Source of the DNA: Chloroflexota bacterium
GTDB lineage: Bacteria; Chloroflexota; Anaerolineae; Anaerolineales; Villigracilaceae
Direction: 5' to 3'
DNA length: 37,808 nt
Assembly: GCA_021787595.1 (NCBI GenBank)
Contig: JAJYLQ010000031.1
Coordinates: forward strand, 1-37,808
Shown here: positions 1 to 37,808 of the stretch, in pieces
How the letters are laid out: each line of letters opens with the position of its first letter
Numbering within the stretch: the first letter of the stretch is position 1
The notes under the pieces: model-generated
Database searches by the model: none
Seen by the model: the letters and a program-made list of their open reading frames with translations, nothing else
What the model was told of the DNA's origin: nothing
Position numbers and translations under genes: made by a program

Positions 1-37
1 TTATTATACGCACTGACCCAAATTCCCGGGCCAAGTT

Positions 38-1129
38 TCAGTTGATATCTCGAGTAGCTTCGACATTCCTTTTACATGCTCCACGGACCGGTTCGCAAGA
101 ATCGGAACTTATTTTTGCACACTCACTAAGCGGCCCAACAATGGCGCTCACAATCGGCAATGGGATAAGCAATAAGGCGGCTGTCAATGGATTGTAACCG
201 CGTACGCCTTGCAGATAGAAAACGATCAAAAAGTCCACGGCGAACATCGCCAACGACTGAAGCATGGCTGCCAGCACCGAGAAGTTATAGACGCGGCTCC
301 GGAAAAGAGAAAGATCAAGTACCGGAGATGTATTATTGGCGCGGCGTTCCCAAGCAAAAAAGGCAATCAGCATCACGATGAATATGGCGAAGAGCGAAAG
401 GATTGGCAGGGAAGTCCAACTGTATTCGATGCCGAGGGTCAATGCGATCAACAGCGCGACCAAGCCCACGCTGAAGGTGATCGCGCCTACCGTGTCGAAC
501 GTTTCGCCTTTATTTGGCTTGGACATCTCATGCAGGGCGCGATATCCCCATATCGTTCCGACAAGGCCAATTGGCACGTTGATGTAGAAGATCCAGCGCC
601 AGTCCGCGGTGCTGAGGATCAAGCCGCCTAGCAATGGACCAGCAATCCCACCCAGCGACCATGTAATGCCATTGATGCCCAATGCGCGTCCGCGCTCATC
701 GGGCGGAAACACTTCCGTGATGATTGCCGCGCTGTTGACCATCATCAGCGCCGCGCCCGAACCTTGCACTAGCCTGAAAATGATCAACTGCGTAGCGCTC
801 TGAGAGATGCCGCATAATGCCGAGCCAACCGTGAAGACCAAAAAGCCAAGGTTGTACATCCGCACGCGCCCCAGCATATCAGCCACGCGTCCAAAAGTCA
901 GCAGGAAGACCGTGCTGATGAGGATATACGCCATGATGACCCAGACCATCTCGATCAAATCCGCATGCAGTTTCAGCATCATATCGGGTAGCGCCAAAAT
1001 GACGATGGTGCTGTCAATCGCCGCCATCAACGCGCCGATGGTCGTCACGCTCAGCGCGATCCATTTGTACTCAAGGCCCGCGCGCGGAGAGGTATACGTA
1101 CCCTGGCTGATTTCATCTGTCTTTTTCAT
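38..1129 (-). CDS. DHA2-type MFS drug efflux transporter, C-terminally truncated
   Basis: Proton-coupled multidrug exporter of the EmrB/QacA (DHA2) type, acting in the inner membrane. A short cytoplasmic N-terminus is followed by helices containing the family signatures: AAIDSTIVILALPDM in the first helix, GRVADMLGRVRMY in the loop between helices 2 and 3, and a GGIAGPLLGGLI motif C near residue 165. DHA2 pumps usually have 14 helices and about 470-500 residues. This protein has 363, and family-like sequence ends at about residue 337 (IVGPLS), where a second loop-helix repeat should follow. The last 26 or so residues are polar with no membrane segment, so the gene looks cut by an insertion or rearrangement. 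The start has a good ribosome site (AAGGAAGC). It is last in the marR-ABC-ABC-MFS series, 137 bp after the ABC gene. Probably non-functional or altered. Confidence 0.8.
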   Translation of the reverse strand: MKKTDEISQGTYTSPRAGLEYKWIALSVTTIGALMAAIDSTIVILALPDMMLKLHADLIEMVWVIMAYILISTVFLLTFGRVADMLGRVRMYNLGFLVFTVGSALCGISQSATQLIIFRLVQGSGAALMMVNSAAIITEVFPPDERGRALGINGITWSLGGIAGPLLGGLILSTADWRWIFYINVPIGLVGTIWGYRALHEMSKPNKGETFDTVGAITFSVGLVALLIALTLGIEYSWTSLPILSLFAIFIVMLIAFFAWERRANNTSPVLDLSLFRSRVYNFSVLAAMLQSLAMFAVDFLIVFYLQGVRGYNPLTAALLLIPLPIVSAIVGPLSECAKISSDSCEPVRGACKRNVEATRDIN

Positions 1130-1266
1130 AGCTTCCTTTTAGTAAGAGCATAGTTGGATATTCCGATACAATGGACATACACGCGCTAAGGAAGGGATCA
1201 TCGTCTTTCTTTGCTTTGAATCTCACCAAGCTCTGGACAAAACATGGCATGCCGATTCCTCTACGT

Positions 1267-3153
1267 TCAGATTTCTTTTCCTTCGAACTGGCTATTATAA
1301 AGTTCAGCATAGAATCCATTTTTCGCCAACAGCTTTCCATGCTTGCCCTGCTCGACGATATCACCGTTATTCATCACCAAGATCCAATCGGCATCGCGGA
1401 TGGTGGACAAGCGATGAGCGATGATAAAGCTGGTCCGTCCTTGCATCAACGTATCCATGGCTTTTTGAATCAACACTTCCGTACGCGTATCTACCGAACT
1501 GGTGGCTTCATCGAGAATGAGGATTCGAGGATCAGCCAGGATGGCGCGTGCAATGGTCAAAAGCTGCATCTGGCCCTGCGAGATGTTGCTGGACTCTTCA
1601 TTGATGATGGTTTTGTAGCCGTCCGGTAAAGTACGGATGAAATGATCCGCATGAGCCGTCTTGGCAGCCGCAATGACTTCCGCATCCGTGGCACTCGAGC
1701 GTCCATAGCGGATATTTTCCATGATCGGGCCGTTGTAAAGCCAGGTGTCCTGCAGCACCATGCCAAACATCTGGCGTAGGTCGGCACGTTTGAAATCCTT
1801 AATGTTGTGATTATCCAGCAGAATGGCTCCGCCTCCGTTCACATCGTAGAAGCGCATCAACAATTTGACCATGGTGGTCTTGCCCGCACCGGTCGGTCCG
1901 ACGATGGCGATCTTCTGACCCGGCTCGGCATAGAACGAAAAATCGTGGATGATGATCTTATCGTCGCTATAGCCGAAGTGAACATGCTGGAAGTCCACGC
2001 GCCCATCCACGGTCTGAAGTTTGACCGGCGAAGTCGTATCAGGGACTTCTTCATCTTCAGCGAGGAATTGGAATACTCTTTCCGCGGAAGCGGCAGTCTG
2101 CTGGAAGATATTGGAGACATTGGCAATCTGCATGAGCGGCTGCGTAAAGGATCGGACGTATTGAATGAAAGCTTGGATGTCGCCAATGGTGATGACCCCC
2201 CTGATGGCAAGATAACCGCCAAGAATACAGATGGCAACGTAACCCAGGTTGCCGACAAAGTTCATAACGGGAAACATCAAACCTGATAAGAACTGCGATC
2301 TCCATGCTGAAGAGAAGAGCGTGGTATTGATCTCATCGAATTGCTCAACGCTTTTCCGCTCGCCGTTGAAGGCTTTCATAACAACGTGACCGCCGTACAT
2401 TTCTTCGACGTGTCCGTTCAAATGGCCCAAATAATCCTGCTGCTGTTTAAAGTATTTTTGGGATTGATTGACCACCAGCGCGATGATTCCCATTGCAATC
2501 GGCACAAGCACCAATGCAACTAAAGTCATCTGCCAGCTGATCGTGAACATCATGACCAGCACGCCGACCACAGTCGTGATCGAGGTGACAATCTGTGACA
2601 GACTCTGGTTGAGCGTTTGGCTGACGGTGTCCACATCGTTGGTCACGCGCGAGAGCACTTCGCCGTGTGTGGTGCCGTCGAAATAGCGAAACGGCATTCG
2701 GTTGATCTTCTCTGAAATATCCTTGCGGAAGCGGTACGTGATGTCCATGGAGATGCCGGACATCATCCAGCCTTGAATATAGGCAAACAAGGAGGAAGCG
2801 AGATAGAGTCCCAAGGTCCACAAGAGCATTTGAGCGATATAGCCAAAATCAATCGAACCGCTTCCGGCGATGATGCCCATAACGCCGGCAAACAGTTTGG
2901 TCGTCGCGTTGCCAAGCAGCATCGGTCCGGCAATGGAGAAAATAGTGGATGCCATTGCAAAAGCCATGACGATGATGATCCCCACCTTATATGAGCCAAG
3001 GTATTGGATCAATTTCTTCATCGTGCCTTTGAAGTCGCGCGGCTTTTCGCCTCGCATCATTGCCATGGGACCGCCATGTCCCATCATGCCGCGGCCGCGA
3101 CCGCCCATGGGGCCGCCTTGTTGTGCACGTGTGTCTGTGCGCTGCATGCTCAT
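1267..3153 (-). CDS. ABC exporter half-transporter, consensus-site subunit
   Basis: Type IV (exporter) ABC protein of 628 residues: a Met/Gly-rich N-terminal tail (1-40), a six-helix membrane domain (about 50-350) and a nucleotide-binding domain. Visible motifs are Walker A GPTGAGKT (419-426), Walker B ILILDE with the catalytic Glu (549), switch His580, and a degenerate signature ISQGQ (524-528) in place of LSGGQ. This pattern fits the TM288-like partner of a heterodimeric exporter: it supplies a complete ATP site but a degraded signature to the other site. Its ATG overlaps the stop of the upstream ABC gene (ATGA, 3150-3153), so the two are translationally coupled. Probable role: drug or lipid export as a heterodimer with the product of 3150-5390. 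The substrate cannot be read from the sequence. Confidence 0.9.
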   Translation of the reverse strand: MSMQRTDTRAQQGGPMGGRGRGMMGHGGPMAMMRGEKPRDFKGTMKKLIQYLGSYKVGIIIVMAFAMASTIFSIAGPMLLGNATTKLFAGVMGIIAGSGSIDFGYIAQMLLWTLGLYLASSLFAYIQGWMMSGISMDITYRFRKDISEKINRMPFRYFDGTTHGEVLSRVTNDVDTVSQTLNQSLSQIVTSITTVVGVLVMMFTISWQMTLVALVLVPIAMGIIALVVNQSQKYFKQQQDYLGHLNGHVEEMYGGHVVMKAFNGERKSVEQFDEINTTLFSSAWRSQFLSGLMFPVMNFVGNLGYVAICILGGYLAIRGVITIGDIQAFIQYVRSFTQPLMQIANVSNIFQQTAASAERVFQFLAEDEEVPDTTSPVKLQTVDGRVDFQHVHFGYSDDKIIIHDFSFYAEPGQKIAIVGPTGAGKTTMVKLLMRFYDVNGGGAILLDNHNIKDFKRADLRQMFGMVLQDTWLYNGPIMENIRYGRSSATDAEVIAAAKTAHADHFIRTLPDGYKTIINEESSNISQGQMQLLTIARAILADPRILILDEATSSVDTRTEVLIQKAMDTLMQGRTSFIIAHRLSTIRDADWILVMNNGDIVEQGKHGKLLAKNGFYAELYNSQFEGKEI

Positions 3154-5390
3154 GCCAATTCCTCCTTGCTGAGTTGCGAAAACGCAATGCCTTGATACAC
3201 TTCACAGGATTCCATCAACTCTTCGTGGGTTCCTTTGCCGACCACGTTGCCTTCATCCAGGACAATGATCTGCTCGGCGTTCTTGATGGTGGCGATCCGT
3301 TGCGTGACCGTCAGTATGGTACTCGAACCGGCATGTTCCTCTAACGACTTCCGTAACGCCGCATCGGTTTTGAAGTCGAGCGCGGAAAAGCTGTCGTCGA
3401 AGATGTAGATCGGCGCTTTCTTGACCAATGCGCGCGCAATCGAAAGACGCTGTTTCTGGCCGCCGGAGACGTTCGTTCCGCCCTGTGCAATTTCAGTTTG
3501 CATCCCTTCCGGTTTGGCATTGATGAATTCACTGGACTGAGAAATATCGGCCGCCAACTGCAATTCCTCTTCGGACGCGTTTTCATCAGCATATAACAAA
3601 TTGCTTTCGATCGTGCCGGAGAACAGGTTGCCTTTCTGCGGAACATAACCGATTTTCTCGCGCAGATCGTGTTGCGTGACATCCCGAATATCTATGCCAT
3701 CTATCGAGATGGAGCCGGACGTCACTTCGTAGAAGCGCGGGATCAAACTGACGATGGTGGATTTTCCTGAGCCAGTGGTACCTATAAAGGCGGTAGTTTC
3801 GCCGGGTTTGGCTGTAAAGCTGATATCATGCAAAACGTCCTCCTCCGCCCCGGGGTAACGGAAATTCACGTTGCGAAATTCGATCACGCCGTGGAAAGAA
3901 GCGGGAAAGCGCTGCGGATTCTCTGGGTCCTTGATCAGCGGCTCAGTCTCCAGCACATCCGCAATGCGGTCGGCTGAGACGGCCGCGCGCGGCAGGATGA
4001 TGAACATCATCGAGAGCATCAGGAAGGAAAAGACGATCTGCATGGCGTATTGCATGAAGGCAATCATGTCGCCCACCTGCATTTGCGATTGGGCAACTTG
4101 ATGCGCGCCGACCCAGATAATCAATACGGTCAGACCGTTCATCAACAGCATCATTGCAGGCATCATCGTCACCATGACGCGGTTGACAAATAGATTCACC
4201 GATGTCACATCTTGGTTGGCTTTATCGAAGCGTTTTTCCTCGAAGTCCTGCATGTTGAAGGCGCGGATCACCATCATGCCCGAAAGATTCTCGCGAGTCA
4301 CTAAATTAAGCCTATCAATCAGACTCTGTATGATTTTGAATTTGGGCAGCGCGATTGAGAAAATGGTCAGCACTAATCCAAGCAGAACTATCACGCCTAG
4401 TGCGATGATCCACCACATCGAAGTGGATTTTCCCAATGCCCGGATGATACCGCCTACGCCAATGATCGGCGCGTAAATCACCATGCGCATCACCATGATG
4501 ACCACCATCTGAATCTGAGTGACATCGTTTGTGGAGCGCGTGATCAACGAGGCGGTTGAGAACTTATTGAATTCGACGCTGGAAAAACTTTCGACTCGCT
4601 CGAAGACATTTCGGCGCAGGTCGCGCGCCAGACCGGCGGCGGTTTGCGCGGAGAGGTATCCAACTGCGATCGTGCAGGTTATCGAGAGTAAGGTCACCAG
4701 TAACATGAAGATGCCGGTGTGGACGATGTAATCCGTTTGGATTTTGCCGGTGTCCATGCCAAGCGCGGCGTATTCCGCCTTGACGGGACCCACAGCCATC
4801 TGAACGATCATGCTTTCGCCGAGCGTGGCAAATTTCTGATTGATAATATTTGTCATCTGGGCAAGAGTCGCAGGAGGAAGTTTGGCTAATAGGGCAAAAA
4901 CATCCGTCCCCGGCGGGATCTTGGATAAATCGAATCCCAAGCCTTGACCCATAGCGGGCGCTTGGGAAGGATTAGCCGTCAACTGCTGAATGAACGAAAC
5001 AACGATGATGGCTTTCCCCATGATCGGATTCAACTTATTGATCTCTGCTTGGTCAACCGATTTGAGAATATAGACCGGCTCGTTCGCCAAAGCCGGATAA
5101 TCTTTGACGTATTGTTCGTACTCCGGCGAGTTCTTGTCAACCAGGTTGTAATCGTTGAGCGCCGCGTCTTTGTCACTGCCGTTCATGAAGAGAGCCAGCC
5201 GATTCATTTCACTCTGGCGGATCGCCACCGGCACAGCGTTTTGAACGCCGCCTTGTTGGATACCATAGTTCACGATGTTGGACATATAGTCCGGTAAAGC
5301 CAGATCGGCGTTCGCCTGCACGAACAGCAAGGCAACGGCGATCAGGATCAGCCAAAGATAAGGTTTTAAATATTTGACAAGACGCAGCAT
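3150..5390 (-). CDS. ABC exporter half-transporter with extracellular insert, degenerate-site subunit
   Basis: ABC exporter of 746 residues, about 150 longer than usual. The extra length lies between membrane helices 1 and 2 (roughly residues 45-215) and should face outside. It is rich in Gln, Asn and Pro and has no cysteine cluster. The nucleotide-binding domain has Walker A GTTGSGKST and an intact signature VSGGQ. Walker B reads IYIFDDS, with Asp replacing the catalytic Glu, and the switch His is Gln (TVTQR). These substitutions mark the degenerate site of TM287/TM288-type heterodimers and complement the partner at 1267-3153. Long-insert half-transporters of this kind are, as I recall, common in Firmicutes. 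It sits 94 bp after marR. Confidence 0.9.
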   Translation of the reverse strand: MLRLVKYLKPYLWLILIAVALLFVQANADLALPDYMSNIVNYGIQQGGVQNAVPVAIRQSEMNRLALFMNGSDKDAALNDYNLVDKNSPEYEQYVKDYPALANEPVYILKSVDQAEINKLNPIMGKAIIVVSFIQQLTANPSQAPAMGQGLGFDLSKIPPGTDVFALLAKLPPATLAQMTNIINQKFATLGESMIVQMAVGPVKAEYAALGMDTGKIQTDYIVHTGIFMLLVTLLSITCTIAVGYLSAQTAAGLARDLRRNVFERVESFSSVEFNKFSTASLITRSTNDVTQIQMVVIMVMRMVIYAPIIGVGGIIRALGKSTSMWWIIALGVIVLLGLVLTIFSIALPKFKIIQSLIDRLNLVTRENLSGMMVIRAFNMQDFEEKRFDKANQDVTSVNLFVNRVMVTMMPAMMLLMNGLTVLIIWVGAHQVAQSQMQVGDMIAFMQYAMQIVFSFLMLSMMFIILPRAAVSADRIADVLETEPLIKDPENPQRFPASFHGVIEFRNVNFRYPGAEEDVLHDISFTAKPGETTAFIGTTGSGKSTIVSLIPRFYEVTSGSISIDGIDIRDVTQHDLREKIGYVPQKGNLFSGTIESNLLYADENASEEELQLAADISQSSEFINAKPEGMQTEIAQGGTNVSGGQKQRLSIARALVKKAPIYIFDDSFSALDFKTDAALRKSLEEHAGSSTILTVTQRIATIKNAEQIIVLDEGNVVGKGTHEELMESCEVYQGIAFSQLSKEELA

Positions 5391-5484
5391 GTTGATGTAG
5401 GCTCCTTAAAGTTTGTGTTCATCAGAAAAGGATACGGCTTACTCGTGAAGTGAGTGTGAAGAGGCGGATGAAAATTGTAACCGA

Positions 5485-5928
5485 TCAACTGTCCATCTTC
5501 CTGGCCGCCTTGGTGAGCAAGTCGAGCGCGGCGATGACCATGTTTTGTTGTTCTAATGTCAGCGCTTTGGTCAGGCGCTCTATCCATTGACCTCGGGCTT
5601 TAACGCTCTTCGTAATCAGAGCCTGCCCTTGCCGGGTAAGGACAAGCTGCTTTGCGCGTCGATCTTCGGGGTCCTCGGTTCGTTCGATCAGACCCAGATT
5701 CACCAGCCGGTCAATGGATTGGCTGGCAGCCGCGTTGGTGATTCCCAACTGCTCGCCAATCCCCGAAACACCGTTCCTGCCTCCGTGATAGAGGCGCATC
5801 AGGAGAATGATCTGGGAGAAAGACAATCTAGATTGATCCATGCAATGTTTGAAGTCGCGCCCCGAGCGGCGCATAAAGATTTCCGACCACTCATAGATTA
5901 CATCGGTTAATTCCTTAGTAGACGACAT
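5485..5928 (-). CDS. MarR-family transcriptional regulator
   Basis: Winged-helix dimeric repressor of the MarR family, about 147 residues. The helix-turn-helix (GISGIGEQLGITNAAASQSIDRLVNLGLI) region lies in the middle and is followed by the wing with RTEDPEDRRAKQLVLT, a MarR hallmark. An upstream in-frame ATG at 5937 touches the AAGG ribosome site directly. The ATG at 5928 sits about 8 bases after AAGGA, so it is the better start. It heads an operon with two ABC half-transporters and an MFS pump, the usual arrangement for a locally acting repressor of an efflux operon. An inverted repeat at 5931-5951 overlaps the leader and could be its operator. Confidence 0.9.
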   Translation of the reverse strand: MSSTKELTDVIYEWSEIFMRRSGRDFKHCMDQSRLSFSQIILLMRLYHGGRNGVSGIGEQLGITNAAASQSIDRLVNLGLIERTEDPEDRRAKQLVLTRQGQALITKSVKARGQWIERLTKALTLEQQNMVIAALDLLTKAARKMDS

Positions 5929-5930
5929 AA

Positions 5931-5951
5931 TTAACATCCTTGATTAGTTAA
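5931..5951 (-). promoter_or_regulatory. Candidate MarR operator in marR leader
   Basis: Imperfect palindrome on the minus strand with arms TTAAC and GTTAA separated by 11 bases. It lies between the candidate -10 element (TATACT, 5961-5966) and the marR coding start, and covers the ribosome site. The position and AT-rich arms fit autoregulation by MarR. No binding evidence exists in the sequence itself. Confidence 0.35.
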
Positions 5952-5960
5952 GCGGACTGA

Positions 5961-5966
5961 AGTATA
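5961..5966 (-). promoter_or_regulatory. Candidate -10 element of marR-ABC operon
   Basis: TATACT on the minus strand, 32 bases before the marR start codon at 5928. The expected -35 region is a poor match, as is common for regulated promoters. It is directly followed by the palindrome at 5931-5951. Confidence 0.35.
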
Positions 5967-6217
5967 TTCGTTTTGTGGAAGAATACCTAATCGAAGATCA
6001 TACAATTCATAGGATGAATGGCACTTTCGAGGATCTCCCCAGAATGGTTCGCGCCCTTGATTTTTCTATCTCCCAGAACGAAGTTGACATCTCTCTGCCA
6101 GAACTTTGAGGTCGTGATCACCGCCCATCTCCAAGCCATAGTCTCACTGGAGAAAATAACGGATCACCGTGTGATCTGCCATTGTTCTTTGGTTCTCCTG
6201 CAGATTATGTGAAATGA
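5967..6217. other. Intergenic DNA between marR and the insertion sequence
   Basis: About 250 bases without a convincing gene. A 64-codon frame on the plus strand (6018-6212) has no ribosome site, no recognisable domain and ends at the insertion-sequence border, so I do not call it. Apart from the upstream part of the marR promoter I see nothing specific here. Confidence 0.5.
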
Positions 6218-6220
6218 TTT

Positions 6221-6238
6221 AATTGGACTTTAGACAAA
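6221..6238 (+). repeat. Left terminal inverted repeat of the insertion sequence
   Basis: Eighteen bases, AATTGGACTTTAGACAAA, exactly complementary to 7770-7787. The outermost base also belongs to the TTTA target duplication, so the element itself probably starts at 6222. Confidence 0.85.
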
Positions 6239-7786
6239 GAGACATAGGCCATATTTTGATGGGCGAGAAAAGGACATTAAAAACTGAACATACGAGTTGA
6301 TTCTGGTCAGGGGAAGCCTTTGAAAACCGGCGAAAGACGTGGACGGCGAGTCCAAAGGGTGCCTTTCGGGCGACCCGGGGAATAACCTCGGCGTTTGGGC
6401 AGAGCGGCGGGTGTTCCAATCTGGCGAATAATTCGTTTGAAATCCCGCTGGACCCGGGTCGGGGAAAGCGACTGTGTTTTCGAGGCAGGCCGTGAGCCTT
6501 CCCAAGGATGGGGATGATTTTCGGCGTAGGGGCGGGCGACCCATAATTGCAGGTAAGCCAGGTGAGCCAGCGCCCACCAGTTCTCTTCATGCTGTACCAC
6601 TGGAGTTTGGAAACCATCCAGCAGCAACCTCTGTTTCCCGAAACGGAAGAAATGTTCGAGATCATAACGTTGGTGGTAAGCCGTGAAAACATCCAGCAAG
6701 TTGAGAGCGCCGCGGTTCTTTCCCATCACAATGACCCAGAGCGCTTGTGGGTAAGCCAGAGCGCCGTTGGCGTTGCACAGGCAAATCCGTACAAGGGTAA
6801 ATGGATAGCGCTGCATCGGGATGTAGATGGGTTTGCGCTTACCGCGCATGAGCAGGTCATGCCAGGCTTCGATCTTCACCGGATAGACCCGTCCGCGACA
6901 ACTGGTTAGGGGGGGTGTGCGATTTCGTCCGGTGCCGGCCAGGTCTGCGGGTCCTGCAGAGAGAAAGCCGCACCATACCAAGCTGGGTGTCCGTGGGCAG
7001 GCTGGCGAGCGGAAGGGTTCGCTTTCCGATGGAACGCGCGGGCACTGCGTACGCGTACCAAACTCACCAGATCGGATTTTGGGCGATTGGCGAAAAGATA
7101 TTTCGGTTTGCTGTAACTGGTATCGCCCACTTCCACACACAACTGGTGATGGAACGGCAGGCTCGGGTCATCCAGAAGAACGTTCATCTGGATGGCTCCC
7201 GTCAGTTCCTTATCCTCTGCACTGCTGACACGTTCACAACTCAATGGAATGACCCACGCACTGCCCTGTTGCCCCTCTGGCTCTGGCAGTAATGCCACCT
7301 CGGAGTAGAGTGACCAATCGTCACCGGCTTATTGCTTTGCAGCAGGGCGGGTTGATACACATACCCCCGATCCTTCAGGGTCTGAGCATAGGGACGCGGC
7401 TGGGGTGTCGTATTCACTCCCAGCGCCCAAAAAGACCTGTGCTGTGGACGGGGAAGATAAGACGAGGCTAGTTGCGCCAGACTTTGGCTCGTCCACTTTG
7501 GTGTATAGGAGGCAATCGCCTTGAAGACGGAAGTATGCTCTCGCCGAAAACAGCTTTCCAGGCTGAGTTCCACCACCGATCCCGCTCTCTCCTGACTGCT
7601 CACCTGTACCTGCGGCACAGGCGCAGGCAAGGCATCCAGCAATTCCATGAGCGCATCGGCTCGCTTGTTAAAGCTCTGGTACACTTGTTCCCGGAACTGC
7701 ATCAATTGCGTGACATGTTCTTCGCTGTTCATGCCCTCAGTTTGACGCAGTTCCTCTCTGCTGTCAAATTTTGTCTAAAGTCCAAT
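6222..7786 (-). mobile_element. IS701-like insertion sequence
   Basis: A 1565-bp element bounded by inverted ends ATTGGACTTTAGACAAA at the left and its exact complement at the right. It is flanked on both sides by the direct repeat TTTA (6218-6221 and 7787-7790). A 4-bp duplication of the form YTNA is the known target preference of the IS701 family, and length and transposase type agree. The single transposase gene fills the element on the minus strand but has two frameshifts. It sits between marR and the yyaL-like gene and breaks neither. Confidence 0.85.
6307..7732 (-). pseudogene. IS701-type DDE transposase, frameshifted
   Basis: Read across frames the protein would be about 475 residues. 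It begins MNSEEHVTQLMQF, has the N-terminal HTSVFKAI region, then the VTIGHS / YSEVALLPEPEG segment, and ends with a C-terminal part containing YDLEHFFRFGKQRLLLDGFQTP. The reading frame breaks twice: near 7306, where one base seems missing between VTIGHS and YSEVALL, and in a run of seven C (6909-6915), where DEIAHPP runs into a stop while the next frame continues as LTSCRGRVYPVKIEAWHDL. The element is therefore unlikely to make active transposase unless both are read errors. Programmed slippage at the C run is possible but would not repair the first break. Confidence 0.85.
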
Positions 7787-7787
7787 T
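7770..7787 (-). repeat. Right terminal inverted repeat of the insertion sequence
   Basis: Perfect 18-base inverted copy of 6221-6238. It is followed by the second TTTA copy at 7787-7790. Confidence 0.85.
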
Positions 7788-7790
7788 TTA

Positions 7791-8005
7791 ACCACTCCGA
7801 AAACTAATGTTAGCCTTTCGGATCATGGTTTCATGTTAGGAAGTTGGCTTCAAAATTGGCAGGGTTATTCGAAAGGTTTAGCCCTCTCCCACTTTTGACT
7901 CAACACTGACCCTACAACTCATCAATGTAACAAGCTCTTTAGTGATTGAAAATCCCTGAAGCGGACATGCTAAAATACCACAATGGCAACCGCAATATGC
8001 CCTTG
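7791..8005. other. Intergenic DNA between the insertion sequence and the yyaL-like gene
   Basis: About 215 bases of ordinary AT-rich intergenic sequence. I see no gene, RNA or repeat in it. The promoter of the following gene starts at its right end. Confidence 0.5.
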
Positions 8006-8034
8006 TCGACACCCATATATCCTTGGACTATAAT
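8006..8034 (+). promoter_or_regulatory. Sigma-70-type promoter of the yyaL-like gene
   Basis: The -35 hexamer TCGACA (8006-8011, one mismatch to consensus) and -10 hexamer TATAAT (8029-8034) are 17 bases apart. Transcription would start near 8041, giving a 35-base leader with an AGAGGT ribosome site before the GTG start. Confidence 0.6.
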
Positions 8035-8075
8035 TTTGGGAATTGGTTTTATCGTATTTGCCCTAGAGGTAATCC

Positions 8076-10121
8076 GTGCCCAACCATCTAATCAAAGAAA
8101 ATTCCCCCTACCTCCTCCAACACGCAAATAATCCCGTGGACTGGTATCCCTGGGGTGAAGAAGCTCTTACCAAGGCTCGCACCGAGAACAAGCCCATCTT
8201 TTTGAGCATAGGCTATGCAGCCTGCCACTGGTGTCATGTAATGGAACACGAGTCATTTGAGAACCCCGAAATCGCAGCCTTGATGAATGAAAATTTCGTC
8301 AATATCAAAGTGGATCGCGAAGAACGCCCCGACCTCGACAGCATTTACATGCAGGCCACGAACGCCCTGACCGGTTCTGGCGGCTGGCCGATGTCGGTAT
8401 TTCTCACGCCCGATCTTCTTCCGTTCTACGCCGGCACATACTTCCCGCCTGTCCGCCGTTACAACATGCCGTCATTCGAAGAAGTTTTGTCGAACATTGC
8501 AAAAGTGTGGGACGAAGAACGAGGCGAAGCGGAGCGCGTTGGCAGGCAGGTCATCCAACACATTCAAGCGCCCATGGTTCCCAGCCAGGACAAAAACGTC
8601 TTTACACAGCAAGCGTTGAACGCAATCACCAAATCCCTGTTGGATTCTTATGATTGGGGTTATGGCGGCTGGGGCGATGCGCCAAAATTTCCGCAGCCGA
8701 TGACGATTGAATTTTTATTGCGCCGGGCCGCGACCGATTCGCCGCCGCGCGAAGAAATGTTGAAGGCCGCAACTCACGCTCTCAAATCCATGGCGCGCGG
8801 CGGGATGTACGATGTGGTCGGCGGCGGATTCGCGCGCTATTCTACCGACAATTCATGGCGCATCCCGCATTTCGAAAAAATGTTGTATGACAACGCCCAG
8901 CTCGCGTTCGCCTATTTGCATGCCTGGCAAATCACGCGTGAGCCTTTTTATAAGCGCGTCGTCATCGAGACGCTCGATTTTGTGGCGCGCGAAATGACGC
9001 ACCCCGACGGCGGCTTTTATTCTTCCCTCGATGCTGACTCGGAAGGCGAAGAAGGCAAATTCTACGTTTGGACGAAGAAAGAGATCAGAGAGCAGCTACC
9101 AGAGAATAGTGAGTTTTTTGAAGCAGCTTATGGAATTAAAGAACTGGGAAATTGGGAGGGGAAGACTGTATTACAGCGCGCGCTGGATGACGCGTCACTG
9201 GCCGTCCGCTTCCAGCTGGACCCGAAGCGGGTCGCCGATAAATTAGCCGAGTGCCACTCCAGGCTTCTCGCGGCGCGCGCCTCGCGCCTCCGCCCCGCCA
9301 CGGACGATAAAATCCTGGCCGCGTGGAATGGATTGATGCTTGCGGCTTTCGCGGAGTCCGCGCGAGTTTTGGATGATCGAGACAAAACATCTCAATATCT
9401 TGAAGTGGCTACGCGCAACGCAAACTTCCTCCTGAACAACCTGCGCCCCAATGGACATTTGAGCCGCGCCTGGCGAAAGAATATCGCGTCGAATGAAGTA
9501 TTTTTGGAAGATTATGCTTCGCTCATCATCGGTCTGCTGGAACTTTATCAAACTGATTTCGATAACCGCTGGTTTGGCGCAGCCCGTGACCTCGCTGATG
9601 AAATGATCGTACGGTTTTCAGATTCAAATGGCGGTTTCTTCGACACGCCAAACGACGAAACGTCATTGCTCATCCGCCCGAAAGACCTTCAAGACAATGC
9701 CGCACCGTCTGGAAATTCTTTGGCATGCGAAGCACTGCTCAAACTTGCCGCGTTTACCGGCAAAGGCGAATATCGCGATCTTGCAGAGAAATCCCTGACG
9801 CTTGTCGTTGATTCAGCGATGCGCGATCCGACCGCGTTCGCGCGGTGGCTGTCAGCTGCGGATTATGCCCTCGATAACGGCAGGCAGATTGCAGTCCTGT
9901 ATGAAGCGAGGGAAAACGCGCGGGATTTGCTCGATGTCATTCGTTCAGAATACAGGCCCGGCGTTGTCGCGGCCGCGTCCGCTTATCCCCCATCCAAAGA
10001 TTCACCGACGCTGCTTGCAGATCGTCCGCTCAAAGATGGAAAAGTCACAGTTTACGTCTGCGAAAATTTTGTTTGCAAACAGCCGGTCAATACGGTCGAG
10101 GAACTCAAACGGCAGCTATAA
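8076..10121 (+). CDS. Thioredoxin-fold DUF255 protein (YyaL/SSP411/SPATA20 family)
   Basis: A 681-residue cytosolic protein. Residues 1-165 form a DUF255 thioredoxin-like domain with the motif CHWCH (Cys50, Cys53) and the typical opening [19 protein letters not shown]. The rest resembles an (alpha/alpha)6 toroid of the glycosidase/epimerase type ([39 protein letters not shown]). The family occurs from bacteria to mammals and its biochemical role is unsettled; a redox or sugar-related function has been suggested from the folds. The start is GTG at 8076, placed by the AGAGGT site and by the conserved N-terminus. It is a single gene with its own promoter and ends in a terminator shared with tatA. 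Confidence 0.93.
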
Positions 10122-10129
10122 AAAGTAAA

Positions 10130-10151
10130 AGGCTCTCCGTGCGGAGAGCCT
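10130..10151. terminator. Bidirectional terminator between the yyaL-like gene and tatA
   Basis: A perfect 9-bp stem (10130-10138 with 10143-10151) with a GTGC loop. On the minus strand the stem is followed by TTTACTTTTT, a good uridine tract for tatA. On the plus strand the tail is only TTG, so termination of the upstream gene may be weaker. Confidence 0.75.
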
Positions 10152-10159
10152 TTGCATTC

Positions 10160-10348
10160 TCAGGATTTTGTATTTTCATCCTTTGGGGGTTCCTGCTTCG
10201 GCGCTTCATCCTTGCCGCCGAGGCCATCCCGGAAACTCCGTATCCCTTTGCCGAGCTCGCCCCCGATCTGCCCGATGCGGCCAGGCCCAAAGAGCAAGAG
10301 TATGATGATCAGTATGATGATTAGTTCAGGTGCGCCAATATCGAACAT
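10160..10348 (-). CDS. tatA: Sec-independent translocase protein TatA/TatE
   Basis: A 62-residue TatA-type component of the twin-arginine translocase, which exports folded proteins across the inner membrane. It shows a very short N-terminus, one hydrophobic helix (ELIIILIIILLLF), the FGPGRIGQIGGELGKGIRSF hinge and amphipathic helix, and a charged Lys/Glu/Pro tail. The ribosome site GAGGAG precedes the ATG. No tatC or tatB is nearby, so the partner must be encoded elsewhere. It lies 84 bp downstream of fabH on the same strand and may be co-transcribed, although TGTGGTAAAGT in the gap could serve as a local promoter. Confidence 0.93.
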   Translation of the reverse strand: MFDIGAPELIIILIIILLLFGPGRIGQIGGELGKGIRSFRDGLGGKDEAPKQEPPKDENTKS

Positions 10349-10432
10349 AAGTAACTCCTCGGCGTTTACTTTACCACAGTCGAGAAAAATTGACCATGTC
10401 AGTCGTCATAAATCTCATAGTTCTTTAAGTCA

Positions 10433-11536
10433 TCATGATTCGCGGCCCCAGATGAGGCCCTCGATGAGGCGCGCCAGACGCCGCAGCCACGAGCGGACAC
10501 GCGCCCAGGTGCGATAGCTTTCAGGATGGACACGCCGTTCGGTCGGCAGGGGCCCGGTCCAATCAGCAGCCAAGGCGCCCCACGTCAACCCCGCGCCGAA
10601 ACCGACGAAAACAATCTTGTCGCCATTCTTGATCAGGCCCTTCTCGATTGCCTCCACCGTGGCAATCGGTATCGAAGCGGTGGATGTGTTGCCGTAACGA
10701 TCCACATTGATTACGAAACGGTCGAGGGGCAGTTTCAGGTATTTGGCTGCGGTCTCGATGATCCGATAATTGGCCTGATGAGGGATGATCCATTGCACAT
10801 CGTCGGTCGTCAATCCCGCCAATTCGAGCGCCTCCTTGGCCGCATGACCCATCACGCGCGTCGCAAAGCGGAACACGGCCCTGCCGTCCATGTGAATGTA
10901 ATGCTTGCCCTCGTGGACGGTCGCTTCGTTGGCCGGGAGGCGGCTGCCGCCTGCGGGCAGTGAAAGCGAATCGCCGCCGGAACCGTCCGAGTGCATCACA
11001 GCGGAAAGGACGCCGCCCGGCTGATCACTGGCCTGCAAGACGAACGCGCCCGCGCCGTCGCCGAACAGGATGCACGTGTTGCGGTCATTCCAGTCCACGA
11101 AGCGGGTCAGGGTTTCCGCGCCGATCACCAGTGCGTTTTTGATCGAGCCGCTGCGGATGGACTGCGCCGCCATGTTCATTGCAAAGATAAACCCGGTGCA
11201 GGCCGCCGACAAATCGAAAGCGCCCGCTCTGCTCGCGCCAAGTTGGTCCTGAATCAAACATGCCGTAGCCGGGAAAATATGTTCCGGGCTGGATGTGGAG
11301 CAGATGATCAAATCAATATCGGTCGGCTTGAGATTAGCAACCTGCAGGGCTTTGACCGCGGCGGCAACCGCCAGTGTGGATGGGAACTCGTTTTCGCACG
11401 CAACGTGCCGCTCGCGGATGCCGGTGTGATCCCGAATCCACTCATCATTCGTGTCAATCATCCTGGACAAGTCGTCATTGGTCAGAACTTTTTCAGGGAC
11501 AGCCATCCCCCATCCCGTGATGTGCGCGTAGGGCAT
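10433..11536 (-). CDS. fabH: Beta-ketoacyl-ACP synthase III
   Basis: Condenses an acyl-CoA primer with malonyl-ACP to start type II fatty acid synthesis in the cytosol. The catalytic triad is visible: Cys113 in AACTGFIFA, His253 in IIPHQANYRI and Asn283 in YGNTSTASI. The enzyme is normally about 315-330 residues. This one has 367, with an extra basic C-terminal tail of about 35 residues after WGALAADW, rich in Arg and Trp and of unknown role. The ribosome site AGGAAG supports the start. It follows fabF by 14 bases, so the two form an operon. No acpP, fabD or fabG is present here. Confidence 0.95.
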   Translation of the reverse strand: MPYAHITGWGMAVPEKVLTNDDLSRMIDTNDEWIRDHTGIRERHVACENEFPSTLAVAAAVKALQVANLKPTDIDLIICSTSSPEHIFPATACLIQDQLGASRAGAFDLSAACTGFIFAMNMAAQSIRSGSIKNALVIGAETLTRFVDWNDRNTCILFGDGAGAFVLQASDQPGGVLSAVMHSDGSGGDSLSLPAGGSRLPANEATVHEGKHYIHMDGRAVFRFATRVMGHAAKEALELAGLTTDDVQWIIPHQANYRIIETAAKYLKLPLDRFVINVDRYGNTSTASIPIATVEAIEKGLIKNGDKIVFVGFGAGLTWGALAADWTGPLPTERRVHPESYRTWARVRSWLRRLARLIEGLIWGRES

Positions 11537-11550
11537 AAGAGCTTCCTTTT

Positions 11551-12792
11551 CTATGGCTCGAACCGGCTCAGGATCAACACCGCATTATGTCCGCCAAAGC
11601 CGAATGAATTGGACATGATATGTTTTGGCGCCGCCTTGCGCGGCTGGTTGGGAACGTAATCCAGATCGCATTCCGGGTCGGGGGTTTCGTAATTGATCGT
11701 GGCCGGCAAAATATGTTCGTTCAGTATCTTCGTGCAGAAAACGGCTTCGAGCGAACCGGAGGCTCCCATCAAATGGCCGGTCATGGATTTGGTGGATGAG
11801 ACCGGAACCTTGTAAGCCTGCTCGCCAAAAACCGTCTTGATCGCGGCTGTTTCGCTTTTGTCGTTCAACTGCGTGGACGTGCCGTGTGCGTTGATGTAAT
11901 CAATGTCGGCGGCTTTCAATCCCGCGTCATCCAGCGCGCGCTGCATCGAAAGCGCCGCGCCGGCGCCGTTCTCCGCCGGCGCGGAAATGTGATAAGCATC
12001 GTCTGATGTGCCATACCCTGTGAACTCGCACAGGATTTTCGCGCCCCGCTTCTGCGCGAACTCCAGCGATTCGAGCACCAGCATGCCTGCGCCTTCGCCC
12101 ATCATAAACCCATCGCGATTTTTGTCGAAGGGGCGCGAGGCCTTCTCCGGCGCGTCGTTGCGCGTGGACATGGCGGTCATGACATTCAAACCCGCTATCG
12201 TCAAAGGGATGACAGCCGCCTCAGACGAACCGGCCAGCATCACATCGGCCGCGCCGCGCCGAATCATCGCCGCGGCTTCGCCGATCGCATTCGTCCCGGT
12301 GGCGCACGCAGTTGCCAATGCCATGTTCGGGCCGCGCCCCCCGGTGCGGATTGCCAGAATCCCTGCAGCGCTGTCGGAGATCATCATGGGGATCAAAAAC
12401 GGACTGACGCGTTCCGGGCCGCGTTCCCGCAATGTTTCGTAGTTGTCTATGATCGTGGCAATGCCGCCGATGCCGGTGCCGATCACTGCTCCAACGCGGT
12501 CACGATTCGATTCGTCAATCTTCAAACCAGATTGGGCCAGCGCTTCTTCAGCGGATGCGATTGCAAACTGGGTAAAGCGATCCATCTTACGCGCCTCGCG
12601 CGTGCCGAACAGGGCAACCGGGTCGAAGCCCTTGACCTCGGCGGCAAACTTTGTTTTATACTGACTTGCATCGAAACGCGTAATCGGCCCCGCGCCCGAC
12701 TTGCCGGCCAGCAATGCGTCCCAGGTTTCTTTTACATTCAAACCCAGCGGGCTGACGCATCCCAAACCGGTTACGACGACTCGAGTCCTCAT
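11551..12792 (-). CDS. fabF: Beta-ketoacyl-ACP synthase II
   Basis: Elongating condensing enzyme of type II fatty acid synthesis, 413 residues, the usual family length. The Cys-His-His triad is complete: Cys163 in ATACATGTNA, His303 in [11 protein letters not shown] and His340 in [11 protein letters not shown]; the C-terminal [12 protein letters not shown] is also present. An in-frame ATG lies 14 codons upstream (12834). The ATG at 12792 is preceded by AGGAGGAG at ideal spacing and begins the conserved [11 protein letters not shown], so I use it. Coupled to fabH downstream. Together they point to a local fatty-acid synthesis transcript, but the carrier protein is not in the window. Confidence 0.96.
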
Positions 12793-12881
12793 GCCGTTCT
12801 CCTCCTGCATTGATTCATAAATTTGATTCCGCAATTTATAAAGGCCTGTTCATTTGCGCCGACGACCTTACCATGCCGGCG

Positions 12882-12915
12882 AAAAAACGGGACAAGATTT
12901 CGCCGCCTTGTCCCG
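12882..12915 (-). terminator. Rho-independent terminator of the HAD-DinB gene
   Basis: On the minus strand a perfect 9-bp GC-rich stem (12907-12915 with 12888-12896) and 10-base loop are followed by six T. It separates the HAD-DinB transcript from fabF, which must start from its own promoter in the remaining 90 bases. Confidence 0.85.
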
Positions 12916-12968
12916 CGCAATTCTGGCAGTTATAACACGACCCAACGAAATCCGATGCGCCCGCTCGA

Positions 12969-14159
12969 TTAGAGGGATTTAATGATGTTCCACGCCTGCT
13001 GAACGTGCATGCGGTCGTGTTCGGCCATGAAGCCGATGACTTCCATGAAACTGGTCGGGCCAAAGATGGCGTGACGGGCTTTGCGCGTCCAGATATTGCG
13101 ATCCAAACTTTTAAGTCCGTTCAACATTTCGAGGCGCGCTGTCGTAAATTCGTTCAGCGCAGCTGTGCCATCCTCGTTCAAATACTTGCGTTCTTTCGCC
13201 CACACCGCGCCATCGGGACGCGGGACAAAAGGATTAGCCTCGCTTGATAACGCATCCAATTGCAGACGATGAATTTCGCGTTCCGTGTCGCGCAGATGGC
13301 ACAACACTTCGATCAATGCCCAATCATTTGGAGCCGGCTCATGAGATAAATCCACGCGGTCCAATCCAGAGATCAAACTTTGCAGGATGCCCAGCGTGGA
13401 AGCCATCACGGCAAGGATCGAATCGATTGATTTATAAGACGGCTCGAGCGTTGCGAGGTCGGCGGATTCGAGCCACGAACGAAGATCAACCAGATTGCCG
13501 CGGCGATCCGCTTCCGGCCCGGGACTTGAAGCGGGCGCGTCCTCGATGTGATACGTCGCCAGCCCAAGCTTTTGCGCGGGCAGCAAATCGCGTTCGACAT
13601 CATTGCCCACCATCAACACCGGGCCATCCGGCCAACCAAGCCGACCCAAAACTTCCGCGAAATAAGCCGGATGCGATTTTGAAAAATGGAATGTCTCGAA
13701 CGATGAGATCAATGCGAATTGTTCAGGATCGAGCCCGGCCCAGCGCACGCGATGAACCGTTGCCTTGCGCGGAAACAGCGGATCGGTGGCAATGGCGACG
13801 CGGTAATCTTTTGCCAATGCCCATTCGACCAATTCACGCGCGCCTTCGCGCTTTTTCGTCACATGACTGAGCGCCGGAAAAACATTATCGTAAAAATCAT
13901 CAATGGCTTCGCCAAGTTCTTCCTTCGGCACGCCGATCTTCGGATAGAACCCGGCTTCGAATATATCCTGCAGCGTGCGCGATGGATCTTCGCTGGCAAG
14001 CATCAACTGCGTGCCAGACATCAACGCCGGAAGCATGGCTTGCGGAGAAACACGGCTGGATAAATGCTTTGACAATGCCTGAAAATAAGCAGGGACGAAA
14101 GCGTCCATGTTCGTGTCGAGCAGCGTATCGTCGAGGTCCAGGAGAAGCGTGAGTGTCAT
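12969..14159 (-). CDS. HAD hydrolase fused to a DinB-like domain
   Basis: A 396-residue two-domain protein. Residues 1-230 are a HAD-superfamily phosphatase-like domain with the nucleophile motif DLDDTLLDTN (Asp8, acid/base Asp10), a helical cap, motif II (IATDP) and motif IV (MVGNDVERDLLPAQKLG). Residues about 240-396 form a DinB-like four-helix bundle (ALIEVLCHLRDTEREIHRLQ and FMAEHDRMHVQQAWNII), with His residues placed as in the metal-binding DinB/YfiT group. The reading frame is continuous across the join. The fusion suggests a substrate repaired or turned over by both activities, but neither substrate is known. A terminator follows. Frame and domain calls are firm; function is open. Confidence 0.85.
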   Translation of the reverse strand: MTLTLLLDLDDTLLDTNMDAFVPAYFQALSKHLSSRVSPQAMLPALMSGTQLMLASEDPSRTLQDIFEAGFYPKIGVPKEELGEAIDDFYDNVFPALSHVTKKREGARELVEWALAKDYRVAIATDPLFPRKATVHRVRWAGLDPEQFALISSFETFHFSKSHPAYFAEVLGRLGWPDGPVLMVGNDVERDLLPAQKLGLATYHIEDAPASSPGPEADRRGNLVDLRSWLESADLATLEPSYKSIDSILAVMASTLGILQSLISGLDRVDLSHEPAPNDWALIEVLCHLRDTEREIHRLQLDALSSEANPFVPRPDGAVWAKERKYLNEDGTAALNEFTTARLEMLNGLKSLDRNIWTRKARHAIFGPTSFMEVIGFMAEHDRMHVQQAWNIIKSL

Positions 14160-14204
14160 ATTCGGTTTTATTTTGCGCCCAAAGTTAACAGGCGCAATCT
14201 CGGA

Positions 14205-14534
14205 TTATTCTTTGACTTCGAATTCTGGCGGAAGCGGATGGCATTCCCCGCAGCCAATGTGCGGCTCGGCAACCGCGCGATTGACTTTCTCGCAAAACGC
14301 CGTGACTCGAACGCGGCGTTGGAGGAGCGATGTAATTGGGCGCGCGACTGTGCCTTTCAATTGCAGAAATTCGCACGCATTTGCCTGCAAGATCGAAGGC
14401 ACGGGGCACGTTTGGCACAAGTCTGCGGACCAACGCTGGCCGGATGCCTGAAGCAAACGGCATTCCTCCGCGCTGCGCCCGCGGAAATAATTTCCGTAGA
14501 AATATTTACATTCTTTTCCAGCAGGGGTTTTCAT
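14205..14534 (-). CDS. Small Cys-rich conserved-looking protein
   Basis: A 109-residue soluble protein with no signal peptide and no family I can name. It contains eight or more cysteines, including CKYFYGNYFRGRSAEECRLL near the N-terminus, CQTC near residue 40, an isolated Cys-Glu pair near 54 and CGEC close to the C-terminus. Two CxxC pairs plus partners suggest a zinc or iron-sulfur site. The gene lies between efp and the HAD-DinB gene on the same strand. Its ATG has no ribosome site, but TAAAAT (14543-14548) ends 8 bases before it, so a nearly leaderless message is possible. The frame avoids stops and its Cys spacing is ordered, which supports a real gene. Confidence 0.65.
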   Translation of the reverse strand: MKTPAGKECKYFYGNYFRGRSAEECRLLQASGQRWSADLCQTCPVPSILQANACEFLQLKGTVARPITSLLQRRVRVTAFCEKVNRAVAEPHIGCGECHPLPPEFEVKE

Positions 14535-14624
14535 AGGCTGTTATTTTAAAGAAAGAGCGAGCGCCCATTTAATTACAGGCCGCCCGCCCAAACATTTCCT
14601 TTGATGTTTTGCGACCCGCACACA

Positions 14625-15182
14625 TTAGACACGCGTCACATATTCGCCGGTGCGCGTGTCGACGCGGATGATGTCGCCGACTTTGACGAATTGCGGGCAC
14701 TGGACTTCGAGGCCGGTTTCAGTTTTGACTTTCTTCGTCACGCCGGTCGCGGTATCGCCGCGCACGGCCACTTCCGCCTCCATGACTTCGAGATCCACCG
14801 AAGTCGGAAGTTCGACATCCAGCGGTTCGCCGTTATAGAAAGTCAGCTTTACTTCCATGCTCGCCTTGAGATACCCGGCGCTGTCGCCCAGCATGTCGGC
14901 TTTGATGGCATGCTGGTCAAAGGTGTCGTTATCCATGAAATAATAGAACTCGCCATCCGCGTAGAGATACTGAACGTTATGGAAATCAAGCCGCGCATCC
15001 TGCACGCGGTCGCCGGACTGGAAAGTCTTTTCGATGTTCGCGCCGGTCAGCATGTTGCGGGCCTTGATGCGAATGGACGCATTGCCGCGCCCGGATTTGT
15101 TGTGGCTGTACTCCAAAACTTTGAAAAGCGTTCCGTCCAATTCAAAGGTCACGCCTTTGCGGAGATCGTTCACATCAATCAT
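14625..15182 (-). CDS. efp: Elongation factor P
   Basis: Ribosomal factor that relieves stalling at consecutive prolines. It has 185 residues with the three beta-barrel domains (KOW-like, OB, C-terminal) and ends in the family-typical IIRVDTRTGEYVTRV. The loop that reaches the peptidyl-transferase centre reads NKSGRGNAS, placing Arg32 at the tip where most EF-Ps carry a modified Lys, and Ser in place of the usual Pro before the glycine. No modification enzyme (EpmA, EarP or YmfI types) is encoded in the window. A GAGGTG ribosome site precedes the ATG. The leader contains a palindromic repeat (15224-15240). Confidence 0.95.
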   Translation of the reverse strand: MIDVNDLRKGVTFELDGTLFKVLEYSHNKSGRGNASIRIKARNMLTGANIEKTFQSGDRVQDARLDFHNVQYLYADGEFYYFMDNDTFDQHAIKADMLGDSAGYLKASMEVKLTFYNGEPLDVELPTSVDLEVMEAEVAVRGDTATGVTKKVKTETGLEVQCPQFVKVGDIIRVDTRTGEYVTRV

Positions 15183-15223
15183 ACAAAATCACCTCAGTCA
15201 AAAATCCAATTGTGGAGCGCAAG

Positions 15224-15240
15224 GCGGGATAATATCCCGC
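15224..15240. repeat. Palindromic dispersed repeat in the efp leader
   Basis: GCGGGATAATATCCCGC, a 7-bp perfect stem around AAT, extended by CTCTAC on the right. A related copy occurs in the opposite orientation at 30578-30607 (shared core GCGRGATAATAYCYCGCTC). It lies between the candidate efp promoter and the efp ribosome site, so it would be a hairpin in the mRNA leader. Confidence 0.7.
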
Positions 15241-15265
15241 TCTACAAAAATTGCAAGCGGCGGCG

Positions 15266-15271
15266 ATTATA
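15266..15271 (-). promoter_or_regulatory. Candidate -10 element of efp
   Basis: TATAAT on the minus strand with a weak -35 region (TTAGGC, 17-base spacing). It would give a leader of about 75 bases carrying the palindrome 15224-15240. Confidence 0.45.
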
Positions 15272-15364
15272 CTACATCTTCTGAAAGCGCCTAAAGTTAG
15301 AAGTGCCGGGTGTCTAAAGTTGGCCTGCTTAGCACTTGGAACTTGGCACTTTAGCCACTTTCTT

Positions 15365-15862
15365 TTAATGTCCCGCCTCGGCCTCCGGGTCTTCGCGCAA
15401 AAGGCTGACGGCATGTTCCAACGCGGGAATGACAACCTGCAGATTCTCAACAGCCGCCTTTGGGCTGCCAGGCAAATTGATGATCAAAACCTTTCCGCGG
15501 ATGCCAGCGACCGCGCGCGAGAGCATGGCGTGTGGCGATTTGGCCGCGCTGGCAATCCGCATGGCTTCCGCCAGGCCGGGCGCTTCGCGTTCGATGACAG
15601 AACGAGTCGCTTCGGGTGTGACATCGCGCGGCGCAAAGCCCGTCCCACCCGTTGTGAGAATAACATCCACGTCATCGCGGTCTGACCAATCGGCAAGCGT
15701 TTTGCGCAGGGTTGATAAGTCGTCCGGCAAAATGGATTGGCGCAGAACATCCCAGCCCTGCTGCTTGATCAATGCCGCCAGCGCGGGGCCAGATTGATCT
15801 TCGCGCTCGCCGCGCGAGGAGCGATCTGAAACCGTCAATACTGCGAAACGTAAAACTGTCAA
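15365..15862 (-). CDS. mog: Molybdopterin adenylyltransferase (MogA/MoaB family)
   Basis: Adenylates molybdopterin before molybdenum insertion in cofactor synthesis. The 165-residue protein shows the family motifs LTVSDRSSRGEREDQSG at the N-terminus, TTGGTGFAPRDVTPEA for the nucleotide site, and LPGSPKA. It starts with TTG: the upstream GNAT gene ends TGA inside TTGA (15859-15862), giving a 4-base coupling. It is last in the hsp20-lon-response regulator-GNAT-mogA cluster. No other molybdenum cofactor genes are here, so the functional link to its neighbours is unclear. Confidence 0.9.
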   Translation of the reverse strand: MTVLRFAVLTVSDRSSRGEREDQSGPALAALIKQQGWDVLRQSILPDDLSTLRKTLADWSDRDDVDVILTTGGTGFAPRDVTPEATRSVIEREAPGLAEAMRIASAAKSPHAMLSRAVAGIRGKVLIINLPGSPKAAVENLQVVIPALEHAVSLLREDPEAEAGH

Positions 15863-16284
15863 TCGAAATCCTTCCCGTACGTATAAACGTGATCCATGCG
15901 CTTCCAGCCGCGTTTTTCGTAATATTCAACTGCTTCGTCATTATCAACCATTACGTGCAGATAACAGCGGATGCAGCCTTTGGCGCGCAATCGGGTTTCG
16001 ACTTCGCCCATTAAACGGGAGCCGACTCCTTGTCCGCGAAAGGGAGCGGCCACTGCCAGGTGATAGATCAATCCGCGCCGGCCATCGAATCCGCCAATGA
16101 TCGTGCCGATGATTTCGCCATCCGCCTCGGCCACCAGAAAAAGGTCGGGGTCGCGTCGAAGCTTTTTCTCGATCTGCTCCGGCGCATCAGAACGACCGAC
16201 TTTAACGCCTTTCTCGATGCCCTGCCAAAGCTGGATTGCTTTCGAATAATCGGCGGGATAAAGAAATTCGCGAATTCGAATCAA
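15859..16284 (-). CDS. GNAT-family N-acetyltransferase
   Basis: Acetyl-CoA-dependent acyltransferase of 141 residues. The acetyl-CoA-binding motif A is clear (LAVAAPFRGQGVGSRLM), followed by the C-terminal YYEKRGW typical of RimI-like enzymes acting on amino groups. The start is TTG, overlapping the TGA stop of the response regulator (TTGA, 16281-16284). The next gene, mogA, is entered in the same way. Substrate unknown; protein N-terminal acetylation is plausible but not shown. Confidence 0.88.
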   Translation of the reverse strand: MIRIREFLYPADYSKAIQLWQGIEKGVKVGRSDAPEQIEKKLRRDPDLFLVAEADGEIIGTIIGGFDGRRGLIYHLAVAAPFRGQGVGSRLMGEVETRLRAKGCIRCYLHVMVDNDEAVEYYEKRGWKRMDHVYTYGKDFD

Positions 16285-16649
16285 GGCGGCGAGAGGGGTT
16301 TGCGCGGCTGTTTCAAAAGCCTGATCAGATCATCGGGCATGAAAGGCTTGAGCAGGAACGCGTCCGCGCCGTGCCGCATGCATTCATCGCGAACGTTCAT
16401 CCCGGAGATCATGATCACGCGCGTGTCGTGAATCTCATCCGATTGGCGAATCGAATCCATGATCTGAAGCCCATCCTGATTCGACAGGTGCACATCCAAA
16501 AGCAAAACATCGGGGCCATCGCGCCTGACCGCCGCGGGGACATCGTCGTCCGCATCCAGTGAGACCACTTCGAAGCCATCCATCTTGAGCAGGGTTGTGA
16601 GCAGATTGACCATGGTGAGATCATCTTCCGCCAGCATGACTTTTGCCAT
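16281..16649 (-). CDS. Stand-alone CheY-like response regulator
   Basis: Single receiver domain of 122 residues without an output domain. The acidic pocket (Glu8, Asp9, Asp10), phospho-acceptor Asp52 ([12 protein letters not shown]), switch Ser82 and Lys101 (LLKPFMPDD) are all present, so phosphorylation is likely. It overlaps the end of lon by 29 bases and couples to the GNAT gene through TTGA. No histidine kinase is nearby. A receiver tied to lon and hsp20 suggests stress signalling, but this is inference from position only. Confidence 0.92.
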
Positions 16650-19233
16650 TTGCTCTGCCCTTCTTCGATGATTTGACTTTCTTGCTTACAGCGGCCTTTT
16701 CATCTCCATGGGGCGGCGGCGCTTCGAGCGCGGCATTCAACACATCATCCACCGTTTCGACAAAAACGAACTGCATGGATTTCTTGATCTCCTCCGGCAC
16801 ATCGTCCAGGTCATATTTGTTGCGCTTCGGCAAAATCACCGTCTCAAGTCCGTTGCGATGCGCGGCCAATACCTTTTCCTTGAGTCCGCCGATCGGCAGA
16901 ACCTGGCCGCGCAGCGTGATCTCGCCGGTCATTCCCAAATGCGGCCTGACCTTGCGCCCCAAGATCAAAGATACCAGCGCGGTGGCCATCGTCACGCCTG
17001 CGGACGGTCCATCTTTGGGCGAAGCGCCCGCGGGAATATGCAGGTGAATATCGTTCTTATCGAAGAACTCGGCAGGGATGCCAAATTGTTCGGCGCGCGA
17101 GCGGACATACGAAAGCGCGGCGCGCGCCGACTCCTGCATCACGTTCCCGACCGAACCTGTCACCTGGAAGCCGCGTCCGCCGGGCATGCGCGTCGCTTCG
17201 ACGAAAAGAACGTCGCCGCCAAACGGCGTGTATGCCAATCCCGGCACAATTCCCGGAAGCGAAGTGCGTTCATTTAATTCTTCCGGCCCAAGGAAGATCG
17301 GATGCTCGAGAAATTCTTCGACCAACTCCGGTGTGATATCGAACTTTTTGCCTTTGCCTTCCGCGATCCGCGTCCCGACCTTGCGGCAGACTGCGCCGAT
17401 CTTTCGCTCGAGACTGCGGACGCCTGCTTCACGCGTGTATTCGCGGATGATCTTCTGCAGGGACTCATCGCTGAAACTGACTTCGTCCGTGTGTAAACCA
17501 TTCTCACGGATTTGCCGGGGGATGAGATAGCCCTTGGCAATCGCAATCTTTTCGCTGTCCGTGTAACCGGAAAGATAGATCACTTCCATGCGGTCATACA
17601 GCGGGCCGGGAATCGTTTCGGCGGTATTGGCTGTTGTAATGAAGAAGACCTGCGAAAGATCGTAAGCGACTTCCAGATAATTGTCACGGAATTCGCTGTT
17701 CTGTTCCGGATCGAGAACTTCCAGCAAAGCCGAAGCCGGATCGCCGTGATAATCGAAGGTGAGCTTGTCCACTTCATCCAGCATGAAAACAGGATTCTTG
17801 GATTCGATGCGCCTCAAGGATTGCAAAATACGCCCCGGCAACGCGCCGATGTACGTGCGCCGATGCCCGCGGATTTCAGCTTCATCGCGCACGCCGCCCA
17901 GCGAGGCGCGGATGAACTTGCGTCCCATGGCGCGCGCAATGGATTGACCGAGCGATGTTTTTCCCACACCGGGCGGACCAATGAAGCATAAGATAACGCC
18001 TTCGCGCTCGCGCCGGATCAGATCTTTGGGCGCTTCTTTTGCCTCATCCTTACGATCCAGCCGCAATTTGCGAACGGCCAGAAATTCGAGGATGCGATCC
18101 TTGACATCTTCCAGGCCGTAATGATCGGCGTTCAAAATTTCGCGCGCATGAGAAATATCGAGATTATCTTCGGTGGACTTCGACCACGGCACCGAAACGA
18201 GCCAATCGAGATATGTTCTGATCACGCCATATTCCGCGGCCGTGCTCGACAGGCGCGACAACCGATCCAATTCGCGGCGCGCCTGCTTATCGGCCTCTTC
18301 CGGCATTTTCGCTTCGTCAATCTTCCTGCGGAAATCTTCGACCTCGGCAGCCTGTTCATCCTTCTCGCCAAGTTCCTTTTGGATGGCCTTCATCTGCTCG
18401 CGCAGGAAATATTCGCGCTGGACCTTTTCGATCTCGCCGCGCGCTTCGTTCTGGATCTTTTGCCCAAGCGACAAAACCTCCGCTTCGCGCACGAGCAGGC
18501 CGATCAGCTTGCGTAATTTCTCGCCGGCGGAATCGATCTCCAGAAGTTCCTGCGAGTCTTTCAAGTCCATACGCTGGAAATTGGCAATCGTATAAACGGT
18601 TTGAAGCGGATCTTCGAGCGACGTGATCGAATTGACCAGCTCCTCCGGGAACGAAGGAATCATTTGTGTGATCTGCTGGAATTGATCGCGGGCGTTGCGC
18701 GCCAGCGCGTCGATCTCCAAACCTTCTTCCATCTTTTCCGGCGCGAGTTCGATCTTCGCTTTTAGATACGGTTCTTCTTCGACAAACTCGCCAAGCCGAA
18801 AACGATCCATGCCTTGGACCAATAAACGAATCGTTCCATCCGGCGCGCGCAGCAAACGATGCACCGTTGCGATCACGCCGACTTTATACAAATCCTCCGG
18901 CCCCGGCGATTCCAAATCGGGATTCGTCGCGGCCACGAGTCCGACCAGTTTATCGGCAGCCACCACATCGTCCACGAGCCGGACCGAACGCGGCTGGCCC
19001 ACCGTCAGCGGCACAGCCGTCTGCGGATAAACCACAACCCCGCGCAGCGGCAGGATCGGCAGGACATCCGGATACTTTGGCGCTTCATCTTTCGACTCGG
19101 CCCGCTCGACCGGCTCGTCCTTTTTGTTGAATCGCGAAAAGACCGACGGCACGAGCATCTTCAGCTCGTCATCAGATGCGCCAATCCATTCGAAAAGCTC
19201 GGCCATGCTGGTTTGCCAACGCGTTGCAGGCAT
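16621..19233 (-). CDS. lon: ATP-dependent protease Lon
   Basis: Hexameric AAA+ serine protease that degrades damaged and regulatory proteins in the cytosol. The protein has 870 residues: an N-terminal extension (1-53), the substrate-binding LON domain (about 55-250), coiled coil (250-330), AAA+ module with Walker A GPPGVGKT (419-426) and Walker B FMLDEVD (483-489), and the protease domain with Ser744 (KDGPSAG) and Lys787 (GGLKEK). The Lys/Ser-rich C-terminal tail (845-870) is longer than usual. Its ATG overlaps the hsp20 stop by one base (TAATG). Pairing a small chaperone with Lon fits a protein-damage operon. Standard bacterial Lon, not the membrane archaeal type. Confidence 0.97.
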
Positions 19234-19634
19234 TATTCCGTCTTCGCTTCCGTTGTTTTTAGTTTCGGCATGATCACAGTCAGGAAGCCGTCGTGATATT
19301 CCGCGGTGGACGCATCCAGGTCAACCGGACCGGGGATGCCAACCGCCGTCGAGAATTTTCCAAAACGAATTTCCATTTGATGATAAGCGCGTCGTTCCGC
19401 GACATCGGGACGGACTCCGTTTACAAGCAGGAACCCGCCCTCGAACGCGACCTCGAAATCGGCTTCGCGCATCCCGGCTGCTTCCACGCGGACAACGTAT
19501 TCGTTCCCGGTCTCGTACATGTCCGTTGGCGGACTCCACACGCCTGCGCTCACCTGCCAACTGACCGCGTGAAGGATTTCGCGTCGCCGTTCGGTCAGCG
19601 TCACCGTTTCGGATCTTCTTATCACGGTTGTCAT
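19233..19634 (-). CDS. Hsp20/alpha-crystallin small heat-shock protein
   Basis: ATP-independent holdase of 133 residues with a complete alpha-crystallin domain: [21 protein letters not shown] at its beginning, the central [19 protein letters not shown], and the C-terminal strands with [12 protein letters not shown]. The classic IxI tail motif is not obvious. A strong ribosome site (AAGGAGC) precedes the ATG. It leads the cluster that continues into lon with a one-base stop/start overlap. A hairpin lies between it and tpx. I see no CIRCE or other heat-shock operator upstream. Confidence 0.93.
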
Positions 19635-19661
19635 AGCTTGCTCCTTATTCGTAACGAAAGA

Positions 19662-19687
19662 ACTGCGATGATCGGAATCATCGCAGT
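19662..19687 (-). terminator. Hairpin between tpx and hsp20
   Basis: A perfect 11-bp inverted repeat with a 4-base loop, followed on the minus strand by TCTTTCGTT. The T tract is weak, so it may be a partial terminator that reduces read-through from tpx into hsp20-lon. Confidence 0.6.
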
Positions 19688-19691
19688 GTGT

Positions 19692-20216
19692 TCACTTCAA
19701 TGCTTTCTTTGCGGCTTCCAAAACTTCCGCGTAATTCGGCTCATCGCCGAGGGCCGGCATGTAAGCCGCGTAGGTCACCTTGTTATTTTTATCAACGACG
19801 AATACCGCGCGGCGCAGGATGCGCCGCTCCTTAATCAACACGCCGTATTTCTCGCCAAAGTCCGCGCTCATGTGATCCGAGAGCGTCATCACCTGATCCA
19901 CGCCTGCCGCGCCGCACCAGCGTTTCTGAGCAAAAGGCAGATCGGTGCTGATAACTTCGATGGCAATATCCCTGCTCAACGAGGCGGCTTCCTGATTGAA
20001 CCGGCGTGTTTCGCGGTCGCAAACTTCGGTGTCCAGCGATGGAACCGCTGCAAGGATGCGGACCTTCCCTTCGGTATCCGCCAGCCCGCGCTTGAGCGAC
20101 CAATCCAAAGCATGAACCGCAAAATCAGGCGCGGTCTGTCCGACCTTGATATCGCTGCCGATCACAGTGGCCTCCCGGCCGCCAACTTTGATCAAGCCAA
20201 CTCTTTCCGTAGTCAT
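19692..20216 (-). CDS. tpx: Thiol peroxidase (atypical 2-Cys peroxiredoxin)
   Basis: Reduces hydrogen peroxide and organic peroxides using thioredoxin. The 174-residue protein carries the peroxidatic Cys66 in VPSLDTEVCDRETR and the resolving Cys101 in QKRWCGAAG. The Tpx-specific C-terminus with YVxALxxEPNY-like sequence (MPALGDEPNYAEVLEAAKKAL) is also present. The ribosome site AGGAGAG supports the start. Downstream is the hairpin before hsp20; upstream is a tRNA gene on the same strand. Electrons may come from the Grx-TrxR fusion at 30699-31916, but that is inference. Confidence 0.95.
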   Translation of the reverse strand: MTTERVGLIKVGGREATVIGSDIKVGQTAPDFAVHALDWSLKRGLADTEGKVRILAAVPSLDTEVCDRETRRFNQEAASLSRDIAIEVISTDLPFAQKRWCGAAGVDQVMTLSDHMSADFGEKYGVLIKERRILRRAVFVVDKNNKVTYAAYMPALGDEPNYAEVLEAAKKALK

Positions 20217-20258
20217 AATTCTCTCCTATTTTGAACCAGTAATTGTTTCTTGCCTCAG

Positions 20259-20331
20259 CGCCCCTGCCGAGATTCGAACTCGGAACCTCCTGCTTAGAAG
20301 GCAGTTGCTCTGTCCGTTGAGCTACAGGGGC
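20259..20331 (-). tRNA. tRNA-Arg(TCT)
   Basis: A cloverleaf can be drawn on the minus strand: acceptor GCCCCTG pairing with CAGGGGC, D arm GCTC...GAGC, anticodon loop CTTCTAA with anticodon TCT (reads AGA), and T arm CCGAG-TTCGAAT-CTCGG. Seventy-three bases including discriminator G; the CCA end is not encoded. The outermost anticodon-stem pair (A27-G43) is mismatched. It lies 6 bases after the stop of the unknown gene at 20338. Confidence 0.93.
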
Positions 20332-20337
20332 ATCGGG

Positions 20338-20799
20338 TCAGGCCTCGGATGCCGCGACCGCATCCACACGCTCTTCCGGTTTCGAGGCCGTGACCGGCCT
20401 CAAGCCTCGATACACGCGCGGGCCGGTGAGGGTTCTCAAAATGGTCTCCGCCGGGCGGTTGAGCTTCTTCGATAAATCCGCGGCGCTCATCGGCTGGTTT
20501 CCACTCACAAGAAAATTGCGGAAGACCGCCTCGACCACCGTCGTATGTTCGGTTACAAAATCAGGCTGCAGCGCGCAATGACTCATCAAGGCATGTTGGA
20601 TGCCGTCCACCGGCTTGACTTCGGCGGTCAGCGGATCAACCCAGTCAATCGTTGCGCCTTCCTGTAGATCTGCAAGCGCCTGCTGGTGTTCCGCGCACAA
20701 CAAAGAGCGAAGATAAACATGCCAATCGCGGTCGTTCTTTTCCCACCACGCAAAGTCAATGTGGAATGGCGTCTGGATGCCCGGTTTAAGCAGGCTCAT
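20338..20799 (-). CDS. Unknown protein, partner of the winged-helix-like gene upstream
   Basis: I do not recognise this 153-residue protein. The first half is rich in Trp, His and Cys (TPFHIDFAWWEKNDRDWHVYL, WVDPLTAEVKPVDGIQHAL, SHCALQPDFVTEHTT). The second half contains a helix-turn-helix-like stretch (MSAADLSKKLNRPAETILRTL) followed by RVYRGLRPV. The start at 20799 is chosen because GGAGAG sits just before it; a longer in-frame start at 20841 lacks a ribosome site. It overlaps the upstream gene by 14 bases, so the two are coupled. No membrane segment or signal. DNA or RNA binding is a guess from the helical segment. Confidence 0.7.
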   Translation of the reverse strand: MSLLKPGIQTPFHIDFAWWEKNDRDWHVYLRSLLCAEHQQALADLQEGATIDWVDPLTAEVKPVDGIQHALMSHCALQPDFVTEHTTVVEAVFRNFLVSGNQPMSAADLSKKLNRPAETILRTLTGPRVYRGLRPVTASKPEERVDAVAASEA

Positions 20800-22360
20800 T
20801 TTCACTCTCCAGACGGAAATGCAGATCGCCAACATGGACAAAGCGCGACTGGCTGGCCAGCAGGGCGAACAGCGGCGCAGGCGGAACGCGGCGCACCAGA
20901 TTCATGGCCGCATAGAGTTCCTGCGCGTGGACATGGCCCTGCGGAGTTAACTTCGTTAATTCGCGCATCATCGAGACGACCAATTCCTCGAAAGGCCGCT
21001 TCTTTTCCCAAAGCGGGTCGAGCACTTTAAAATCAGAAACATAAATCGCCATGCGGTCATTGAATTCTGCGGTAATGGGCTGTTTGAGCATCGCAAAGAC
21101 CAGCCCGCCATCCGCGCCGACGATCAGGGTGCGAATCCAATCCTTTGCGGATTTTTGAGTCTTGGCTTCGATGATGACTTCGCCGGGCTTTTGTCCGCGC
21201 CGGACAGCAATCAGACTTCCCGGCATCAATTGATGAGACTTATACCATTCGCGCAGGCCAAAAACGTAATGCTGCTCGCGCACCACCCAGCCCGGAATCT
21301 TCAACCCGGATTTGGCGTCCACCAGCGTGAAGCGGACACGCGGCGATTCATACGCGGTCGGGAACAAAGTCCGCGTACGGGCTGAGAGCGGAAGAGTCCC
21401 GGCGCGCAAATGCGGGTAAATCAAACTGATCGTAACTTCCCTGACATCTTTATGCTCGACATTATCGCTTTCGCTCAACTCATCGTCCAGTTGAAATTCG
21501 AGTTTCCTCATCGAATCGAGCAATGCAGATGGGTCGTAATCAACCTTCGAATAGCGAAGGAAAGTTGGAACTTCGCGCACACCATCCGGCTCAAGCCGGC
21601 GCAGACACCAAAGCACCTGCCCGGCAGGGCCGACTTCATCGAAGCGGTTGTCACTCTGCAGGGCATAATTCATGGAAAACTCGGCCAGCTTCGGATTGAC
21701 ACCAGAAGGCAGTTCGACATCCTTCAACAAAACCGAGACGGGCTGCGGCTCGCCCTGCGCCATATCCAGGACGGCTTCCGCCAGATTCAGGTTGCCCTCG
21801 TTGACATCCACCAGCAAACCGCGCGGGAACCATTTCCCCGCGATCTTGACGAGGCCCTCGTCATGCTCAAAGGCCGCTTCGAGTTTCTTTTCGATGTCCG
21901 TTCCGAATTCATGCAAAATAACTTCGGGCTCCAAACTCTCATCTTCGGCGGCCGCCGCATTTTCATCGTTCAAGGCGTGCTGCGCCAAACCAGACGCAAA
22001 CATCCGCTGCGCGCCATCTTTCATCGAAACGGTAATAACATCGAACGATTCGATATCCGGATTCACTCCCTGACGAACAGCGGTCACCTTTCCGGGCCGC
22101 CAATCCAACGCAGGAAACACCAACTCATCGCCTGCGACATATTTCTCCTTTGGAAAATAGGTCTTGCCGCCCGCCTGGCGCAGTTTTGCCTGGGCATCGC
22201 GCTCGGACTTGACTCGTGTCGCGACGAACACCGCCGCCAGATCATGCGCGGTCAACGGCGTTTCGAGTTCGAACAAATGGGTGTGCAGGGATTCGACGTC
22301 TTGCTTCGTGACCTGGAGATTCTTCCAGTAATCTGCTGGTAAGGAAAAATTACTTGCCAT
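20786..22360 (-). CDS. Unknown protein with winged-helix-like ends
   Basis: A 524-residue soluble protein I cannot assign to a named family. Residues 1-60 (ADYWKNLQVTKQDVESLHTH, then LTAHDLAAVFVATRV) look like a winged helix. Residues 65-130 form a beta-rich module (YFPKEKYVAGDELVFPALDW, GKVTAVRQG) that may be a small barrel. An acidic linker follows near 135-165. The middle is mixed alpha/beta. The C-terminal 60 residues again look helical and HARE-like (FEELVVSMMRELTKLTPQGHVHAQELY). The architecture suggests a nucleic-acid or transcription-associated factor, but no catalytic motif is visible. It has its own promoter-like element and overlaps the next gene. Confidence 0.8.
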   Translation of the reverse strand: MASNFSLPADYWKNLQVTKQDVESLHTHLFELETPLTAHDLAAVFVATRVKSERDAQAKLRQAGGKTYFPKEKYVAGDELVFPALDWRPGKVTAVRQGVNPDIESFDVITVSMKDGAQRMFASGLAQHALNDENAAAAEDESLEPEVILHEFGTDIEKKLEAAFEHDEGLVKIAGKWFPRGLLVDVNEGNLNLAEAVLDMAQGEPQPVSVLLKDVELPSGVNPKLAEFSMNYALQSDNRFDEVGPAGQVLWCLRRLEPDGVREVPTFLRYSKVDYDPSALLDSMRKLEFQLDDELSESDNVEHKDVREVTISLIYPHLRAGTLPLSARTRTLFPTAYESPRVRFTLVDAKSGLKIPGWVVREQHYVFGLREWYKSHQLMPGSLIAVRRGQKPGEVIIEAKTQKSAKDWIRTLIVGADGGLVFAMLKQPITAEFNDRMAIYVSDFKVLDPLWEKKRPFEELVVSMMRELTKLTPQGHVHAQELYAAMNLVRRVPPAPLFALLASQSRFVHVGDLHFRLESENEPA

Positions 22361-22400
22361 AGAGTCCTTGTTGCTGTGGAGTGCACCAATGTGCTTTGCA

Positions 22401-22431
22401 ATTATACACTACCTTATAACTTTATCTTCAA
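22401..22431 (-). promoter_or_regulatory. Candidate promoter of the winged-helix-like gene pair
   Basis: On the minus strand TTGAAG (22426-22431) and a consensus TATAAT (22401-22406) are 19 bases apart. The spacing is long but the -10 is exact. The -35 lies inside the end of the exonuclease gene. The start codon is 41 bases beyond the -10. Confidence 0.45.
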
Positions 22432-22932
22432 TTTTAGATGTTCCTTCATATACAACAGTGCTTCAGCATTCCCAATCGCATCATCAAGCGGGTTATGTGT
22501 GTGACGAGTCTTCCGCAAACCCTTGAAATTTTTCGATGTGTCAGCGGCCAGGCCTTTATATAGCGAGCCAAGATTCATCGAACTGTGTCCAAAGGGATTC
22601 CCGCCAACAAAGTGATGGAAATACCAGTTGATAAAACTCCAGTCAAAGCCATTGTTATCAGAAACAAAGACTGGTTTTTCTTTTGTGATTGAATGCAACC
22701 AATCTCTAAATCCAAACATCACGGCTGATGGATCATCAAACTTCAATGTTTCGTCGCGCGTATAGCCGGAAATTTTCAGCGCATCCGGAATCCACCGATC
22801 AGAAACTGGCTTCAATTTTCGGAAGCATGTTTTGTCGAGTTGAGCATCCACAGCGACCGCGCCAAAACAAATCATCGAGTAATCGCCGGGAATCGGACCA
22901 TCCGATTCGATATCAACCATGATGTATGTCAT
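22414..22932 (-). CDS. DEDDh-type 3'-5' exonuclease
   Basis: RNase H-fold exonuclease of 172 residues. The metal ligands can be followed: Asp7 and Glu9 in IMVDIESDG, an Asp in VSDNNGFDWSF (92 or 97), and His plus Asp in RHTHNPLDDAIGNAEAL (His146, Asp151). The protein is the size of stand-alone oligoribonuclease/ExoX-like enzymes and resembles the Rv2179c-type exoribonuclease group. Substrate (RNA or DNA) cannot be decided. It is divergent from the GntR gene and precedes the two-gene unknown module by 53 bases on the same strand, which may be functionally meaningful or chance. Confidence 0.88.
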   Translation of the reverse strand: MTYIMVDIESDGPIPGDYSMICFGAVAVDAQLDKTCFRKLKPVSDRWIPDALKISGYTRDETLKFDDPSAVMFGFRDWLHSITKEKPVFVSDNNGFDWSFINWYFHHFVGGNPFGHSSMNLGSLYKGLAADTSKNFKGLRKTRHTHNPLDDAIGNAEALLYMKEHLKLKIKL

Positions 22933-22954
22933 AGTATCTTGTGCAAATCATTCC

Positions 22955-22983
22955 TTGACGCGCGTTTTTTCCGGTATTATACT
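22955..22983 (+). promoter_or_regulatory. Strong sigma-70-type promoter of the gntR-korAB locus
   Basis: TTGACG (22955-22960) and TATACT (22978-22983) at ideal 17-base spacing. Transcription should begin near 22990, leaving a 28-base leader. The leader contains the direct repeat ATCAGA-TTA-ATCAGA, a possible regulator site. Confidence 0.75.
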
Positions 22984-23017
22984 ACATTCCTACGAATTAT
23001 CAGATTAATCAGACAGT

Positions 23018-23692
23018 ATGCTTCGCGAACGTCTTTCCTTCGACATCTCAGAATTCCTTCACTACCTCGCTTCACATCAGGAAGCCAACGGTGGGCTTCC
23101 GCCTTTATCGGATTTAGCGGCTGAACTCGGCATCAGCGTTGCCGCGTTGCGGGAGCAGCTCGAAGTTGCGCGCGCGCTCGGTTTGGTGGAAGTCCGGCCG
23201 CGCACCGGAACGAGGCGCCTTTCCTACACGTTCATGCCGGCCGTCCGGCAGAGTCTTCGTTATGCATTGGCGCTCAACGATGGCTACTTCCAAAAGTTTT
23301 CAGAATTACGCAATCACCTTGAAGCCGCATATTGGAACGAAGCAGCCGGGAAATTAACAGCAGAAGACAAAGGCGAACTCAAAACGCTGATCGCGCGCGC
23401 AACAGAAAAATTGCGCAACAATCCGGTGCAGGTTCCCCACGAAGAGCATCGCAAATTGCATTTATTGATCTATAGCCGGCTCAACAATCCATTCGTGGCC
23501 GGCATCCTTGAAGCTTACTGGGATGCATACGAAGCGGTTGGGCTAAACATGTACGCAGGCAGCATTGATTATCTGCACGAGGTATGGGGATACCACGCGC
23601 GGATGGTCGAAAGCATCTGCAATGGAAATTACGAGGCGGGACGCCAGGCGCTCATCGAGCACATTGATCTGCTTGCCCAGCGTCCGTCTTGA
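23018..23692 (+). CDS. GntR-family regulator (FadR/FCD type)
   Basis: Ligand-responsive DNA-binding regulator of 224 residues. Residues 1-70 are a winged helix-turn-helix (LSDLAAELGISVAALREQLEV, ending in the wing VEVRPRTGTRRLSY). Residues 85-220 are an all-helical FCD-like effector domain, with His residues (EEHRKLHLLIY, YHARMVESI) placed like the metal ligands of that domain. It lies 15 bases before korA on the same strand and under the promoter at 22955-22983. It probably controls this operon in response to an organic acid; the ligand is not readable. Confidence 0.88.
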   Translation: MLRERLSFDISEFLHYLASHQEANGGLPPLSDLAAELGISVAALREQLEVARALGLVEVRPRTGTRRLSYTFMPAVRQSLRYALALNDGYFQKFSELRNHLEAAYWNEAAGKLTAEDKGELKTLIARATEKLRNNPVQVPHEEHRKLHLLIYSRLNNPFVAGILEAYWDAYEAVGLNMYAGSIDYLHEVWGYHARMVESICNGNYEAGRQALIEHIDLLAQRPS

Positions 23693-23707
23693 ATCCAAAG
23701 GAGAATC

Positions 23708-25675
23708 ATGGCTAGCAAAGTGGTAAACGATTTTTCGATCATCGTTGGCACCGTGAACGGCTCCGGCAGTTCCACCGCCAACAACACCATCCTGCGCGCG
23801 CTTTTCAAGATGGGCATCCCTGTTTCGGGAAAGAATCTTTTCCCATCGAACATCCAGGGCCTACCGACGTGGTACACGATCCGTATCAGCAAGGACGGAT
23901 TCACGGCCCGGCGCGACGAGCAGGAAATCGTGGTGGCGATGAATCCCGCATCGTTCGCGCGGGATCTGGCCTCGGTCGTGCCCGGCGGGGCTTTTTTCTA
24001 CGCTGACGATATCAAGCAGCCCATCACGCGCGCAGACATTGCCGCCTACCCAATGCCCGTCAAACAGATCGTAAAAAGCGATCCCAATGTTCCATCGGAT
24101 TACCGCGACCTGGTTGGCAACATGGTTTACGTCGGTGTGCTTGCGACCATGCTCGGCATCAGCCTCGACGCAATCCAAGCCGCATTGAACTTCCATTTCA
24201 AAGGCAAACAAAAACCGATTGACATGAACTTCAACACGGTGAAGGCCGCGGCGGAATGGGCAAAGGCCAATCTCGAAAAGAAAGATCCGTTCCACGTCGA
24301 AGCAATGAACAAGACCGAAGGCATGATCATGGCCGACGGCAACACCGCTGCCGCCATCGGTTCGATCTTCGGAGGCATTCAATTCGCGGCGTGGTATCCG
24401 ATCACACCCGCATCTTCATTGGCCGAATCTTTGAATGAATACCTGCCTGAACTCCGCAAGCGCGAAGACGGCAAACATACGTATGCCGTCGTTCAAGCGG
24501 AAGACGAGCTGGCCGCCATTGGCATGGCCATCGGCGCGGGCTGGAGCGGACTCCGCTCCATGACGTCCACTTCGGGTCCGGGCCTGAGCCTGATGACCGA
24601 ATTCGCAGGGCTGGCCTATTACACGGAAGTCCCGATCGTGGTCTGGGATGTGCAGCGCATCGGCCCGTCCACCGGTTTGCCGACGCGCACATCCCAGGGC
24701 GATTTGACCTTTGTCAACTTCATGGGTCATGGCGACACGCAGCAAATCATTCTCCTGCCCGGCAACGTAAACGAATGCTTCGAGTTTGGCTGGCGCGCCT
24801 TCGATGTGGCCGAACACATGCAAACGCCGGTGTTCGTTTTGAGCGACCTCGACATGGGTATGAACCAATGGATGAGCAGGCCATTCGAATATCCCAAAAC
24901 GCCGATGGATCGCGGCAAGGTTATATGGGAGCAAGACCTGGAAGAACTTAAAGGCAACTGGGGCCGTTATCTCGATAAAGACGGCGATGGAGTTCCCTAC
25001 CGGACCGTGCCGGGCAACAAGAGTCCGTTGAGCGCCTATTTCACGCGCGGAACCGGGCACGACGAATACGCAAAATACAGCGAAGAAGCGCCCGTCTGGC
25101 ATCGCAACATGGAACGGCTCAAGAAAAAATATAACACGGCAAGGGCCTACGTCCCAAAGCCGGTGCTACATCCGATGAAAGGCGCGACCGTTGGCATCAT
25201 CGGATTCGGTTCGACGGAAGCCGCGATTCTCGAAGCGCAGCATCAATTGGCGGCGGAACATAATATCAAAGCCGACTTCCTGCGCGTGCGCGCGGTACCT
25301 TTCACGAAAGAAATCGAGGCGTTCATCAAGCAATACGACGAAGTCTTCGTCGTCGAAATGGACCGGGACGGACAATTGAATCAACTGCTTACGATTGAAT
25401 ATCCTGAACACGCCATGCGATTCAAATCGGTTGCGTTCGGCGACGGCATGCCTGCATCGGCCAGGTGGGTACGCGAAGGGATTTTGGCGAAGTTCGAAAC
25501 GGTCAAACCATCAGCGGCGAAGAAAGCCGCGAAAACGGCAGCCGCTGCCAGACCTGCGCTGAACAAAGCCGAAGCGTCCAGGAAAGAAGCGAAGCTGAAG
25601 AAAACCGCGACGAAAACAAAGCCCGCGGGCAAAACGTCCAAAGGCAAGAAGCAAGAAGCAAATAGGAGTAGATGA
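23708..25675 (+). CDS. korA: 2-oxoacid:ferredoxin oxidoreductase, fused gamma-alpha subunit
   Basis: Large subunit of a two-subunit oxoacid oxidoreductase, oxidising a 2-oxoacid plus CoA to acyl-CoA with reduction of ferredoxin. Residues 1-185 are the gamma domain (IIVGTVNGSGSSTANNTIL). The alpha part begins near 200 and has the hallmark YPITPAS (230-236), followed by the CoA-binding and C-terminal transketolase-like regions. The preferred substrate (2-oxoglutarate, pyruvate or branched-chain) cannot be fixed; the kor symbol follows the KorAB architecture. Residues 601-655 form a Lys/Ala/Thr-rich tail unlike the rest of the enzyme. Ribosome site AAAGGAG. It is directly followed by korB. Confidence 0.9.
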   Translation: MASKVVNDFSIIVGTVNGSGSSTANNTILRALFKMGIPVSGKNLFPSNIQGLPTWYTIRISKDGFTARRDEQEIVVAMNPASFARDLASVVPGGAFFYADDIKQPITRADIAAYPMPVKQIVKSDPNVPSDYRDLVGNMVYVGVLATMLGISLDAIQAALNFHFKGKQKPIDMNFNTVKAAAEWAKANLEKKDPFHVEAMNKTEGMIMADGNTAAAIGSIFGGIQFAAWYPITPASSLAESLNEYLPELRKREDGKHTYAVVQAEDELAAIGMAIGAGWSGLRSMTSTSGPGLSLMTEFAGLAYYTEVPIVVWDVQRIGPSTGLPTRTSQGDLTFVNFMGHGDTQQIILLPGNVNECFEFGWRAFDVAEHMQTPVFVLSDLDMGMNQWMSRPFEYPKTPMDRGKVIWEQDLEELKGNWGRYLDKDGDGVPYRTVPGNKSPLSAYFTRGTGHDEYAKYSEEAPVWHRNMERLKKKYNTARAYVPKPVLHPMKGATVGIIGFGSTEAAILEAQHQLAAEHNIKADFLRVRAVPFTKEIEAFIKQYDEVFVVEMDRDGQLNQLLTIEYPEHAMRFKSVAFGDGMPASARWVREGILAKFETVKPSAAKKAAKTAAAARPALNKAEASRKEAKLKKTATKTKPAGKTSKGKKQEANRSR

Positions 25676-25677
25676 AA

Positions 25678-26733
25678 ATGGCTACGACACTCCCCATGGC
25701 TGGAACAACTGCCCAGGTGAACCTGGCAGGTCTCGCCAAAAATGATTATCGAGGCGCGCCGACAACGCTGTGCCAGGGCTGCGGGCACAACTCGATTGCG
25801 AATCAAATCATCAGCGCGTTGTTCGAAATGAATGTGGTGCCGGAAAACGTCGTGAAATTCAGCGGCATCGGCTGTTCGAGCAAATCGCCAACCTATTTTC
25901 TGAATCGCTCATTCGGGTTCAACGGCCTGCACGGACGCATGCCGTCCGTCGCGACGGGCGCATTGTTCGGCGATCAATTTCTCAAAGGCATCGGCGTTTC
26001 GGGCGACGGCGACTCGGCCAGCATCGGCATGGGACAGTTCAAACATATCGTCCGCCGCAATGTCAACATGGTCTACATTATCGAGAACAACGGCGTGTAT
26101 GGCTTGACCAAGGGCCAGTTCTCCGCAACTGCCGAAGTGGGTTTGAAGTTGAAGAAGCAGGGAACCAACGAATACATGCCGGTTGACATCTGTATGGAGG
26201 CGCTTGCTTCCAACGCAACGTTTGTAGCGCGTTCGTTCGCAGGCAATCCAAAACAGGTCAAGGAATTGCTGAAGGCCGCGCTCTCGCATAACGGCCTCGC
26301 CGTGCTCGACATCGTCAGCCCGTGTGTGACCTTCAACAATCAAGATACCGCTTTCCATTCTTACACCTGGGGCAAGGATCACGAGGAGCCACTTCACAAT
26401 ATCACTTATGTCGCCCCGCGCAATGAAATCATTCTCGAAGAAGAGATGAAGGAAGGCGAAGTCCGTGAAGTGACCATGCACGACGGTTCGGTGGTCATCC
26501 TGAAGAATCTGGACAAGGACTATAATCCGACCAGCCGCTTCGAGGCTTTGCGCGTGATGGAAGAAGCCGAGCGCAATGGTTGGCTCGTGACCGGATTGCT
26601 TTACGTGGACACGAGCAAACCGTCGCTGACCGAAATGTATAACCTGGTGGATGCTCCGCTCAACCGTCTCGGCGACGCGGACCTTCGGCCGGCTCCCGAT
26701 ATGATGGACAAAGTCAACGCTTTGATGTTCTAA
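25678..26733 (+). CDS. korB: 2-oxoacid:ferredoxin oxidoreductase, beta subunit
   Basis: Thiamine-diphosphate and iron-sulfur subunit, 351 residues. The four cluster cysteines are Cys32, Cys35 (LCQGCGH), Cys66 (GIGCSSKS) and Cys216 (VSPCVTF), with the same spacing as in two-subunit archaeal enzymes. The ThDP motif runs from GDGD (109-112) to ENN (136-138). An ATG at 25672 overlaps the korA stop (ATGA), but AGGAG is only three bases from it. The ATG at 25678 is at normal spacing and gives MATTLPMAG, so it is preferred. No ferredoxin-like delta subunit is encoded nearby, consistent with the two-subunit type. Confidence 0.93.
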   Translation: MATTLPMAGTTAQVNLAGLAKNDYRGAPTTLCQGCGHNSIANQIISALFEMNVVPENVVKFSGIGCSSKSPTYFLNRSFGFNGLHGRMPSVATGALFGDQFLKGIGVSGDGDSASIGMGQFKHIVRRNVNMVYIIENNGVYGLTKGQFSATAEVGLKLKKQGTNEYMPVDICMEALASNATFVARSFAGNPKQVKELLKAALSHNGLAVLDIVSPCVTFNNQDTAFHSYTWGKDHEEPLHNITYVAPRNEIILEEEMKEGEVREVTMHDGSVVILKNLDKDYNPTSRFEALRVMEEAERNGWLVTGLLYVDTSKPSLTEMYNLVDAPLNRLGDADLRPAPDMMDKVNALMF

Positions 26734-26746
26734 CCGTCAAAAAAAA

Positions 26747-26779
26747 ACAGGGCGCACAGTTGAAGGCGCCCTGTTTTTT
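26747..26779. terminator. Bidirectional terminator between korB and the lipoprotein gene
   Basis: A 9-bp GC-rich stem (26747-26755 with 26766-26774), 10-base loop, T tract after it on the plus strand and an A run before it. It can therefore end transcription from both convergent genes. Confidence 0.85.
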
Positions 26780-26782
26780 AAG

Positions 26783-27313
26783 CTATGGCGTCGGCGATGG
26801 AGTGATTGTTGACGTGGGCGTAAACGTCGGCGTAGGCGTCGGCGGCGGATTGAAAATTTGCAGATTGGACAAATCATAGTTCGGGTCAATCTGCAGATCC
26901 TGCTGATAGATCCAGCATGGATCGTGATAGATCGGGTCACTGACGATCCACCAGCCCGGAATGCTTCCCTTGCCAAGCAAAGTTACCCGCGTACCGGTCC
27001 GGATAGCACTCGATACAACATAGACAGGTCCAGGGCCCAGCCAGCATAAAGTATCGTGGATCACCAGCGGATTTTGCGCGGTGGCAGCCGGACTTGGTAT
27101 TGTCGTATCTGTCGGAGAAGGCGCGGGCGTAAATGTCTCCGTCGGAGTAATGGCGGCTTGAGAAGCCGCGGCCTGGGCAGTCAGCGCGGTGAATGTTTCG
27201 ATCACCATCGTTGCAGCGGTCACCGGGCCGCTGGGTGGCGCTCCAATATTGCAAGCCAGGATTGTTGCCAGGAAGAAACCGCAGGCAGGCAAATACAACT
27301 TTCGAGTTTTCAT
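26783..27313 (-). CDS. Lipoprotein with SH3-like region and Thr/Pro-rich ends
   Basis: A 176-residue exported protein. The start at 27313 is set by the ribosome site GGAG and by the signal peptide that follows (a Lys/Arg N-terminus, hydrophobic core and lipobox LATILAC). A longer frame upstream to 27430 is not needed. After an Ala/Thr/Pro-rich linker, the middle part (TLCWLGPGPVYVVSSAI, RVTLLGKGSIPGWWIV) resembles a bacterial SH3 domain that may bind wall or surface ligands. The C-terminus is a PTPTPTFTPT-type tail running to the stop. Two Cys pairs outside the lipobox may form a disulfide. Function unknown; single gene with its own -10 (TATAAT, 27356-27361). Confidence 0.8.
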   Translation of the reverse strand: MKTRKLYLPACGFFLATILACNIGAPPSGPVTAATMVIETFTALTAQAAASQAAITPTETFTPAPSPTDTTIPSPAATAQNPLVIHDTLCWLGPGPVYVVSSAIRTGTRVTLLGKGSIPGWWIVSDPIYHDPCWIYQQDLQIDPNYDLSNLQIFNPPPTPTPTFTPTSTITPSPTP

Positions 27314-27355
27314 ATTGTCTCCAATCCAAATCAGCAAACGAGATTGGCCGGAAAT

Positions 27356-27361
27356 ATTATA
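27356..27361 (-). promoter_or_regulatory. -10 element of the lipoprotein gene
   Basis: TATAAT on the minus strand, 42 bases before the start codon at 27313. The -35 region is not consensus. It shares the short divergent gap with the arfB -10 (27397-27402). Confidence 0.45.
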
Positions 27362-27396
27362 CCAATGGCCGTACGCCCGGGTGTGGCATCTTGTTT

Positions 27397-27402
27397 TATA
27401 CT
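27397..27402 (+). promoter_or_regulatory. -10 element placed for leaderless arfB mRNA
   Basis: TATACT ends six bases before the GTG start of arfB, so transcription would begin at or next to the start codon. The -35 region is poor. No ribosome site precedes the GTG, which agrees with a leaderless message. Confidence 0.4.
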
Positions 27403-27408
27403 TGCGCT

Positions 27409-27831
27409 GTGATCCAGATAACGCCTTCACTTCATATTGACGAACGTGAGCTGACCTTCGACTTCGTCCGCGCCAGCGGGCCGGGCGGGCAAAATGTCAA
27501 CAAAGTCGCGACAGCCGTCCAACTGCGATTCGATATCGCGCGATCGGAATCACTGCCGGCAGAGATCAAGGCGCGGTTATCCAAGATCGCAGGCCAGCGC
27601 GCGACAACAGGCGGAATCCTGCTCATCGAAGCGAAACGCTTTCGAACGCAGGAACAAAACCGCGAGGATGCGATGCGGCGATTCAGCGAGCTGGTGCGGA
27701 AAGCGTCAACGAAGCCAAAGCCTCGACGAAAAACGAGGCCGACCGCGGCGTCCAGAGAGAAGCGGCTTCAAATCAAAAAGCGCAGAGGAGAAATCAAGCG
27801 GTCGCGTTACAAAACGCGCGAAGGTGTCTGA
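27409..27831 (+). CDS. arfB: Alternative ribosome-rescue factor ArfB (peptidyl-tRNA hydrolase)
   Basis: Rescues ribosomes stalled at mRNA ends by hydrolysing peptidyl-tRNA. The 140-residue protein has the release-factor GGQ motif (SGPGGQNVNKV, Gly26-Gln28) and the domain continues through QLRFDIARSESLPAEIKARL and KRFRTQEQNREDA. The basic C-terminal tail (KPKPRRKTRPTAASREKRLQ onward) is the part that enters the empty mRNA channel in known ArfB. I start it at GTG 27409, which gives the standard N-terminus; an open frame reaching back to 27193 is not part of the gene. No ribosome site is present (see the -10 element just upstream). Confidence 0.93.
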   Translation: MIQITPSLHIDERELTFDFVRASGPGGQNVNKVATAVQLRFDIARSESLPAEIKARLSKIAGQRATTGGILLIEAKRFRTQEQNREDAMRRFSELVRKASTKPKPRRKTRPTAASREKRLQIKKRRGEIKRSRYKTREGV

Positions 27832-27856
27832 TTGCGAATTCGATCAACGCGTCAGA

Positions 27857-27862
27857 TATAAT
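27857..27862 (+). promoter_or_regulatory. -10 element placed for leaderless EamA mRNA
   Basis: A consensus TATAAT ends seven bases before the ATG at 27870. TTGCGA (27832-27837) could act as -35 with long spacing. No real ribosome site is seen between them, so a leaderless or nearly leaderless transcript is likely. Confidence 0.5.
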
Positions 27863-27869
27863 CGGGCGG

Positions 27870-28748
27870 ATGACAAACGGACAATTTCTTCGCGGACTTT
27901 TTTCTGGATTGGCGGCGGCTTCCATTTGGGGCGGAATGTACGTTGTGAGCAAAGTGGTGCTCGACGTGATTCCTCCATTCACGCTGTTGACCCTGCGTTT
28001 ATTGCTCGGCATTCTTGCGCTTGGAATCGTGATCGCGTTTCGCCCCCAACCCATTTTGACAAGACAACAAATCTGGAATATTTTTGGGGTCGGTGTGGTG
28101 GGATACGGAATCTCGCTCGCGTTTCAATTCGTCGGCACGAAACTTTCGACCGCATCCAACGGCTCGCTCGTGACTTCAGCCACGCCAGCCTTCGTTTTAC
28201 TTTTCGCTCCCTTTCTGCTGAACGAAAAGCCAACGGCGCGGCGCGTGATTGCATTGATCATTTCCACATTGGGCGTGGCTGCAGTGATTGACCCGCGCAC
28301 AGCCGAATTATCGCCGGCTTTATTTTGGGGAAACATGTCGCTGTTGGCCGCCGCGCTGACCTGGGCATTGTATTCGGTGCTGGTCCGCAAAGTCACGCAG
28401 ACGGCGGATGTCTTCACGCCAACCGCGATCATGCTGGCAGGCGGACTGCCATCGAGCATTTTGTTCAGCGCGTGGGAAATCAAAACACAGGGAATCGGTT
28501 CGATCACCCCCGGCATCATCGGCGGGATTTTGTTCCTGGGAATCATCTCCACCGCCATTGCGATGTTCCTTTGGAATTACGCGTTTGCGGAATTGCCTGC
28601 GGCGGTCGCCTCGCTGACGTTTTTCGCGCAGCCTGTCGTCGGGATTTTGTTGGGGGCTATTTTTCTCGGAGAAAAAATCACACCGCTGTTTTTATTCGGC
28701 GGCGTGCTGATTGGAATTGGATTGGTGATTGCGAGCCGCGAAAGCTAG
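27870..28748 (+). CDS. EamA-family (DMT) transporter
   Basis: Inner-membrane carrier of 292 residues with ten predicted helices in two EamA repeats of five. Repeat 1 starts with FSGLAAASIWGGMYVVSKVVL and repeat 2 near FWGNMSLLAAALTWALYSVLV. The loop after helix 4 (FLLNEKPTARRVIAL) and its repeat-2 counterpart (FLGEKITPLFLFGGVLI) are family hallmarks. Substrates in this superfamily are amino acids, nucleobases or other metabolites; none can be named here. It is 38 bases after arfB with its own TATAAT. A REP-like repeat follows. Confidence 0.9.
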   Translation: MTNGQFLRGLFSGLAAASIWGGMYVVSKVVLDVIPPFTLLTLRLLLGILALGIVIAFRPQPILTRQQIWNIFGVGVVGYGISLAFQFVGTKLSTASNGSLVTSATPAFVLLFAPFLLNEKPTARRVIALIISTLGVAAVIDPRTAELSPALFWGNMSLLAAALTWALYSVLVRKVTQTADVFTPTAIMLAGGLPSSILFSAWEIKTQGIGSITPGIIGGILFLGIISTAIAMFLWNYAFAELPAAVASLTFFAQPVVGILLGAIFLGEKITPLFLFGGVLIGIGLVIASRES

Positions 28749-28756
28749 ATTCAAAT

Positions 28757-28838
28757 GTCATTGCGAGGAGGCGCCGCAACGAAGCAATCTCCCGTGAAAC
28801 CAGGAGACTGCTTTGAGAAGAACACTCTCGCAGCGACA
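28757..28838. repeat. REP-like inverted repeat element
   Basis: About 82 bases between the EamA gene and the FAD oxidoreductase gene. It starts GTCATTGCGAG and ends with CTCGCAGCGAC, its imperfect complement. A second inner pair (GAAGCAATCTCC and GGAGACTGCTTT) makes a long hairpin. The GTCATTGCGAG...GAAGCAATCTC core is, as I recall, widely dispersed in bacterial genomes. It may also act as a terminator region between the convergent genes. Confidence 0.75.
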
Positions 28839-28847
28839 TATATGTAA

Positions 28848-30227
28848 TCAAAGCTGCCCGCTCTCGCCCAAAAATTCCAATTGCTTTTGATATTCGGGAT
28901 CATCATAACGCGCCAATGAAAACGCGGCCGCGTATGATGGCAATGTCGTCCCTGCGATGTGAGCCGCGAGCAAATCCCCTGCCCCGCACGCGGACATGAT
29001 CCCGTAACCGGACGCCGCGCCGATCACGTACGCACCTTCGACCGGCAGCGGCCCAACCAACAGACGATTCTCGCGCGTCCGGGTGTAATAGCCGCCGTCG
29101 AGTTGCGGCTTCGGCATCTTGTTGAAATACTGTTTTAGCGCGGGCAGCATCGCTGACATGCCGCGCATGGCAATCTCTGGATATTGATCGTCGAGCGGCG
29201 TCGGGAACGTCGGCTCGATGAGGCGCGTCTTGTACTCCCACAACATCAAAATCGTCTGGCTGTCGCCCGCGCCTTCAGGACGTGTGTGCGCGCCCGCGGG
29301 AAACGGCTCGGTCAACCATTTTGTTTCGTCGTCGCTGGCAAGCGCTTCGCGTTCATCATCCATCCATGGCAATAATTGCGGATCATCCCAAATCAACAGC
29401 GGCGCATCGCGGCCAACAATTCCAAGCGAATCTTTGAACGCGACCTTCAAATGCAATTCGGTGTAAACAGGAATTTCAACGCCGAGCATTTTGCCAACTT
29501 GTTTAAGATATGGCCCCGCGGCATTGACAAAGATCGGACATTCGACGCGTTCGCCATTGCTCAGCTTGACACCGGCGACGCGATGGCTGGTCACATCAAC
29601 ACCATCCACGCGCGCCGATTCAAACTCGACGCCGAGGCGGCGCGCCGTTTCGAGGAGAACCATGCCCATCTGTTGAGCGCTCAGCCAGCCTGCGCGTCGG
29701 GCGTGTAACGCGGCAACGGCTTTATCGGTCAAATAAGGAAAATATTTTCGGATGAGTTCGCCGCCAAGCAAAATGTCCGCACCGGGAGGTTCGTCACGAA
29801 AACCTTCGGGACGCGCAGGTTGGTATGATGAATTGTCCGACAAATGAATTCTCAATTGTCCCGCGCCCAAGCTTGGAGCGGCGCCCTGAGCGAGTCGAAG
29901 GGTCCGGTTTGAACGCTCGATCAAATTGGGGATTTTGCTTTCGTCCGCGGTCACGTACAAATAGCCGCGTCGGTTCATGTGGAAGACATTCCCGCTTTCG
30001 TCGGCGAGCTGCTCCATCAAATCAATCGAGCGATTCATCAGCGCCAGCATCCCGGCATCGGGCCACCAGTTGCGATAACATTCCGTGGAACGGTCGCTGG
30101 TGAGCGTAAGCGGCGCGTGTTCATCCACCAATAAAATATCCTTGACGCCGGCCCTGGCAAGATAATACGCCGCGCTGACACCGAGAATGCCCGCGCCGCA
30201 AAGGACGACTTGATGCCCGCGCGTCAT
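28848..30227 (-). CDS. FAD-dependent oxidoreductase (DAO/sarcosine oxidase type)
   Basis: A 459-residue flavoenzyme that probably oxidises a primary or secondary amine or amino acid. The Rossmann FAD motif is at the N-terminus (VVLCGAGILGVSAAYYLARAG), followed by the acidic ribose-binding end (LLVDEHA). The C-terminal FAD loop reads YVIGAASGYGIMSACGAGDLLA. Residues about 105-120 (RTLRLAQGAAPSLGAGQ) are encoded by a dispersed palindromic repeat inserted in frame (29884-29902). The active-site loop should tolerate it, but this is unproven. It overlaps the stop of the glutaredoxin gene (ATGA), so the two are coupled. Substrate unknown. Confidence 0.88.
   Translation of the reverse strand: MTRGHQVVLCGAGILGVSAAYYLARAGVKDILLVDEHAPLTLTSDRSTECYRNWWPDAGMLALMNRSIDLMEQLADESGNVFHMNRRGYLYVTADESKIPNLIERSNRTLRLAQGAAPSLGAGQLRIHLSDNSSYQPARPEGFRDEPPGADILLGGELIRKYFPYLTDKAVAALHARRAGWLSAQQMGMVLLETARRLGVEFESARVDGVDVTSHRVAGVKLSNGERVECPIFVNAAGPYLKQVGKMLGVEIPVYTELHLKVAFKDSLGIVGRDAPLLIWDDPQLLPWMDDEREALASDDETKWLTEPFPAGAHTRPEGAGDSQTILMLWEYKTRLIEPTFPTPLDDQYPEIAMRGMSAMLPALKQYFNKMPKPQLDGGYYTRTRENRLLVGPLPVEGAYVIGAASGYGIMSACGAGDLLAAHIAGTTLPSYAAAFSLARYDDPEYQKQLEFLGESGQL
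29884..29902. repeat. Dispersed palindromic repeat inside the FAD oxidoreductase gene
   Basis: CCCTGAGCGAGTCGAAGGG, an imperfect palindrome. CCCTTCGACTCGCTCAGGG-type sequences are, from general knowledge, very common dispersed repeats in environmental bacteria. Here it lies inside a coding frame without breaking it and encodes the LRLAQGA-like peptide. Confidence 0.7.
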
Positions 30228-30487
30228 GATTGGAATCTTGCGGTTAGCTCATCCGATGACGGCTCGACCATTTTCGAACCGTCGGGAAATAGAATGGTTG
30301 GAACGCTGCGAAAGCCGTCGTTGAGCTGTTTGACGAATTCGGCGGCATGCAGGTTTTCATCAATGTCAATGTTGATGTGGGGAATTTGATTCTGCGCGAG
30401 GAACGCTTTGGCGCGTTTGCAGTCGGGGCACCACTTTACGGAATATACTACGATTTGAGTTGGACGATCAGTGCAGCAATCTGTCAT
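30224..30487 (-). CDS. Glutaredoxin-like protein (CPDC type)
   Basis: An 87-residue thioredoxin-fold reductant. The active site is WCPDCKRAKAFL (Cys20, Cys23), followed by the NIDIDE strand and the cis-Pro segment SVPTILFPDG. This is the mycoredoxin/NrdH-like group rather than classic glutaredoxin. The start at 30487 has a GAGG ribosome site; a longer in-frame ATG at 30505 does not. Two extra cysteines follow the initiator Met (MTDCC). It is about half identical to the first 90 residues of the Grx-TrxR fusion at 30699-31916, so the two are recent paralogues. It couples to the FAD oxidoreductase gene. Confidence 0.9.
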   Translation of the reverse strand: MTDCCTDRPTQIVVYSVKWCPDCKRAKAFLAQNQIPHINIDIDENLHAAEFVKQLNDGFRSVPTILFPDGSKMVEPSSDELTARFQS

Positions 30488-30509
30488 GTTGACCTCGTTG
30501 AGCAATCAT

Positions 30510-30550
30510 CCGCAGATTACACAGATTCACGCAGGAGAAAAAATCTGCGG
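30510..30550. repeat. CCGCAGATT-type inverted repeat
   Basis: CCGCAGATT at 30510-30518 pairs with AATCTGCGG at 30542-30550. The inner part CGCAGATTACACAGATT is a repeat widely seen in environmental genomes; a related GCGGATTACACGGATG fragment occurs near 32121-32139. Confidence 0.55.
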
Positions 30551-30577
30551 AATTAGCTTGAGTTTATTTGGGTGAGG

Positions 30578-30607
30578 CGCGTCGAGCGAGGTATTATCTC
30601 GCTCGAC
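30578..30607. repeat. Second copy of the GCGRGATAATA palindrome
   Basis: GTCGAGCGAG (30581-30590) and CTCGCTCGAC (30598-30607) form a perfect 10-bp stem around GTATTAT. Its reverse complement matches the efp-leader palindrome (15224-15240) over the core GCGRGATAATAYCYCGCTC. Confidence 0.7.
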
Positions 30608-30654
30608 CGCGTGTCTGCAATGAATTATCGCATGAGCGGCCTGCGAAGGCAAAA

Positions 30655-30686
30655 ACAAATGGCACGATTCGATCCCTGCCATTTGT
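30655..30686 (-). terminator. Rho-independent terminator of the Grx-TrxR gene
   Basis: Perfect 10-bp stem ACAAATGGCA / TGCCATTTGT with a 12-base loop. On the minus strand it is followed by TTTTTGCC, 13 bases beyond the stop codon. Confidence 0.85.
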
Positions 30687-30698
30687 CATTGTTTGAGT

Positions 30699-31916
30699 CT
30701 ATTCGCCGAGCGATTTCAGGTATTCGCGGATTGCCAGCGCCGCCGACGCTCCCTCGCCCGCTGCAGATGCCGCCTGCTTGGTCGAGCCGGAGCGAACGTC
30801 GCCCGCCACAAACACGCCGGGGATGCTCGTCATCATGTGCGGCGCTTTGACGAAGCCGCGTTCGTCGAGTTCAGCTTTTTCTTCGAGCAGATCATTGTTG
30901 GGCATCACACCAATGAAAACAAAGACGCCATCGTAATGAGCCTCTTTTTCTTCGCCGGTTGACAGGTCTTTCAAGATAACCGCTTCCAACTTGTTTTTGC
31001 CACGCAGCTCGCGGATGGCGTGATTCAGAATCACGCGCATGTTCGATTTTTCCGCGACCTTTTCCCGCAGAATTTTGCTGGCTTTGGGTTCCGGCGAATG
31101 GACGAGGATGTCCACTTGCGATGCGAATTTGGTCAGGAATAAGCCTTCCTCGAATCCGCTGTTGCCGCCGCCGACCACCAGAATCTTCCTGCCTTTATAA
31201 AAGGCGCCGTCGCACGTGGCGCAGAAATGCACGTTGACACCGATCAATTCGTCTTCGCCGGGGATGTTCATGCGGCGATAACGCGCGCCGGTCGCCAGCA
31301 AGATCGCTTTGCTGTGATAATGCGCATCCGAGCCAGTCTCAGCGAAATGATACTGGCCGTCATGGTCAATCGCATTGACTTCCTGCGCCTGCAAGATTTC
31401 CACGCCGAACTTGCGCGCCTGGCGTCCGAGGCGTTCGGCAAATTCTCCGCCGGAGATTCCTTCGTCGAAGCCGGGAAAATTATCCAGCGTTTGCGTGATG
31501 CCGGCCTGCCCGCCGAGTCCCGCCTTCTCGATGACCAGCACATCGAGTCCTTCACGCGCCAAATACAAGGCGGACGTCAAACCTGCCGGTCCGCCGCCGA
31601 TCACGATCGTGTCATAATAAGAATGCCGGGCGCTGGTTTTAAGTCCAAGCTTTTGCGCAAGCTGCGCGTTGGACGGCTCGACCAGAATCCCGCCGTCGGG
31701 GAAAATAATGGTCGGGATGACACGCTTTCCATCATTGATCTTTTCGACGAACGCCACGCTCTTCGCATCTTCGTCAATATCCACATTGTTGTATTGAACG
31801 CGCTGCTCGCCGAAGAATTTCTTGGCGCGTTTGCAGTCCGGGCACCAGACCGCGCCGTAAACCATGATGGAGGAAGGCTTCAAATTATAAAGGTCGCCGC
31901 TTGTTTTCCGCGCCAT
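30699..31916 (-). CDS. Glutaredoxin-thioredoxin reductase fusion
   Basis: A 405-residue cytosolic flavoprotein joining an N-terminal glutaredoxin domain to thioredoxin reductase. Residues 1-92 carry WCPDCKRAKKF (Cys25, Cys28) and VIPTIIFPDG. Residues 100-405 are TrxR: FAD motif GGGPAG (107-112), redox pair FCATCDG (Cys232, Cys235), NADPH motif GGGNSG (249-254) and the C-terminal VFVAGDVRSG. The fusion should pass electrons from NADPH through FAD and the CATC pair to the attached CPDC site. A ribosome site (GGAGAG) and a clear terminator mark it as a single-gene transcript. Confidence 0.95.
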   Translation of the reverse strand: MARKTSGDLYNLKPSSIMVYGAVWCPDCKRAKKFFGEQRVQYNNVDIDEDAKSVAFVEKINDGKRVIPTIIFPDGGILVEPSNAQLAQKLGLKTSARHSYYDTIVIGGGPAGLTSALYLAREGLDVLVIEKAGLGGQAGITQTLDNFPGFDEGISGGEFAERLGRQARKFGVEILQAQEVNAIDHDGQYHFAETGSDAHYHSKAILLATGARYRRMNIPGEDELIGVNVHFCATCDGAFYKGRKILVVGGGNSGFEEGLFLTKFASQVDILVHSPEPKASKILREKVAEKSNMRVILNHAIRELRGKNKLEAVILKDLSTGEEKEAHYDGVFVFIGVMPNNDLLEEKAELDERGFVKAPHMMTSIPGVFVAGDVRSGSTKQAASAAGEGASAALAIREYLKSLGE

Positions 31917-32211
31917 GATGTCTCTCCTATGCAGGCATAGATAACGATGATCTGCGAGTTCTTACAAGGAGATTGCGTAAGGGCGCAAGATCTTGCGTCC
32001 TTACCTGGCCCGCTCTTTTGCGGCGCGCTCGAGGATTTGGAATCCACCCTCCATCAGACGCTCCAACGCATAGGAAAAATTGAAGAAATGCTCAACGAAG
32101 TTTTGCTGGATGCAAATAAAGAAAGCGGATTACACGGATGAATCTATTGCAAGAACTGATTTAAACACAGCACTGAAAGAACATGGCGCACAGGCTACCT
32201 ACAGCAGTGCT
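31917..32211. other. Intergenic DNA with palindromic repeat
   Basis: About 295 bases between two minus-strand genes. It holds the 28-base palindrome 31977-32004 and, near 32121, a GCGGATTACACGGATG repeat fragment. A 64-codon plus-strand frame (31947-32141) runs through both repeats; its end (HQTLQRIGKIEEMLNEVL) looks like a helix but has no start signal, so I do not call a gene. Confidence 0.5.
31977..32004. repeat. 28-base near-perfect palindrome
   Basis: Left arm GTAAGGGCGCAAGA and right arm TCTTGCGTCCTTAC complement each other except for one pair. It is of the same general build as the other dispersed palindromes in the window (GC arms, AT centre) but has a different sequence. Confidence 0.65.
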
Positions 32212-34407
32212 TTAGGGCACAACCAGCCCTTGAATCTCTCCATGTACATCGGCCGAGATGAAAGCCTCACAATTTTCAGGTTGGAAGATTACTACAGTGC
32301 GTTCATCGGTATTCGATTGTGCCAGGCTCACGCCCAACCACTTTCCATCTGTGCTCCAGACAATGCTGGAGATCGCCTCTGCCGGTCTATCCACAACAAG
32401 ACGACGTTCAGAACCATCTATACGCATCAGGTAGATACTGCTATTCCCGCTGTCCCGGTACGCAACCCATGCTCCATCCGGTGAGACAGTTGCATAGGGC
32501 GCTTTGTGCGACGAATCTTCGAGCACGAACAAATCCTGCAATTTACCAGTTGCAACATCCACCGCCTGCAACGTGAAACCGCGTGCGTCAGGTGTTGCGA
32601 TATACAATTTTTCTCCATCAGGTGACCAACCAGCCAGCGCGAAGGTAATTGAGTTGATTGGGATATGTCGTGGGTTGGAGCCATCCAGACCGATAATGTT
32701 GAGGTTCCTGTTATCCACATTCGCAACGAGTTCACCATCCGGCGATATGTGTGGATCGTATCCGGTTGCACCCGCCAATATCCCATCCTTGTCAGTGGCC
32801 AGGTCCACAATATGGAGATTGCTATCTGCACCAGAATAAACCACTTCCTTGCCATCTGGAGAAAAGGCTGCCCAGTTTCCTCGCAGCGCGACAGTTTGAT
32901 TTTGGCCCCCATTGATATTGGTAAGGTACACACCCCAATTTATACCGTCCAGTGATTCGTATGACAATACCTTGCCGGACAAACCGGTTGGAATCGGCGC
33001 AAGCTTCTGTAGTGTAGTGCTCGTCAGGCAAGCTATGTTTGGCGTCGCGGATGCTGTTGCTGGAGCAGGAACGGGCGAAACGCTGGGTTGCCATGTAATC
33101 GACCATGGGCCTGATATGCGAACAGACTGGACCGCTACAACTAGCGTCAATTTGCCCGAAGGTACAGCACCCTCAAAAACGTTGCTCTGATTGAAATTTC
33201 CCTTTCCATCGCCTCCACCGCCACCACCAGATGCACTGAACCCCTTGATCCATACACCCACTCCAGTGACACGCGGATCTGCCTTAAGCTTAAACTTGTA
33301 ACCATCCGTCAAACGCTGGATGGACGACAGCGTTATATGATAACCATTTGATACAAGATCCTTGTTCAGAATCCAATTTTGATTTATCTGCGGATTGGGG
33401 CCGGTATTGAAATCCAGTTTGACCTCATCCACTGAAGGCAACCCGGCATTGACAAAATCAACTGTGATAGTCAGTGGCCACGCCTGCTGCCTGCCTTTGA
33501 TTTCATAAGCCCACGTCGCCTCACCCGTCTGGTTCGAAATGGCATCTACATCGTTGGGAACAGTTGTGAAGACTTCATTTCCATTTGCATCGGTAATTCT
33601 TATTCGTGAAATTGAACCCAGTGTCATGCTGCTGGCAGGTAATGCCGTCGAATTGAATTTGCCAATCAAGATATAGCCGTCCTGTGTTTCGATGATCTTG
33701 TCCAAAGATAAAGGCCGGGAACTCGAATTTGGCGCGCCTTCACTCGATGCAGGTGATGGCGAAATCTCTATGATTGGCATCACGGTCAGATTTGCTGGCG
33801 CAGGAATGAAGCGCAACTGCAATGCCCAACTTCCGGGTAATACATCCGGCAGCGTGCCGGAAATGCAGGGCAGGTCAAAAGTAGCCTGGTTAACGTTGGC
33901 AGGAATGGCAGAAAAAACAGCCTTACTTTCATATCCTGTTCCCCAACCGCCACCGCCGCTGGAGAACAACAAGCTTGTTCCATCTGGAAGAAGCAGTTCA
34001 GGCGTTTTGTTGCAGCCGAGGACGCCTTCGCTCGCAGAATAGGCATCCACCGGAATGCCCTCGATCTTGTAAAGCACCACAGTTTTGTCAGTGCTCAATA
34101 CGACTTGCTCAACGGTAACTGTGACACCATTGCGCGTTTGTGTAACAGGTCGGTCAAGGACACGCAATGGGGCGCCTCGTTCAATAATGCCTACGCCGGG
34201 GATAAAACCGAGCATATTACCTACTGCGTAGGCTACACCAGTTAGCGACAAAAGAATAAGGACGACCATGAGTATGATCAGAGCTGGCCGGGCGCGAAGT
34301 GCATAAATCAGAGAATTCCTTTTCTGCAAGCGCGCTTCGATGCGCGGCCATAAATCAATGTCGTCCGGCACACCGCGGCGAGCGATTCTTTCCAGTGCGT
34401 CTTTCAT
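32212..34407 (-). CDS. Membrane-anchored anti-sigma-like protein with TolB-type propeller
   Basis: A 731-residue protein. Residues 1-40 (ALERIARRGVPDDIDLWPRI) would be cytoplasmic and could bind the sigma factor. One membrane helix spans about 41-64. The outside part begins with a DUF4179-like beta domain (NGVTVTVEQVVLSTDKTVVLYKI) and continues through further beta modules. The last 230 residues hold at least five PD40 repeats (FSPDGKEVVYS, ISPDGELVA, WSPDGEKLYIA, VSPDGAWVAY, WSTDGKWLGV) that should build a propeller. The start at 34407 lies 7 bases after the sigma-factor stop; a longer frame to 34473 overlaps that gene and is less likely. The position and topology suggest an anti-sigma role. 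The ligand is unknown. Confidence 0.8.
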   Translation of the reverse strand: MKDALERIARRGVPDDIDLWPRIEARLQKRNSLIYALRARPALIILMVVLILLSLTGVAYAVGNMLGFIPGVGIIERGAPLRVLDRPVTQTRNGVTVTVEQVVLSTDKTVVLYKIEGIPVDAYSASEGVLGCNKTPELLLPDGTSLLFSSGGGGWGTGYESKAVFSAIPANVNQATFDLPCISGTLPDVLPGSWALQLRFIPAPANLTVMPIIEISPSPASSEGAPNSSSRPLSLDKIIETQDGYILIGKFNSTALPASSMTLGSISRIRITDANGNEVFTTVPNDVDAISNQTGEATWAYEIKGRQQAWPLTITVDFVNAGLPSVDEVKLDFNTGPNPQINQNWILNKDLVSNGYHITLSSIQRLTDGYKFKLKADPRVTGVGVWIKGFSASGGGGGGDGKGNFNQSNVFEGAVPSGKLTLVVAVQSVRISGPWSITWQPSVSPVPAPATASATPNIACLTSTTLQKLAPIPTGLSGKVLSYESLDGINWGVYLTNINGGQNQTVALRGNWAAFSPDGKEVVYSGADSNLHIVDLATDKDGILAGATGYDPHISPDGELVANVDNRNLNIIGLDGSNPRHIPINSITFALAGWSPDGEKLYIATPDARGFTLQAVDVATGKLQDLFVLEDSSHKAPYATVSPDGAWVAYRDSGNSSIYLMRIDGSERRLVVDRPAEAISSIVWSTDGKWLGVSLAQSNTDERTVVIFQPENCEAFISADVHGEIQGLVVP

Positions 34408-34414
34408 AAAGTGG

Positions 34415-34996
34415 TTATTCACTTTTGCTGCCCTTATCCACGAGCAGGACACGCAAGCGTTCACGCGCTGCATTTAGCAGCCACTTGATTGTGCCGGGAG
34501 CAGCCTTCAGTTCTGTCGCCATCTCTTTCTCACTCATTTCCAGAAAGTACCTTTGCACGATCACTGCCCGCTGACGCGGTGACAACTTCTGCATTGCATC
34601 CCAAATCTGCTGGCTGTTTTCGAGAGACATCACTTGTGATTCCACAGATTCCATCTGCGCGGTCAACTGTGCGAAAGCCTCCTCTTCCGTGCCATCATCC
34701 CCCAGTTGAACCTCTTTTAAAGTCTTTTTCATCGCTCTCACCGCGGCATGTACGACACCTTGTAAAAACCAGGGCCCGAACGGCCGTGCTGAATCGAAAC
34801 TACGCATAGAATGATAAACTCCGAGGAAGGCATCCTGCACAACGTCCTCGGCCAGTTGCAGGTCATGGGTTATTAAATAGGCCGTGCGAACAGCCCTGAC
34901 CTGATAGTTTTGGACTAAGACCTCCAGCCCGACGGCTTCGCCGTGCTTCAAGCGCCGGATAGCCTCCCGCTCATCCAAACGTCCATCCTCTTCCAT
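34415..34996 (-). CDS. ECF-type RNA polymerase sigma factor
   Basis: Alternative sigma factor of 193 residues with regions 2 and 4 only. Region 2 is VRTAYLITHDLQLAEDVVQDAF (residues 36-57) and onward; region 4 is LSPRQRAVIVQRYFLEMSEKEMA with the recognition helix AAPGTIKWLLNAARERL (138-181). The linker is long (about residues 93-130) and acidic. It begins 4 bases after the stop of a lipoprotein gene and is followed after 7 bases by the membrane protein, the usual order for sigma/anti-sigma. No ribosome site is seen, but TAAAAT ends six bases before the ATG. Confidence 0.92.
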   Translation of the reverse strand: MEEDGRLDEREAIRRLKHGEAVGLEVLVQNYQVRAVRTAYLITHDLQLAEDVVQDAFLGVYHSMRSFDSARPFGPWFLQGVVHAAVRAMKKTLKEVQLGDDGTEEEAFAQLTAQMESVESQVMSLENSQQIWDAMQKLSPRQRAVIVQRYFLEMSEKEMATELKAAPGTIKWLLNAARERLRVLLVDKGSKSE

Positions 34997-35000
34997 TAGC

Positions 35001-36137
35001 TTATTTTAAGCTGATTTCCACAAACCACGAGCCAACGATTGTTCGTATGAAGGCAGATTTCACCAACGTATAAGCATCCTCTGCTGACATGTCAGATGGG
35101 CGGGAAATTACCTCGAACCAGTGTTGTTGCTCACCCCGCAATTTGAATTCGATGCAGTGGATTTTGAGGCCCGGATGCAAAACCTCCATAGTTTGCTTCA
35201 CGCTTTCACAGTCCTGCATAGTGACCAAGCCAGAATCGGTATTGTCAATTTGCACTTGGTTGATCCCCGCGCGGAACGACGACGCTGAACCAAGCGGAAA
35301 AGCAAAAGGAATAGTGAAGGAATAGCATCTATGTGTACTCTGAAGAGTCGTATTGCGATCAAAGGGAAAGGGATAGGTAGGCAGCCACTCAGTGGAGTAA
35401 GCCTCCTGGCTATCATAGATCAATTCAGCCGTGGGCCTCCAGAGATGATGATCCTGAGTTTCCAAGCAGGCATCCAGCCAGGTGACGGATGGATTCACGG
35501 TTATTTTTTGGATCTGTACGGCGACCGCCTGGTCTTCGATCTCACTGGAGGGAAACCGGGTTAAATTCTTGGCAGCCGGCTGGAATTGCAATGGGATATT
35601 GTAAGCCCCCGCTGCTGGAAGCGTTATTGTAGAGACAGAGTTGGTCGCCCTCACTTCTCCCAGTTCCAGGCTCAAGCTGAGCGGTCCATTAAGTTTAGGG
35701 GCCAACCCAGCCTGATAAAAGTGAGACAGACTGAAAAGATAATCTGCAAAGCCATCGCCTTCTGCCTGTTTTGAGCAATACCAATAGTTATTTTGAGTTA
35801 ACGCGTAGAACTCATTCAACTCAATTTGATCGGGATTCCGATATAGTAACAAGTTATTGTCGGCGCTCTGGATTTCGAGTTGGGTGAGCGGGCAGCGCAA
35901 CCGGAATCCCCGCGGCACGGGATAATGCTTAATCGAGACCTCCATTGCAAAACGACTTTGGTCTTGATAGGTCCACTCGATCTGAACCTGAAGGTCTTCA
36001 CGGGCGGGGTTGTACATACCGCCCGGCGACCCGGAAGCAGTCTCTCTAACAGGTGAAAGAGAAGAGCAAGCTACTCCTGCCAAGCAGAATACGCCACCAA
36101 TAAGTAACCTCAAGAATTGCACACCTAAGCGAAACAT
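35001..36137 (-). CDS. Lipoprotein of unknown function with conserved C-terminal module
   Basis: A 378-residue exported lipoprotein. The start at 36137 is followed by a signal peptide with lipobox LAGVAC (Cys24); an upstream in-frame ATG at 36203 would place extra residues before it. The mature part is beta-rich, without a family I recognise. The last 110 residues (from HRCYSFTIPFAF to IVGSWFVEISLK) match the fragment at 37345-37692, and the last 60 match the end of the lipoprotein at 36151-37260. It lies 13 bases after that gene and 4 bases before the sigma factor, so all are one transcript. It may be a sensor or target of the sigma circuit. Confidence 0.75.
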   Translation of the reverse strand: MFRLGVQFLRLLIGGVFCLAGVACSSLSPVRETASGSPGGMYNPAREDLQVQIEWTYQDQSRFAMEVSIKHYPVPRGFRLRCPLTQLEIQSADNNLLLYRNPDQIELNEFYALTQNNYWYCSKQAEGDGFADYLFSLSHFYQAGLAPKLNGPLSLSLELGEVRATNSVSTITLPAAGAYNIPLQFQPAAKNLTRFPSSEIEDQAVAVQIQKITVNPSVTWLDACLETQDHHLWRPTAELIYDSQEAYSTEWLPTYPFPFDRNTTLQSTHRCYSFTIPFAFPLGSASSFRAGINQVQIDNTDSGLVTMQDCESVKQTMEVLHPGLKIHCIEFKLRGEQQHWFEVISRPSDMSAEDAYTLVKSAFIRTIVGSWFVEISLK

Positions 36138-36150
36138 TGCCGGAACCCCA

Positions 36151-37260
36151 TCATTTGATCGTAAGCGTCCAAGGGCCATAAATCGCCTGTTCGATGGTAT
36201 CAAAAATGATTTGCTGAGCCTTCTCCCTCGTCATCCCGTCCGGCAGTTGCAAATTGGTGTAATACCCAGCCCCGCTGAAATTGCATTGGAAATCCAGTCC
36301 GGGGTATTTTGCGATGAGACCGGGTTTGGCGGCTTGGCAGGCATCATTCGGAGCACCAGGTGGAGGCGCCATGCGAAGGGCAGTATCAATCGAGAGCACG
36401 ATATGTTGAGCTTGTTCGAGCTGTGCCGCGCTAACTTGATATTTCATGAAATAACAGCCCCAAGGTTGGATGCTCCCGCCATCTAGGAAAGGCGCTGGCT
36501 CTTGATCGATGAGCAAGGACGGAGCAGGAGACCCCAGCGAATAATAGCGATTAGGCACCGTCATGCAAAAATCTATCGTGGCACTCTGGGCATCGTGCGT
36601 GAAACTCGTCAATGTAGTCGTGATGCCGTTAGCTGTACCGCCGCCTCCGGCAGCCACAAGATTGCAGGGTTGACCAGAGTCGCAGACCATGATTTTTACC
36701 CAAACACTGTTTCCTCCACCTACCTGTACGGTTTCGCCATATTCGTTCTTGAGAGACCAATAGACAGTATAGGTGCCTGGCGTGGTCGGCGCGGTCAGTG
36801 AGACCGAAATGCTAACGGTTTGGCCGGGCGGCGTTTCCTGTGAAAGATTGATTTGTGAAGGGCCGCCAAGCGCGTTTGGGGTAGCCGGGTCCAAGACGAG
36901 AGCATACGATGTCGTCCAAGTTGCGTTGCCAATGTTTTTTAGCTCGAAGGTTTTGTCGAACTTCTCGCCTGGCTTGAGCGTTGAGTTATCAGGGTAATTC
37001 TCACTCACAAACGCGGCTCGGTCAGTTGTCGTTGGCAGGTAAGTCGAAGTCGCAGGGATCGGTGTAGGTGTGAACGGTACTTCCGGTGTGGATGTTGTAG
37101 CCGGGACAATAGTGGGAGAGACCAGAACAGTAGCCGTGGCCTCCGTTGTAGAACTGGCTGTGGCCGTAGGAGGGGTTTGATTCGTCACGGAACAACCAGC
37201 TATCAATGTAAAGGCAAGGAGACACCCCAATCTAAGCCTATTTGTAAGTGCGGAGTTCAT
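36151..37260 (-). CDS. NBR1-Ig-like lipoprotein of the sigma-factor operon
   Basis: A 369-residue exported lipoprotein with lipobox LIAGC (Cys23). A Thr/Pro/Ser-rich linker spans about 25-80. An Ig-like domain of the type found next to BRCA1 in NBR1 follows (FVSENYPDNSTLKPGEKFDKT onward, NIGNATW, TPGTYTVYWSLKNEYGETV, residues 83-190). The second half is beta-rich and ends with the module LPDGMTREKAQQIIFDT ... GPWTLTIK. The ribosome site AAAGGA supports the start. This is the first gene of the series lipoprotein-lipoprotein-sigma-antisigma, and lies just after a strong terminator. Probably surface-exposed; ligand unknown. Confidence 0.82.
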   Translation of the reverse strand: MNSALTNRLRLGCLLAFTLIAGCSVTNQTPPTATASSTTEATATVLVSPTIVPATTSTPEVPFTPTPIPATSTYLPTTTDRAAFVSENYPDNSTLKPGEKFDKTFELKNIGNATWTTSYALVLDPATPNALGGPSQINLSQETPPGQTVSISVSLTAPTTPGTYTVYWSLKNEYGETVQVGGGNSVWVKIMVCDSGQPCNLVAAGGGGTANGITTTLTSFTHDAQSATIDFCMTVPNRYYSLGSPAPSLLIDQEPAPFLDGGSIQPWGCYFMKYQVSAAQLEQAQHIVLSIDTALRMAPPPGAPNDACQAAKPGLIAKYPGLDFQCNFSGAGYYTNLQLPDGMTREKAQQIIFDTIEQAIYGPWTLTIK

Positions 37261-37298
37261 TTCGTCCTTTCAGATCAATCTTTACGAGAAAGAAAAAC

Positions 37299-37330
37299 TG
37301 TCTGTGGAGGATGGTTATCCTCCACAGACA
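37299..37330 (-). terminator. Strong hairpin terminator before the lipoprotein-sigma operon
   Basis: A perfect 14-bp stem with a 4-base loop, followed on the minus strand by GTTTTTCTTT. It ends the fragment at 37345 and leaves only about 38 bases before the next start codon, so the operon may rely on regulated read-through or a compact promoter. Confidence 0.85.
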
Positions 37331-37344
37331 ACCAGATACCACCC

Positions 37345-37692
37345 CTATCTCAGTTCAACATCGGTCTGCCAGTTTCCAGGAATTTCATCCATGGAAGCCT
37401 GCTGGATCAACTGGATGGCTTGCGCGTCGCTCATTCCTTCCGGCTTGGAGAGAAGCTGAATATAGGCGCCACCACCGCCCTTGCCACTCCTGACAACAAC
37501 TTGGAAATCCAATTGTGGCTGGTCGCGATGCAAGCGGGCTTTGGCCGCAGCTGCACCAATATCGGTTAACAATCCTCCACCTACCTCCAGCGAGAGTTTT
37601 TCGAGTTTCAACGTTCCAACTGGGGAAACACTGTTTGCCGCCGACACGGGGAAAGTGAACAAAAAGCAGCGGGTCTGGGACTTCGGTGTCAC
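37345..37692 (-). pseudogene. Truncated paralogue of the 35001-36137 lipoprotein
   Basis: An open frame of 115 codons from a GTG at 37692. Its sequence aligns end to end with the C-terminal 110 residues of the lipoprotein at 35001-36137 (TRCFLFTFPVSAANS against HRCYSFTIPFAF; PEGMSDAQAIQLIQQA against PSDMSAEDAYTLVKSA; GNWQTDVELR against GSWFVEISLK). The N-terminal two thirds and the signal peptide are missing. In-frame TAA lies about 20 bases upstream of the GTG. It is therefore most likely a decayed fragment, although a short secreted-less product cannot be excluded. A terminator follows it. Confidence 0.65.
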
Positions 37693-37808
37693 CGCAGTTA
37701 AGCGTGGTTAGGTGGCCCATTGTTGAATCGAGTGAAGCCTAGCGGCCGAAGGTCTGCCGCGTCGAACAGGCGGCTTCCAAGGCGGAGGCGGCACCTTGAA
37801 TGCAAATA
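37693..37808. other. Junction sequence at the right window edge
   Basis: No gene is supported. It contains GTTAGGT (37707-37713), which has the form of an integron attC core, and an imperfect GAAGCC/GGCTTC inverted pair. A full attC cannot be folded from what is visible. The sequence is unrelated to the missing part of the lipoprotein paralogue. Confidence 0.4.

Follow-up and report, generated by a model that had tools for sequence, protein, structure and literature searches.

Three neighbouring genes beside an ECF sigma factor gene share an extracytoplasmic domain, suggesting the reuse of receptor parts as separate surface proteins

Background

RsiV is both a lysozyme receptor and an anti-sigma factor, and lysozyme binding triggers cleavage and sigma release, according to two sources (PMC8844934, PMC6066255). 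The latter also describes the structure 3FBQ as the extracellular domain of BAS1627, an ECF anti-sigma factor of Bacillus that belongs to the DUF4179 proteins and the ECF30 family (PMC6066255). RsiV can serve for the present locus only as a model of how such a system may work, in which a DUF4179 extracellular part recognises a ligand and proteolysis follows.

The window considered here is the whole stretch of DNA that was analysed, 37808 bp, and represents an entire contig (C12) of a 4.08 Mb genome. At its right end, three neighbouring genes (A, B and C) share an undescribed extracytoplasmic domain of about 170 residues, here called MOD. Our results suggest that parts of a receptor became detached and were put to new use as independent proteins at the cell surface.

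Gene organization at the contig end

The three frames reported in the first-pass annotation are present where it had placed them, on the minus strand, and the gene order at the right end is the C remnant, B, A, the ECF sigma factor and the putative anti-sigma factor. The features are as follows.

37685..37808, no strand: end of a multicopy repeat, which cuts off gene C
37345..37684, minus strand: C, the 3' part that remains of the cassette's first gene, of the stand-alone MOD type, with its stop at 37345
37296..37333, minus strand: intrinsic-terminator-like hairpin between C and B, with a 17-bp stem and a T run
36151..37260, minus strand: B, lipoprotein with the lipobox LIAGC (by eye), NBR1-Ig plus MOD
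36685..36999, minus strand: NBR1-Ig domain of B (PF16158, 4.4e-18, residues 88-192)
36154..36636, minus strand: MOD domain of B (match to the MOD profile)
35001..36137, minus strand: A, probable lipoprotein, whose lipobox GVAC is weaker than that of B
35559..36026, minus strand: domain 1 of A, resembling the sandwich that comes first in the ectodomains of fused anti-sigma factors
35004..35528, minus strand: MOD domain of A (MOD profile; model pLDDT 92.7)
35052..35219, minus strand: alpha-beta-beta-alpha insert in MOD of A (model residues 107-162), containing the GMS-type helix
35010..35042, minus strand: last beta-strand of MOD of A, the GxW strand (model residues 166-176)
34415..34996, minus strand: ECF sigma factor (TIGR02937, 5.7e-26), 4 nt past the stop of A
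32212..34407, minus strand: putative anti-sigma factor with a TM segment, DUF4179-like sandwiches and a beta-propeller, without a MOD match
33034..34227, minus strand: modelled anti-sigma ectodomain, all-beta (pLDDT 86.1), with 3FBQ as its top structural match

With the start codons that we chose, the gaps are 13 nt between B and A, 4 nt between A and the sigma gene and 7 nt between the sigma and anti-sigma genes, and these four genes look like one operon. The start of A was set at the ATG at 36137 (the frame is open up to a TTG at 36203) and that of the anti-sigma gene at the ATG at 34407. The sigma factor was confirmed by TIGR02937 (91.1 bits against a cut-off of 42.9). The gene at 32212..34407, with a PD40 score of 26 bits against a cut-off of 20.9, is called an anti-sigma factor because of its position, TM segment and ectodomain; thus the sigma half of the sigma/anti-sigma pair proposed earlier is established, and the anti-sigma half is assigned from these features. 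Likewise, both A and B had been taken for lipoproteins, which is clear by eye for B and less so for A. Searches of A, B and C against Pfam, NCBIfam and PHROGs gave only matches below the cut-offs, apart from the NBR1-Ig domain of B, which was confirmed (66.3 bits against a cut-off of 28). B shares this domain with bacterial NBR1-Ig (PF16158) proteins, and its N-terminal and Ig part matches many other places in the genome; of the contigs concerned, C12 and C3 are the only two that contain MOD as well. Only the long stem of the hairpin between C and B is worth noting, because hairpins of this kind were equally common in shuffled sequences (one found against a mean of 1.2).

C is a dead gene remnant. 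It retains positions 58-169 of the MOD profile and its N-terminus is gone. The repeat that truncates it is 100% identical over about 119-124 bp at the ends of contigs C44, C34, C30, C26, C18 and C12; the identity ends at 37685, or at 37682 in one copy. Since the GTG start of frame C, at 37692, falls inside this repeat common to six contig ends, an intact gene C was ruled out.

A domain shared by the three frames

A C-terminal module common to the three frames had been proposed, and both a shuffle test and a profile search bore this out. In local alignments of the last 100 residues (BLOSUM62), the pairs A/B, A/C and B/C scored 59, 71 and 65, above all shuffled sequences, whose maxima were 41, 43 and 41, so that the real score was reached in 0 of 1000 shuffles for each pair; for full-length A against B, the score was attained by 1 of 1000 shuffles. 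A profile built from 73 homologues, with the seven rows from the own genome left out, matched B at 1.9e-33, A at 1e-31 and C at 4.6e-21, and the full MOD profile matched none of 10730 shuffled ORFs. Homology of the endings thus stands, but their extent had been underestimated, as A and B share the whole domain of about 170 residues and not the motif alone. The motif is the tail of MOD, and the ending that all three share is its distal half. Eight MOD matches were found in the own genome: three in the window, three on contig C3 and one each on contigs C8 and C32, the match on C8 adjoining tyrS.

Predicted fold of the domain

The AlphaFold (AF2) model of MOD of A (pLDDT 92.7, pTM 0.79) is a beta-sandwich with seven strands within residues 5-97, followed by an alpha-beta-beta-alpha insert (helix 107-120, strands 125-145, helix 152-162) and a last strand (166-176). 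The motif noticed earlier corresponds to the second helix of the insert (xGMSxxxAxxLI) and this last strand (GxW). In A-domain numbering, C24 is a cysteine in 77 of 80 rows and C71 in all 80. Both of two further cysteines in the insert are present in 60 rows, neither in 18 and a single one in 2, a pairing that would suit an extracytoplasmic disulfide. From conservation and co-occurrence, the disulfides C24-C71 and C110-C128 are predicted. The possibility that the shared ending is a motif arising by chance in the tails of lipoproteins was rejected, being contradicted by the shuffle tests, the profile matches and this model.

Among 999 PDB chains realigned with the MOD model, 3FBQ came first (Z 9.3, only moderate, rmsd 2.5, 101 residues aligned at 9% identity, within chain residues 158-291; next Z 7.8). 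It also ranked highest of 997 chains when the model was that of the anti-sigma ectodomain encoded in the window (Z 8.6, with the runner-up at 7.3). In a Foldseek search with MOD, no PDB entry matched at E <= 0.001, and the 50 rows listed did not include 3FBQ. Sequence searches of the PDB gave best E values of 0.051 with the anti-sigma profile and 0.45 with the MOD profile, and none of 80 MOD members matched any Pfam family, DUF4179 included, at E 0.01. Because the profile-profile probability is low when MOD is aligned by hhalign with the family of the window's anti-sigma factor (probabilities 3.7 and 13.7, E 0.011 and 0.002), the link between the two rests on the fold and, more tellingly, on the fused relatives described below. 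Domain 1 of A aligned with the first sandwich of fused anti-sigma factors over 42 columns (hhalign E 8.2e-5, probability 61). Note that alignment A4 skipped L074, L075, L174, L179 and L200, of which L074 and L075 were then added in cut form, and also excludes L196 and L171, the window's own copy.

With high confidence, we place MOD structurally among the sandwiches that make up the outer domain in DUF4179-type ECF anti-sigma ectodomains. As to membership in the DUF4179/ECF30 type, the fold of 3FBQ was found, with its moderate Z, and a Pfam DUF4179 match was not. The BAS1627 ectodomain heads the structural matches for MOD as well as for the anti-sigma ectodomain of the window, but MOD carries the added alpha-beta-beta-alpha unit, and A and B are lipoproteins lacking a sigma-binding part. 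We did not file A, B and C as anti-sigma factors because A and B start with a signal peptide and a lipobox, without the N-terminal sigma-binding part and TM segment, and C has lost its start.

Fused forms in related genomes

In eight ORFs of relatives (L062, L064, L065, L132, L133, L134, L135 and L146), MOD forms the C-terminus of a protein whose gene adjoins or overlaps an ECF sigma gene. The hydrophobic (TM) segment of these ORFs begins at residue 43-56, and six of the eight contain two sandwich copies. In L064 and L132 the earlier copy runs directly into GDWQFSW or GPWEFTW without an insert, and the last copy has the insert. L083 is a one-component LuxR-type membrane regulator composed of a LuxR-HTH, a TM segment, an Ig domain and MOD.

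In a class-wide sample, at least 41 of 396 genomes match MOD, at least 14 of them outside the order, and restriction of MOD to the order was rejected on this ground. Of the 16 loci in these 14 genomes outside the order, 14 have MOD in the C-terminal part of ORFs adjoining an ECF sigma gene; in five of these ORFs the match covers the whole MOD model, in the other nine no more than its first part, and some matches are weak, such as those of L228 and L229, two loci of a single genus, to positions 2-33. L221, L222 and L224 have the sandwich without the insert. Thus the GPW-bearing sandwich is native to anti-sigma ectodomains, and the insert was added to it. A phylum sample of 301 genomes, with 12 candidates scored per genome, gave no MOD match outside the order, and it is on this sample alone that a restriction of MOD to the class rests. 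All these counts are lower bounds, as 12 candidates per genome were scored in the phylum sample, 9 in the class sample and 22 in the search with the DUF2690 profile described below. The idea that the domain is extracytoplasmic, has diversified and is linked to ECF signalling is therefore supported by the eight fused ORFs, the 14 of 16 loci outside the order and the LuxR-type L083. As these fusions to anti-sigma factors and the LuxR type show, MOD can be used in sensing.

Sigma factor genes near MOD genes

The first-pass annotation had raised the question of whether such domains are always next to ECF sigma factors. They are not: a sigma gene lies within 5 kb of only 19 of 107 MOD genes, as detected by a model built from relatives of the window's sigma, which may miss distant ECFs. 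By type, the numbers are 7/17 for Ig-MOD, 2/7 for propeller-MOD, 1/10 for A-type, 1/62 for stand-alone, 0/2 for LuxR-Ig and 0/1 for a fused-like ORF at a contig edge; the 8/8 of fused ORFs is not an independent count, because these were labelled by hand after the loci had been seen. The single stand-alone gene and the single A-type gene near a sigma gene are C and A of the window itself.

The background was 202 ECF-model matches in 38.1 Mb, with the expectation taken from TIGR02937 counts. On this basis the Ig-MOD genes were enriched near sigma genes (7/17 against 1.0 expected, P 2.9e-5), also when the window was left out (6/16, P 2e-4) and when the two loci of one genome were counted once (5/15, P 1.3e-3), the P values being indicative because we picked the loci. 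There was no enrichment for stand-alone genes (1/62 against 3.5 expected), nor for the A-type. Most anti-sigma factors of the type seen in the window have no MOD partner: among 28 such loci, a count that leaves out four weak places, one has any MOD, a 69-aa fragment. L137 (G144:C2), of the same anti-sigma type and outside the 28, has an Ig-MOD gene.

Evolutionary history of the gene cassette

In a phylogenetic tree of 134 MOD domains, A falls in a six-row clade of third-position genes (100/99), and B groups among the Ig-MOD genes. C is found with the first-position genes L126, L110 (of the L127 locus), L067, L128 and L130 (six rows, 95/69, not starred), and this clade plus L112 is starred (100/89). 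Excluded from the tree were rows in which fewer than 100 positions of the model are covered, near-copies, and the majority of the duplicate loci in the own genome. Genes were labelled stand-alone, A-type, propeller or fused according to their domain hits, their length and manual judgement; the A-labelled rows outside the six-row clade (L072, L073, L096, L136, L140 and L156) are not counterparts of the window's A. All three genes follow one another on one strand, the stand-alone gene first, then Ig-MOD, then the A-type, in L067 (family f1), L126 and L127 (both f13) and L128 (f12); in L068, L069 and L130 this order is partial.

Tandem duplication had been suggested from the repeated ending. The tree instead joins A, B and C each to their positional counterparts in other families, where the order recurs, and a recent local duplication is contradicted by both observations. 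Because of this grouping and conserved order, the cassette of the window is, as judged from the sequences, an old unit that was inherited or moved whole.

Association with DUF2690 genes

Among stand-alone MOD genes not next to tyrS, a DUF2690-like gene lies directly upstream in 34 of 59 and is absent in 25 of 59, six genes with less than 400 bp upstream and no DUF2690 hit having been set aside from the count. Next to tyrS, 0 of 27 stand-alone genes have such a neighbour. The Ig, propeller and fused forms have no DUF2690 neighbour, and there is none in the window. The protein that the neighbouring gene encodes is small and secreted, and four cysteines in it are invariant. One such pair of stand-alone MOD gene and DUF2690 gene, in the own genome, is at L014:919-1716 and L014:1670-2155. 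When compared with PF10901, 18 of 25 matched at E 0.01 (best 1e-9) and 7 of 25 did not; a search against PDB sequences gave no match at E 1. Although these secreted DUF2690 (PF10901) proteins are neighbours of stand-alone MOD genes, they form a family separate from MOD.

With a profile made from the MOD-adjacent DUF2690 genes, each of the matches in 201 genomes of the order (at least 32) had a same-strand MOD gene no more than 1 kb away, 31 of the matches lying upstream of it; in two of the 32 pairs (G172:C79 and G157:C59) the MOD match is weak. Because a profile from MOD-adjacent genes risked circularity, the count was repeated with Pfam PF10901, and all 17 of 17 matches in the 201 genomes lay within 1 kb upstream of a same-strand MOD gene. 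The MOD places in this comparison come from a separate MOD search made under the same sampling request. Two further pairs were found in other orders (L219 and L220), and a DUF2690-like gene precedes the first cassette gene in L067, L069, L126 and L127, and in L128 as a partial frame. The association of MOD with DUF2690 is stronger than that with sigma genes.

Possible function

Parts that are fused in one genome and lie close together in an operon in another classically point to a shared function. Because MOD is fused to signalling proteins in relatives and lies in an operon neighbourhood in the window, our preferred reading is that A and B act as accessory recognition lipoproteins in the sigma/anti-sigma pathway, a sensing role drawn by analogy that we regard as tentative, a little short of an even chance. 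By analogy with RsiV, MOD in the fused proteins would form the receptor end of an anti-sigma factor. In the window, MOD is separate from the anti-sigma factor, which has a propeller and no MOD, and is borne by the lipoproteins B, with an Ig spacer, and A. The mechanism that we consider likeliest is that these are surface-tethered recognition proteins, which would bind an extracellular ligand and affect how the anti-sigma factor releases sigma through proteolysis. The stand-alone relatives would have as their candidate partner the secreted DUF2690 protein of the gene just upstream. We infer that MOD is a surface recognition module, presumably one that binds a ligand. As a whole, an anti-sigma-type sandwich with an insert, together with recognition lipoproteins acting on sigma release, is the best explanation and in our view moderately probable.

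A and B may alternatively be products of the regulon, that is, envelope-protective lipoproteins made upon sigma release that share a domain for the same stressor, such as inhibitors that block an attacking enzyme outside the cell. The operon-like placement with the sigma gene would suit this, as would the lack of a nearby sigma gene for most stand-alone MOD genes and the scarcity of MOD neighbours at anti-sigma factors of the window's type (1/28). However, MOD fused to anti-sigma factors and to the LuxR-type L083 can serve in sensing, and we judge the protective role unlikely. Slightly less doubtful is that MOD recognises the secreted DUF2690 protein as a signal-receptor or toxin-immunity couple, the cassette of the window having lost its DUF2690 gene, perhaps through insertion of the repeat. 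The two profile counts (17/17 and 32/32), the pairs L219 and L220 and the cassette loci L067, L069 and L126-L128 speak for such a couple, but no DUF2690 gene accompanies the tyrS-adjacent genes (0/27), 25 of the 59 other stand-alone genes or the Ig, propeller and fused forms; moreover, two of the 32 pairs are weak, co-occurrence is not binding, and the region upstream of C lies off the contig. DUF2690 as the ligand can hold together with either the sensor or the protective-effector reading.

The two remaining explanations concern the origin of the shared ending. Three paralogues side by side are what would remain if a single gene had recently undergone local tandem duplication, but the tree positions and the conserved order of first, Ig and third genes across families make this very improbable. 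A chance motif among lipoprotein tails is hardly credible in view of the shuffle test, the fold model and the profile made without own-genome rows.

Conclusions

ECF anti-sigma ectodomains are a known kind; as far as our searches show, the variant with the insert, the free-lipoprotein and LuxR-type forms and the pairing with DUF2690 are new. The literature searched held no description of the MOD domain, which does not in itself prove that none exists. It is conceivable, though we consider it unlikely, that Anaerolineae exchange a movable recognition domain, the tip of an anti-sigma ectodomain bearing the alpha-beta-beta-alpha insert, among free lipoproteins, LuxR regulators of the membrane and anti-sigma factors, with the secreted DUF2690 protein as the ligand, in an undescribed protein-based surface signalling system. 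In any case, a domain without a Pfam model has been placed, by its fold and by gene fusion, in ECF anti-sigma signalling. It is also linked to DUF2690, a family of unknown function.

Genomic contexts and fusions of the MOD domain

The gene for a MOD lipoprotein beside tyrS was found repeatedly in many genomes of the family, and none of the 27 tyrS-adjacent MOD genes had a DUF2690 neighbour. On contig C32 of the window's own genome, the stand-alone MOD gene has a gene for a DUF2690-like secreted protein on either side; at locus L129, one DUF2690-like gene is followed by a tandem run of MOD ORFs.

L020:138-824, plus strand, tyrS-adjacent MOD lipoprotein (with further tyrS-adjacent loci)
L014:276-752 and L014:1670-2155, minus strand, DUF2690-like secreted proteins on the two sides of the C32 MOD gene
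L129:5333-8753, minus strand, four tandem MOD ORFs

The ORFs at L057-L061, L063 and L066, in which MOD precedes a WD40-like beta-propeller, span 704-716 aa (559 aa where the contig ends) and form one clade in the MOD tree. Outside the order, two pairs of sigma and MOD-bearing anti-sigma genes occur in succession, followed by two tandem 402-aa MOD ORFs.

L218:1460-7926, plus strand, double sigma/anti-sigma-MOD array and two MOD ORFs

In the window, the repeat at 37685-37808, common to six contig ends, interrupts both the assembly and the cassette. Elsewhere in the window, a glutaredoxin-like ORF adjoins a glutaredoxin/thioredoxin-reductase-like fusion, as judged by eye.

Window 30224-31916, minus strand, glutaredoxin-like ORF and fusion

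A LuxR HTH, TM, NBR1-Ig and MOD are combined in a single 493-aa protein, which is a membrane one-component regulator.

L083:1071-2549, plus strand, LuxR HTH/TM/NBR1-Ig/MOD protein
L085:4134-5607, plus strand, second copy, spread across two frames
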